In this document: positions 1 through 40,760 of the stretch, piece after piece
Layout: every line of letters starts with the position of its first letter
How positions within the stretch are numbered: position 1 is the stretch's first letter
IMG/VR virus record: IMGVR_UViG_3300044844_000513
Span: 1 to 40,760 of that record
Direction: 5' to 3' (one strand)
DNA length: 40,760 nt
From: a virus
Notes under the pieces: generated by a model
What the model saw: the letters and a program-made list of their open reading frames with translations, nothing else
What the model was told of the DNA's origin: nothing
The model's database searches: none
Translations under genes and position numbers: made by a program

Positions 1-232
1 CCTAAAGTTTTTCAGGCTAGGGAGTACCTTTTTGAGTGTAGCATTTTGCTACAGTGCGTCCCGCCCTATAAAAATAGGCCTTTTTGCACGTCATGTGCAT
101 AAAACACTATAAATATAGGCCTTTTGGTGCAATGCCGTTTCGGCAGTATCATTTTGCAACACTTTTGCAACATCGCATTGAGCCTATAAAACAAGTGCTT
201 TTCGCTCGCCATGTGCGTTTAGTGCTTGTTTT
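1..232. repeat. AT-rich repeat region after the early operon
   Basis: No gene is seen here. The stretch is clearly AT-richer than the rest of the window. TAGGCCTTTT occurs three times (75-84, 116-125, 234-243), the first two each preceded by a CTATAAA-type box and about 41 bases apart. TTTTGC(A/T)ACA occurs three times (44-53, 152-161, 163-172), the last two head-to-tail at 11-base spacing. CATGTGC occurs twice. CCTATaaaaATAGG followed by a T run near 65-85 could end transcription on the plus strand. It could be a terminator cluster or iteron-like origin DNA. The repeats are seen; the role is inferred. Confidence 0.55.
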
Positions 233-616
233 CTAGGCCTTTTCCGCTGAGTTGTTTTCGATGATCTCCGCATCCAACGCCTTCCGCCTCGCATCGACGA
301 TCGCGTTCGCAAGCGCCACAAGATCGACAACGTCGACGATCACGACGCTCGATCGCCCGTTACGCCGATGCCAAACGATCGGCACCTTGCCTTGGCCTGC
401 GTCCGCCTTGGCCTGCTCAAGAGCCTTGTAGACGTTCAGAGCCTCGACGCGCTTGGCCTCGACGTGTACGTCGATCCCAGCGAGCACGACATCGGGCGAG
501 TCTGGCCCGCCCTGGTACTGAACGCCACGCCTTGCTTGGCAGCAGAAGACGGCCGCCAACTCGGCGGCGCACTCCCGCTCGCCACGCTTCCCCTTCTGCC
601 GGCTCAGGCTGCCCAT
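233..616 (-). CDS. PDDEXK Holliday-junction resolvase-like nuclease
   Basis: A 127-residue protein, the usual size for phage and archaeal Hjc-like resolvases, which cut four-way DNA junctions during recombination and before packaging. The basic N-terminus (SRQKGKRGERE) carries the expected first acidic residue. D39/D42 in GPDSPDVV and E53-A-K55 complete a PDDEXK active site. Helices rich in Ala follow. The ATG at 616 shares one base with the stop of the preceding gene (TGATG), which favours this start over longer in-frame readings. It is the last gene of the leftward early run, in keeping with a recombination role beside the Sak4 and SSB genes. A generic endonuclease of the same fold is the alternative. 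Confidence 0.72.
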   Translation of the reverse strand: MGSLSRQKGKRGERECAAELAAVFCCQARRGVQYQGGPDSPDVVLAGIDVHVEAKRVEALNVYKALEQAKADAGQGKVPIVWHRRNGRSSVVIVDVVDLVALANAIVDARRKALDAEIIENNSAEKA

Positions 617-912
617 CACTCGTACCTCAAGCAGGCGAAGTAGGCGCGACGGCTCGGCGAGTAGGCGACGCCACGCTCGACGATGCGGTAGCGCCCGTAG
701 AAGCAGCAGGCCCTCACTGCAGCCTCTGGCGTCGAGCCGTAACCGATACCCTCTCTGCGACCGCCTGCCCGTCCGCAGTGCCTTAGGACGCCTGTACGGG
801 CCATCGTCTCGGCGTCCTGCTGGGCCGTGGTGATCGTGGTCGTAACGACAACCGTGTCGGCGTGAACAACACCCGACAATGCGATCACAGCGGCGAGGAA
901 AAAAGACTTCAT
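616..912 (-). CDS. Small secreted Cys protein, CCF motif family
   Basis: A 98-residue protein with a clear Sec signal peptide: MKSF, a hydrophobic stretch LAAVIALSGVV, and a likely signal peptidase cut after HA (about residue 19). The mature part has a GxxRHCG motif, a YGST helix start, ACCFYGRY with paired cysteines, and a C-terminal YFACLRY. Four cysteines suggest disulphides outside the cytoplasm. I recall similar small proteins recurring in planctomycete genomes and phages, but no function is known to me. The ATG at 912 is chosen because it gives the signal peptide; upstream in-frame sequence is a shadow of the replication gene. An exported protein inside a replication operon is odd. Confidence 0.65.
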   Translation of the reverse strand: MKSFFLAAVIALSGVVHADTVVVTTTITTAQQDAETMARTGVLRHCGRAGGRREGIGYGSTPEAAVRACCFYGRYRIVERGVAYSPSRRAYFACLRYE

Positions 913-941
913 GATGAGCCTCCGAGGGGTGGGGGTGGTCT

Positions 942-1790
942 TCACGATGCGGCTGCCCTTGCGAGCCGTTCCAGCTCTCGACGCTTCGTGAGCTCGAACC
1001 GTGCCGCATCGTCTCCGGTCCATTCTGCCGGTGGTCGATAGTCCGTCGATCCCGGTTTTCCCCCTGTAAAACCACCCTTTTCGGTCTTTGCGGCGTCGTA
1101 TTGACCGCCGAGGCATCGCTCAACGAAGCCATCGCGGCAAAATTGAATCAACGTCGGCGGCGTCTTGAAGAACTTCGCAGTCTTGAGCCGCTCAATGGCC
1201 TCGACGGCGGCGGTAAACCAGCCAGGATCGTTGAGTCGGTCCTCGGCGTTGTCGCATGGCTTGTGAGGCGTCCAACGCTTTCCGGGGCCTTTGTTCCATG
1301 CTTCCCGCAATTCTGCGAAGCCTACGCGCGGAGGAGGAGGATCTTCTCCTCTTATCTCCTCTCCTCTACTGCGCTCAGGCGCAGCGGCTGGCTGCGCTTG
1401 AGCGCAGGCAACGCCTGCGCGACGCCGGCGGTCAGGATTTCGCTCATCCTGAGCCCTAGATCGGTCGGAGTGCTGGGCTCTCGACTTAGCGGCCTGGCTA
1501 AACCGTCGATCCCAGCCTGGGACAGAAACGGTAGCCTCTGTCTCGTCGATCTCCAGCCATCCAACACTCTCAACAGCCCGCCAGAATTCAATCGTCCCTC
1601 CGCAGGTGCGAACGAGCCGGGGGGGGGTCATTTTCGCCATGCCATCGGCACAGTGCATCGAGGCCCAGCCCCAGAGCTGCAGGAGGCGGTAGACCACGAC
1701 CTCGACCGGCTCGCCGGTGATGTCAATGAGCTCTTGAACCTCCGGTTTGGAGGGCATTGCGAGGTCGTAGGCGATCCATTCACCGGCCAT
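942..1790 (-). CDS. Phage replication initiator-like protein
   Basis: A 282-residue protein. Residues 1-100 (WIAYDLAM, then a helical segment ELIDITGEPVEVVVYRLLQLW and GWLEIDE) resemble the winged-helix N-terminal domain of phage replication proteins of the O/DnaD-like kind, which bind origin DNA and load the helicase. A basic, low-complexity linker (about 100-150) leads to a C-terminal domain with WTPHKPCDNAEDRL and an FFKTPPTLIQFCRDGF helix. A GGAGG sits 6 bases before the ATG at 1790. A run of nine G (plus strand, 1619-1627) falls inside the gene and is a possible sequencing or slippage weak point. The family call rests on overall pattern only. Confidence 0.6.
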   Translation of the reverse strand: MAGEWIAYDLAMPSKPEVQELIDITGEPVEVVVYRLLQLWGWASMHCADGMAKMTPPRLVRTCGGTIEFWRAVESVGWLEIDETEATVSVPGWDRRFSQAAKSRAQHSDRSRAQDERNPDRRRRAGVACAQAQPAAAPERSRGEEIRGEDPPPPRVGFAELREAWNKGPGKRWTPHKPCDNAEDRLNDPGWFTAAVEAIERLKTAKFFKTPPTLIQFCRDGFVERCLGGQYDAAKTEKGGFTGGKPGSTDYRPPAEWTGDDAARFELTKRRELERLARAAAS

Positions 1791-1862
1791 TTGTGGCCTC
1801 CGTTTCTATTCCGCCCCGCCGCGTCGAAGCGGCTGTCGTGCCTATCACGTGGGCGGCTGCGA

Positions 1863-2735
1863 TCAGTCCATGTACTTGAACGGGTCGCACTTCGGGCTGC
1901 GGGAGAACATCGACGATGGAGACTTTGTCCAGCGGTCAATGCACGCGAGCCCAATTCTGCAGGCTTCGTTGAACGGCTCAAAACCCGCTGACCCGACGTG
2001 CCGGAACCCATCCATAGCTTCAGCGAAAAGTTGAACGCAGTCCTTGTACTTGCCATCCTTGACGCCAGCGTCACTGGCGTAGCGCGCAAAAAACTCGTTG
2101 ACCTGGCTGCCGTACTTACGGTAACCCATGAAGTAGCAGCACAAAACAGGCCCGTAAGCCTTGTGTTTGCTCAGGTCAAGCGAGTCCAGCGCGAGAATCT
2201 CTGCACGAAACTCCTCGACCGCGTCGTAGATAGATGAGCTCTTCGCGGACGAGTGCGTACCAGTGGAGTTCACAGACATTCCACAGACAAAGCCGTAAGC
2301 GCTCCGCACGGCGTTGGAAAACCTGGCTTGCCGGATAAGCGTGCTCTGCGGTTCTATGCCGCACTGACGCATAGCCCCAAACACGCGATCTGTAGCCGTC
2401 TCGCCTTCCTCCTTGCTGTTAAAGTGACCGTAAAGCCGCTTCGCCTCCTCAATGTCAGCCACGATATAGACGCGCACGTCAAGTTGCTCAGGAGCAATCT
2501 CTGGCCTGTCAGACCAAACCTTTGCCCTGGTGTGCCCCTCCAGCTTGCAACGGCCGCCTGGCCATTCCGCCATGTGGACCAGAAGGTGAGACGCCTCCAG
2601 CCTGTAGAGGTGCTTTGCCTGCATCGCCCTCCTCTCGGTGTCACGCTGCCTCGGGTTGCTTGGAACTTCAGCCCATTCCGCCGTTGTCATCGTTGTCATA
2701 TAGATCTCGTGCCCAATCGCAAATTGTGTAGCCAT
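1863..2735 (-). CDS. ParB/Srx-fold protein with unknown C-terminal domain
   Basis: A 290-residue protein. Residues 15-85 look like a ParB/sulfiredoxin-type nuclease domain: a PSNPRQR segment and then GRCKLEGHTRAKVW, matching the (D/E)GHxR signature that ParB-like phage proteins use for nucleotide or DNA contact. The region around 95-120 (VYIVADIEEAKRLYGHFN) continues that fold. Residues 130-290 are helical and Cys-rich, and I do not recognise them. The ATG at 2735 follows AAGGAAAAC at good spacing; an in-frame start 30 bases upstream is weaker. It sits between the winged-helix gene and the replication initiator, so a DNA-metabolism or regulatory role is likely. Base use here is somewhat less GC-rich than in the neighbours. 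Confidence 0.6.
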   Translation of the reverse strand: MATQFAIGHEIYMTTMTTAEWAEVPSNPRQRDTERRAMQAKHLYRLEASHLLVHMAEWPGGRCKLEGHTRAKVWSDRPEIAPEQLDVRVYIVADIEEAKRLYGHFNSKEEGETATDRVFGAMRQCGIEPQSTLIRQARFSNAVRSAYGFVCGMSVNSTGTHSSAKSSSIYDAVEEFRAEILALDSLDLSKHKAYGPVLCCYFMGYRKYGSQVNEFFARYASDAGVKDGKYKDCVQLFAEAMDGFRHVGSAGFEPFNEACRIGLACIDRWTKSPSSMFSRSPKCDPFKYMD

Positions 2736-2804
2736 TACCGTTTTCCTTTCGTGTCCTTTCACCAACCATGCCGCCGGCCCGAACGAGCCGCTACGGCGCG
2801 TTCT

Positions 2805-3128
2805 TTACGCGACCCTCCAAACATCCGCGTTCCTGTTGCTCTTCGTCTTCCGCGTGCCGCCCGTCACGATCAGCCCCAGCCGCATCAGCTCGATCCGCCT
2901 GGGCCGCTGGGTGCTCGGATTCATCGCCAGCCGGGTCTGCATCTCTTCGTCGGTCAGCCCCTCAGGCGTGGCCTGCAGCAGCGCGAGCACCTGCCTTTGA
3001 AGAGCGTTGAGCGTTGCCGGCCCGAGAGACTGAGCCGCTTGGGCGGATGTCGTCGAGCCTTTGACGCTTGGGGGTCGCTGGTTAAACAGCGGCAGCGTCG
3101 CCGTCGGGTCGGAGTAGTAATCGCTCAT
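2805..3128 (-). CDS. Winged-helix DNA-binding protein
   Basis: A 107-residue protein. After a disordered N-terminus, residues 40-107 form a winged helix: NALQRQVLALL (helix 1), GLTDEEMQTRLAM (helix 2), STQRPRRIELMRLGLI (recognition helix), a basic wing TRKTKSNRNA, and a final VWRV strand. The pattern matches small phage winged-helix regulators or replication accessory factors. The ATG at 3128 comes after AAAGGGCTCAAGG. It is transcribed leftward just after the second recombinase gene, which makes it a candidate recombination directionality factor or regulator. That role is inferred only. Confidence 0.6.
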   Translation of the reverse strand: MSDYYSDPTATLPLFNQRPPSVKGSTTSAQAAQSLGPATLNALQRQVLALLQATPEGLTDEEMQTRLAMNPSTQRPRRIELMRLGLIVTGGTRKTKSNRNADVWRVA

Positions 3129-3145
3129 CCTTGAGCCCTTTCGTG

Positions 3146-3979
3146 TCAAACAATCGCCGGGGTCTTTGGCGTCTTCGTCCTGAGTTGTGACCAATCGCAA
3201 TAGGCCTGCTCGAAGAGGGAAAAGGAGCGATGTCCTAGGTGAAGCCTGCCGGCTCCGGCCTGGGACATTTCGCAGTGAGTCGCCCCGCTGCGCCGCAGAA
3301 ACTTCGATGTGCCGCCAATGCCGACTCCGTCGATCAGATCCCTCATGAGCCGCTGTGCCTGCCGCCGCTTGCACACCCAGCCGAGGATCGTGCCGTCGGT
3401 CGACCCGGCGATCATCTGGTCAACCGCCGACAAGCAGGCCGGCGTGAGCGACCTGGTCATCGGGTCGCCCGTCTTAGATTGCGTCCAAGCGAGCGAGTCG
3501 CCGTCGATGTGCTCCGACCGGAACGACATCACGTCGCCGAACCTCGCACCGCACTCGTAGGCCAAGAGCACCCAGCAGCGGAGGAAGAGGCCGAGGTCGG
3601 CACCGCTGCGGAGCCGGTGGCCTTCGTGGGCCTTGGTCGCCTCCACCAGCGAGCGGAGCTGCTCGATCGTCCAGGCCTTCGTAGGGCTTTTGCGACTCTT
3701 GATCCGCATCACGCCACGGGGGGCCTCGGCGATCATCCCGGTCTCGTAGCCCCAGCGGTAGAGCGTGAGGAGGATCGTCCGCTCGGCCCTGACCGTGGTC
3801 GAGGCCTTCTCCGCAGAGATGGTGCGGAGGTAGGCGTTGACCCGCTCGACGCTCACCTCGCCGCACCTGGCCGAGATCCGCATCACGTTCTCGCCGTAGT
3901 AGCGGGAGACAATGCGGTCGGCCAGGTACGCCGTGGCGACACGTCCGAACGTCTGGATCGTTGGCTTTTTGATCTTCAC
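3146..3979 (-). CDS. Tyrosine recombinase (second integrase-like)
   Basis: A 277-residue tyrosine recombinase, which breaks and rejoins DNA through a 3'-phosphotyrosine. A SAM-like core-binding domain spans about 10-90. The catalytic domain shows R146 (CGARFGDV), K169 (QSKTG), R229/R230 (FLRRSGATH, the HxxR-type box), H247/H250 (LHLGHRS) and Y260 (QAYCDW). All catalytic positions appear present, so it is probably active. The start is GTG at 3979, overlapping the previous stop as GTGA. It lies on the strand opposite to the other integrase (7617-8537) and inside the early replication block. It could act as a Xer-like dimer resolver or a second integrase; the sequence does not decide. Confidence 0.8.
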   Translation of the reverse strand: MKIKKPTIQTFGRVATAYLADRIVSRYYGENVMRISARCGEVSVERVNAYLRTISAEKASTTVRAERTILLTLYRWGYETGMIAEAPRGVMRIKSRKSPTKAWTIEQLRSLVEATKAHEGHRLRSGADLGLFLRCWVLLAYECGARFGDVMSFRSEHIDGDSLAWTQSKTGDPMTRSLTPACLSAVDQMIAGSTDGTILGWVCKRRQAQRLMRDLIDGVGIGGTSKFLRRSGATHCEMSQAGAGRLHLGHRSFSLFEQAYCDWSQLRTKTPKTPAIV

Positions 3980-4191
3980 GAGATCGACTCCTGCCCTACG
4001 TTGCTGTGGCCTTCATGGCAATACCGAACACGATCCCTGCCGTTGATCTCGACAACCAGGCACCGATAAAGGTGCAGTCGGTCGCGGTGCGGCAGCCGGA
4101 GAAACTCCGGAAACCAGTCGACGCCGTGGGCCTTGTAAACAGCCCCGTCGATAGGCCCGCCGACAAATCGAGCCTTAGAAGGGGATGTCAT
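3976..4191 (-). CDS. Small phage protein of unknown function
   Basis: A 71-residue protein, not recognised. It starts with RFVGGPIDGAVY, a small beta segment common in short phage proteins, then has FLRLPHRDRLHLYRC and a C-terminal HEGHS. The ATG at 4191 overlaps the end of the SSB-like gene by 17 bases. It has GGAGG 9 bases upstream, and its stop overlaps the GTG of the recombinase. This tight coupling on both sides is the main evidence that it is real. Confidence 0.55.
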   Translation of the reverse strand: MTSPSKARFVGGPIDGAVYKAHGVDWFPEFLRLPHRDRLHLYRCLVVEINGRDRVRYCHEGHSNVGQESIS

Positions 4192-4720
4192 CGCTGGCGA
4201 CCTCCTTCACCGTTGCGTCCGCCTTCTGGGCCTGGGTCTTGCGTGGCGTCTTCGCCACCGCCTCGGCCACCGGCTCTGGCTGGGCTGGCCGGCGGTCTGC
4301 CGGAACGTACTGCAAGACTTTGGGCCGCTCGTCGCCCATGTTCTTTCCGCTCTGCACGATGTAGGTATCCGTCTCGATGTAGAGCTTGGCACCTTGGAGG
4401 CAGTTCTCGTCCCAGTTCTCGCCACGCTTCGGGCCTTCGACGCCGGCACAGCGGCAGATCTCGGCGATCTTCCAGAGCAGGTTGGTCGGCACCGTCTCGA
4501 AGATCCGCTTGCGGTCGTTGTCGTGGTCGATCACGTCGATCCATATCGAGAGGCAGTCGCCGCTCTTGTTCTTGTCGCTGGGCCGCCAGCCTTCCTTGAC
4601 CTCGATCTTCTCGACGTGGCCCAGGTGATAGCCGGCCGAGAGCGGCGTGCGGCTGATTGCCGACTTCGCCTTCTCCTCCATCACGTCTGCTGGAAACTTG
4701 TCCCAATCAATTTCGATCAT
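4175..4720 (-). CDS. DUF669-like single-strand DNA-binding protein
   Basis: A 181-residue protein. Residues 1-130 match the DUF669 pattern of phage recombination operons: IDWDKFPA at the start, a beta-rich core with SAGYHLGHVEKIEVKEG, SIWIDVIDHDNDRKRIFETVP, and AGVEGPKRGENWD. A Pro/Lys/Ala-rich linker ends in the acidic tip DDIPF, the same kind of tail SSB proteins use to recruit partners. It should coat single-stranded DNA and hand it to the Sak4-like ATPase encoded just upstream. The ATG at 4720 overlaps the stop of the 67-residue gene (ATGA). The SSB role is inferred from tail and context; the DUF669 resemblance is by eye. Confidence 0.7.
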   Translation of the reverse strand: MIEIDWDKFPADVMEEKAKSAISRTPLSAGYHLGHVEKIEVKEGWRPSDKNKSGDCLSIWIDVIDHDNDRKRIFETVPTNLLWKIAEICRCAGVEGPKRGENWDENCLQGAKLYIETDTYIVQSGKNMGDERPKVLQYVPADRRPAQPEPVAEAVAKTPRKTQAQKADATVKEVASDDIPF

Positions 4721-4920
4721 GACTGAACCTCCGGTTTGTGATCCTTGCCGATGCGGACGATCCGCTCTGGCTGTCCATGTATCACCGTCTCGATCTGGTC
4801 GGCGAGCTTCGCGAACGACAGGCCGCCGGCCTTGTATCTCTCAAGCAGAAGGCCCAGTTGGTCGACCTTCGCCATCTGTGCCGCCCGCTTCGCTTCCCAC
4901 GGGCTCCGATCGCTCCACAT
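4717..4920 (-). CDS. Small helical phage protein
   Basis: A 67-residue protein of unknown function with a helix-turn-helix-like middle: MAKVDQLGLLLERYKAGGLS followed by FAKLADQIETVIHG. A strong GGAGG lies 5 bases before the ATG at 4920, and its stop overlaps the next start (ATGA). These two signals make it more secure than its length would suggest. It sits between the Sak4-like and SSB-like genes and may be an accessory recombination factor. Its first 80 bases overlap the end of the neighbouring 60-residue ORF in another frame. Confidence 0.6.
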   Translation of the reverse strand: MWSDRSPWEAKRAAQMAKVDQLGLLLERYKAGGLSFAKLADQIETVIHGQPERIVRIGKDHKPEVQS

Positions 4921-5023
4921 GCTCGCCTCCGTTCTTGTGCTCCGACCACGCTCGCTCCCATGACCGATCCCGTGAGATCTCGCGGACCTCACGCTCGCAA
5001 AACTCCTGCCACGACTCAGGCAT
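4841..5023 (-). CDS. Short charged phage protein, overlapping
   Basis: A 60-residue ORF starting at an ATG that overlaps the Sak4-like stop by 8 bases. Residues 1-33 (PESWQEFCEREVREISRDR, then WERAWSEHKNGGEH) form a plausible charged helix. The C-terminal third is Gly/Glu/Pro-rich and overlaps the 67-residue gene by 80 bases, so that part is probably constrained by the other frame. It fills a stretch that would otherwise hold no gene in a tightly packed operon. Function unknown. Confidence 0.45.
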   Translation of the reverse strand: MPESWQEFCEREVREISRDRSWERAWSEHKNGGEHVERSEPVGSEAGGTDGEGRPTGPSA

Positions 5024-5921
5024 TGGCCGGCTCCTCGCTCGGAGCGCGGGCGTCGATCTGGTCGGTGAGCGTCGCCCACTGTGCCGAGGTCAGGGTGCCG
5101 TCCGAGAGGAGCTGGTCGACACGCTTGCGACACTTGGCGAGGGCGGCGTCGTCGTTGGCATCGGCGATCGCCTTGGCGGCCTTCGTCATGACGGCCGGCT
5201 CTGCCGCCGGCGTCCCGCCGAAGATCCCGGCGAGCCGGTCGATCGACATCGGCATCTCTTCCGGCAGGCCGAAGCGGTTTTTCGCGTCCCAGGCCGCAGC
5301 CCGCTCGGCGTACATGACCCGCTCTTTGCCGCCGCTGGCCTTGATCCGGCCGTCGGAGCCCTCGACGAGCTTGGTCTTGTAGTTGCAGAAGAGGAGGAGG
5401 TCGCACCACTCGCGGAGGAGGGGTGCCACCTGCTTCGTCAACTTGAGCTCGTAGCGGTCATAGCCGTCGGTCTGGTCGGGCGGGCTGGTCCGCTGCACCT
5501 TGGAATGAGCGACGAAAACCACATTGATACCGCGGGCGATCAGTTGGTCGGCGATCGCCAGAAACTTCGACACCCGCTCTTGGACGTGGATGTAGCCCTT
5601 GCCGAATCCAAAATCCTCGATGCTCTTTTTCCCGGCCTGGCGGACGATCTGCTCGATCATGATCCGCTCCATCCAGTCGGCGGAATCAATCACGATCGTC
5701 TCGAAGCCCTGAGCGTCCCGCACGAGCTCGTGCATGGTCGACTCCAGCGTGATCCAGTCGCTACAGATAACACGGGCGCAGTCGAGATGCTTCGAGCCGT
5801 CCTCCGTGTCGAGGATCAACGGCGACGGAAACTGCGACGCCATGGTCGATTTGCCAATGCCCTCTGTGCCGTAGACCACGACCCGAGCGGCCGACTTTTG
5901 CTTTCCTCTGACGATCTTCAT
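5016..5921 (-). CDS. Sak4-like RecA-fold recombination ATPase
   Basis: A 301-residue ATPase of the AAA_24/Sak4 type, a phage RecA-core protein that promotes single-strand annealing with a partner SSB. Walker A is GTEGIGKST (18-26), Walker B is IVIDSADW (76-83), and VVFVAHSKVQ (about 134-143) supplies a sensor-like His/Lys strand. The core ends near residue 220; a helical C-terminal extension (KAIADANDDAALAKCRKRVDQL) may hold the partner-binding part. The ATG at 5921 overlaps the csrA stop (ATGA), giving a csrA-sak4-small protein-SSB unit. I am sure of the P-loop fold and fairly sure of the subfamily. Confidence 0.78.
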   Translation of the reverse strand: MKIVRGKQKSAARVVVYGTEGIGKSTMASQFPSPLILDTEDGSKHLDCARVICSDWITLESTMHELVRDAQGFETIVIDSADWMERIMIEQIVRQAGKKSIEDFGFGKGYIHVQERVSKFLAIADQLIARGINVVFVAHSKVQRTSPPDQTDGYDRYELKLTKQVAPLLREWCDLLLFCNYKTKLVEGSDGRIKASGGKERVMYAERAAAWDAKNRFGLPEEMPMSIDRLAGIFGGTPAAEPAVMTKAAKAIADANDDAALAKCRKRVDQLLSDGTLTSAQWATLTDQIDARAPSEEPANA

Positions 5922-6145
5922 GCCTGATCTCCTTTTTTCCTCTTCTCGTCCCTACGGATCGCCGTCAAAACTTCTCGACGGTAGATGTCGACCTCGTCGG
6001 GCGCGTCGATTCCGAGCCTCACCTTGTTTCCTTCGATAGCCACGAGCACGATCTCGATTCCGTCGTCGTGCCAGTCCTTGCAGGCGGCGATAGCATCACC
6101 GGGGATCACGATCGACTGACCTGCTGTCCGACTCAAAACGAGCAT
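5918..6145 (-). CDS. csrA: CsrA-type RNA-binding translational regulator
   Basis: A 75-residue CsrA/RsmA homolog. The family binds GGA motifs in mRNA leaders, often over the ribosome-binding site, and blocks translation or changes stability. MLVLSR at the start, VRLGIDAPDEVDIYRREV in the second half and a basic tail are diagnostic; R6 and R43 align with the RNA-contacting positions. The loop between strands 1 and 2 (IPGDAIAACKDWHDDGIEIV) is several residues longer than in the enterobacterial protein. GGAGG lies 4 bases before the ATG at 6145. Being early and in an operon with recombination genes, it probably retunes host or phage mRNAs after infection. Identification is firm; the targets are unknown. 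Confidence 0.92.
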   Translation of the reverse strand: MLVLSRTAGQSIVIPGDAIAACKDWHDDGIEIVLVAIEGNKVRLGIDAPDEVDIYRREVLTAIRRDEKRKKGDQA

Positions 6146-6211
6146 CGTTCCTCCAAACTTCCGGCCGCTGGCGTTCCGTCGCCCGCGACCGGCAACATCA
6201 CAATCCTTTGA

Positions 6212-6403
6212 TCACCCTGCCGCTCCGTCGGCTGGGGTCGATCCATCGCCTTTGATGAAGAGGGCATCGCCACGCTCAACGCGCAGCCGCATCTCCTCAA
6301 CTTTGTCTTTGGTGCCGGGGACCGCAGCCGTTGGCGTGGCTGCGGCCATTGCCTTCTCGACGAGCTCTCGGATCTCGATCAGCTCGTCTATGGAAAGCGT
6401 CAA
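6212..6403 (-). CDS. Short helical protein, start uncertain
   Basis: The reading frame ending at 6212 has protein-like sequence: LSIDELIEIRELVEKAMAA, a Pro/Ala linker, then DKVEEMRLRVERGDALFIK. I do not know its function. No ATG or GTG lies in frame between this segment and the HTH gene upstream. TTG at 6403 is the nearest usable codon, but its GAGG is only 2 bases away. An atypical start further up, or a frame change from the preceding gene, is possible. The 3' boundary is reliable; the 5' boundary is not. Confidence 0.45.
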   Translation of the reverse strand: MTLSIDELIEIRELVEKAMAAATPTAAVPGTKDKVEEMRLRVERGDALFIKGDGSTPADGAAG

Positions 6404-6504
6404 GGCCTCGTGAAGCAGGGTCCGATCGCCGCTGGCGGCGCGAGCCGCGTAAGCATTGCCCTGCAGACTTTGACCGCCGGCCCTCTCCGGATTCCCGTAA
6501 AGCC

Positions 6505-6867
6505 TTACGATCGCGCACAGATGAGCGTGGACTCGTGCAGTTCTTCGTAGCCAGTCTGCAAGCGAAGAGCCGAGCGAATGACTGAGCCGGGTACGCCGGT
6601 TGGTGACCACCGACCGCCTCGCCCGACCCATCGCCTCTGCCGATCGGTGTCCGACCAGTCGGCTTGGATCTCTTCGCAACGCTTTGCGATTGTCTGCTCG
6701 TCGGGATCCTCCGGCGACCGGGTATAGACGACCTGCAGCCGGCGCGAGATCGCCGAGATAGTCAGTCCGGTCATCTGCGAAAGTCGCTCGATCGTGTAGC
6801 CCTGGTGCTTCCACGACAGGAGCTGCGTATCCGTCACATCCGCCCGCCAGCGCTTCGAGTTTGGCAT
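6505..6867 (-). CDS. HTH protein, first gene of the early operon
   Basis: A 120-residue protein with a helix-turn-helix near residues 14-45: LLSWKHQGYTIERLSQMTGL then ISAISRRLQ, the pattern of resolvase/RNA-polymerase-sigma-like HTH units that scan DNA. A Trp/Arg-rich middle (DWSDTDRQRRWVGRGGRW) and an unclear C-terminus follow. A near-perfect AAGGAGG sits 5 bases before the ATG at 6867. It is the first convincing gene after the consensus promoter at 7017-7045, about 150 bases downstream, so it is probably an early regulator under repressor control. It could also be a small terminase-like DNA-binding protein. Confidence 0.6.
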   Translation of the reverse strand: MPNSKRWRADVTDTQLLSWKHQGYTIERLSQMTGLTISAISRRLQVVYTRSPEDPDEQTIAKRCEEIQADWSDTDRQRRWVGRGGRWSPTGVPGSVIRSALRLQTGYEELHESTLICARS

Positions 6868-7016
6868 CTTCGCCTCCTTGAGAAAGAGAGGCTCCGGTCG
6901 CTCCGCGGTCGCTCTTGCGATCCATGTGGCAATCCCTCGCCTCTAAAAAATCCTTATCGCTGCTGCCAGTGCATCTGGCAGACCAGCGGCCGAGCCGGAT
7001 GGCTCAACGAGGGGGG

Positions 7017-7045
7017 ATCATAGGCACACCTAAAAACTCTGTCAA
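7017..7045 (-). promoter_or_regulatory. Consensus sigma70 early promoter
   Basis: On the minus strand TTGACA (7045-7040), a 17-base spacer and TATGAT (7022-7017) form an almost perfect sigma70 promoter reading into the leftward early genes. The spacer contains one arm of a perfect inverted repeat, so a bound repressor would block RNA polymerase. It resembles a lambda pL-type arrangement. Confidence 0.88.
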
Positions 7046-7081
7046 CGTGAGTTTTTAGGAGATGCTTATTTCTTAAAAACT
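7029..7081. promoter_or_regulatory. Repressor operator (inverted repeat plus third half-site)
   Basis: CCTAAAAACTC (7029-7039) and GAGTTTTTAGG (7049-7059) are a perfect 11-base inverted repeat with a 9-base centre. A third half-site, TTAAAAACT, lies at about 7073-7080 in the same orientation as the first. The repeat covers the spacer and -35 side of the early promoter, just downstream of the XRE gene, whose product is the obvious binder. The overlap is seen; the binding is inferred. Confidence 0.8.
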
Positions 7082-7085
7082 GCGG

Positions 7086-7319
7086 CTATCGCAGCTTTGC
7101 GAGAGGGACGCCGAGGGCGTCTGCGATCTTGCAGATCGTCTCAAACTTGGGCTTCGACTTTCCGGTGCAAAGAGCCCACATAGACGGCGGCGTGATGCCG
7201 GCCTTGGTCGCCAGGTCGGTGCGATTCCATCCACGGGCTGCGGCCAACGCTTCGAGCCGCTTTCCTAATTCGCAAACTTTGACCTGCCTTGGTCGTCCGC
7301 CTGGGTGCCTGCTGACCAT
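7086..7319 (-). CDS. XRE-family repressor (Cro/CI-like)
   Basis: A 77-residue single-domain HTH_XRE protein. After a basic N-terminus (RHPGGRPRQ), helices LGKRLEALAAARG, NRTDLATKAG, PPSMWALCTG and FETICKIADALGVPLAKL form the five-helix Cro/CI fold, with recognition helix around ITPPSMWALC. GGAGG lies 5 bases before the ATG at 7319. There is no C-terminal dimerisation/cleavage domain, so it is Cro-sized rather than a full CI. Its gene ends directly beside the operator-promoter, which makes it the likely lysogeny or early-gene regulator. SOS cleavage is not expected. Confidence 0.82.
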   Translation of the reverse strand: MVSRHPGGRPRQVKVCELGKRLEALAAARGWNRTDLATKAGITPPSMWALCTGKSKPKFETICKIADALGVPLAKLR

Positions 7320-7365
7320 CTGAACCTCCTTGCCATCCTATGCCCGTTTGCCTTCCGGCTTCCTG

Positions 7366-7387
7366 CCGCCTAGTGTTCGCTAGGCGG
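7366..7387. repeat. Perfect hairpin beside the partial tRNA
   Basis: CCGCCTAG (7366-7373) and CTAGGCGG (7380-7387) pair perfectly over 8 bases with a 6-base loop. It lies 2 bases past the 3' end of the tRNA-like sequence on the minus strand. No U tract follows on either strand, so an intrinsic terminator is unlikely. It may be part of the attachment site or of the former tRNA 3' trailer. Confidence 0.55.
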
Positions 7388-7389
7388 AA

Positions 7390-7452
7390 TACACCCCGCT
7401 GGGCTCGAACCAGCAACCTTCGGTTCCGTAGACCGATGCTCTACCGGAACCG
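7390..7452 (-). other. Partial tRNA, candidate attP core
   Basis: On the minus strand a GGTAGAGCA D-arm end, an anticodon arm TCGGT-CTACGGA-ACCGA (anticodon ACG, Arg-like), a T-arm GCTGG-TTCGAGC-CCAGC and a 3' acceptor half GGGGTGTA follow one another as in a tRNA. No 5' half (about ACACCCC) exists upstream, so it is not a whole gene. Phages that integrate into tRNA genes carry exactly such a 3' part beside the integrase, here 165 bases from the integrase start. G37 in place of the usual A37 is odd for an Arg-ACG tRNA. Confidence 0.65.
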
Positions 7453-7504
7453 TGACAAACGTTGCCGAGTGCCGGACTTTCGGGTTATTCAGCCGATTTG
7501 CAGT

Positions 7505-7539
7505 GGTGGAAGCCTCCCCTACAGTGGGGCTCTTCCACC
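7505..7539. repeat. Double-stem inverted repeat upstream of integrase
   Basis: GGTGGAAG (7505-7512) pairs with CTTCCACC (7532-7539), and inside it CCCC (7516-7519) pairs with GGGG (7526-7529). A second repeat, CGATCGC/GCGATCG, follows at 7540-7558. Both lie between the tRNA-like sequence and the integrase gene, which otherwise holds no gene. They could be accessory binding sites of the attachment region or a leader structure for the integrase mRNA. Confidence 0.5.
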
Positions 7540-7616
7540 GATCGCACGGCGGCGATCGAGGGAGGCAGACGGTCGCAGGCAGGCAGCCTGGGCCGGCTCC
7601 GACGTGAATAACACCG

Positions 7617-8537
7617 ATGTTCCAACGATCCGGCCCGACCACGCTCGGCGAGTATGTCTCGCACTACGGGCTATTTCACGATTGCAAACCCGAGACCCTT
7701 CGGCAGTATCAGATCTCGGTCGGCATCTTTAGCCGGTGGGCGGGTGGGAATGTCCCACTAGAATCGCTCGACGCCGAGAGCGTTTCGGCCTGGATCCGTG
7801 ATTATGCGGCCACCGGCGTCGCACCGAACACGGTCCGCAGCAAACGCAATCACATCCTGATCATGTGGCGGGCCGCAGCCGACGAGGGCCTCTGCGAGCT
7901 GCCGACCCGACGGGTCCGCCCGGTGCGGGTGCCGTGGATCGCCCCGACCTGCTGGACCCGCGAAGAGGTGCAGCGGCTCGTAGACGCCTGCTCTAGGCTG
8001 AAACGGTGGCACAAGTGCGGTATCCGACGCTCCGAGTGGTGGGCGCTCGCCGTCCGGGTCGCCTGGGATACGGGCCTCCGGTGGGAAGACCAGGTCGCCC
8101 GCCTCCGGATCGACCAGATCACGCCCGACGGGATCGTCGCCATGCCGCAGTCGAAGACCGGCAGGGTAGTGGTCTGTAGGCTCTCTGAAGCCACCCTAGA
8201 GGCATTGCGGCTTTCGGTGGCCGATCACCCTCGGACGCTCGTAACGCCCTGGGCCGCCTCGCACGAGACCTTTAGCAAGCAGTTGAAGCGTTTGGTCCGG
8301 TTGGCCGGCATCCGATCCGGCACATGGAAATGGGTCCGCAGGGCTTCGGCCACCGATGTCGAGATTCAGTCGCCACGGGGAGCCTCGGAGCACCTCGGCC
8401 ATACGCCCGGCTCGATGATCGCCGAGCGTTCCTACATCGACCCGGCGATCGTGGGTGCGAACCGGCTGCGGTCAGCCCCTCGCCCACTCTCCCTTAATAC
8501 CCCCCCCCCCCCCCCACTTTGCCAAAGTGTCCAGTGA
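7617..8537 (+). CDS. int: Tyrosine integrase
   Basis: A 306-residue phage integrase, inserting phage DNA at a host attachment site. The core-binding domain (about 5-100) has the ETLRQYQISVGIFSRW helix and NTVRSKRNHILIMW. The catalytic domain has R155 (DTGLRWED), K180 (PQSKTG), R241/R242 (VRRASATD), H259/H262 (EHLGHTPG) and Y273 (RSYIDP). It lacks an obvious N-terminal arm-binding domain. The gene is rightward, opposite to most of the window, and next to the partial tRNA. The tail after the active-site Tyr runs through 15 consecutive C bases (8501-8515), so the last 15 or so residues depend on that count. No strong RBS is seen before the ATG. Confidence 0.88.
   Translation: MFQRSGPTTLGEYVSHYGLFHDCKPETLRQYQISVGIFSRWAGGNVPLESLDAESVSAWIRDYAATGVAPNTVRSKRNHILIMWRAAADEGLCELPTRRVRPVRVPWIAPTCWTREEVQRLVDACSRLKRWHKCGIRRSEWWALAVRVAWDTGLRWEDQVARLRIDQITPDGIVAMPQSKTGRVVVCRLSEATLEALRLSVADHPRTLVTPWAASHETFSKQLKRLVRLAGIRSGTWKWVRRASATDVEIQSPRGASEHLGHTPGSMIAERSYIDPAIVGANRLRSAPRPLSLNTPPPPPLCQSVQ
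8501..8515 (+). repeat. 15-base poly-C tract in integrase 3' end
   Basis: Fifteen consecutive C encode a poly-Pro end of the integrase. The tract is long enough to slip in replication and is also a common sequencing error site. A length change alters only the residues after position 292, beyond the catalytic Tyr. Confidence 0.85.
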
Positions 8538-8622
8538 GAATATCCGTCAGGCCAAGGCGGCTGGCTAGTTGAGCGTCGGATCGTCGCCGGCGTAGCATTG
8601 CACCGCTCAAAAGGAGGGCTGT

Positions 8623-9003
8623 ATGGGATGGTTCTTTTTCTCGCGGCCGAAGCCGCCACCGAAGCCGCCGCGGCGACATAAAGTCGACGACGGGCTCTGG
8701 GTCCGCATCCACGGGCCGCAGTCGCTCACCGTCGAGGCTTCGCTTAAATGGTACGAGGGCTACGAGGATCGCTCGCCCATCTCGGCCGACAGCCTAGAAG
8801 AGTTTCGGTCGTGGAACTTGGTGCATACCGGCTGCTACACCGAGGGCGACGCCGTAGCCATCCGCACCGTCATGTGGAACAGCGAGTTTCAGTGTCCGAG
8901 GTGCGCAGATGAGACCGTCCATGACGACGTGAAATGCGTCCACTGCGGGGCGAGGCTCTGGCGACAACGGCTGGCGGTTGATCTTGTGCAGGTAGCCAAA
9001 TAG
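8623..9003 (+). CDS. Zinc-ribbon protein of unknown function
   Basis: A 126-residue protein with a strong AAAGGAGG 5 bases before its ATG. The N-terminus (GWFFFSRPKPPPKPPRR) is a hydrophobic patch followed by Pro and basic residues. The middle (LWVRIHGPQSLTVEASLKWYEGYE) is beta-like. The C-terminus has two CxxC knuckles, CPRC and CVHC, spaced 14 residues apart, which should hold one zinc. It is between integrase and an excisionase-like gene on the same strand, so a role in the lysogeny decision is possible. I do not recognise the family. Confidence 0.62.
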   Translation: MGWFFFSRPKPPPKPPRRHKVDDGLWVRIHGPQSLTVEASLKWYEGYEDRSPISADSLEEFRSWNLVHTGCYTEGDAVAIRTVMWNSEFQCPRCADETVHDDVKCVHCGARLWRQRLAVDLVQVAK

Positions 9004-9014
9004 GCTCCCCACCC

Positions 9015-9200
9015 ATGAAGATCGAAACCGACCACTACGTCACCGTGACCAATGCCGCCACGCTGGCCGGCGTCTCCCGCTTCTGGATGCGACAGCAGGC
9101 CCAGGCCGGGAAGGTCAAGGCCGTCTGTATCGACGGCCTCTGGTTTGTCTTGAAGGCCGACGCCGAACGATTTAAGTTGCCAACTGGCAACCGCCGATAG
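9015..9200 (+). CDS. Excisionase-like HTH protein
   Basis: A 61-residue protein of the MerR/HTH_17 winged-helix type used by phage excisionases: VTVTNAATLAGVSRFWMRQQ forms the HTH, KVKAVCIDGLWFVLKADAERF the wing. Xis proteins bend attachment-site DNA and direct integrase to excise. It lies 12 bases after the zinc-ribbon gene and 480 bases downstream of integrase on the same strand. The last codons (LPTGNRR) fall in one arm of a 15-base perfect inverted repeat that may be a regulatory site. A transcription regulator is the alternative. Confidence 0.62.
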   Translation: MKIETDHYVTVTNAATLAGVSRFWMRQQAQAGKVKAVCIDGLWFVLKADAERFKLPTGNRR

Positions 9201-9219
9201 TCCTGTTGCCAGTTGGCAA
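9177..9219. repeat. 15-base perfect inverted repeat overlapping an RBS
   Basis: TTGCCAACTGGCAAC (9177-9191) and GTTGCCAGTTGGCAA (9205-9219) are exact reverse complements with a 13-base centre. Each arm contains its own 6-base palindrome, TTGCCA/TGGCAA. The right arm runs into AAGGAGG (9218-9224), the ribosome site of the 44-residue gene. The same 14-base core recurs at 16146-16159. It could be a protein-binding site or an RNA stem controlling translation. Confidence 0.75.
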
Positions 9220-9229
9220 GGAGGCTACG

Positions 9230-9364
9230 GTGAGCGGATTAAATTGGTCGCAGGCGTTGCAGGCGTTGGCGTTGGTCAAGATCGGGCAGGAGCTCGGCAG
9301 CGACACTCGGCTCGCCCATGCCGTGCATGACGTGATCGAGCTCCTGCTCGCCTTCACGAGGTAG
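9230..9364 (+). CDS. 44-residue helical peptide
   Basis: A short gene with GTG start and a perfect AAGGAGG 5 bases upstream. Its product is amphipathic: GLNWSQALQALALVKIGQEL, a turn, then TRLAHAVHDVIELLLAF. The strong RBS and the coding-like helix pattern support it despite its size. It ends the rightward cluster, and its last 11 bases overlap the 3' end of the opposing gene at 9354. Function unknown; a small regulator or membrane-associated peptide fits. Confidence 0.6.
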   Translation: MSGLNWSQALQALALVKIGQELGSDTRLAHAVHDVIELLLAFTR

Positions 9365-9749
9365 GTCGCTGCCGTACCTTAAAGATGATCTTCCGCAATC
9401 CGATCCGCGCCGCTGCATCGAAAAACCACAGGTTTGCAAACTCGACGACCACCGCCCGCAGCACCAGGTCGAGGGCGGCCTGCTCGCTGGGCTCGCAGCC
9501 CCAGCGAGCCTCGATCTGCTCCCGCACCCTCGCCGTGATCACCGGGATCGCGTCGAGCACCTGCCCGCCGGCGGATTTGCTGTCGAGTTTGCGGGCGAGC
9601 TCTGCCATGTGCCTTTCCGGCCACTGCCGGCAGACCTCCTCGACGATCACGTCGCAGGTGTGGCCGAGCTGCTCCGCAGGGTAGCCGATCGTCCCGCGAA
9701 TCGCGTCGCGAACCTCTCGCAGCGTGAGCATGTCGAGGGCGTCGCCCAC
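9354..9749 (-). CDS. Unknown helical protein, end of late operon
   Basis: A 131-residue protein not recognised. GTG at 9749 is chosen because GGGAGG lies 5 bases upstream, directly after the stop of the preceding gene. The product is helical: LDMLTLREVRDAIRGTIGYP, EQLGHTCDVIVEEVCRQWPERHMAELARKLDS, then ALDLVLRAVVVEFANLWFFDAAARIG. No membrane segment or known motif is evident. It is the last leftward gene before the convergent integrase cluster and overlaps that cluster tail-to-tail by 11 bases. Confidence 0.6.
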   Translation of the reverse strand: MGDALDMLTLREVRDAIRGTIGYPAEQLGHTCDVIVEEVCRQWPERHMAELARKLDSKSAGGQVLDAIPVITARVREQIEARWGCEPSEQAALDLVLRAVVVEFANLWFFDAAARIGLRKIIFKVRQRPTS

Positions 9750-9751
9750 CG

Positions 9752-10075
9752 CTACCTCCCGCCCGTAGGCTTGGCCGGTAGAACTGTCGCGGGCGACGCC
9801 CCCGGCACGCACTTGCCATCGGGGCAGCCGGCAGCTCCACAAGGGCAGCGAGTGCGATGCCCGTCGCCGTGCGTGATCCAGCCGGTGCCGTTGCAGTCTT
9901 GGCATTTGCCGGGTGTTGGCTTCGGGGCTGGCGTCGGCGACGGTGCTCCATCGACGGCCATGCTCGCCCTTGCCGCTGCGACCGCCGCTGCGGCCCGTGG
10001 GTGCTCCAGGCTGGCGGCGACAGGGTCAGCCGACAGCCAGGCGAGGAGCCAGAGCAGGAGGTCGTAGAGGCCCAT
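9752..10075 (-). CDS. Membrane-anchored Cys-rich (DnaJ-zinc-like) protein
   Basis: A 107-residue protein. Residues 2-16 (GLYDLLLWLLAWLSA) form a short membrane helix, then comes an Ala-rich helix and a Pro linker (PSPTPAPKPTPG). The C-terminal part has CQDCNGTGWITHGDG, RCPCGAAGCPDGKC, a CxxCxGxG pattern like the zinc fingers of DnaJ. The ATG at 10075 sits 2 bases after the preceding stop. It belongs to a set of small membrane proteins next to the papain-like protease and may be part of a lysis or surface complex. No family is named with confidence. Confidence 0.6.
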   Translation of the reverse strand: MGLYDLLLWLLAWLSADPVAASLEHPRAAAAVAAARASMAVDGAPSPTPAPKPTPGKCQDCNGTGWITHGDGHRTRCPCGAAGCPDGKCVPGASPATVLPAKPTGGR

Positions 10076-10077
10076 GG

Positions 10078-10335
10078 CTAGAAACTCCTGCCGTGGTCGA
10101 GCAGGGGGAATCCGTCGTCGCCAATTTGCTGTTGCACCAACTGCTCCTTCGGTGGCGGCTCGACGACCAAGGCGATCCAGAGGAGATTCTTCGCGGCCTT
10201 GGCGAGCCAGCGCAGGACCGGCCGCTCTGGTGCCGGCGTCGGGTTGACGGGCGACGCTGGTGAAGATGAGAGCCAATAACCGGCGGCCATGCACAAAAGG
10301 CAGACGATCGCGAACTGGCGTGGAGTGAGCAGCAT
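10078..10335 (-). CDS. Small membrane protein, possible holin/spanin-like
   Basis: An 85-residue protein with a membrane helix at 8-20 (FAIVCLLCMAAGYWL), a Ser/Pro linker, a second hydrophobic stretch (LLWIALVVE) and a polar tail ending DHGRSF. GAGG lies about 8 bases before the ATG at 10335. It is placed directly after the membrane-anchored protease gene, with 8 bases between, so it may be part of the same lysis module. One or two membrane segments of this size would suit a holin, but nothing proves it. Confidence 0.5.
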   Translation of the reverse strand: MLLTPRQFAIVCLLCMAAGYWLSSSPASPVNPTPAPERPVLRWLAKAAKNLLWIALVVEPPPKEQLVQQQIGDDGFPLLDHGRSF

Positions 10336-10343
10336 GAGAGACC

Positions 10344-11504
10344 TCAGGGGGCTATCTGATAATCGAGAAACTGATTTGTTCGCGGGAGCCTGGTGAGCGT
10401 GTCGATGGCTGGCATTAGCCAGTTGCCGTGGTGGAGGTCTTTCCACTTCCAGCCGTCAACGCGGCCGACGGCCCAGCTATCGTCCTGCGCGAGGATCCGC
10501 TCCATCACCGCACGACGGCACCAGAAACTCCCGGCAGGCTGGTCCGCTGGATAGCGGCCTTCGTAGCGCAGGTAGGTCGGTCCCCAACTATTCAAAATGA
10601 GGGCGGCATCGACCGGATTCTTCTCTTCGGGCGGCGCGTTTTTGGCGAAGCGAATTCCCACGACCGACATCTGGTGCATCCACGTCCCAGACGCTTCGCA
10701 GAGGCCGGCAGGCGAGGCCAGTGCCGTCGAGGTGAAGCCCTGCGAGCTGGCGATCGTGCAGGGGAAACCGGCCGTGATGGCTGCGACCAGTTCTTCCCAC
10801 GTCTTCACGGCGACAATGTGCTTGCATGGGTGCTGCTTGGCCGTGGCGTCGAGTTTGCCGCCGTCGCCCTGGCCGCCGTTGCCGTACGCGCCCCAGTCTT
10901 TCTCGACCGTGGCGTTGTAGGTCGTGAGGTTGAGGTCGCCGTATGGCTGACGATAGATAACGCCGAAGTCTCGCAGCCAGCGAGCGGCAGCGCCGCCGTA
11001 GGAGCCATCGCTCCACCCGCCGATCGGCCTGGAGCCGTCGAAGGGCTTGCCGCCGTTGCGGGTAATTTCCACGCGAGCGCCGCCGTAGATGCTTTCGGTG
11101 CTGGGCATCAGCGGCGGCTCGGCCAACTCGCCGAGATCCCACGAGACCGATTCGGCACAGTAGACCGCGTGCATGGCACCCCAGGCGACGCACGATCCAT
11201 TTAACTGCTTGCCGACGACGAAAGGCTTTCCGTACTTGGCCCGGTGTGCCTTGTCCATTGCACGGTAGAGAAACGTGTCGACCTCAGACGCTTTCCGCAT
11301 CGCCTCCGGTGCCGCCTGGGCGAAGTAGCGATCGTTGCCTAGCTCGTCGAGGAATTGCTTGTTGCCTGCCGGGTTGGGCGTGTACCCAAACTGCGAGACC
11401 GCCGGCGTGTGCCGCTGCATGACGGCGGCGTAGACCGCAGCGAAGAGCAGGATCGCAGCGCCAACAAACTGCCAGGATCGGATTTCGTCAACGGGTCGCT
11501 TCAC
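10344..11504 (-). CDS. Membrane-anchored papain-like cysteine protease
   Basis: A 386-residue peptidase C1-type protein. A membrane anchor spans 11-29 (near WQFVGAAILLFAAVYAAV). The catalytic set is visible: oxyanion Q100 and C105 in KQLNGSCVAW, H277 in TWMHQMSVVG, and N305 in ILNSWGP with the usual Ser-Trp after it. No inhibitory propeptide of the animal type is clear, though 35-95 could play that part. GTG at 11504 is chosen for GGGAGGG 6 bases upstream. The active site should face the periplasm. With small membrane proteins on both sides it could cut envelope or S-layer proteins at lysis or entry. Fold and active site are firm; the role is inferred. Confidence 0.8.
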   Translation of the reverse strand: MKRPVDEIRSWQFVGAAILLFAAVYAAVMQRHTPAVSQFGYTPNPAGNKQFLDELGNDRYFAQAAPEAMRKASEVDTFLYRAMDKAHRAKYGKPFVVGKQLNGSCVAWGAMHAVYCAESVSWDLGELAEPPLMPSTESIYGGARVEITRNGGKPFDGSRPIGGWSDGSYGGAAARWLRDFGVIYRQPYGDLNLTTYNATVEKDWGAYGNGGQGDGGKLDATAKQHPCKHIVAVKTWEELVAAITAGFPCTIASSQGFTSTALASPAGLCEASGTWMHQMSVVGIRFAKNAPPEEKNPVDAALILNSWGPTYLRYEGRYPADQPAGSFWCRRAVMERILAQDDSWAVGRVDGWKWKDLHHGNWLMPAIDTLTRLPRTNQFLDYQIAP

Positions 11505-11949
11505 CGGCGGCCCTCCCGATCTCGCGGTAGGCAGCCGCCCAGGCCGACCGCTGCTCAGGTCCGACCGGGCCGCCCGACGTGCCGACTGCCTTGTCGAGGT
11601 ACGCTTGAATAGCGTCTCGCACCCTTGGCTGTCGCTCGCCGATGCTCTCGCCTCGGCATCGCAGCACCCGTGCTCTGGTCCGCAGCTCGTCAAAGGCGAC
11701 GCCGCTCTTGTAGAAGGGCTCGGCCTGCATTGCGTCGTACTCGATCTCCGCGGCGAGCTCCTCGGCGAAGGCTGCGAGCGTGGCAGCGTCGGCGGCAGCC
11801 GTTGGCCCGACGAACTTGCCGCGCAAGACCAGACCGTCGGCGGGGCCTGGGGCGGGCGTCGGGCTCTGCTGGCGGTCGCCCACCAGCCAGGCCAAGAGGC
11901 CGGCGATCACCATCGCAGCGGCGAGCGTGTAGCGGGTCCTGTCGGTCAT
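11488..11949 (-). CDS. Single-pass membrane protein
   Basis: A 153-residue protein with an N-terminal membrane helix (YTLAAAMVIAGLLAWLVG, about 7-24), a Pro linker and a soluble helical region: TAAADAATLAAFAEELAAEI, EYDAMQAEPFYKSGVAFDEL, VRDAIQAYLDKAVG. The ATG at 11949 overlaps the previous stop (ATGA), and its end overlaps the protease start by 17 bases. The layout (cytoplasmic tip, one helix, long helical outer domain) resembles an inner-membrane spanin or a structural membrane protein. Unproven. Confidence 0.6.
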   Translation of the reverse strand: MTDRTRYTLAAAMVIAGLLAWLVGDRQQSPTPAPGPADGLVLRGKFVGPTAAADAATLAAFAEELAAEIEYDAMQAEPFYKSGVAFDELRTRARVLRCRGESIGERQPRVRDAIQAYLDKAVGTSGGPVGPEQRSAWAAAYREIGRAAGEATR

Positions 11950-12197
11950 GGGTGGTCGCTCCCCGCCACGAGGGCGAGCGTCAACGTGTCGATGGCTTTC
12001 TTCGCGCCGTCGTCGAGCTTCTCGGTTTGGATCAGCCGGAGGCGGACGTGGGCGAGGTCGGCGATCGCCGATTGATAGGTCGGCGTCAGGTGCGGCGGGG
12101 CCGGGGCCGGGCCGAGGGCGGGGGCCGCCTGCCGAGCCAGCCGGGGGCCGAAGAGGAGACCCGCAGCACCGAGGATTCCGAAGATGAGATAGGTCAT
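11946..12197 (-). CDS. Small membrane protein
   Basis: An 83-residue protein: membrane helix at 2-15 (TYLIFGILGAAGLLFG), a Pro/Ala linker (APALGPAPAPPH) and a helical C-terminus with HVRLRLIQTEKL and AIDTLTLAL. Both ends overlap their neighbours as ATGA, so it is translated together with them. Its architecture mirrors that of the 153-residue protein encoded just after it, which suggests they form a pair. Function unknown. Confidence 0.6.
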   Translation of the reverse strand: MTYLIFGILGAAGLLFGPRLARQAAPALGPAPAPPHLTPTYQSAIADLAHVRLRLIQTEKLDDGAKKAIDTLTLALVAGSDHP

Positions 12198-12571
12198 GCG
12201 TGGGCTTTCCGGACCAGTGGCAAGAGGCTCTCGATCGCACCGCCGGCGATCAGTAGGAGGAGTTGGCGGGCGGCCGGCTTGAGGATGATCCAGAAGGGCC
12301 ACGCCAGCGCCGGAATCGCCTTGTCGGCGAGACCGTCAAACAGCAGGCCGACGGCGTTGATCACAAACTCTTTCCGCTCGGCACCATCGACCGGGATTGA
12401 GTCGGCTGCGTCGATGGCGATCTTCATCAGAGCCATCAGCAGCTCGCCAAACTCGGCGAGCGTGATGCCGTTCATGGCCTTGACCTTCGCCACGTTCACA
12501 AACGCCCGCACCTTTTCGGCGAGCGTTAACAGGTCATTGGCGGCGAGGATCGGTGCGGAGGAGATCATCAT
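12194..12571 (-). CDS. Hydrophobic helical protein, holin candidate
   Basis: A 125-residue protein rich in hydrophobic helices. The N-terminal half (LLTLAEKVRAFVNVAKVKAM, then LAEFGELLMALMKIAIDAA) is amphipathic. The C-terminal half (AIPALAWPFWIILKPAA, then QLLLLIAGGAIESLLPLV) could cross the membrane once or twice. The ATG at 12571 overlaps the previous stop (ATGA). It is the first of the membrane protein genes leading to the papain-like protease, where a holin would fit. A virion-associated protein is equally possible. Confidence 0.5.
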   Translation of the reverse strand: MMISSAPILAANDLLTLAEKVRAFVNVAKVKAMNGITLAEFGELLMALMKIAIDAADSIPVDGAERKEFVINAVGLLFDGLADKAIPALAWPFWIILKPAARQLLLLIAGGAIESLLPLVRKAHA

Positions 12572-13029
12572 GCTTTCACCCCTACGAGATAGATTTCCAC
12601 GTCGGCAGCAGACGCCCCGGCGTTTTGAATCGTGAGCGTCGAGCCGGCCCAGCCGGTCGCCGGCCTGGTGACGTAGAGAACGCCTTCGGGGCCGAGGGCT
12701 GCCGTGACGAGCGAGCCGAGGGCCACCGTGACCGAGGTCGTGGTCGAGAGATTGCGGACGAGGATCAACTTCTGAGCGGCGAGATTGAGCGTGCCGGTGC
12801 CGCCGAAGGCCTTGAGCGGCAGCGTTGCCATCGTGAGCGTCGTCGTGGTCGAGGCGGCGACCGTGACGACATCCTTGAAGTAGCCGTTTGCCTGGTTGGC
12901 GGCCGTGCCGTCGGCGAAGGAAAACGTATAGGCGGCCGTGGCAGAGTCGGTCACGTCGGTCGTATTCAGGCTGTCGACCCAGCGGGGCTGGATGCGGAGC
13001 GAGCCGGTAAGCGTAAAACTAGCTGCCAC
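12568..13029 (-). CDS. Beta-rich virion protein, paralog B
   Basis: A 153-residue protein of beta strands and Thr-rich turns: a TGSLRIQPRWVDS start, a TFSFADGTAANQANGYFKDV centre, QKLILVRNLSTTTSVTVALGSL and a VEIYLVGVKA end. The order of segments matches the preceding 177-residue protein. It looks like a jelly-roll or decoration/fibre-base protein. The start is GTG at 13029 with GGAGG 8 bases upstream, overlapping the neighbour by 11 bases. No name can be given. Confidence 0.6.
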   Translation of the reverse strand: MAASFTLTGSLRIQPRWVDSLNTTDVTDSATAAYTFSFADGTAANQANGYFKDVVTVAASTTTTLTMATLPLKAFGGTGTLNLAAQKLILVRNLSTTTSVTVALGSLVTAALGPEGVLYVTRPATGWAGSTLTIQNAGASAADVEIYLVGVKA

Positions 13030-13552
13030 TGCCGGAGCCTCCTGCCGCTGTCGAGGTGCCGATCAGATAGAGCTCGTAGGTCGCCGAGGCTGCGTTGGGA
13101 TTCGAGATACGGATCACCGAGTTGTCGGCCGTCACCTCCCAGGCGTCGGTCTGGTTGATGGCGAACCACTCGGATCCCGGCCCGACCTCGGCAGCGTAGA
13201 CGGCCGTCGGGCGACCGGGGTCGACGCCGACGAGGATTCGACGACCGGCGACCGTGGAGGTGTTGACGACCCGGATCACCCGGAGCTGCCGAAACACAAA
13301 CGGCACCGTCACGCCGAGAGCCTGTTGCGTGAGGGCCAGCAGGTCGAACGATTCGACGGAGTTGGCCGGGATTGTGCGGGAGTCGGCGAAGACGAGGTCA
13401 GCCTCGCCCGGACCGTCGCCGTCTGCGATCGAGTAGCTGCCGGTCTGGGTCTTGCGGTTGGTGATACTGCCGACCTCTTGCGTGTCGGTCCGCGCCCAGG
13501 TGAGCGTCGTCCGCACGGTGCCGGTCAGTGAGTCGGTGAGCGTGTCGGCCAT
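13019..13552 (-). CDS. Beta-rich virion protein, paralog A
   Basis: A 177-residue beta-rich protein: TGTVRTTLTWARTDTQEVGS, then SYSIADGDGPGEADLVFADS, FRQLRVIRVVNTSTVAGRRI and a C-terminal ATYELYLIGT. These blocks align by eye with TGSLRI, FADGTAANQA, LILVRNLSTTTSV and VEIYLVG of the next gene. The tail is Gly/Ser-rich. The ATG at 13552 shares a base with the preceding stop. Its place after enzymatic genes and before the lysis-like group gives no clear role. A virion surface protein is my best guess. Confidence 0.6.
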   Translation of the reverse strand: MADTLTDSLTGTVRTTLTWARTDTQEVGSITNRKTQTGSYSIADGDGPGEADLVFADSRTIPANSVESFDLLALTQQALGVTVPFVFRQLRVIRVVNTSTVAGRRILVGVDPGRPTAVYAAEVGPGSEWFAINQTDAWEVTADNSVIRISNPNAASATYELYLIGTSTAAGGSGSGS

Positions 13553-13854
13553 CAGATCAGTCCGAGCTCGATGGCCCGCCTCGCAGATTCAACCGAACAA
13601 CCAAGTCGAAACGCCGTCAGTTCCAGGTCGGCTCGCGAGAGCCGCTGCGGCTTTTTGCTCGTGATCTTTCCCCAGAACTGCTGCGACGGCGTGTAGGCCT
13701 GGGCGATCGACACGACCTCTCCGGCGGCCGCGATCGCCTCGCGGCCGTCAGCACCGCCTCGACGCCAGGTAGCAGCGGCGATCACGTCAGCCTCCGTCTG
13801 CTCTAGGTTGCCGAAAGAGGCGACCGGCAGGCAGGGCCTATGGCTGGGCCTCAC
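13552..13854 (-). CDS. Unknown protein with C-terminal HTH-like helices
   Basis: A 100-residue protein starting at GTG 13854, overlapping the DUF6378 gene by 17 bases; the RBS is weak and the true start may lie downstream. The C-terminus (QRLSRADLELTAFRLG, then SVESARRAIELGLI) looks like a helix-turn-helix or short helical hairpin. The middle is Ala/Arg-rich with AEVVS-type helices. Some phage tail chaperone or gpW-like small proteins share this length, but I cannot assign it. Confidence 0.45.
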   Translation of the reverse strand: MRPSHRPCLPVASFGNLEQTEADVIAAATWRRGGADGREAIAAAGEVVSIAQAYTPSQQFWGKITSKKPQRLSRADLELTAFRLGCSVESARRAIELGLI

Positions 13855-14518
13855 ACTCGGCCAAGCAAGCTGCGTAGCCAGCCAGATCGATTGGAGTGTC
13901 GGTGGTTTTGCTCGGCCCCATGTGGCGGGCGACCTTGTCGAGCGTCATGATCACGGCCCAGTCGGCCGGCGTGAGCGGCCTCTTGAGCACGTCAGCAAAG
14001 GCGGCGTTGATCATGCCGACGGTTTTGGAGAAGTGATTGAGCGGGCCGCCGTACTTTGGTCGCCGATCGCGGATCACCTCGATCGCCTGGTGGAGGAGCG
14101 TCTCGGCCGGCGTCGTCTCTTGGTTGGCGAGCAGGCCGTCGCCGAGTTGACGTATGTCATGCCAGACCGTTTTCGACTCCTCCTTGAGCTCCCGCTCGCC
14201 TTGCAGGATCCAGTCGACCGGGATGCCGGCCTCCGGCTCGTCGAGCTCCGTCGGCTCCTCGTCGTCGGCAGGATGGCAGCGACCGCCCTCGCAGCAGGCG
14301 GCCTCGGCCGCGAAGATGCCGCCACCGAGGCGATGCTCGACGGCCTCGCGGAGCGCCTGGTTGTCTTGCTCCAACTGATCAAATGCCGCCGTCATGGTTT
14401 GCCTTTCCTTGAGGAGATGAATAATGCCGCCCGCTAGATGCCCGCTCGTGCCGTGGTAGGCACCCGAAAACCTCCGCGCCCTAAATTCCAGATCGACGAG
14501 GTAGTCATTTGGCAGCAT
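13838..14518 (-). CDS. DUF6378-domain phage protein
   Basis: A 226-residue protein. Residues 1-41 form an unrecognised module (VDLEFRARRFSGAYHGTSGH and a helix); 42-60 is coiled (AAFDQLEQDNQALREAV); a Cys/acidic linker (CCEGGRC) follows. The C-terminal domain (about 140-226) has RRPKYGGPLNHFSKTVGMI, LTPADWAVIMTLDKVARHM and TDTPIDLAGYAACL, the pattern of DUF6378, found in many phages; its function is unknown to me. AGAGG lies 7 bases before the ATG at 14518, which overlaps the phosphoesterase stop by 14 bases. A shorter start at residue 42 also has a fair RBS. Confidence 0.7.
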   Translation of the reverse strand: MLPNDYLVDLEFRARRFSGAYHGTSGHLAGGIIHLLKERQTMTAAFDQLEQDNQALREAVEHRLGGGIFAAEAACCEGGRCHPADDEEPTELDEPEAGIPVDWILQGERELKEESKTVWHDIRQLGDGLLANQETTPAETLLHQAIEVIRDRRPKYGGPLNHFSKTVGMINAAFADVLKRPLTPADWAVIMTLDKVARHMGPSKTTDTPIDLAGYAACLAECEAQP

Positions 14519-15596
14519 CGGCCCGCCTCTGCTGCAGGTCGCGATCGCAGAAGATCGGCAGGGCCTTGGTGACCTCCCGGCGGCCGTGATCGACCACGAT
14601 AAACGCCTGGCAGGGCGGCTCGTAGGTCGCCTTGATCTTCACGGCGTAGGCCGAGTGGCCGATCAGCGAACCGTTAGAGACGTAGCGACCGGCTCGCAGC
14701 CACGAGAACTGGTGGTAATGGCCGAAGACCGTGAGGTCGGCCGGCTCGATCTTGTCCCAGGCGGCGATCGCCTTGGCCGCACCGATGGCGATTCCGCCGA
14801 CGCCGCCGTTGTAGACGAGGGCGTGACCGTGATGAAAACGGACCGTGAAGCCGTCGAGGTCGAGGCAGTTCAAGTAGCCGCCGCTCACCTGCCAGCGGAC
14901 GTTTTTGCGGCGCTCGCCTGCTGCCATGGTTAGGTAGGCGTTTTGCTCGAAGGAATGGTCGAGCTCTGTGCCGACCCGGATCTTGCCGTGGTTGCTGCGG
15001 CCGTGGTTTCCGCTGCTCGTGACGACAATCACCTCTTTCGCCATGCCGGCCACCATGTCGAGGAAGCCTTGGATCCGCTCGCCGGCCCACCGCATCGCTG
15101 CGAGCGGTGCCTGCTGGGCCAGCTCGGCGCAGTCTTCGTGAATGTGGCCGGTGATAAAATCGCCTCCCAGCCAGACGACGACCCGGTCTACCTTCACGAG
15201 TTGCCGCTCATGCTCTAGGAGCGTGGCGAACCGCTCCGACAGCTCGCCGATTCTGCGCTCGCAGATGTCGAGGTCGAAGGCGTTGAGGCCGTTAACCGTC
15301 TCCTCTCGGACGAGCTCCTCGGTGTGCCAGTCGGAAAGGGCGACGATCACAGTCGCCTCATGCTTCCGACCCTTGACAGATTTGGTCAAGGGCGGGCGAA
15401 CCGCCTTGATGCCAGACAGGCCGGCGATCGTGTCGGCCCGCTCCCGCTCGGCGTCGATCTGGTGGAGCGCCGCCTTGTAGCGGCCCTTGTAGGAGCCGAG
15501 CTCCGACCGGAGCCGAGCGATCTCGGCGTCGGTGGCGAGTTGGCTGACGTTGGCAACGTCGGCGGCGATGTCGTCGATCACCCTCTTAGTAGCCAT
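14505..15596 (-). CDS. Calcineurin-like metallophosphoesterase
   Basis: A 363-residue protein. A coiled N-terminus (about 20-60, EIARLRSELGSYKGRYKAAL) precedes a phosphoesterase domain. The metal-ligand motifs appear in order: SDWH (88-91), GGDFITGH (144-151), GNHGR (196-200), FHHGH (254-258) and GHYH (292-295). The family uses two metals to cut phosphomonoesters or phosphodiesters, and phage members include nucleases and nucleotide hydrolases. The ATG at 15596 overlaps the HTH gene by 19 bases; earlier in-frame sequence is a shadow of that gene. DNA processing is a plausible role given the HTH partner upstream. Confidence 0.82.
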   Translation of the reverse strand: MATKRVIDDIAADVANVSQLATDAEIARLRSELGSYKGRYKAALHQIDAERERADTIAGLSGIKAVRPPLTKSVKGRKHEATVIVALSDWHTEELVREETVNGLNAFDLDICERRIGELSERFATLLEHERQLVKVDRVVVWLGGDFITGHIHEDCAELAQQAPLAAMRWAGERIQGFLDMVAGMAKEVIVVTSSGNHGRSNHGKIRVGTELDHSFEQNAYLTMAAGERRKNVRWQVSGGYLNCLDLDGFTVRFHHGHALVYNGGVGGIAIGAAKAIAAWDKIEPADLTVFGHYHQFSWLRAGRYVSNGSLIGHSAYAVKIKATYEPPCQAFIVVDHGRREVTKALPIFCDRDLQQRRADAAK

Positions 15597-15823
15597 GCCT
15601 GCACCCCTTGCTGTCCGATGGTGATGCCGTTCTTCGCGAGGTGCTCGGAGATCACTCGCGCCGCCGTGATGCGGCGGGTGCCAAACTTGCCAGACCGCCA
15701 GCCGTCGAGGATCGGCGTGATGAATTTCTTTTGCTCGGCGTCGAGCCGCTCCCACCATGGTTTGCTCGTGGGGCCTTCGGGGATCGCCGCTGCGATCTCG
15801 TCGACGATTGACCGCTTCGCCAT
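15578..15823 (-). CDS. Small HTH DNA-binding protein (terminase small subunit-like)
   Basis: An 81-residue protein. KPWWERLDAEQKKFITPILDG and ITAARVISEHLAKNGITIG, followed by QGVQAWL, form a helix-turn-helix with the final helix as reader. This resembles small phage DNA-binding proteins, including compact small-terminase HTH domains, though the large subunit is 23 kb away. The ATG at 15823 abuts the stop of the metalloprotease-like gene. Coupling to the phosphoesterase gene suggests the two work together on DNA. Confidence 0.5.
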   Translation of the reverse strand: MAKRSIVDEIAAAIPEGPTSKPWWERLDAEQKKFITPILDGWRSGKFGTRRITAARVISEHLAKNGITIGQQGVQAWLLRG

Positions 15824-16114
15824 CTAGTCCTCCTCATGGTCAGGCTGTCGGAATCCCTCGGCGTCGAGCACGCCCGAAAGCGTCTCGGCAAAATCTGCTA
15901 CCGCGTCTTCTTTCAGGTCGGGCCAGCGTGCATGGATCAACTCGTGTATCAGTGTGTCGAGCAGGTCAACCGCCACGAGTCGGGCGTGGATCCGGATCCT
16001 CTTCAGGTCGTAGTTGCAATCACCGTCGCAGCCGCGGAGCGACTCGCTCCGCTCGATCTTCCAGCGTTGGTCGCCGACGTAGACCGTCCGCCGTTGTCGC
16101 CGTCTCCTTGGCAT
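15824..16114 (-). CDS. SprT-like zinc metallopeptidase domain protein
   Basis: A 96-residue protein. The key motif is HELIH (57-61) in LLDTLIHELIHARWPDL, followed by a downstream acidic helix EDAVADFAETL that can give the third zinc ligand. A basic N-terminus (PRRRRQRR) and a CDGDC pair precede it. It is shorter than full SprT/Spartan proteases and looks like a minimal gluzincin core. AGGAG lies 8 bases before the ATG at 16114. Processing of a phage or host protein is likely; the substrate is unknown. Confidence 0.62.
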   Translation of the reverse strand: MPRRRRQRRTVYVGDQRWKIERSESLRGCDGDCNYDLKRIRIHARLVAVDLLDTLIHELIHARWPDLKEDAVADFAETLSGVLDAEGFRQPDHEED

Positions 16115-16124
16115 CCGCTCGCTC

Positions 16125-17069
16125 CTAGGCTGATTTTCCAGCCGGTTGCCAGTTGGCAAATCCCGGTTTTTCTCGGGAGTTGGCGAGGATTTCGGACAAT
16201 TTCGCAGCGGCGTCGGGCGTGAAGCGACGGGCGACGATGCCGTCGAGCACCTTGCCGGAGGCAATCTCTGCCTTCCCGTTGCAGCAGTGCTGGAAGATCA
16301 ACTCGCCGTCGGAGTCGTGCTGGCAGATCGCCGGATGTCGGTAGGCCGGGTTGCGTGGCGGCATGTGGTAGCGGGCTCCGAGAAGGTGCCAAGCGAGGAG
16401 CCAGCAATCCTTATCTCCGTAGACCACGCCGTAGGTGATGTCGCTCCACTCATTGAGGAAGACGGCCACCTCGCAGGCGGCAATATGCCGGCGGCGATTG
16501 ATGAGGAGCTGCCCGCTCTCGAAGGGTCGAGCCGTCGGCACGGGCTCCAGGCCCACGAGCCGCCAGGCGGCCTCCGGCACCCACTGCCCACGCTCGCGGG
16601 TCGGCGGCAGGTCAGGCCAAAACATCGCACCCGCTCGCTGGTAGGCCGTGTCGTTGAAGAGGTAAGCCGGGTCTTTCGCAGGCACATTGTCGGCGTCGAG
16701 GAAGAGCACCTCGGTAAAGCCGCTGTGTCTCACCGCAAACGCCTTAAGCCACCAGCCGGCGTCACGGGCTCCGAGTGGCCTTGTGCGGGGCGTGATGCCG
16801 ACGCTGTCGCTCGACACGAGTCGCACGCCGTCGAGCCCTGTGAAGGCTGCGGCGAGGTCTGGGGGCATCTCACCGGGCAGGTGCCAGATCTCGATCGGGA
16901 GGCGGCAGCCGAGGCCGCGGAGCACGGTGACGAGGTGCCAGGCGAGCCGGCCGTAGAGGTCGCCGCCGGCGGCGATCACGATCCCTTGCTGGGCGCGAAC
17001 GGGCGGCAGGAAGAAAGGCAGGCTGGCGACCTTGGCTGCTAGGGCCGAGCGAAACGGGGCGGGATCCAT
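16125..17069 (-). CDS. MNN1-type (alpha-mannosyltransferase-like) glycosyltransferase
   Basis: A 314-residue GT-A fold enzyme of the Mannosyl_trans3/MNN1 type. GIVIAAGGDLYGRLAWHLV (about 29-47) is the nucleotide-sugar strand. LFLDADNVPAKDPAYLF contains the metal-binding DxD (D125-A-D127). RPFESGQLLINRRRH and VYGDKDCWLLAWHLLG are the usual acceptor-side motifs. It would move a sugar onto a glycan or protein. GGAGG lies 5 bases before the ATG at 17069 but inside a hairpin (17073-17090). It is separate from the other sugar genes (25.8-28.5 kb). The 3' end carries a copy of the 14-base palindrome also found near 9.2 kb. Confidence 0.78.
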   Translation of the reverse strand: MDPAPFRSALAAKVASLPFFLPPVRAQQGIVIAAGGDLYGRLAWHLVTVLRGLGCRLPIEIWHLPGEMPPDLAAAFTGLDGVRLVSSDSVGITPRTRPLGARDAGWWLKAFAVRHSGFTEVLFLDADNVPAKDPAYLFNDTAYQRAGAMFWPDLPPTRERGQWVPEAAWRLVGLEPVPTARPFESGQLLINRRRHIAACEVAVFLNEWSDITYGVVYGDKDCWLLAWHLLGARYHMPPRNPAYRHPAICQHDSDGELIFQHCCNGKAEIASGKVLDGIVARRFTPDAAAKLSEILANSREKPGFANWQPAGKSA

Positions 17070-17072
17070 GAG

Positions 17073-17090
17073 GGCCTCCGAGTGGAGGCC
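17073..17090 (-). promoter_or_regulatory. Hairpin enclosing the glycosyltransferase RBS
   Basis: GGCCTCC and GGAGGCC pair perfectly over 7 bases with a 4-base loop, filling the space between the stop of the 92-residue gene (17091-17093) and the ATG at 17069. The GGAGG ribosome site is the downstream strand of the stem. Free mRNA would hide it, and a ribosome ending the upstream gene would open it. This is a typical layout for translational coupling. Confidence 0.65.
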
Positions 17091-17369
17091 TCAAGGTAGG
17101 GGAGCCGGTGGCGGGGCCGCAGGGGGTGGAGTGCCGATCCCGACCGTGTAGCCCCATTCGTTCAACGCCTGCTGACGCTGGCTGCAACCGCAGTCGCTCG
17201 CCCCAACGGCTTCGGCTACAGATTGGGCTCGCTCTTTGCTTATGCCGACAAACCCTAACCCAGCGGCGACCAGGTCGCCGAGCCCCGGCGAGCATCGCCG
17301 GCGAGGGTAGGGCGGCTCACGCACGACGCCACACCGAGAACACTTGCCATCAAGAAAGTCGCACAACAT
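17091..17369 (-). CDS. Small Cys-rich tail-associated protein
   Basis: A 92-residue protein. An N-terminal knuckle CDFLDGKCSRCGVVRE, a later Cys (RRRC), and CGCSQRQQALNEWG point to a zinc-binding fold. The C-terminus is a Pro/Ala tail (PPPAAPPPAP). The ATG at 17369 shares one base with the adhesin-candidate stop (TGATG). It follows the 511-residue Cys-containing protein, and the two may form one tail-tip or chaperone pair. Function unknown. Confidence 0.6.
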   Translation of the reverse strand: MLCDFLDGKCSRCGVVREPPYPRRRCSPGLGDLVAAGLGFVGISKERAQSVAEAVGASDCGCSQRQQALNEWGYTVGIGTPPPAAPPPAPLP

Positions 17370-18904
17370 CAAATCAACTGCATTGTAAACACCGGCGCTT
17401 CCTCAAGGAATGAGGCATAAGAAACAACCGGGACAGTAAGGTCGCTAGAGTTAAAAAAGAAAGGCCACGGGCCAACAAACGGCCTAAATGCGTTGTATTC
17501 GTTATTGGCAGGAAAATCTCCATACGGCCGAAAATCAAACTGATCTCCATTTAGAAAGCCAATTCCCCCGGCAGTGTTAAAAACGTAAGAAACGCGAGTC
17601 GTTTCGACTGAGTACTCAAGCGGATCACTATCATGAATTACAACTGATAGAAGAAATGAAACTGTCGCCTGCCAATCAGCGTCATTGCATGGGGCCTTTA
17701 CTTGGGCGGTTAATGAGTTGCAAGAAACGACTGCTGAGATTTCAATGGCTTTTAAAGTGAATGTTCTCTGATTCTCATTTGTAAAAGATTTGCCTGAAGA
17801 GTCATCGCTGAACCAAAACAGCGAGTTTGCCAAACTTCCGTTTCCGCTCGGCGCGTTACTCGTTAGTTCGTAGGTGCCATCAATCAGGTTCCCGAAGCCC
17901 ATCGGGCCTGCGGAAACGTTAGGCAGAGGAATCGTCAGCCGTATTCCTGTTTTCGTGGAAGAGCAGGGCGCGCCGATCATTTGGTTGGGCCGCTTCCACG
18001 CCGTGCAATCGCCGACATTTTTCCACGGCCACGCTGTCGGCTTGTTTGCAAAATCGCCGCCTTCACAATATGGAGAAACGTCGGAAGGGATGCACGGCGT
18101 TTTTACTGAAGATTGACGTTTTGCGTAGTGAAACGCAGTGATGTCTATGAGCGAGTTTGGCTGCGAGTATGTTGCCATCCTGTTATGCCTGACGCCTTCA
18201 GTGATCTGTTCTTGCGAAAACACATGCTGCGGAAAAGCGAGCGACGTATCTGGACTTGGAAAGTTTGGGTTTCCATTGCCGCCAACAACGTTAGCGCTGG
18301 CGTAGATCGTGTCGTTTTGTAGCCATGCGTTCCACGTCACGAACAATTTCCTAAATGTCCAAGCGTGTGGCGAGTAGGCGCGGGTTAACTGGACGCTTTG
18401 CGATACAGAACCGCTGGCCGTGACGAACTCCAAGAAAATCAACAACTCCACAACGTCAGCAGTAGAAGGCGGATAATAAAACAACAAAGCGTTTTCCCCG
18501 AATCCGCCGTCGCTCCTACTGGAAACGGTATGCGTCGCTAGCGACTGTTGGTCGGCATCGCTTGCAGCTATCGGAACGCCATTGGCGGAGAAAAGACTTT
18601 GAGGATAACCAAGGCCAATAATTGACCCATGTTCCACGCGGAGCCGCAATCGCCCTGCCTCGTTTTGCCCGCTCGCATCGCACCAAAGCAGCGTATCGAC
18701 GGTTACTGGCTGAAACCAGTAGGGCGAAGATGTCGTGTCGCCGCTCGGCCTTGCGGAGCAGGAAACCTCAAGGTCGATATGGTGGTTTCGCTCGGCCCAG
18801 TAATCAAATTGGTCGAACAACGTCAGCGAGGAGTTGATGGCTGTTTTGTTAACTAACCTTTTGCAACACGGCCTGCACCCGCAGGCTAAAAGGCGATTTC
18901 GCAT
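17369..18904 (-). CDS. Tail-tip or receptor-binding protein candidate
   Basis: A 511-residue protein starting with a Cys cluster (LLACGCRPCCKRL) and continuing as beta-rich, Ser/Thr/Asn/aromatic-rich sequence with no catalytic motif. Scattered cysteine pairs (TPCIPSDVSPYCEGG, CTAWK, APCSS) suggest disulphides or metal sites. The DNA is visibly AT-richer than the flanks, as is usual for host-range genes gained by transfer. Its place after the tape measure and tail genes supports a tip or adhesin role. The ATG overlaps the previous stop by one base. I cannot name a family. Confidence 0.6.
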   Translation of the reverse strand: MRNRLLACGCRPCCKRLVNKTAINSSLTLFDQFDYWAERNHHIDLEVSCSARPSGDTTSSPYWFQPVTVDTLLWCDASGQNEAGRLRLRVEHGSIIGLGYPQSLFSANGVPIAASDADQQSLATHTVSSRSDGGFGENALLFYYPPSTADVVELLIFLEFVTASGSVSQSVQLTRAYSPHAWTFRKLFVTWNAWLQNDTIYASANVVGGNGNPNFPSPDTSLAFPQHVFSQEQITEGVRHNRMATYSQPNSLIDITAFHYAKRQSSVKTPCIPSDVSPYCEGGDFANKPTAWPWKNVGDCTAWKRPNQMIGAPCSSTKTGIRLTIPLPNVSAGPMGFGNLIDGTYELTSNAPSGNGSLANSLFWFSDDSSGKSFTNENQRTFTLKAIEISAVVSCNSLTAQVKAPCNDADWQATVSFLLSVVIHDSDPLEYSVETTRVSYVFNTAGGIGFLNGDQFDFRPYGDFPANNEYNAFRPFVGPWPFFFNSSDLTVPVVSYASFLEEAPVFTMQLI

Positions 18905-19521
18905 TACATCAACCCTACAGCCCAGCGGTCGCTAATGACTTGCCCGCTTTCCTTCCATAGAAGCATGACGGGGCCGCAGTCTGCGGAGTACAACTCCCAA
19001 GGCTGGCCGCCTGGAGAATAAGTCTCGTCCGCCGTCAGTGAACGCAGAGGCCCGGCGAATCCGTGGGAAGCGTTATTAATGTAGACCTTGCATGGGAAGC
19101 ATCCGCCCACTGCCGCTCGCCCAAATTTACCGTTGGCAATTGGCTCCATTGCGATGGCGATCTTTTCGCCGACGTTGATGTTTTCGCCGGGGTGAATCCC
19201 TATCAACACCGGCCGCGATACAAACTCCCTAGCATTTCTTGAGGCTGCGTCTGTTCCATTAATGGTGCCGCCAGATGGATCTATTGCAACACCGCTAATA
19301 CCAATCACGCCAAAAATCGGAATGTTTTGCCCGCTGTCATTGCGGATAATAATGATATTTCTGGCCCGCTCAATGACTGACGATGCACCCGCCTCGGCCC
19401 CAGTCCGCGCCCCGAGCACTAGGTCGGCGGCATCCTGCGCACGGTTCCACGCCCGCGCAGAAAACGCCGACGAGATCCGCTGGCCCGGCTCGACTCGGCC
19501 GTCTGGTCGTTTGCTCGCCAT
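18904..19521 (-). CDS. Tail-associated beta-rich protein
   Basis: A 205-residue protein. The N-terminus (RPDGRVEPGQRISSAFSARA, then WNRAQDAADLVLGAR) is a conserved-looking helix. The rest is beta-rich with ARNIIIIRNDSGQNIPIFGV, GIHPGENINVGEKIAIAME and a C-terminal GPVMLLW. It looks like a hub or tip-assembly protein seen with planctomycete phages, but this is recollection, not a database result. The ATG at 19521 abuts the preceding stop. Base composition begins to fall toward that of the 511-residue gene. Confidence 0.55.
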   Translation of the reverse strand: MASKRPDGRVEPGQRISSAFSARAWNRAQDAADLVLGARTGAEAGASSVIERARNIIIIRNDSGQNIPIFGVIGISGVAIDPSGGTINGTDAASRNAREFVSRPVLIGIHPGENINVGEKIAIAMEPIANGKFGRAAVGGCFPCKVYINNASHGFAGPLRSLTADETYSPGGQPWELYSADCGPVMLLWKESGQVISDRWAVGLM

Positions 19522-20421
19522 TTAGGTCGTCCCTATGCCGAGGCCAGAGAAGCTGCCGTCGCGGTAGACCTTGTTGACGTAGACGAATTTCGGCTTTTTG
19601 AGGAGCGTGTTGTCCGTCACGCTGTCCTCGTAGCGGATCCAGAGGTAGTCGTGGCCTCGCTTCGTGATGCCTGTCACCGGCCCGATGGTCTCGTTGGTCA
19701 CGTTGGGCGAGGCGACAAACTTGTAGGACAGGCTCCAAGGCCCGTATCCCTTCTCCTCATCCCATTCGTGGGATCCGGAGGCTCCGAGGAAGAGCACCTC
19801 GCCGGCGGCGAAGGAGCGGAAGGCCTCCTTATTGACTGTGCCGGTCAGGGCCGCGATCGTCTTGATGTAGTCGTTTGTGACGTAGGGGCTCGGCACGTCA
19901 TACGTCTCGGTCCAGGTGAGCTGCGGGACCACGATGTCGACGCCGGCGACGCTGTCGGCGTCGACACCGATCGCGCTGTCCATGCTCGGAGCCGTCGGCG
20001 GAAACTTGGTCTCGGTGCTGGTCGTGGTCGTCGTGGAGCCAGTCGTAGTGACCGTGCCGCCCTTGGCTTGGGTGATGTGCTGGGTGCCGCCGCTGGTGTC
20101 GAACGACCGGGATCGCTTGAGCGGGTCTTGTTGATTGTCGTCGTCGGCCCCGTCTTTGGCGTAGCTAACCTGCACCTGCCAAGCGTCGTCTCCAAGGTAG
20201 GAGACGCTGTAGCTCTCGGCCGTAAGTTGCACTGTTGGCTGACCGGGATACTGCCAGACAGTGCCGCTAATCGTGGCGTTTATGTCGGTGTGTAACGCTA
20301 CGTCGTCGGTCGTCCCGAAGACCTTGTAACTCTTGACGTAAGAGCTCGACGCCTTCTTGCCGAGGCGGACGATTGTCGCGGAGCGACTGTCGGAGTCTTC
20401 GACCCAAGTGAACGTAGGCAT
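19522..20421 (-). CDS. Distal-tail-like structural protein
   Basis: A 299-residue beta-rich protein encoded immediately after the tape measure, the slot where siphophages keep distal tail or tail-hub proteins. Segments include an FTWVEDSDSRSATIV start, SYSVSYLGDDAWQVQVSYAK, a Thr-rich linker (about 123-140), VPQLTWTETYDVPSPYV and WDEEKGYGPWSLSYKFVASP. No enzyme motif is seen. The ATG shares a base with the TAA of the tape measure. The Dit role is inferred from order only. Confidence 0.58.
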   Translation of the reverse strand: MPTFTWVEDSDSRSATIVRLGKKASSSYVKSYKVFGTTDDVALHTDINATISGTVWQYPGQPTVQLTAESYSVSYLGDDAWQVQVSYAKDGADDDNQQDPLKRSRSFDTSGGTQHITQAKGGTVTTTGSTTTTTSTETKFPPTAPSMDSAIGVDADSVAGVDIVVPQLTWTETYDVPSPYVTNDYIKTIAALTGTVNKEAFRSFAAGEVLFLGASGSHEWDEEKGYGPWSLSYKFVASPNVTNETIGPVTGITKRGHDYLWIRYEDSVTDNTLLKKPKFVYVNKVYRDGSFSGLGIGTT

Positions 20422-22805
20422 TAGGCGGCTACTGCTCCGTCGTCGGTAATTCCGCGGGTGTTTTCTTCGATCTTCTTTTGCACGTCGAGCGACTGCTGCG
20501 CGAGGCTTGAGCCGAAGCCCATCCCGCCGAGGCCGGCAGAGGAGAAGGTGCCGGCGACCTCGGCTTGACTCTCCCTAGCTGCGGCAGCAGCGTCGGCCAA
20601 AGCCTTAGGATCGACCTCCTTCTTCCCGGCGGCGATCGTGGCACCGTCGCCCATGATCCGCTCGGTGGCGTCGTCAAAGGCGGTCGAGAGTTTTTCCTGC
20701 TGGTCGCTGGTGAGGCGGCCGGCGGCCGTGAGCGTATGGAATTCATCCGACAGCTCTCGCAGGCTGTCGAGCGTGCCGGCCTTGGCGACCAGGCCGCCGA
20801 GATCCTCGGCCTGTTGGTTCATGGCTCGCTTTTCACGGGAGCCTCGGCCGAGGGCCGTCACCTTGCCTTCGGCATCGACCACGGCCTGCCGTCGCTTGTC
20901 GCGGAGCAGCTCGTTGCCGCGCTCACGCTCGGCAATCGTGTTGCGGGCGTCGGCGTTGCGACGCACGACGCGAGCGCCCGAGGTGAGCGTGTCCATTTTG
21001 TTTTTGGAGTCGGCGTCGGCGACTCGGCCTGCCATGCCAGGCCGCTCTAGCTCACGCTTGCGGGCGCGGGCAGACATATTTGAATCTACCTTGTCGTTTT
21101 CCTTCTTGAGGTCAAAACCTTTTTTGAAAAACGACTGGATGTAGTTCCAAGACTTGAGGATCCCGGCTTCGAGGCTGTCCCACGAGGCGAGGGCCGTGTT
21201 GATCACGTTGTCGAAGGCACCTTGCAGGTAGGCTCCGAACGTGCGGAAGGCGTTGCCGACGCCGGTCCAGAGCCCGTCCCAGATGTTTTGGATGCCGGTG
21301 CCGAGATTGGTGAACGTGTTTTGTAGGGCGGTCGCCCATGGGTCGAGGGCGTTTTGGAAGCCTTCGACGCCTCGGAGCCAGCCGGCGTAGAGGCCCGCCC
21401 AGAGGGCATCCATCGCCCCAGACAGGTCGCCGGCGACGATGGCGTCGTAGATCGCCCCGAACGTGGTCGAGGCGATGGCCGACAGGCCCGACAGCGATCC
21501 CGACATCGCGAGGATCGCCACGCCCAGGGCCGCCACGCCGGCGACGATGAGCACAACCGGCGAGAGCACGACGCCCATGGCTGCGCTGACGAGCGTCAAG
21601 GCCAGCCCGATGCCGGCGATCGCTAGCCCGGCGGCCGTGAAGATGGCGACGCCCTTGGTAAACGAGATTACGAGGGCTTCGTTTTCTTTGACGAAGGCCG
21701 TGACGGCCGTCGCCACTTGGCCGATGAAGTCGACGAGTTTCTGCAGGCCTGGTGCAAGGGCATCGCCGATCGCCAGGGCCGTGCCTTCGATCGCCGAGAG
21801 CGTGATCCGCATCGAGCCGCCGAGGCCAGCGTCCATTTCTTTGGCCGTCTTGGCGGCCGTGCCTTCGGCTGTCCGCAGCACGGCGGCCAGGTCGGCGACG
21901 CCGCCGGCAGACTTGGAGAGCACGTTGGCCGAGGTGATTCCCAACAGCCCGAAGGCTTCGGCCATCCGCTTCGTCCGCTCTGCGACCGGCATATTGGCCG
22001 TTACGTCGTTGATCTCATCGAGGATCGTGATGAGCGGCTTGAGGTTGCCGGCGGCGTCTTGGTTGGAGATCCCAAAGAGCTCTTGCAGCTTCTCGCCGCT
22101 GGCTGCCGAGATCACGCCGAGGCGTCGCAGGGCCGTACCAGCCTCGCTACCTTGGATGCCGACGTTTCCGAGCACGCCGAGGATGGCTGCCGTGTCTTCG
22201 AGCGACAAGCCCAGTTCCTTGGCGACCGGGCCAGCGTATTTCAGCGACTCGCCGAGGCCCTCTACCGTGTTGAACGTCTTGTTAGCCGTGGCCGTGAGCA
22301 CGTCGGCCGCCCTGGTAGCCTCGGTGGCACCGAGGCCAAACTGCCGCAGCGTCGCCGCCATGATGCCTGCCGAGAGGGCAGCGTCGGTGCCGGTGGCCCG
22401 CGAGAGGTCGAGCACCGCCGCAGTCATGTTCTCGATCTCTTTCGGGCTGAAGCCTGCCCGGCCGAGCTCGGTCATGAGGTTGGCGACCTCGACCGCCGTG
22501 AACGATGTCGTAGCGCCGAGGTTACGGGCCACCTCGGTAAGCCGCTGCAGTTCAGATGCGCTCGCCTGCGAGACCGCGGCCGTGGCCCGGATCGCGTCGT
22601 CGAACTGGGCGAAGTTTCGCATCGCCAGGCCGAGCGGCAGGGCGAGGGCCGTGCCGACCGTCGCCATCCGCGTGCCGAGATTAGTGAGCGACGCGCCCAT
22701 CTGCCCGATACGCTTTTGCAGGCCATTTAAGGCCGCGAAAAACTTCTTGGGATCGGCACCGATCTCGATGAAGACCTGCCCGCCTCTGACTGCTGTGGAG
22801 CTCAT
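20421..22805 (-). CDS. Tail tape measure protein (TP901 type)
   Basis: A 794-residue protein that sets tail length and helps DNA entry. Residues 1-330 match the TP901 core: AMRNFAQFDDAIRATAAVSQ, LGATTSFTAVEVANLMTELG, SLEDTAAILGVLGNVGIQG and the LGITSANVL segment. Hydrophobic stretches near 385-445 (FTAAGLAIAGIGLALTLVSA and VLIVAGVAALGVAILAM) may cross the host membrane. A charged helical tail ends the protein. At about 1.5 angstrom per residue it predicts a tail near 120 nm. The ATG overlaps the stop of the frameshifted chaperone (ATGA). Confidence 0.92.
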   Translation of the reverse strand: MSSTAVRGGQVFIEIGADPKKFFAALNGLQKRIGQMGASLTNLGTRMATVGTALALPLGLAMRNFAQFDDAIRATAAVSQASASELQRLTEVARNLGATTSFTAVEVANLMTELGRAGFSPKEIENMTAAVLDLSRATGTDAALSAGIMAATLRQFGLGATEATRAADVLTATANKTFNTVEGLGESLKYAGPVAKELGLSLEDTAAILGVLGNVGIQGSEAGTALRRLGVISAASGEKLQELFGISNQDAAGNLKPLITILDEINDVTANMPVAERTKRMAEAFGLLGITSANVLSKSAGGVADLAAVLRTAEGTAAKTAKEMDAGLGGSMRITLSAIEGTALAIGDALAPGLQKLVDFIGQVATAVTAFVKENEALVISFTKGVAIFTAAGLAIAGIGLALTLVSAAMGVVLSPVVLIVAGVAALGVAILAMSGSLSGLSAIASTTFGAIYDAIVAGDLSGAMDALWAGLYAGWLRGVEGFQNALDPWATALQNTFTNLGTGIQNIWDGLWTGVGNAFRTFGAYLQGAFDNVINTALASWDSLEAGILKSWNYIQSFFKKGFDLKKENDKVDSNMSARARKRELERPGMAGRVADADSKNKMDTLTSGARVVRRNADARNTIAERERGNELLRDKRRQAVVDAEGKVTALGRGSREKRAMNQQAEDLGGLVAKAGTLDSLRELSDEFHTLTAAGRLTSDQQEKLSTAFDDATERIMGDGATIAAGKKEVDPKALADAAAAARESQAEVAGTFSSAGLGGMGFGSSLAQQSLDVQKKIEENTRGITDDGAVAA

Positions 22806-23562
22806 ACGTGTTTCTGCCAGTCAGGGCCGAGGAGTTTTTGGATCTCTTCCGGAGTCGCCTCTCTAGGCTTCACCTTCTTTGCGAAGGGATTTAATTTCTC
22901 CGGCTTCGTCGTGGGGGCGTGTTTGGCCTTGTTTATGTTTGCGTTTTGGGCGAGGAGGTTGGCGGTGTGCCACCAATCCATCTCTAGGCGGCTGTCTCTA
23001 GCGGTGAAGAGTTGTCGGAGGGTCCACTCGCCGGGATGGACGCCGAGGATTCCGGCGGCTTCGTAGATGGCATCCCAGACGCTCCGGTCAGGCTCTCCAC
23101 TGTTGCCGCTGCGAGACCCGCCTCCGCTCGTGCCGTCAGCTCCTGCGCCATTTCGTCCATTTTGGCGATTAGGAGCGCGACCATTCGACGGAGGCGAGGC
23201 GGGAAAAAATCGACGAGTTCCGCCTCAAGCGCTTTCACGCCCGCCTCCAATGCGTCGCCCTTCAGGCCTTCAAGGAAGTCTTCCTTGGTGAGTTTCTTCT
23301 CGTCGCACTGCTTGCGGCAGATCGCATAGAGGATCTCGCCGATCTTGCCGTATTGGCTGCGGAGCACTTCAAGCGTCCGAGAGATGTTGCCGGCGTCGAT
23401 CAGATCGAAGGGCTCGGTCCGCCGCTGCCGCTCGATACGGCCGTCGGCCTGCTCCACGTCGTCGGTCACGTCGATCGTGACCAGGCCCCGCACACGGTCG
23501 GCAGCCGCCACCGTCAGGGCCACCATCCACGGGCGGCCCTGGTCGTCTTTGAATTCTTTCAT
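22802..23562 (-). CDS. Tail assembly chaperone, -1 frameshift product (G-GT-like)
   Basis: A 253-residue fusion made when ribosomes slip -1 at TTTTTTC (23203-23209). It keeps residues 1-120 of the short form, then reads the -1 frame: a Gly/Ser/Asn-rich linker (ASPPSNGRAPNRQNGRNGAG), then a domain DAIYEAAGILGVHPGEWTL, RQLFTARDSRLEMDWWHTA and a basic tail ending LLGPDWQKHV. The -1 frame has no ATG, GTG or TTG before the domain begins, so frameshifting is the only evident way to make it. The stop at 22804-22802 overlaps the tape measure ATG. This matches lambda gpG/gpGT, which recruits tube protein to the tape measure. Confidence 0.88.
22984..23562 (-). CDS. Tail assembly chaperone, short form (G-like)
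   Basis: The in-frame 192-residue product: MKEFKDDQGRPWMVALTVAA, a beta-helix N-domain, SRTLEVLRSQYGKIGEILYA, then KKLTKEDFLEGLKGDALEAG and FFPPRLRRMVALLIAKMDEM. Past the slip site the zero frame runs on for 72 residues and ends in a Ser/Pro/Ala tail. It should coat the tape measure during tail assembly and is the more abundant form in known systems. The ATG overlaps the stop of the third tube-like gene (ATGA). Confidence 0.85.
   Translation of the reverse strand: MKEFKDDQGRPWMVALTVAAADRVRGLVTIDVTDDVEQADGRIERQRRTEPFDLIDAGNISRTLEVLRSQYGKIGEILYAICRKQCDEKKLTKEDFLEGLKGDALEAGVKALEAELVDFFPPRLRRMVALLIAKMDEMAQELTARAEAGLAAATVESLTGASGMPSTKPPESSASIPASGPSDNSSPLETAA
23203..23209 (-). promoter_or_regulatory. 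-1 ribosomal frameshift slippery site
   Basis: On the minus strand the zero frame reads GAT TTT TTC CCG, so T TTT TTC is a canonical X XXY YYZ heptamer in phase. Slipping back one base re-pairs both Phe tRNAs and opens a stop-free frame of 135 codons to 22802. The CCCGCC following may slow the ribosome. Confidence 0.88.
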
Positions 23563-23915
23563 CGCAATCCGCTCCTCGTCATCTTGGCCTCGATCGTAAG
23601 AGTCGCCACACCATCTACGCTGAACGTCTCGGAGACGCCGGTCACGACCGCCACAAACGACCAGCCGCCAGAGCCGCCGGAGACGCTCACCTCCGAGCCG
23701 GTCTCGCAGCTCGTAAACGCTCCGGCCGAATCGGCAGAGTCGTTGAGCTCGATCGAGACCGTGGCGTCGTAGCCGACGGAATAGACCTCGGACAGGCGCG
23801 ACCCGTAGGCGTTGATGTCGATTGTGCGGGCCGACTCTGAGATCGTGACGCTCCTCGCGCTGGCGATATTGCCGCCGACCGAGATGGAGCAGTCCTTTCC
23901 GAGAGTGATCGCCAC
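23559..23915 (-). CDS. Tail-tube-like protein, copy 3
   Basis: A 118-residue beta-rich protein, the third of three tandem genes whose products all begin MAITLGKD. It keeps the core pattern: SARSVTISESARTIDINAYG, SVGYDATVSIELNDS, a GSGGWSFVAVVTGVSETFSV strand pair and a C-terminal TLTIEAKMTRS. Siphophage tubes are stacked hexamers of such small beta-sandwich proteins. The start is GTG at 23915, 3 bases after the preceding stop. Its stop overlaps the chaperone start, the normal tube-then-chaperone order, which makes this copy a strong candidate for the true tube. Confidence 0.72.
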   Translation of the reverse strand: MAITLGKDCSISVGGNIASARSVTISESARTIDINAYGSRLSEVYSVGYDATVSIELNDSADSAGAFTSCETGSEVSVSGGSGGWSFVAVVTGVSETFSVDGVATLTIEAKMTRSGLR

Positions 23916-23918
23916 GGT

Positions 23919-24239
23919 TTAGCCCCTGCGAGCGGATACCGTGAAGGTGACAGCGCCGTCGATCGAGATGTTTTCGGTCACGCCCATGACAAGGAAGTTG
24001 CTCGTCGCCGTGTTGGTTTCAAGGGCCGCAATCAAGCCCGAGGCGTCGTGGCACTCGATCTCCCACATCTGCGTTTTAAAGCCGGCCTTGTTGGCCTTGT
24101 AGCCTGCGACGCCGGCAGCGCCGCCTTCGTTAGAGCGATTCGTCACGTCAATGACTTCGCACTCCTCCGTGAACGTCGCCGAGATGATGTCGGTGCCGAA
24201 AGGAGGCGTGCCGCCGTCTTTGCCGAGCGTAATTGCCAT
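23919..24239 (-). CDS. Tail-tube-like protein, copy 2
   Basis: A 106-residue paralog starting MAITLGKDGGTPPFG. It has SATFTEECEVIDVTNRSNEG, MWEIECHDASGLIAAL, then NFLVMGVTENISIDGAVTFT. The ending V-T-x-SIDG-x-T-F-T-V matches copy 1 (PIDGITTFTV) closely. AGGAGCC precedes the ATG at 24239. It may be a second tube subunit, a terminator ring or a decorated variant. Confidence 0.68.
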   Translation of the reverse strand: MAITLGKDGGTPPFGTDIISATFTEECEVIDVTNRSNEGGAAGVAGYKANKAGFKTQMWEIECHDASGLIAALETNTATSNFLVMGVTENISIDGAVTFTVSARRG

Positions 24240-24263
24240 GTGTTAAGGCTCCTGTGATTAGGA

Positions 24264-24587
24264 CTACGAGTCGGCCCGCGAGCCAGACACGGTGAAAGTG
24301 GTGATGCCGTCGATCGGGTCGCTCTTGGCGATATTCGTGACGATGTACTCAACGTCGCCCGTAGTGCTTCCGCTCAAAGTGAACGTACCGCCGATAGAGA
24401 CGCCGGGGGTGTCGACGCACTCAAGCTCGACGGTCTGCTCGATGAGCGCCTTCTTGTATTTGCGAAAGCCTGCCGAGCCGTCGGCGAACGTGGTCACGTC
24501 GATCTCCGAGGCCGAGTTGCTGACGGTGCAACTGCGAGCGTTTGAAACGCCCGTGATCGTTACGTCTTTTCCGAGTGTGATTGCCAT
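24264..24587 (-). CDS. Tail-tube-like protein, copy 1
   Basis: A 107-residue paralog: SNARSCTVSNSASEIDVTTF, QTVELECVDTPGVSIGG, EYIVTNIAKSDPIDGITTFT. SARSxT-SxSAxxIDxxx in copies 1 and 3 and the shared N-terminus show recent duplication. GGAG precedes the ATG at 24587. It follows the tail-completion genes after a 92-base gap in which I see no gene or clear promoter. Confidence 0.68.
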   Translation of the reverse strand: MAITLGKDVTITGVSNARSCTVSNSASEIDVTTFADGSAGFRKYKKALIEQTVELECVDTPGVSIGGTFTLSGSTTGDVEYIVTNIAKSDPIDGITTFTVSGSRADS

Positions 24588-24679
24588 TTGTGGCTCCGAG
24601 TGGCTTGATGCCGCTGCCGCGGCGATAGGCTCAAATTAGGGGCGACCGCTGGCCGGCGTTAGGGGGTGTGTCTCGCCCG

Positions 24680-25357
24680 TCATGGTCCGTAAATCTTGTT
24701 CTTCCACTGGGCGGCGAGCTTGTCTCGCTTGGCGTCGAGGCCCTTCTTCATGTAGCGGCCCGGCTTCACCTTGCCGCCGGCAGTGGCGAGAACCTTGCCC
24801 TTGCGCCGGGTGTGGGCCGGGTCGATCCAGAGGCCGACGAGCACACCGCCCATAGCCTTATTTTTCTTTTTGCTGCCGCCCGGCAACACCCTCGCCGGAG
24901 GAGGAAACCGATTCAGTAGTTTCGACTTGCCGGGATACTGGCCGACGAGCTTCAGTACCCGGCGAGCCGACCCGCCAAACTCCTGCAGTTTGTTCAGCCA
25001 GGTCGCCTCGTTGGTCGGGCCGATCACGACCGAGTCTTTGCGGTAGTCGATGTCGAATCGGATCAGCGTCCGCAGGAAGCCTGTCTTCGTGGCACCCTTG
25101 CCGCGAGGGTTTTTCCAGCTCGTGACCTTGCCTGGGATCGGCGGGCGAAACTCCATCGCGAGCACGGGCCGGCCGTCCTTGGTTCCGACCTGCGACCAAT
25201 TCGGTTTGGTCTTCACGTTGCGGTGTGAGAACTGCTTGCGGGCCGACCGCTGCACGATCACGCCGGCACCGGGCAGCGCCTCGCGGGTGCCACGCTTGAT
25301 TTTCTTGCGGATGTGGGCCTTATTGATCCTCGACCGGACCTTGATCGTCGGCTGCAT
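24680..25357 (-). CDS. Tail completion protein (HK97 gp10/gpZ-like)
   Basis: A 225-residue basic protein. TIKVRSRINKAHIRKKIKRG, GAGVIVQRSARKQFSHRNVK and TKTGFLRTLIRFDIDY, followed by VVIGPTNEATWLNKLQEFGG, fit the neck or tail-completion proteins that join tail to head. The C-terminus is Lys/Gly-rich. It lies between the tail terminator candidate and the tube genes, the usual place. The ATG at 25357 is 3 bases from the previous stop. Confidence 0.66.
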   Translation of the reverse strand: MQPTIKVRSRINKAHIRKKIKRGTREALPGAGVIVQRSARKQFSHRNVKTKPNWSQVGTKDGRPVLAMEFRPPIPGKVTSWKNPRGKGATKTGFLRTLIRFDIDYRKDSVVIGPTNEATWLNKLQEFGGSARRVLKLVGQYPGKSKLLNRFPPPARVLPGGSKKKNKAMGGVLVGLWIDPAHTRRKGKVLATAGGKVKPGRYMKKGLDAKRDKLAAQWKNKIYGP

Positions 25358-25360
25358 GGA

Positions 25361-25819
25361 TTACTCCGGCAGTTGGTCGGCCGAGAAGACCCGGTAGGTC
25401 GCCGTGATCACCGCCCGCCAGGCGTTGCGTTCGCTCAGGGCGTCGTCGGGATTGAGCTCGATGGCGACCGTGATCGGGCTCGTCACGCCCTCCGGCCAGA
25501 CGACCGCCTCGCCCCACTCGTGCGACCGCACCTGGAGCAGGGCCTCGTCGGCCAGGTCGAGCATCCCGTCTACCTGGGAGTCGCTCTGGACGTGGCGACC
25601 GATGAAGACGGAGACCTCGTAGTCGATCTGGCTGACGTTGCGGCTGATCCGCGAGACCTCGGCCGATCCCGGCGTCACAAAGATCACCGGCTCGCCCATG
25701 GCGTCGAGGTCGATACTGACCCAGTTCTTCCGCTCAACCGTCGTCGAGGCGATCGACCACGTCACATCCTGCAGGCCAGCCGCAAGGGCATCAGCAATTT
25801 GTCGCAGGTAGGAGCTCAT
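25361..25819 (-). CDS. Tail terminator-like protein
   Basis: A 152-residue alpha/beta protein: SSYLRQIADALAAGLQDVTW, RKNWVSIDLDAMGEPVIFVT, ISRNVSQIDYEVSVFIGRHV, then ALLQVRSHEW and ITATYRVFSADQL. This order of helix, strand and long amphipathic segments resembles gpU-like terminators that cap the tail tube. It overlaps the end of the GT2 gene by 29 bases, so the sugar genes and tail genes are one transcription unit. Assigned by position and pattern. Confidence 0.6.
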   Translation of the reverse strand: MSSYLRQIADALAAGLQDVTWSIASTTVERKNWVSIDLDAMGEPVIFVTPGSAEVSRISRNVSQIDYEVSVFIGRHVQSDSQVDGMLDLADEALLQVRSHEWGEAVVWPEGVTSPITVAIELNPDDALSERNAWRAVITATYRVFSADQLPE

Positions 25820-26867
25820 TGGCTGTCCCGAGGATGCGGGCCATCGCCTCGACGTTGGCCGTCAGACGTTGGTCGTCTGGGCATCGTGCCACGGCCTCCC
25901 TAGCCAGCGTGAGGGCTTGTGGCCGCATCCCAAGCTCCCAGGATGCGACCGCTGCGAGGTCGAAGGCTTTTGCTAGAGCCTTGGGATCGTTGCAGTGGCT
26001 CGGAGCGTCTTCGGCCTTGATCGCCATCGAGGCGAAGGCGAGCACCTCCCGCCAGTGCCTTTTCCCGTAGTTGAGCCACGCCAGCCGCTCCCATGCGTCG
26101 GGCTCGCCGGGGGCCTCCTTGGCCGCCTGGTGCATCTCCCGCTCGTCGTGCGTCAGCCGGCAGAGCTGCCGCCGCGCGTAGGATCGCTCGGTGGCCGACC
26201 CGCCCGGCATCTCCAAGTAGCCGCGAAACTCCTCCACGGCGTCGGCGTGCATCCCGGCGTAGTCGAGCTCACGGGCCAGATACCAGCGAGCACGGGCGTC
26301 GTGCGGAGCCTCCCGCACCGCCACCCGCAGCAGCTCTAGGTCGGTAACGTGTTTCTTCCCGGCGTCGCGGTGGTGGTGAATCTCAAGGCCCTCGGCCACG
26401 GCCATCACCCGCTCGCCAGACCAGCAGACGAGGCCCTCGTGAGTCGCTGCCGACCAGCGGAAACCTCGGCGAGCGTGGACCCGGTCGGAGAGGAAGACGA
26501 GGCCCGGCCTGCCGTCGGCCTCCCACGACCAGACGTAGCGGTAGCGGAGGTTGTTGACGTTGTCGACCCAGGCCCGCTCGATCGCCTCCCGCCAGCCGGG
26601 CTGAAGTCGCTCGTCGAGATCGAGGCGGACGCAAACGTCGACATCGGGCGGAAGGTGCGAGAGGGAGAGATTGTGGGCATCGTCCCACCGCCACGGGCAG
26701 ACGTAGCCGGTCGACACGGTCACGCCACGATCGTAGAGCAGGTCGACCGTGAGATCGGTTGAGCCGGTGTCGGTGACGACCCGCACGTCGGCCTCCTTGC
26801 ACGAGTCGGCCCAGGCGACGCAGTGCTTGGCCTCGTTTCGGGCGAGGGCGTAGACGCCGATCCTCAT
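25791..26867 (-). CDS. GT2 glycosyltransferase with TPR-like C-terminus
   Basis: A 358-residue enzyme. MRIGVYALARNEAKHC opens a GT-A nucleotide-sugar domain, VVTDTGSTDLTVDLL (about 31-44) is the conserved GT2 segment, and RLDLDERLQPGW (81-92) gives the metal-binding DxD. From about 185 on, helical repeats with ARWYLARELDYAGMHADAVE and PQALTLAREAVARCPDD look like TPRs that could grip a protein acceptor. The ATG at 26867 overlaps the methyltransferase stop as ATGA. It may glycosylate a virion protein or phage/host glycan, working with the adjacent enzymes. Confidence 0.8.
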   Translation of the reverse strand: MRIGVYALARNEAKHCVAWADSCKEADVRVVTDTGSTDLTVDLLYDRGVTVSTGYVCPWRWDDAHNLSLSHLPPDVDVCVRLDLDERLQPGWREAIERAWVDNVNNLRYRYVWSWEADGRPGLVFLSDRVHARRGFRWSAATHEGLVCWSGERVMAVAEGLEIHHHRDAGKKHVTDLELLRVAVREAPHDARARWYLARELDYAGMHADAVEEFRGYLEMPGGSATERSYARRQLCRLTHDEREMHQAAKEAPGEPDAWERLAWLNYGKRHWREVLAFASMAIKAEDAPSHCNDPKALAKAFDLAAVASWELGMRPQALTLAREAVARCPDDQRLTANVEAMARILGTANELLPATNC

Positions 26868-27412
26868 GTGATCACCGCCGCCTGTCGGAGGCCGTCGTTG
26901 ATCCACTCGACCGACCGCTGCCGGTCGGCCACGAATTGCACGACCGCCGCCTTTACCTGGACGTTGTCGCAGTCGTCGGCCAGGATCGCCGGCACATGGG
27001 CCACGAGGTTGAGATCTTGCAGCGCCCCGGCGTAGGAGTGGTCGCCGTCGACGTGGGCGAAGTCTGCCGGCGGCAGGCTCCGCACGGTGTGGCTATCGAC
27101 CACGATCAGAGAAGCGTCGATCGCCCACCTCTCGACGACTGTCTTCCAGTGGGCGAGGCAGTCGATCGAATCGTCGTCCATTGCCCCATCAAGGCAGAGG
27201 TAGCGGGCGTCGGGGGCCGCCGTGGCGAAGACCGCCAGCGAGTAGCCGCAGCGGGTGCCGATCTCGATCACCCGCTTGGGTCGCAGGTCGGCGACGATCG
27301 TCGCCTTGCGGTAGTAGTGGCCCTCGACCCGCTCGTCGAGTTGAAACCAGTCGTGAGGCCGCCAGACCTCGGAGAGCGTCTTGGCGATCTTGTCACGAAA
27401 CGGGGATTTCAT
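26864..27412 (-). CDS. SAM-dependent methyltransferase (Methyltransf_24-like)
   Basis: A 182-residue class I methyltransferase. RVIEIGTRCGYSLAVF (47-62) is the SAM-binding motif I, YLCLDGAM the acidic motif II region, and FAHVDGDHSYAGALQDL (118-134) the signature of sugar or small-molecule O-methyltransferases of the Methyltransf_24 type. The ATG at 27412 overlaps the preceding gene by 20 bases; longer in-frame reading is a shadow. Between a GH130-like protein and a glycosyltransferase, methyl capping of a glycan is the likely job. Confidence 0.78.
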   Translation of the reverse strand: MKSPFRDKIAKTLSEVWRPHDWFQLDERVEGHYYRKATIVADLRPKRVIEIGTRCGYSLAVFATAAPDARYLCLDGAMDDDSIDCLAHWKTVVERWAIDASLIVVDSHTVRSLPPADFAHVDGDHSYAGALQDLNLVAHVPAILADDCDNVQVKAAVVQFVADRQRSVEWINDGLRQAAVIT

Positions 27413-28472
27413 GGAGCAGGGCCTCGATTCCCTTGGCTGGCACCTCGACGAGCCAGGCCTCGGCGTCACGCACGCCAAACGAGACGACCACGCGGTCGCC
27501 GAGCACGGCCAGCCCTGCGGCAAACTCGATCGCCCGCGTTTCCCGAAACGCGAACGGCTGCGAGATCCGCCGCAGAGCGAGAGCATTGTCGAACCAGGCG
27601 AAGCGATGCTCGTAGGCCCTCTGGCTGCCACTGAAGGCGACCTCGTGAATCACGGCGAGGTAGCCCTCGGCGAACGGCACGACCTGGCCGCCGCCGCGGA
27701 AGTCTTTGGCGATATGGGCTGCCGGCGATCGCTGGTGCATGAGCCACGCCCCGGCGAGCGTCGGGTCGGCGTCGACCGTCACGGTGTGGCCGGCGTGGCT
27801 GACGGCGTAGACCCAGCCACCACGCCCCTCGATCGGCATCCAGTTTTTCTCGTGCTCCTGGCAAGAGAGCGAGGAGAGGACGAAGAGATTCCGGAAGGTA
27901 GCGGAGTCGATGTCGAGGTCGGCCGTGGCGATCCGGCATGAGCCGTCGAACGGGGCAGCGTTTCGGACGGTGGCCGAGACGCCTATCCCAGTTTGGGTAT
28001 GCCGGAGGCGGCAGTCTTCGAGGCCGTCGACCGGGTAGTCGGTCGTCGGGTAGCCGGGGCCGGCGATCGGGCGGCAGTCTCGGATCGAGAGGTCAGGCCG
28101 GTAGCGAACGAGGAGGTTTTCGGTACGGATCACGCCGGCGTCGGAGGGCGGCATCTCGTAGCGGCCGTCGATGATCTTGTAGTTGCTCGACCGCACGATC
28201 GCGAGCAGCTCGTCGCCGTGGGCGAGGATCGTCGGGTTGAAGACCGACCAGCCCTCGTGGGCCGGCTCGATGTCGATCCGGTGGAAGCGGGCCTCGGCGA
28301 TCTCGTCGAGTGCCTGGGCGTACCAGAGGCGGTTGCTGCGGGTCTGCATCTCGACCTCCGGCGGCAGGGGAGTCGAGAGGAGTCGCTCGCAGGCGCGGCG
28401 ACCGCAGTCGAGCTCTCCGGCGTAAAAGGCGTGAACGGCGAGGGCAAAATCGTGCTCGTGCATGGCGAGCAT
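27393..28472 (-). CDS. GH130-like five-bladed propeller protein
   Basis: A 359-residue protein. Residues 1-65 are helical (AVHAFYAGELDCGRRACERL). The rest resembles GH130-type propellers, which cut or phosphorolyse mannosides: GWSVFNPTILAHGDELLAIV, DGLEDCRLRHTQTG, HEKNWMPIEGRGGWVYAV and VVSFGVRDAEAWLVEVP. The NPT, EDCRL and HEKNW blocks fit the family, but I cannot confirm every catalytic acid. No RBS is evident at the ATG 28472 or at M4. A binding-only propeller is the alternative. With the GT and methyltransferase it points to work on host or virion glycans. Confidence 0.68.
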   Translation of the reverse strand: MLAMHEHDFALAVHAFYAGELDCGRRACERLLSTPLPPEVEMQTRSNRLWYAQALDEIAEARFHRIDIEPAHEGWSVFNPTILAHGDELLAIVRSSNYKIIDGRYEMPPSDAGVIRTENLLVRYRPDLSIRDCRPIAGPGYPTTDYPVDGLEDCRLRHTQTGIGVSATVRNAAPFDGSCRIATADLDIDSATFRNLFVLSSLSCQEHEKNWMPIEGRGGWVYAVSHAGHTVTVDADPTLAGAWLMHQRSPAAHIAKDFRGGGQVVPFAEGYLAVIHEVAFSGSQRAYEHRFAWFDNALALRRISQPFAFRETRAIEFAAGLAVLGDRVVVSFGVRDAEAWLVEVPAKGIEALLHEIPVS

Positions 28473-28561
28473 TTTCGCCGGGCCGTCAACTGCCGGAGAG
28501 GGGGTCGGGAGGCTCTACCCTCAATGGAGAGCGCAGTTGGCAGGATGTTCGCTCAATACGG

Positions 28562-28708
28562 TCAGCGCCCGCGTCGGCGGTTCTTTGCCTTCCAGTAGGG
28601 CGAGTGCGGGTTGTACGGCGGCTCCTGCCGGGCCTTCGCGATCACCAGCGGCAGGAACATTAGGACGGTGACAATGACCACGACTAGGTACTGATTGCTT
28701 TCGTTCAT
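28562..28708 (-). CDS. 48-residue single-pass membrane peptide
   Basis: A short gene with GAGAGGG before its ATG at 28708. One membrane helix is obvious (YLVVVIVTVLMFLPLVIA, 7-24), followed by a basic, Pro/Tyr tail with KARQEPPYNPHSPYWKAKNR. Positive charges on the C-side predict an N-out, C-in topology. It stands alone between a 257-base intergenic region and the GH130-like gene. Its function is unknown; a superinfection-exclusion peptide or membrane anchor for the sugar enzymes would fit. Confidence 0.62.
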   Translation of the reverse strand: MNESNQYLVVVIVTVLMFLPLVIAKARQEPPYNPHSPYWKAKNRRRGR

Positions 28709-28965
28709 GTGTCCCTCTCTTTTCGCAGCAGCGCACAAATCAATCGAAGTTATCCCGGTTTATCGAAATTCGATAACCTTTATCGGCCACGCTACACTCG
28801 CCCGGTGTACGGTGCGGCCGTAGTGTAGCGATTTCCAGATTCCAGTTTGTGATAGGTCGTGGTCTATCGGAAACAAATCCTAGTCACTTTTTCTTACAGG
28901 ACGAGGTTTCCGCCGCCGGATACTACCCGCCGATACTAGGCCGTATGCTGGTGCTATAGCGCAGT
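28709..28965. promoter_or_regulatory. Intergenic region rich in inverted repeats
   Basis: This 257-base gap holds no gene and is AT-richer than its flanks. TATCGAA-A-TTCGATA (about 28761-28775) is a palindrome extended by GGTT/AACC. CGCTACACT (28790-28798) and AGTGTAGCG (28822-28830) form a 9-base inverted repeat with 23 bases between. GATAG...CTATC pairs also occur near 28851-28868. TATC/GATA words recur. It may hold late or lysogenic promoters for the sugar and tail genes with a regulator site. I find no consensus -35/-10 pair. Confidence 0.5.
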
Positions 28966-29841
28966 TCAGTTCCCGCAGTAGCCCTCGCACTCGTCCTGAA
29001 ACCCGCGAAGGTGGGCGAACATATTCGTCTGCCCGCTTTTTTCGTCGGCTGGCCGTAGGTCAACCTGCTCTAGCGGCACGCACGCCTTGTGCAGGAATCG
29101 GTGGGCATCGAGGCCCGTGCCTGTGCGGCATACCTTGTCGATATGAACGGCCCGCTCCCAGCCTTTCGGGTCTTCGTCACGCAGACGCCGCCATTCATCG
29201 TTCGACTTGAACGGGCAGAATACGCACGCGGATCGCGGCACCTCGTAGGACAGCCTTTGCTTGAGGTATGCCATGCAATCGCCCCGCGTCATTTGCATGT
29301 CCCACAGCGGGAAATGCACCCTCCAGTTGGATGGTTTGGCGAGGAATCGCTGCTTCACGCGGATCACCCGCTTGGGCTCATCGAATGACAGCCCCATGTA
29401 CTGGTGAACAATGACATCTTTCGGCAGCGGCCTCCCGAACTGCCCGCCGCAATGCTCGCGGATCAGCCGCTCAATCGGCTTGACTTTGAAATCAGCCGTG
29501 CATTGCCGCTGAATGATTCCCTTGTCTCCTGTCTGCGGATTGAGCGTATAGGCCGGAATGGAGATGTAGTGGCCGCCGTCCGTTCGCTGGTTGCCCTTGG
29601 CGTCCGAGCCTTGATCCAAGGCGTCCCCAAGTCTGCCCGCAGTCGTCACAATGATCGGCGGCCCGCCTAGAGTCTTGAGGTGCTCAAGATGCCTGTAGAC
29701 CTCGTCCGGCTCCTCCTGAACATCCGCAAAGATCGCAGCGTCAAACCGTGGCACCTCTGGCTCGCTGCCGTCGATGCTCATGAGATACAGGGCCGTGGAC
29801 TGCACGCCAGCCCCCAGGTTCAGGAAGTGGTGTTCAGGCAT
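28966..29841 (-). CDS. PP-loop (PAPS-reductase-like) adenine nucleotide hydrolase
   Basis: A 291-residue protein of the adenine-nucleotide alpha-hydrolase fold. LGAGVQSTALYLMS (about 9-22) is a PP-loop variant; IIQRQCTADFKVKPIERLIR holds the conserved Cys/Arg stretch of PAPS-reductase-like proteins; CVFCPFKSNDEWRRLRDEDP is a Cys pair typical of this phage subfamily. Members activate substrates with ATP for sulphur transfer or nucleotide modification; the phage ones are uncharacterised as far as I know. The ATG at 29841 overlaps the upstream gene by 8 bases. A DndC-type DNA phosphorothioation role is not supported, since no dnd partners are present. Confidence 0.76.
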   Translation of the reverse strand: MPEHHFLNLGAGVQSTALYLMSIDGSEPEVPRFDAAIFADVQEEPDEVYRHLEHLKTLGGPPIIVTTAGRLGDALDQGSDAKGNQRTDGGHYISIPAYTLNPQTGDKGIIQRQCTADFKVKPIERLIREHCGGQFGRPLPKDVIVHQYMGLSFDEPKRVIRVKQRFLAKPSNWRVHFPLWDMQMTRGDCMAYLKQRLSYEVPRSACVFCPFKSNDEWRRLRDEDPKGWERAVHIDKVCRTGTGLDAHRFLHKACVPLEQVDLRPADEKSGQTNMFAHLRGFQDECEGYCGN

Positions 29842-30154
29842 CGTCGGTGCTCCAAGTGGTGCCGCTGGCGTCCACGATCATGTAGGACCGTTGGGCCAGC
29901 TCCTCGCGGAGCCGGTCTGCCAGATCGCGGGCAGTGTTCCGCAGGGTGTAGGCATCGGTCGGGAATCGTGGGTAGTTGCGAAAGCCCACGACGAAGCCGG
30001 TTTCCTCGCCGCCCTTGTAGATGAACGTGGTCGGGGTGACGGTGACGCAGCAGCAAACGTCGCGGCAGAATCGCCGGATCACCTGCTTGGCGTGGTCGAT
30101 GTCGCCAGCCATGAAGACTTCGACAACGTGCGTCGGCTCGTGCTTTGCGTCCAT
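29834..30154 (-). CDS. Small protein of unknown function
   Basis: A 106-residue alpha/beta protein: EPTHVVEVFMAGDIDHAKQV, IRRFCRDVCCCVTVTPTTF, FRNYPRFPTDAYTLRNTARD, LADRLREELAQRSYMIV. A run CCCV in the core and a closing helix suggest a compact ferredoxin-like fold. Overlap with the PP-loop gene (8 bases) links them; it could be a partner subunit. Not recognised. Confidence 0.58.
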   Translation of the reverse strand: MDAKHEPTHVVEVFMAGDIDHAKQVIRRFCRDVCCCVTVTPTTFIYKGGEETGFVVGFRNYPRFPTDAYTLRNTARDLADRLREELAQRSYMIVDASGTTWSTDDA

Positions 30155-30210
30155 TCCCCGAGCCTACGCGCGGAGTCAAATTGGTCTATCCCTAAATCTG
30201 AGGCGGATCG

Positions 30211-30231
30211 CGCTATCTAGTTGGGATAGCG
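30211..30231. repeat. Hairpin between two small genes
   Basis: CGCTATC (30211-30217) and GATAGCG (30225-30231) form a 7-base stem with a 7-base loop, 4 bases past the stop of the 99-residue gene. No T tract follows, so it is at best a weak terminator or an mRNA-stability stem. Confidence 0.5.
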
Positions 30232-30234
30232 TCA

Positions 30235-30534
30235 CTACGCTACGCCGTATCGACCGGGAACCGGCTTGGGCAAGACCTCTAGGTATTGCGCCTTTGTGAC
30301 TTCTTCAATTTGGCCGCCAGCAAGGAGCGTTGGCAGCATTGCGGCCACCGCTTCGTATTCAGAGTAAAAATCTGGAACAGCCAGATAAACGCGCCCCTGC
30401 TGGTCGCTTGGAAGCGATGCGACTGGCGGGATGGCCGTTTGGGTTTTTGTGTCCGCGTTGGGGTAGCCCCACGCAGCATCTAACACTGCCCGCACAGACT
30501 CATACACCAAGGCTGTTGATCGAAAGTATCTCAT
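30235..30534 (-). CDS. Small structural-module protein, unknown
   Basis: A 99-residue protein: RYFRSTALVYESVRAVLDAA, a GRVYLAVPDFYSEYEAVAAM segment and TLLAGGQIEEVTKAQYLEVL. A short beta-helix-beta pattern; not recognised. The ATG at 30534 overlaps the LamG gene stop as ATGA, so it is translated after the fibre proteins. It could be a fibre chaperone or tail-fibre assembly factor, by position only. Confidence 0.55.
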   Translation of the reverse strand: MRYFRSTALVYESVRAVLDAAWGYPNADTKTQTAIPPVASLPSDQQGRVYLAVPDFYSEYEAVAAMLPTLLAGGQIEEVTKAQYLEVLPKPVPGRYGVA

Positions 30535-31331
30535 GGCGCAGCGTCCTTGTATGGGTGCAACGCGGGCAACTTTGACTGAACGCCCCACCTGTGCGCTAAA
30601 TACGCTTCCAGTTTTTGCTCGTCTGCGGCCGACTGCCCAAACAAGGCAACAACCTCACACAAACGCACGTTTGAGTAGCGTACGGGGGTTTGCTGGGTCG
30701 CTAATGAAATACCTGCGATTTCCGACTCGGGGGCACCGGAGAAACCAGCTCCACCCTCATAGCTCCCGTTTTTGAAAACGGAAAAATCGCCGGATCGTAG
30801 CGAAAATAATATTACTTCAACCGCATCCTGCTCATAACTGCCAAAGCCGTCGTAGTTAAGACGCCCAGGACTATAATACGGATAGGACGCGGCAGATAGG
30901 TCGTTTTTAATGTAGTGGAGCGCGCCGAGATCGTCGGAGAAACTTTTCAGGACTCCAATCGTTGGACTATATCCGTCGTTTGCACCCTCTCCGAGCCTTG
31001 CAAACACCCACGCGAAGCAATGCGTTTCCGCATCCGCAAGCCCTGAGATCGGCACCACAAGCGAATCATCCGACCCATCAAACACAACAGACCCAAGGCC
31101 GTTGACTGAGTTTGCAACGTATGCTGGCTGATTAAGGGCGGTTGACTGCGTGGCGTTGTTACCTGAAAGAGATTTGTCGGACCACGCCGATACGTTGCCG
31201 CTGTTGAGCGTCATTGACGCCGACGTTGCGGCGTCTAGCCAGAGTTGCAGGCCGGAAAGGGCAAGGGGAGAAAAGGCTAATGGCGACTGAAACTTTGCCA
31301 GCGGCCGAAGGAGTCTTGCGTTCATCGCCAT
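30531..31331 (-). CDS. LamG-like fibre protein 2
   Basis: A 266-residue concanavalin A-like protein. LSGLQLWLDAATSASMTL, VSAWSDKSLSGNNATQSTA, GLGSVVFDGSDDSLVVPISG and KLEAYLAHRWGVQSKLPALH are the order of motifs seen in secreted LamG/laminin-G folds and phage lectin-like fibres, which hold sugars. The start is ATG at 31331 (a second ATG 6 bases on is possible); no clear RBS is seen. The DNA is less GC-rich than the flanking head genes. It is the second LamG protein in an alternating collagen/LamG set. Confidence 0.75.
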   Translation of the reverse strand: MAMNARLLRPLAKFQSPLAFSPLALSGLQLWLDAATSASMTLNSGNVSAWSDKSLSGNNATQSTALNQPAYVANSVNGLGSVVFDGSDDSLVVPISGLADAETHCFAWVFARLGEGANDGYSPTIGVLKSFSDDLGALHYIKNDLSAASYPYYSPGRLNYDGFGSYEQDAVEVILFSLRSGDFSVFKNGSYEGGAGFSGAPESEIAGISLATQQTPVRYSNVRLCEVVALFGQSAADEQKLEAYLAHRWGVQSKLPALHPYKDAAP

Positions 31332-31365
31332 AGGGAATTGCGCTCTTGGAGGTGATATAGCGTCG

Positions 31366-31983
31366 TCAGACGACACGCCAGACGGAGGAGGTCGAGTCGT
31401 AGACGAGCAGAGCCGCGCCGCCGCGAGTGTCGAGCACATAGTTGCCCTGCCACGGTACGGCAAACTGTGCGTTGCCGTTGGGGCCAGTGGCATGATTAAG
31501 CGTGATTGAGCCCGTCGTGCCGACGTTCACAAAGAGCTTGCTATCGCCATCGATGCCCGTGATCCCGAGGCCCTGCAGCGAGACGCCGGTCGTCGCCACC
31601 AGGCGGTAGATGTCGCCGCTGCCGGGGTTGTAGCCGGTCACGGTGACGGCCGAGAGGCCGGTCGGCGTCACGACGACGTTGGTGTAGCTCAATCCCGTAG
31701 GCCCCGTTACGCCTGGCCCAGTGCTGCCCGTGGGTCCGGTGACGGTCGAGGCCGCACCAGCGGCTCCGGCAGATCCCGTTGCGCCTGTAACGCCCGTGGC
31801 ACCGGCTGCACCGGCGCTGCCCGTGGGGCCGGTTACGCTCGCGCCGGTCGGCCCGGTTACGCCCGTTGGCCCAGCGATGCCGCTGCCGACGAGCTCCCAG
31901 GCTTGGCCGTTCCAACTGTAGGTACGCCCGCCCGTGGTCGTCTGCTGGTTGAGCGTCGGCGAGGAGGGGAATGTCAGGGGCAT
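31366..31983 (-). CDS. Collagen-like fibre protein
   Basis: A 205-residue protein. [20 protein letters not shown] and [11 protein letters not shown] form an N-terminal attachment module. Residues 37-96 are a Gly-X-Y collagen-like stretch rich in GPTG and GATG, expected to trimerise. The C-terminus is beta-rich with [25 protein letters not shown] lies about 10 bases before the ATG at 31983. Virion collagen-like proteins usually make head or tail fibres. Confidence 0.75.
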
Positions 31984-31994
31984 TGTTTAAGCCT

Positions 31995-32765
31995 TTATGT
32001 GATGGCCCATTTTGTTTGTAAGTAAGACTCTACCGCTTCGCGGTCGCCTGCTGAGAGGGCCACGTTGTACGTGATGAGCTCGGCTAGGTCGCCATCAAAG
32101 TAGCCTGCGTATCCGCCGCCAATTTGAGCGGATACGCCGTCAAGAAATCCGAAGCTGCCTATTGAAGCCGACGCCGTTCCGGAAGCTCCATTAACGTAAA
32201 TAGTGATTGCTGAAGACGAATAACGTGAAGTGAAACACGCCCAGTCACCTATCGAATATGACTTTACGGACTGAGTGTGACCATCTTCTCCATAACCGTA
32301 TGATCCGACAGCATTGCTTGAGCGAAACGCAAAAAGTCCGGTCGCGCCATATGCGGGGTCGTCCTGAATGATCGCCGCGTTTTCCTGCGATAAACTGGAG
32401 TCGCTCGCAGCACTCGACGCCACCGCCACTGCAAAAACCGTGTGCTGCGTGGCCGCCAAGAGATTGCCGATCGAAAATGACGAAGATGCCATCATTGATG
32501 ATGAAAATCGCAATACATCAAGACCGTTCCTGATTGATGTCTTTCTAGTTGGGCGAATTGAGTTGTTGCTCTGTGTCCAGTTCCGCCCGCTCCCGCTCTT
32601 GTCTTGCCAGCGAGCGACGCTGCCATCGGCAGAGACTTGCGATCCGCCCGAAGTAGCGTCAAAAAGTGTCGAAGAGTCTGAGGCGTCCCACCAGCCAGAA
32701 ATTCCAGCAATCATCGACGGATAAATCGGCTGAAGTCGGCAAAACATCCCAGCCTTTCCCCTCAT
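31995..32765 (-). CDS. LamG-like fibre protein 1
   Basis: A 256-residue concanavalin A-like protein. [49 protein letters not shown] and [20 protein letters not shown], then [10 protein letters not shown], match LamG-type phage lectins closely. It should bind glycans or stabilise fibres. The ATG at 32765 overlaps the collagen-like gene stop as ATGA. Lower GC than the flanks suggests swapping by recombination. Confidence 0.76.
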
Positions 32766-33661
32766 GACAGATCTCCCACGACGAGCCAAGTGTCGCCCGC
32801 GTAGCGGATCGCCGTGGCGGCTGAATACCTCGCCCGTAGGTTGCTGCCCGGCGTTGCGTTGACTGTCACGCCCGTCGCTCCGGTGACCCGCACAGCGGCA
32901 ACGCCGAGCCGAGCGACATCGACATGAGTGCCAGTTGGGAAGGCGACCGAGCTGGCCGGCGGTATCGTGACGGTGATCGTGCCGGTGGCAGCGTCCATCG
33001 TCACGAGTTTGCCGGCGTCGGCGAGCACGAGCGTGTAGCCGGTTGCGAGTGCGTTGATGCTTTGGGCGTCAGAGAAGGAGCCTGCCGGTCCGGTCGGGCC
33101 GGAGCTGCCAGTTGGGCCGGCAGACGGTCCGGTAGGCCCGGTCACGACGCTCGCAGCGCCCGTACTGCCCGTGTTGCCCGTAGGGCCGGTCACGGTGCTC
33201 GCAGCGCCAGTCGGCCCGGTCACCTGTGGGCCAGTTGGCCCGGTCACGGTGCTCGCAGCGCCCGTAGCCCCGCGCTCGCCCTGGACGCCGATCTCGATGA
33301 ACTGCGAGCCGTAGCGGACGTAATACTTTCCGGTTGAGTCGTCGAGCCAGATGGCACCGGCCACGGTTAGGCCGGCGGCCGTCGGAGCCGTCGGGCCGGT
33401 CGCCGCAAAGGCAATGCCGCCCGTCACGCCTGTCGGCCCGGTCACGCCTGGGCCGGTGCTGCCCGTGACTCCCGTACTGCCCGTAGGCCCGTTGCTCAGA
33501 TCGACAGGCCCGCTCGGCCAGCCGCCGATCTCCTTCGGGCCGTAGAGCAGCTTGTTGCTCCGGTCGATGAAGAGATCGCCCACGTTGCCGACAGCGCCGG
33601 TAGGCGCACCGCTGCCCGCGAGAACGGGAGAGCCACCAGTCGGTAACGAGTAAAAAGGCAT
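32762..33661 (-). CDS. Long collagen-like fibre protein
   Basis: A 299-residue protein. The N-terminus ([20 protein letters not shown], then [20 protein letters not shown]) is an anchoring module. Gly-X-Y repeats with GPTG/GSTG occur at about 55-75 and 155-190. Between them lies an [22 protein letters not shown] block shared with the next gene. A beta C-terminus ([16 protein letters not shown]) ends it. The ATG at 33661 is chosen because longer in-frame sequence shadows the upstream gene. A trimeric head or tail fibre is expected. Confidence 0.76.
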
Positions 33662-33668
33662 GTGTCGC

Positions 33669-33989
33669 TCAGGTGTAGTGCTTGCCGCCGACCTCGACCC
33701 AGAGGCCGGCGTAGCGGGTGAAGTATTTCCCGGTAGCCGTGTCGAGCCACGTCGAGCCGGTCGCCGCGGATCCGGGGGCGGTTTCGCTCTGGTAGACCTC
33801 GCCAGCACCGGCAGGGCCGGTCGGCCCGGTCACCGATGAGCCAGCGGATCCCGTCGGCCCCGTGGCACCGATTCCACCGAGGAGCGAAACGGCGGCCCGC
33901 TTCGTTACGCCGCCTTGCACGATCGGCACCTGGTCGACGCCGGTCACGCCGGTCGCGAGCGTCAGTTGTGAGATTTTCTTTGTTGCCAT
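33669..33989 (-). CDS. Short collagen-like structural protein
   Basis: A 106-residue protein: [20 protein letters not shown] at the start, a short collagen-like patch ([20 protein letters not shown]), then [20 protein letters not shown]. The latter block recurs in the 299-residue neighbour as [13 protein letters not shown]. The ATG shares one base with the previous stop. It may be the base of the fibre encoded next. Confidence 0.7.
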
Positions 33990-34420
33990 CAGATCGCCAG
34001 CGGCTCGCCGGCCTCAGTTGTGAGTTGTTCGCCCAGTTCCGTTGCGAGGTAGGTCACGCCCGCATCCGTCTGGACCGTGTGGATTCGGACAATCGACCGG
34101 AAGGCATCGCCATAGTGCCACTCAGGCACGCCACGGGGGCTCGTCACCTCATACTCGACAACCGTCTCGCCGCTCGCCTCGACGATCACGTCGCCACGCT
34201 CAGGGTCGCCGTAGGGCAGGTCGGCAGTCGTGACGAGGAAGTCTCTCGACTCCCACGTCTCGACGACGCCCGCTTGGTTGGCGGCCTCAAACTGCGAACG
34301 ACCGACCGTAGCCACGACCTCGGCTTCATCGCTGCCACGACGGTAGGTCACGGCTGACCCGGCGACAGCCTTGAGCTGTCCGGTCAACCACGCCGCGCCG
34401 TCCGCGAGCATATCTGCCAC
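33989..34420 (-). CDS. Head completion or neck protein candidate
   Basis: A 143-residue protein beginning MADMLADGAAWLTGQLKAVA when GTG at 34420 is used; that codon follows GGAGGTG at 5 bases and beats the longer in-frame ATG upstream. The core is beta-rich: VTYRRGSDEAEVVATVGR, SRDFLVTTADLPYGDPERGD and EYEVTSPRGVPEWHYGD. This resembles small head-to-tail connector proteins coded after the capsid. Assigned by position and pattern. Confidence 0.6.
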   Translation of the reverse strand: MADMLADGAAWLTGQLKAVAGSAVTYRRGSDEAEVVATVGRSQFEAANQAGVVETWESRDFLVTTADLPYGDPERGDVIVEASGETVVEYEVTSPRGVPEWHYGDAFRSIVRIHTVQTDAGVTYLATELGEQLTTEAGEPLAI

Positions 34421-34498
34421 GATCACCTCCCAAGGCCACAACGCCCCGGCGGCGCGCCTGGAGGAGGCGGCGCACCTGCCGGGGGTTGCGGTGTGGAA

Positions 34499-34816
34499 CT
34501 ACTTGTTCAACAAAACATGGACCGACGTGTCACCCACGAGACGGGCCTTGGCGAGCTTGCCGGCCGCGGTTCCCGTTGACGCATGAGCCACGCCGGAGGT
34601 CGCGTAGTAGCTGATCGCCGAGCCCTGAGCGCCGGTCGCACCGGTCGCACACGGGATCTCGAAGACGCCTTCGACCGCCAGAGCGCCGACGGCGTTGGCA
34701 GCGATCGCCCGCGGAGCCACGCCCACGAGCGAACCGATCACGACCACGTCGCCAGCCGCCACGGCGGAAGCTGGCGTGTAGTCGAGGAGGTCACCAACCT
34801 GAACATAAGAAGCCAT
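34499..34816 (-). CDS. DUF2190-like capsid decoration protein
   Basis: A 105-residue beta protein: VQVGDLLDYTPASAVAAGDV, VVIGSLVGVAPRAIAANAVG, ALAVEGVFEIPCATGA and ISYYATSGVAHASTGT, the order of motifs in DUF2190 proteins, which are capsid-associated and probably decorate the shell. CGAGGTG lies about 6 bases before the ATG at 34816. It is separated from the capsid gene by an intrinsic terminator, so its transcript level may be lower. Confidence 0.76.
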   Translation of the reverse strand: MASYVQVGDLLDYTPASAVAAGDVVVIGSLVGVAPRAIAANAVGALAVEGVFEIPCATGATGAQGSAISYYATSGVAHASTGTAAGKLAKARLVGDTSVHVLLNK

Positions 34817-34847
34817 TGAAACACCTCGTTGGAGAAATTGGTTGTTG

Positions 34848-34888
34848 AAAAAGCCCTAGCGGGCTGGCACCGTCGCCAGCCCGCTAGG
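34848..34888 (-). terminator. Intrinsic terminator after the capsid gene
   Basis: On the minus strand CCTAGCGGGCTGGC and GCCAGCCCGCTAGG form a perfect 14-base GC-rich stem with a 6-base loop, followed by GCTTTTT. It begins 6 bases past the capsid TAA. It should end much of the transcription right after the capsid, leaving read-through for later genes. Confidence 0.88.
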
Positions 34889-34894
34889 TGACAA

Positions 34895-36736
34895 TTAGGT
34901 AGCCGAGTCGCACTTCATGCCGGCGAGGTATTCAGCCTTGGCAACGCCAAAGTCAAAATAACCCCTCATCTGGATTCCGAGCGTGTTGAAGTCGGCCTCG
35001 GCCGTCTCCACGATCGGGCTCTGGACGCCGTTCAAGAACGCCACTTCCATCACCGGCATATCGGCCGGCGATGCAAGCAGGTAATAGTCGGTCGTGTTGG
35101 TCAGGTAGACCGACGACACGACCTGGTAGCGACCGGCCAGGACGTTGGTGCTGCCAGCGGCACCGCTCGTCCCGTGGATCAAGGCAGAGCCCATGATCTC
35201 CGAGGCGGCGATCTCAAGATCGGGCGGCACGAGCAGGATGCGCGGCGTCACCGCGACCGGGTTGCCGTCCGGATCGTTCAACTTCCGGAACTTGGTGGCG
35301 AGCGCCTTCAGGTTGGCGATCGACAGGGCCAGCGAGCCCGAGGACAGGTTGCCACGGCCAGCGGTGAAGAAGGCCGCATCGTCAACGAAGTCCGCCCAGA
35401 ACACGTCGTTGAGCTTCAGAGCGCCGCCACGGCCGATCCGCTGCGGGACCGCAGTCAGAGCACCGAGGTCGTCGTTGATCAGGTCGGTACGGGTGACCGA
35501 GGTCATGATCCCGTAGGTGTCCGCCGAGATCGTCCGACTCTCTTCGCTGGCCGAGGCGTTCTTCAGCTCGCCGCCGTTGGGAACCTTCGCAAACTTCATG
35601 CCGCCGTTGAGACGATACGAGGTCAAGGTTTTGAAATCATTCACGCTACGCACGGCCGAGATCGACCGCCAAGCGCTCTCGACGCCGTCGAAGCCGGCGA
35701 GGAGGAACTTGTTGGCCGTGTTGCTCAGGATGCCGCTGATCGCATGGGTCGCCCAGGCGGCCTGCATGATCGGGCGGATCGTGGAGGCGTTGAGGCGGCG
35801 ACCGCCTTCGTAGCCGTTGGCAACTGCGGCCTGGACGATGACCTCGCCGATCGACAGGTCGCGGCGGGCCTTGTGGGCCGCTTCGAGCGTCTTGGCGTCA
35901 TACTTGGTCTCGACGCCGGGGAGGCCGCCCTGCAGGGCGAAGGAGCACTCGATCACTTCGGGCGTGATCGCCGCCGGCTGGGAGACGTGGACCGAGGGGG
36001 CGACTGCCCGCTCGTCGCGCGTGGCGTTGAGCTTCTGCATGTCTTCGACTTTCTTGGTGAGGTCTTCGATCTTGGCCTTGAGCTCGTCGCTCGAACCGGC
36101 TTCGACCTTCGGGGCTTCCACGGCGACGCTCGCCGTGCCTTCCACAGCAGCAGCCACGATGGGCTCCTCTGCGGGCGTCTGGTTGGCTTCGTCAGCCATG
36201 GTTGACTCCTCTGCTGCCTCTTCGGCAGCGATAGAGACGGCGGTACTGCGGTCCGCCCCGAGGGTTACAAAACTGGTCTCCCGCAGTGTGGAGGCCCGAA
36301 CGACTCGGACAGGCCCGACGAGGGCTTGCCCGTTTGCGGTTGTTGATTGGTCTTCGCCAAACTTGAGGTGCCGACCGACATCGGCACCGACCGACGCCTG
36401 CCACTGGTAGCCAGCGGCAGCGAGGGCGAGCACCTGGCGGGCGTTCTCGTTGTCGGCGAGGATCTCGCCCTCGACGACGAGCTGCCCGCCCTGAACGCTC
36501 GGCACGCCTTGGCCGAGGATCGACCCGAGGGCGTAGTCATGGCCGAGCACGATCGGGATCGTGGCCGGGAGCGTCATGCCAGCCAGGTCGATCACGACCG
36601 GCTCGCGGCTCCAGCCCTGCCGGATCGAAGCGCCCGTGTAGGCGACGATCCGAAACTTCTTCGTAGCTGGTGCCGACTCGCCGTCGGCAGCCTGGAGAAA
36701 CGTGACGTTGGTATCGAGCTTGATGTTGCTGCTCAT
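34895..36736 (-). CDS. Prohead protease-major capsid protein fusion
   Basis: A 613-residue fusion. Residues 1-170 are an HK97-type prohead protease: H66 in IVLGHDYALG, S115 in YQWQASVGAD and the E153 region RETSFVTLGAD fit the His-Ser-Glu centre. A Glu/Ala-rich linker and a coiled segment (about 216-236, SDELKAKIEDLTKKVEDM) form the scaffold-like delta part. From about 260 the capsid domain begins; SIGEVIVQAAVANGYEGGRR and SLALSIANLKALATKFRKLN fit the HK97 fold. Both parts are in one polypeptide, so the protease must release itself. The ATG overlaps the 18-codon gene stop. Confidence 0.88.
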   Translation of the reverse strand: MSSNIKLDTNVTFLQAADGESAPATKKFRIVAYTGASIRQGWSREPVVIDLAGMTLPATIPIVLGHDYALGSILGQGVPSVQGGQLVVEGEILADNENARQVLALAAAGYQWQASVGADVGRHLKFGEDQSTTANGQALVGPVRVVRASTLRETSFVTLGADRSTAVSIAAEEAAEESTMADEANQTPAEEPIVAAAVEGTASVAVEAPKVEAGSSDELKAKIEDLTKKVEDMQKLNATRDERAVAPSVHVSQPAAITPEVIECSFALQGGLPGVETKYDAKTLEAAHKARRDLSIGEVIVQAAVANGYEGGRRLNASTIRPIMQAAWATHAISGILSNTANKFLLAGFDGVESAWRSISAVRSVNDFKTLTSYRLNGGMKFAKVPNGGELKNASASEESRTISADTYGIMTSVTRTDLINDDLGALTAVPQRIGRGGALKLNDVFWADFVDDAAFFTAGRGNLSSGSLALSIANLKALATKFRKLNDPDGNPVAVTPRILLVPPDLEIAASEIMGSALIHGTSGAAGSTNVLAGRYQVVSSVYLTNTTDYYLLASPADMPVMEVAFLNGVQSPIVETAEADFNTLGIQMRGYFDFGVAKAEYLAGMKCDSAT

Positions 36737-36789
36737 AGGAAGTCCACAAGGTCAAAGGTGTCGTCGAGGTCGGAGTAGTCGTCGCTCAT
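36733..36789 (-). CDS. 18-codon acidic mini-gene
   Basis: MSDDYSDLDDTFDLVDFL, an 18-residue acidic peptide, starts in the portal stop (ATGA) and ends in the capsid start (ATGA). The double overlap would pass ribosomes from portal to capsid. It may be a leader, a coupling device or a scaffold-like peptide. No family is known to me. Confidence 0.55.
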   Translation of the reverse strand: MSDDYSDLDDTFDLVDFL

Positions 36790-38234
36790 GCGTCGGCCCC
36801 CTCTGGCTCGCCGTTCTCGTCGAGCGTGCCGCCGTAATTCACTTCGGGCGTTGGGTCGATAAAGAGGCCTAGCTCTTTCATCAGCGCCACCTCGGCGGCC
36901 CGCTGCCGGAGCTCTACGTCCCACTGCTTGCCAGCCTTGGCGTATTCGGCGGCGAGGGTGGTCGTATGGGTGCGGAGGCGTGTCTCGGCGGCGTTGGCTT
37001 CCTTGGCCGGGTCGACGTGATCCTTGCCGTCCCACTGCCACGACCAATCCCACTCGGAGAAGGGCGGGAGGCCTTCGGGAAGCAGGCCGGCGAGCGAGGC
37101 CTCGTTGACCCAGGCGGCGAGCACCCGGTCGAGCATCACCCGCTCAAGCGTGTCGCGGTCGACGCGCTGCGTCATGCCGTAGATCTGGTGATCCATACGG
37201 CCGGAGGCGTAGTTGTAATTCGAGGAGTCGAGGGCGGCGACGTTAAACGGCAGGTTCAGGCAACGCCCGATCTCTCCGAGGATCTGCCGCACAAAGGCCG
37301 GATATTGCGTGGTCGGTTGCTCGGCCCGCAGTTGGGAAATGTCCCAGCCTTCCGGCAGGGTCACCATGCTCCGCTTCTCGATCGGCATCTCGGCGAAGGC
37401 CGTCACCTCGTCGACCTCGGCGGCCGGTGAGTTGGAGTGCAGGAAGGCTGCAAAGTCCGCGGCCGTCTCCGCAGCGGCGATCACCGCCTCGGTGTAGCGG
37501 CGCAGCTGGCCGAAAAGCCGCAGGGCCGGAGCGACATCCGGAACGCCTCGATGCTGGCCGGGCCGCTGGGCTCGGAACCAATGCACCATCTGGGCGGACG
37601 GCACCCGCTGGAATTGCAGGTTATTCACACGGTAGTTGGAGCCGGGGTGGAACGAGAGCACCTGGTAGGCGATCACGTTGCCGATCCCGTCAAACTCGAT
37701 CCCGTCGACGACGTTTCCTTCGGGCGTGATCGTCTGGCTCATCAACTCCGTCGGCGTCGCCACCATCTCGGCCTCGACTAGCCGGATGTCGAGCTGCACA
37801 CCCGAGAGCCGCGGGTTGTTCACCATGAGGGCGAAGGCCTCACCGTCGACAACCAGGGCCTCTCGCATCGTGCGGAGCTTGCCGGCCAAGTCGACCGACC
37901 ACGTCCAATCGAAAAAAGACCGCTCGACCTGGCGGTCGACCTCAGTGTCGCCGCTGTTAAGCTGCAGCCGGGGGCCGGTGCCGACAAGGTCGTAGGAGAG
38001 CGTCGAGGAGATGCCGGCGAGAAACGAGTTGTTGGCCCGCTCGTAGCGAGCACGGTTGCGGAGCGTCCGCCTGACGCTGGGCGAGAGGGCGGCATCGGCC
38101 GCAAATGCGTCGGCGTTGCTCCAGTGCCGCACGTCGTCGCCTGCCGAGGCGGCGTCGTACTTCGCACGCACGCGCGAGGGCATCGGAACCGCTGCCGGTC
38201 GAGGCTTCGAGAAGATGTTGCCCAGAAGGCCCAC
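36786..38234 (-). CDS. Phage portal protein (lambda family)
   Basis: A 482-residue portal, forming the dodecameric ring through which DNA enters the head. RRTLRNRARYERANNSFLAG, ISSTLSYDLVGTGPRLQL, ALVVDGEAFALMVNNP and MVHWFRAQRPGQHRGVPDVA are characteristic of the lambda gpB-type family. The C-terminus has an SEWDWSWQWDG block and an acidic tail. No ClpP-like protease partner is fused here; the protease is on the capsid gene instead. The start is GTG at 38234, directly after the joiner stop. Confidence 0.9.
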   Translation of the reverse strand: MGLLGNIFSKPRPAAVPMPSRVRAKYDAASAGDDVRHWSNADAFAADAALSPSVRRTLRNRARYERANNSFLAGISSTLSYDLVGTGPRLQLNSGDTEVDRQVERSFFDWTWSVDLAGKLRTMREALVVDGEAFALMVNNPRLSGVQLDIRLVEAEMVATPTELMSQTITPEGNVVDGIEFDGIGNVIAYQVLSFHPGSNYRVNNLQFQRVPSAQMVHWFRAQRPGQHRGVPDVAPALRLFGQLRRYTEAVIAAAETAADFAAFLHSNSPAAEVDEVTAFAEMPIEKRSMVTLPEGWDISQLRAEQPTTQYPAFVRQILGEIGRCLNLPFNVAALDSSNYNYASGRMDHQIYGMTQRVDRDTLERVMLDRVLAAWVNEASLAGLLPEGLPPFSEWDWSWQWDGKDHVDPAKEANAAETRLRTHTTTLAAEYAKAGKQWDVELRQRAAEVALMKELGLFIDPTPEVNYGGTLDENGEPEGADA

Positions 38235-38441
38235 TTAGATCGTCCCCGGCGGGATCAACTTGTTAAAACGCAGGCCGCGGCGGGTGTTGCCGGTGCCGGA
38301 GACCGCCGCCTTCGAGGCGAGGTACTTGTCGGCTTCGATTTGCTGGTCGAGATCGTGGGCCTCGACCTCGCCGGCGTCGGTGCGGACCCGCTTGGGTCCG
38401 ACGGCCGCCTGCTTCAGTGCGTTGGATACTTCGTCGCTCAT
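38235..38441 (-). CDS. gpW-like head-tail joining protein
   Basis: A 68-residue protein, the length of lambda gpW. NALKQAAVGPKRVRTDAGEV, EAHDLDQQIEADKYLASK and a final RGLRFNKLIPPGTI follow the helix-beta hairpin-helix pattern. The family sits in the head-tail connector. It lies between terminase and portal genes as in lambda, and its TAA is followed immediately by the portal GTG. Confidence 0.7.
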   Translation of the reverse strand: MSDEVSNALKQAAVGPKRVRTDAGEVEAHDLDQQIEADKYLASKAAVSGTGNTRRGLRFNKLIPPGTI

Positions 38442-38489
38442 GCTGCGACGGTAGAGACTGCGGCCAGCAAACCGCAGGGGGTGTGGAAC

Positions 38490-38633
38490 CTACTTGGCAG
38501 CCATGGCGAGGCCCACGTTCGCCAAGGCGTAGCCAAACCAGGCGATCGCCATACCGGGAGCCCCTTGACGGTATTGGTCAACGGCCACGACGAGATAGAC
38601 AACGCCCACGGCGAGAATCAATCCGCTACTCAT
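38490..38633 (-). CDS. 47-residue membrane peptide
   Basis: MSSGLILAVGVVYLVVAVDQ, then YRQGAPGMAIAWFGYALANV. Two membrane helices (about 4-18 and 27-44) with a short polar turn. The ATG overlaps the terminase TGA (ATGA). Its place between terminase and the joiner is unusual for a membrane protein; inner-membrane docking of packaging or a holin-like role are guesses. Confidence 0.62.
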   Translation of the reverse strand: MSSGLILAVGVVYLVVAVDQYRQGAPGMAIAWFGYALANVGLAMAAK

Positions 38634-40714
38634 CGGAGCCTCTTGATCTCGATACGCTGCCTGCCGCCCGCTGCCGTCGGGATCGCCACCTTCCGCCGCT
38701 GCCGTCCGCCAGACTCGGTGGCCGTCGGCTGGACGCCAGCGATTGAAGCCGCCACGGCAGCACCGACCAGGCAATCCCACCAGTGATTCTCCCAGCGAGT
38801 GCCGGAAAGTTTCCACTCGTCGACCACTCGACCACGGGCCGACTCGGTGCGAACCGGGTATTCGTTCGTCAGATGGTCGAAGAGGAGGTCGTGCTCACCG
38901 GCGTGGATCACCAGCGCCTCAGGATCGCCCGTCGCCAGCCGCAGGCGGGCGGCGACGAACGTCTTCCAGTAATTCGTGTCGTAGGTCACCGACCTTTGCC
39001 CGTTGATGTTGCCGATCCGCCAGTTGAGGCCGATCTTGTCGCCCCGTGCCTTCCCCTTGTCGGTGAGGGCCGGCGACGAGGCACCGATGCCGCGGCCGTG
39101 GCTGGGCAGGATCGTCGAGGCCCACGGGCTCCGCTTGGCGAACGTCCGGACGGTGGCCGTGCTCTTGCCCCAGTTGGCGTCGACCATGAGCTGCCCGATC
39201 CGCATCGCAGCCCCGTCCTCCCGTTTCCACTCCTTGCCGATGAGCATCTGCGTCAGAGTGTCGAGGCCGGCGTGGAGCGCCGCCTCGAAGCCCTCGACGC
39301 CGCCGGCCTTGGCGAGCGTCCGCTTGGCCGATCCCGCCTCGAAGTAGGAGACGCCCTGGTCTGGGTAGCAACCGTACTGGACGATATTCCCGCCGAACGA
39401 CTCCGACCACGAGCAGACCAGCCAGAAGAGAACGCGATCCTGAACGTCGATAAAGGCGGTGAGCTGGTGGTGATTCGCCGGAACCACGCCCTTGGCGAGC
39501 GTCGTCACCCGACCGGCGAGCGCCCGCTTGTCGAGTTTGTCGCTGGCGACATCCTCGGCGATCGGCTGATTCTGGTATTCCGCGTGGAAGGCAGACTCGC
39601 CACGGTCGATCCGCAGATTCCAAGCGTGTTGGATCGCGGATGTCTCGTCGGGGTTGAGCCGCTCCGGCCACGCCACTCGGCTGCCGGCGTCCATAGCCTC
39701 CCGCCGCTCGACGTAGAAGGCGTCGGCCTCGGCCGTGCCGGTGCCGTTACGCTGGCCCGACCGCCGCAGCTCGCCGTATTCCGACCAAAGGTCGTCGGCC
39801 GTCGGCCACTCGTAGACGAGTTTGGTCCGCTCGCCCTGCCAAGAGGGGTGCCGCACTCGGTCGAGGAGGCGGTCGGCCAGGTCGTCGGGCCGGATCACCG
39901 TGATCGTGCAGAGGCCAGCGATCTTTGCCCCCGGCCCGGCGAGGCCGAGGATGGCACCTGAGAGGATCTTCTCGCGGGTCTGGCACTGCGACGGGCTCGC
40001 GGCCGACTCGTCGGTCTGCGGGTCGTCTATGAGCACCAGCGAAGGCCGGAGCGTTTTGCCGTCGGGGCGGGTGTGCTTGAGACCGCGGATGCGGCCGGTG
40101 ATGCCGGCGACACGCACGCACGCCCCGGCAGACGGCGAGCCCTTGATGTAGGGGAGCGTGATCTGATCGGCTGCCCAACTCATCTCCGTCGGCTGGCCCT
40201 GGTAGGTCTGCCCTTTCGCCCGCTGGCTGATGCGGTCGAGGCACCGAACCGGGTAGCAGACCTCCGGAAAGTCGTCGAGGAGGAGGTCGTTGTTTTCGAT
40301 CTGGGCCTTCATCGAGTCGGCCATCGACGAGGCGATCGCCTGATCGGCACCGATGGCAACGATGAATTGCCGGTGGCCGTAGAGCATCGCCCACAAGCAG
40401 GCAGCCTCGCAGAGCGTGGTCTTGCCAGAGCCGCGAGGCATCGCGAAGGCGTAGAGCTCGCCCTTCAAGACGGCGGCCTCGATCTTGGCGATCGCCGTCA
40501 GATGGTCGGGCGACCAGGCGATCACGAACGACTCCGGCAGGTACGTCTCGCAGAAGAGGCGGAAGTCGAGCCGGCAGGATTTGCGGCGCTTCGGCTCGGC
40601 GATCGGCGGCATCTCGCCGATGTCGCGACCCTTGGCCGAGACCTCCCGCTTTGCCTGGGCCGAGCGATCCTTGAAGCGATCGTAGGCCGCGGTGGCTGGG
40701 GTGGTTGAAGTCAT
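38630..40714 (-). CDS. Terminase large subunit (GpA-like)
   Basis: A 694-residue packaging motor and nuclease. Walker A is PRGSGKTT (93-100), Walker B is SLVLIDDPQ (225-233), with a motif-III-like CTITVIRP later. The nuclease half has AFIDVQDRVLFWLV (about 425), MVDANWG and a C-terminal DCLVGAAVA, where acidic residues bind metal. The size and order fit the lambda gpA-like family. The ATG at 40714 lacks a strong RBS. A promoter is not evident in the last 46 bases. It starts the late block; no adjacent small subunit is seen, so the HTH gene at 15.7 kb is a remote candidate. Confidence 0.88.
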   Translation of the reverse strand: MTSTTPATAAYDRFKDRSAQAKREVSAKGRDIGEMPPIAEPKRRKSCRLDFRLFCETYLPESFVIAWSPDHLTAIAKIEAAVLKGELYAFAMPRGSGKTTLCEAACLWAMLYGHRQFIVAIGADQAIASSMADSMKAQIENNDLLLDDFPEVCYPVRCLDRISQRAKGQTYQGQPTEMSWAADQITLPYIKGSPSAGACVRVAGITGRIRGLKHTRPDGKTLRPSLVLIDDPQTDESAASPSQCQTREKILSGAILGLAGPGAKIAGLCTITVIRPDDLADRLLDRVRHPSWQGERTKLVYEWPTADDLWSEYGELRRSGQRNGTGTAEADAFYVERREAMDAGSRVAWPERLNPDETSAIQHAWNLRIDRGESAFHAEYQNQPIAEDVASDKLDKRALAGRVTTLAKGVVPANHHQLTAFIDVQDRVLFWLVCSWSESFGGNIVQYGCYPDQGVSYFEAGSAKRTLAKAGGVEGFEAALHAGLDTLTQMLIGKEWKREDGAAMRIGQLMVDANWGKSTATVRTFAKRSPWASTILPSHGRGIGASSPALTDKGKARGDKIGLNWRIGNINGQRSVTYDTNYWKTFVAARLRLATGDPEALVIHAGEHDLLFDHLTNEYPVRTESARGRVVDEWKLSGTRWENHWWDCLVGAAVAASIAGVQPTATESGGRQRRKVAIPTAAGGRQRIEIKRLR

Positions 40715-40760
40715 GAAAAACAGGCTAAAACACGGGAATAACGATGTATCAAACCAAGGC

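Follow-up and report, generated by a model that had tools for sequence, protein, structure and literature searches.

Genes at the Locus

The window, meaning the whole stretch of DNA that was analysed (40,760 nucleotides, IMG/VR record IMGVR_UViG_3300044844_000513), belongs to a freshwater phage and carries on its minus strand three overlapping open reading frames (ORFs), which were confirmed as real genes and encode a GH130-like propeller, a methyltransferase and a GT2 glycosyltransferase with a TPR domain. These genes and those considered with them are as follows.

28562-28708: separate 48-aa ORF, inside the interval (ending at 28708) given to the cassette in the original prediction
27393..28472, minus strand: GH130-like five-bladed propeller with N-terminal helices, first constant flank of the cassette
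26864..27412, minus strand: SAM methyltransferase (Methyltransf_24, PF13578), variable middle slot
25791..26867, minus strand: GT2 glycosyltransferase with C-terminal TPR domain (phrog_13126), second constant flank, proposed initiating enzyme
25361..25819, minus strand: putative tail terminator/completion gene, named from its position and its 29-nt overlap with the GT2-TPR ORF
16125..17069, minus strand: MNN1/MNT2-like glycosyltransferase, outside the cassette, possible further partner

The GH130-like and methyltransferase ORFs overlap by 20 nt, and the methyltransferase and GT2-TPR ORFs by 4 nt (ATGA), so that the three sugar-related genes do overlap one another as originally predicted. The further overlap claimed with a tail terminator gene is present, while the name of that gene comes from position only, since no profile confirmed the identity of 25361..25819. 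The placement of the cassette within the late structural genes is likewise supported, and its orientation and overlaps suggest that it would be expressed late in infection. A PAPS-reductase-like gene lies directly upstream of the cassette. No prophage or host link was found for this phage, and the cellular matches, which stem from a cassette gene, name no host.

Enzymes Encoded by the Cassette

The GH130-like protein reaches 11 bits against PF04041, below the cut-off of 26, and by sequence alone the likeness is weak; because of this score it is classed here as GH130-like and not as a member of GH130. The likeness was settled by a fold search together with a deeper profile comparison. The AlphaFold model (pLDDT 90) is a five-bladed GH130-type propeller, whose best matches in the PDB are GH130 (mannoside) phosphorylases (E 3e-11, TM about 0.5-0.6), and in the deeper comparison Asp153 of the sequence GLEDCR aligns to the catalytic GVEDPR motif (hhalign E 1.9e-5). 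A profile search of the PDB with the alignment of this protein returned mainly designed propellers and one weak match to Lin0857, and the homologue from Ignavibacteria scores 31.3 on PF04041, above the same cut-off. The phage protein thus shares with the mannoside phosphorylases Lin0857 and Uhgb_MS the propeller fold and the catalytic Asp in G.EDxR, but differs in its identity of less than 20%, in its score below the Pfam cut-off and in its extra N-terminal helices. Its role is probably synthetic and not the breakdown of mannosides, because in bacteria its relatives are fused to glycosyltransferases.

The GT2 protein matches the profile of phrog_13126 (phage beta-1,4-glycosyltransferase) over its whole length (E 4e-73, residues 2-343). 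Its model (pLDDT 93) has a GT-A fold with a DxD motif and a helical acceptor domain, and the nearest matches to its fold are the peptide glycosyltransferases SunS/ThuS (E 5e-15), along with the TPR domain of OGT. SunS and ThuS are the closest solved folds and also combine a GT-A domain with a helical domain acting on peptide, but they target a cysteine of bacteriocins and are only 14-16% identical to the phage protein. The SunS family model (TIGR04195) gave no match for the GT2 of the window, and the DSL-LC01 homologue scored 17.6 bits against a cut-off of 350. The methyltransferase is above the cut-off of its family (PF13578, E 3e-9, 38.1 bits versus 26.3).

Outside the cassette, the MNN1-like protein matches PF11051 (E 3e-30, 106 bits versus a cut-off of 22) and the solved structure of MNT2 (7xjv, E 1e-7). 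Its gene, which had been tentatively placed in one decoration pathway with the cassette, is real, and the enzyme may belong with the cassette, as it occurs on 6 of 11 cassette-bearing contigs versus none of 18 cassette-free ones; the proposed pathway membership is possible on these counts. A check of catalytic acids by alignment had also been proposed, and when it was run Asp153 in its G.EDxR motif was found to be kept in 34/34 phage rows and 48/49 cellular rows, D83xD85 of the GT2 protein to be invariant (35/35), as was the DAD motif of the MNN1-like protein (8/8).

Conservation and Variation of the Cassette

Relatives of the GH130-like protein are encoded on 87 viral stretches and those of the GT2 protein on 224, of which the best 80 were kept in each case, and both outer genes occur in the same order at 127 viral loci. 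These two genes are constant, and the slot between them holds zero to three genes encoding methyltransferases, FkbM, GT2 or GT34-like proteins, or one unnamed family. The methyltransferase of the original prediction is therefore real, but it stands in an interchangeable slot that had gone unseen, since in relatives it is swapped out, joined by others or missing. The unnamed middle-slot family (~235 aa, 'TGYVRL/WVDFG') was considered as HtrL/YibB, an assignment that was dropped as no match was obtained in Pfam, PHROGs or NCBIfam.

Collagen-Like Neighbours in Phages and Bacteria

Upstream of the cassette in the window, at a distance of about 3-5.5 kb, are three threonine-rich collagen-like genes, and direct reading of their products gives the following candidate acceptors.

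31366..31983, minus strand: collagen-like protein, proposed acceptor, with runs such as [27 protein letters not shown]
32762..33661, minus strand: collagen-like protein, proposed acceptor, with similarity to a tail protein (PHROG minor tail protein, E 4e-16); [42 protein letters not shown]
33669..33989, minus strand: short collagen-like protein, proposed acceptor; [15 protein letters not shown]

The repeats of the window are brief and broken up, with about 29 triplets falling in runs of at least 5. In a second phage lineage, a survey resting on full-length relatives of the window GT2 found a Thr-rich Gly-X-Y ORF within 5 kb of the GT2 gene in 38 of 46 loci, 15 of which had a Gly-X-Y ORF within 300 nt, versus 0 of 13 loci for a control glycosyltransferase of the same second-lineage phage (Fisher p 5e-8, the sequences not being independent). 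The end of a collagen-like ORF lies 70 nt ahead of the GT2 gene in a faecal phage fragment picked by its GT2 alone, and DSL-LC01 has two collagen genes upstream. Thus, at the level of the family, the glycosyltransferase gene adjoins a Thr-rich Gly-X-Y gene, in the manner of SgtA and BclA. Among window-type phages, Gly-X-Y threonines are more numerous with the cassette than without it (27 versus 12, p 5e-4); zero Gly-X-Y triplets were counted in the cassette-bearing group L076, and of the 12 phage groups that are free of the cassette, 3 (L227, L361, L379) have more than 60. A strict dependence on collagen in these phages was rejected, as runs of at least 10 triplets gave no clear split and the looser count, while significant, was not absolute. 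The cassette and the collagen-like genes both lie in the variable fibre region, and the linkage in phages could partly reflect this shared location.

The same enzymes are found beside collagen-like proteins in several lineages of bacteria. In a test blind to collagen, the GT2 gene was present in 2 of 115 Alphaproteobacteria, and no genome other than these two had 10 or more Gly-X-Thr array matches, the arrays lying close to the GT2 gene in both. In Mesorhizobium/Bradyrhizobium the order GH130-like, methyltransferase, GT2 is kept next to giant Gly-X-Thr proteins, and a bin of Ignavibacteria contains GT2-TPR, GH130-like and collagen genes together. No collagen was found near the GT2-GH130 fusions of Actinomycetota.

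Proposed Function and Alternative Explanations

The cassette probably O-glycosylates threonines of the phage's own collagen-like virion proteins or fibres, a target that is proposed because relatives in both phages and bacteria adjoin threonine-rich collagen-like proteins; the sugar, the acceptor and the virion location of the glycosylation are what we infer. Late in infection, the GT2-TPR enzyme would bind the Gly-X-Thr chain soon after synthesis, in the groove of its TPR domain, and would attach the initial sugar to threonines. The GH130-like enzyme would then lengthen the glycan by running towards synthesis, either as a mannosyltransferase or as a reversed phosphorylase, and the enzymes of the middle slot (in the window, the O-methyltransferase) would cap or diversify it. 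In phages that encode it, the MNN1-like enzyme may contribute one more sugar, and the resulting fibres would bear a surface glycan differing between otherwise similar phages.

The original prediction had left the choice between virion glycosylation and the rebuilding of host surface glycans; the virion half is supported and gains a named target in collagen-like Gly-X-Thr proteins, whereas the host half is not, and the virion is the more likely target. The likely acceptors just upstream, and the tie of the same enzyme set to collagen-like proteins in bacteria, had not been seen. That the enzymes remodel the glycans of the host surface at a late stage of infection, for superinfection exclusion or release, appears quite improbable: among the variants of the cassette, no partner of the lipid-carrier, flippase or Gtr type was recognised, the GT2 fold is SunS/ThuS-like with TPR, and the bacterial homologues are linked to collagen-like proteins, although phrog_13126 is categorised as host takeover and remoter jumbo-phage GT2 homologues, lacking collagen nearby, are annotated as LOS-type glucosyltransferases.

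It is unlikely, though less so, that the cassette acts on another virion protein (capsid, tail tube, cement protein or LamG-like fibre) and that the collagen link reflects a shared fibre region. The position between head and tail genes, the little or no Gly-X-Y in some cassette-bearing phages (L076, L018) and the glycosylation of mycobacteriophage virions at capsid and tail-tube C-termini (as cited in PMC12619734) fit such a target, but bacterial homologues, which have no virion, still adjoin Gly-X-Thr proteins. Glycosylation of the phage DNA is hardly credible; DNA is a possible substrate of phage glycosyltransferases (as cited in PMC12619734) and the PAPS-reductase-like gene might be thought of in this connection, but the genes are nested in and overlap late structural genes, the GT2 enzyme has a TPR acceptor domain, no gene for modified-base synthesis was recognised in the cassette, and bacterial homologues neighbour collagen-like proteins.

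Beyond glycosylation of the phage's own collagen-like proteins, we tentatively consider a broader scheme, which has somewhat less than an even chance of being correct: a modular system dedicated to collagen glycosylation and common to tailed phages and to several lineages of bacteria, where GT2-TPR would start the glycan on Gly-X-Thr, the GH130-like propeller would have turned glycan-builder and swappable genes would set the fibre glycotype of each phage, as an O-antigen-like polymorphic locus in a virion operon.

Relation to Known Systems

Collagen-like domains are common in phage fibres, while their modification is hardly known, and the linkage described here amounts to a named candidate enzyme-substrate pair. 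It suggests a role for the phrog_13126 glycosyltransferase family, at present categorised as host takeover, and draws attention to a branch related to GH130 that probably serves synthesis. Through its exchangeable middle slot, the cassette would allow phages that are nearly identical to carry different surface glycans, with a bearing on adsorption, protease resistance and recognition.

A prophage collagen produced recombinantly on its own carried no glycosylation (PMC3368898). SgtA of Clostridioides difficile, whose gene adjoins bclA3, attaches an O-linked sugar in vitro to the Thr of GPT repeats (PMC7157674), and this system, like the glycosylated BclA of Bacillus, resembles the phage cassette in its glycosyltransferase gene by a collagen-like gene and in the O-linked Thr sugar that is proposed for the phage. 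The likeness of SgtA to the phage GT2 drawn here is one of gene neighbourhood and proposed Thr target; spore proteins are modified there instead of virions, and a GH130-like partner and a variable slot are not described for SgtA-BclA3 in the literature consulted. Glycosylated mycobacteriophages (Freeman et al. 2023, as cited in PMC12619734) are alike in that phage-encoded enzymes act on tailed-phage virions, the targets in that account being capsid and tail-tube C-termini; among the 60 GT2-matching records listed, the organism groups included no Mycobacterium phage. Mimivirus, to which a lysyl hydroxylase and a glycosyltransferase for collagen are ascribed (as cited in PMC8968730), similarly modifies its own collagen, but it is a eukaryotic giant virus whose sugar is linked to hydroxylysine by an unrelated type of enzyme.

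Organization and Variability of the Cassette

The late genes of the window (an IMG/VR virus record, 40,760 bases) lie on the minus strand. They run from terminase, portal, protease-capsid, cement protein (PF09956) and head-tail joining (PF25138) genes, through collagen-like and LamG-like fibre-type genes and a PAPS-reductase-like gene, to a trio of enzyme genes, 3' of which stand a putative tail terminator, tail-tube-like paralogues and the tape measure. The trio comprises:

27393-28472, minus strand, GH130-like protein
26864-27412, minus strand, methyltransferase (Methyltransf_24)
25791-26867, minus strand, GT2-TPR protein

Successive genes overlap by 20, 4 and 29 nt, the third figure being for GT2-TPR and the next tail gene. 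This gene order and these overlaps bear out the original prediction of a sugar-modification island among late genes, and the layout suggests that the trio is expressed late. The PAPS-reductase-like gene directly upstream (28966-29841, minus strand; phrog_424, E 2e-36) and its neighbour (29834-30154) are both kept in the related locus L013 and absent from many relatives.

Both outer genes are present in 127 viral loci, always in the same order. The middle slot between them holds a Methyltransf_24 gene in most loci, a methyltransferase plus FkbM in L027 and L054, a GT34-like gene in L023, and is empty in L059; elsewhere an unnamed family of ~235 aa supplies one or two genes to it, with or without an extra GT2 or methyltransferase, to a maximum of three genes. 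This family (TGYVRL...WVDFG), frequent in the slot (L038 9017-9724, L114 2245-2940, L148 4325-5050 and others), gave no match in Pfam and PHROG searches. The cassette is dispensable for this phage type, since it is absent from relatives with capsid proteins 74–80% identical (L216, L227, L238, L243). An apparent DNA-methyltransferase and other accessory genes occupy the slot preceding the tail terminator in the cassette-free relatives L271 (3430-4722, 6420-7589) and L251 (5197-5805), and thus this slot is a general accessory hot spot. Among contigs long enough to reveal it, the gene of a separate MNN1-like glycosyltransferase (16125-17069 in the window, minus strand) was found in 6 of the 11 that carry the cassette and in none of the 18 that lack it (p 0.001, the sequences being related); its product is securely related to PF11051/MNT2, and its DAD is invariant.

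Folds and Catalytic Residues

The GH130-like protein scores 11 bits against PF04041 (cut-off 26). Its AlphaFold model (pLDDT 90) has GH130 phosphorylases and the mannoside synthase Uhgb_MS as best solved matches, and in hhalign a profile combining 34 sequences from phages with 49 cellular ones aligned with true GH130 (E 1.9e-5, probability 77). This alignment places GLEDCR (Asp153) onto the GVEDPR motif, which holds the GH130 catalytic Asp. Asp153 is conserved in all 34 phage rows and in 48 of the 49 cellular rows; the latter were selected by the EKNWMP motif, whose own conservation therefore carries no evidential weight. In the GT2 protein, D83xD85 is conserved in 35/35. The nearest solved structures to its model (pLDDT 93) are the SunS/ThuS peptide S-glycosyltransferases (E 5e-15), followed by GT-A enzymes and the O-GlcNAc transferase TPR domain. 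The TPR part also weakly matches the peptide-binding domain of collagen prolyl 4-hydroxylase, a similarity that is suggestive only.

Association with Collagen-Like Proteins

Within the window's phage type, the region from the head-tail joining gene to the terminator gene was compared between 27 cassette-bearing phages (near-duplicates removed) and 12 cassette-free ones. Thr in Gly-X-Y triplets was higher in the former (Mann-Whitney p 5e-4), and at least five such Thr occurred in 25/27 versus 6/12 (p 0.006); the association, though strong, has exceptions.

In the Actinomycetia phage DSL-LC01 (OQ999401), a GT2 39% identical is preceded by a pair of collagen genes, a hypothetical gene and a halogenase gene. 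The halogenase (L169 6433-8004), of tryptophan-halogenase type (PF04820, E 6e-50), may modify the same fibres. Among viral relatives of this GT2 with at least 5 kb of upstream sequence, a Thr-rich Gly-X-Y ORF lies within 5 kb of GT2 in 38 of 46 (within 300 nt in 15), as against 0/13 for an unrelated DSL-LC01 glycosyltransferase used as control (Fisher p 5e-8, with non-independent sequences). In a faecal phage fragment found solely through its GT2, a collagen-like ORF stops 70 nt short of that gene. The jumbo phages PaBG, Lu11, HRDY3 and Erwinia pEa_SNUABM_39 have GT2 matches that are more distant and for the most part partial, and no collagen was found near these; the link is therefore a property of the full-length GT2-TPR clade.

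Scanning genomes with the GH130-like alignment gave 46 loci, 26 with Thr-rich Gly-X-Y nearby, many of the remainder being short contigs. In Mesorhizobium and Bradyrhizobium, GH130-like, TylF-like methyltransferase and GT2-TPR genes stand in phage order, adjoining collagen-like proteins of up to 474 triplets with about one Thr per triplet. A single 1263-aa ORF of Mesorhizobium L433 (6936-10727, plus strand) unites GT2-TPR, GH130-like protein, a DXD sugar transferase and TylF-like methyltransferase, and adjoins giant Gly-X-Thr proteins. The L433 and L429 genomes contain 1025 and 888 Gly-X-Thr matches, respectively, on a single strand in each, and those among the matches listed sit at the GT2-TPR/GH130-like locus. 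The closest GH130-like homologue (42%, two copies within one protein) is in an Ignavibacteria bin that also encodes two GT2-TPR proteins, a DUF6445 protein and a GATGPQGPIGNT collagen. Actinomycetota GT2-GH130 fusions are mostly without nearby Thr-rich Gly-X-Y.

In a collagen-blind test, a GT2 profile search over 115 Alphaproteobacteria matched two genomes; the Gly-X-Thr pattern matched 12, with at least 10 matches only in the two GT2-positive genomes (p 1.5e-4). All 32 matches in the newly found one, G087, lie 5 kb from GT2. Adjoining its GT2-TPR gene and Gly-X-Thr protein is a gene (L578 10607-12427, minus strand) for a GlcNAc-transferase (PF11397, E 1e-71) with a 2OG-Fe(II) oxygenase-like domain, possibly a collagen hydroxylation and glycosylation pair.

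Proposed Pathway and Alternatives

The directly supported parts of our proposal are anatomy, folds, residues and linkage. GT2-TPR would initiate a glycan at threonines of collagen-like fibres, the GH130-like protein would lengthen it, and the middle-slot enzymes would cap it; we infer the acceptor and donors, the order in which the steps occur, the location in the virion and the benefit to the phage. The proposed first step resembles that of C. difficile SgtA, encoded next to the collagen-like bclA3: using UDP-GlcNAc, SgtA adds the first sugar to GPT repeats in vitro (PMC7157674).

Collagen-like proteins are the likely acceptor, and modification of another virion protein appears rather unlikely. 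The late island itself was rightly predicted, and of the two roles originally offered for it, virion decoration is the better; remodelling of the host surface is less favoured and would be quite improbable, and glycosylation of DNA is very improbable indeed. The analysis adds to that prediction a likely acceptor, the variability of the slot and counterparts in bacteria. Collagen-like protein O-glycosylation and phage virion glycosylation are the known types to which the system would belong, and a literature search of partial coverage found no description of such a cassette.

Other Features of the Window

Two tyrosine-recombinase-type integrases (PF00589), at 7617-8537 (plus strand) and 3146-3979 (minus strand, below the PF00589 cut-off), suggest a temperate phage. 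Three consecutive paralogues at the tail-tube position (24264-24587, 23919-24239 and 23559-23915, minus strand), each beginning AITLGKD, are retained by almost every relative of this phage type.
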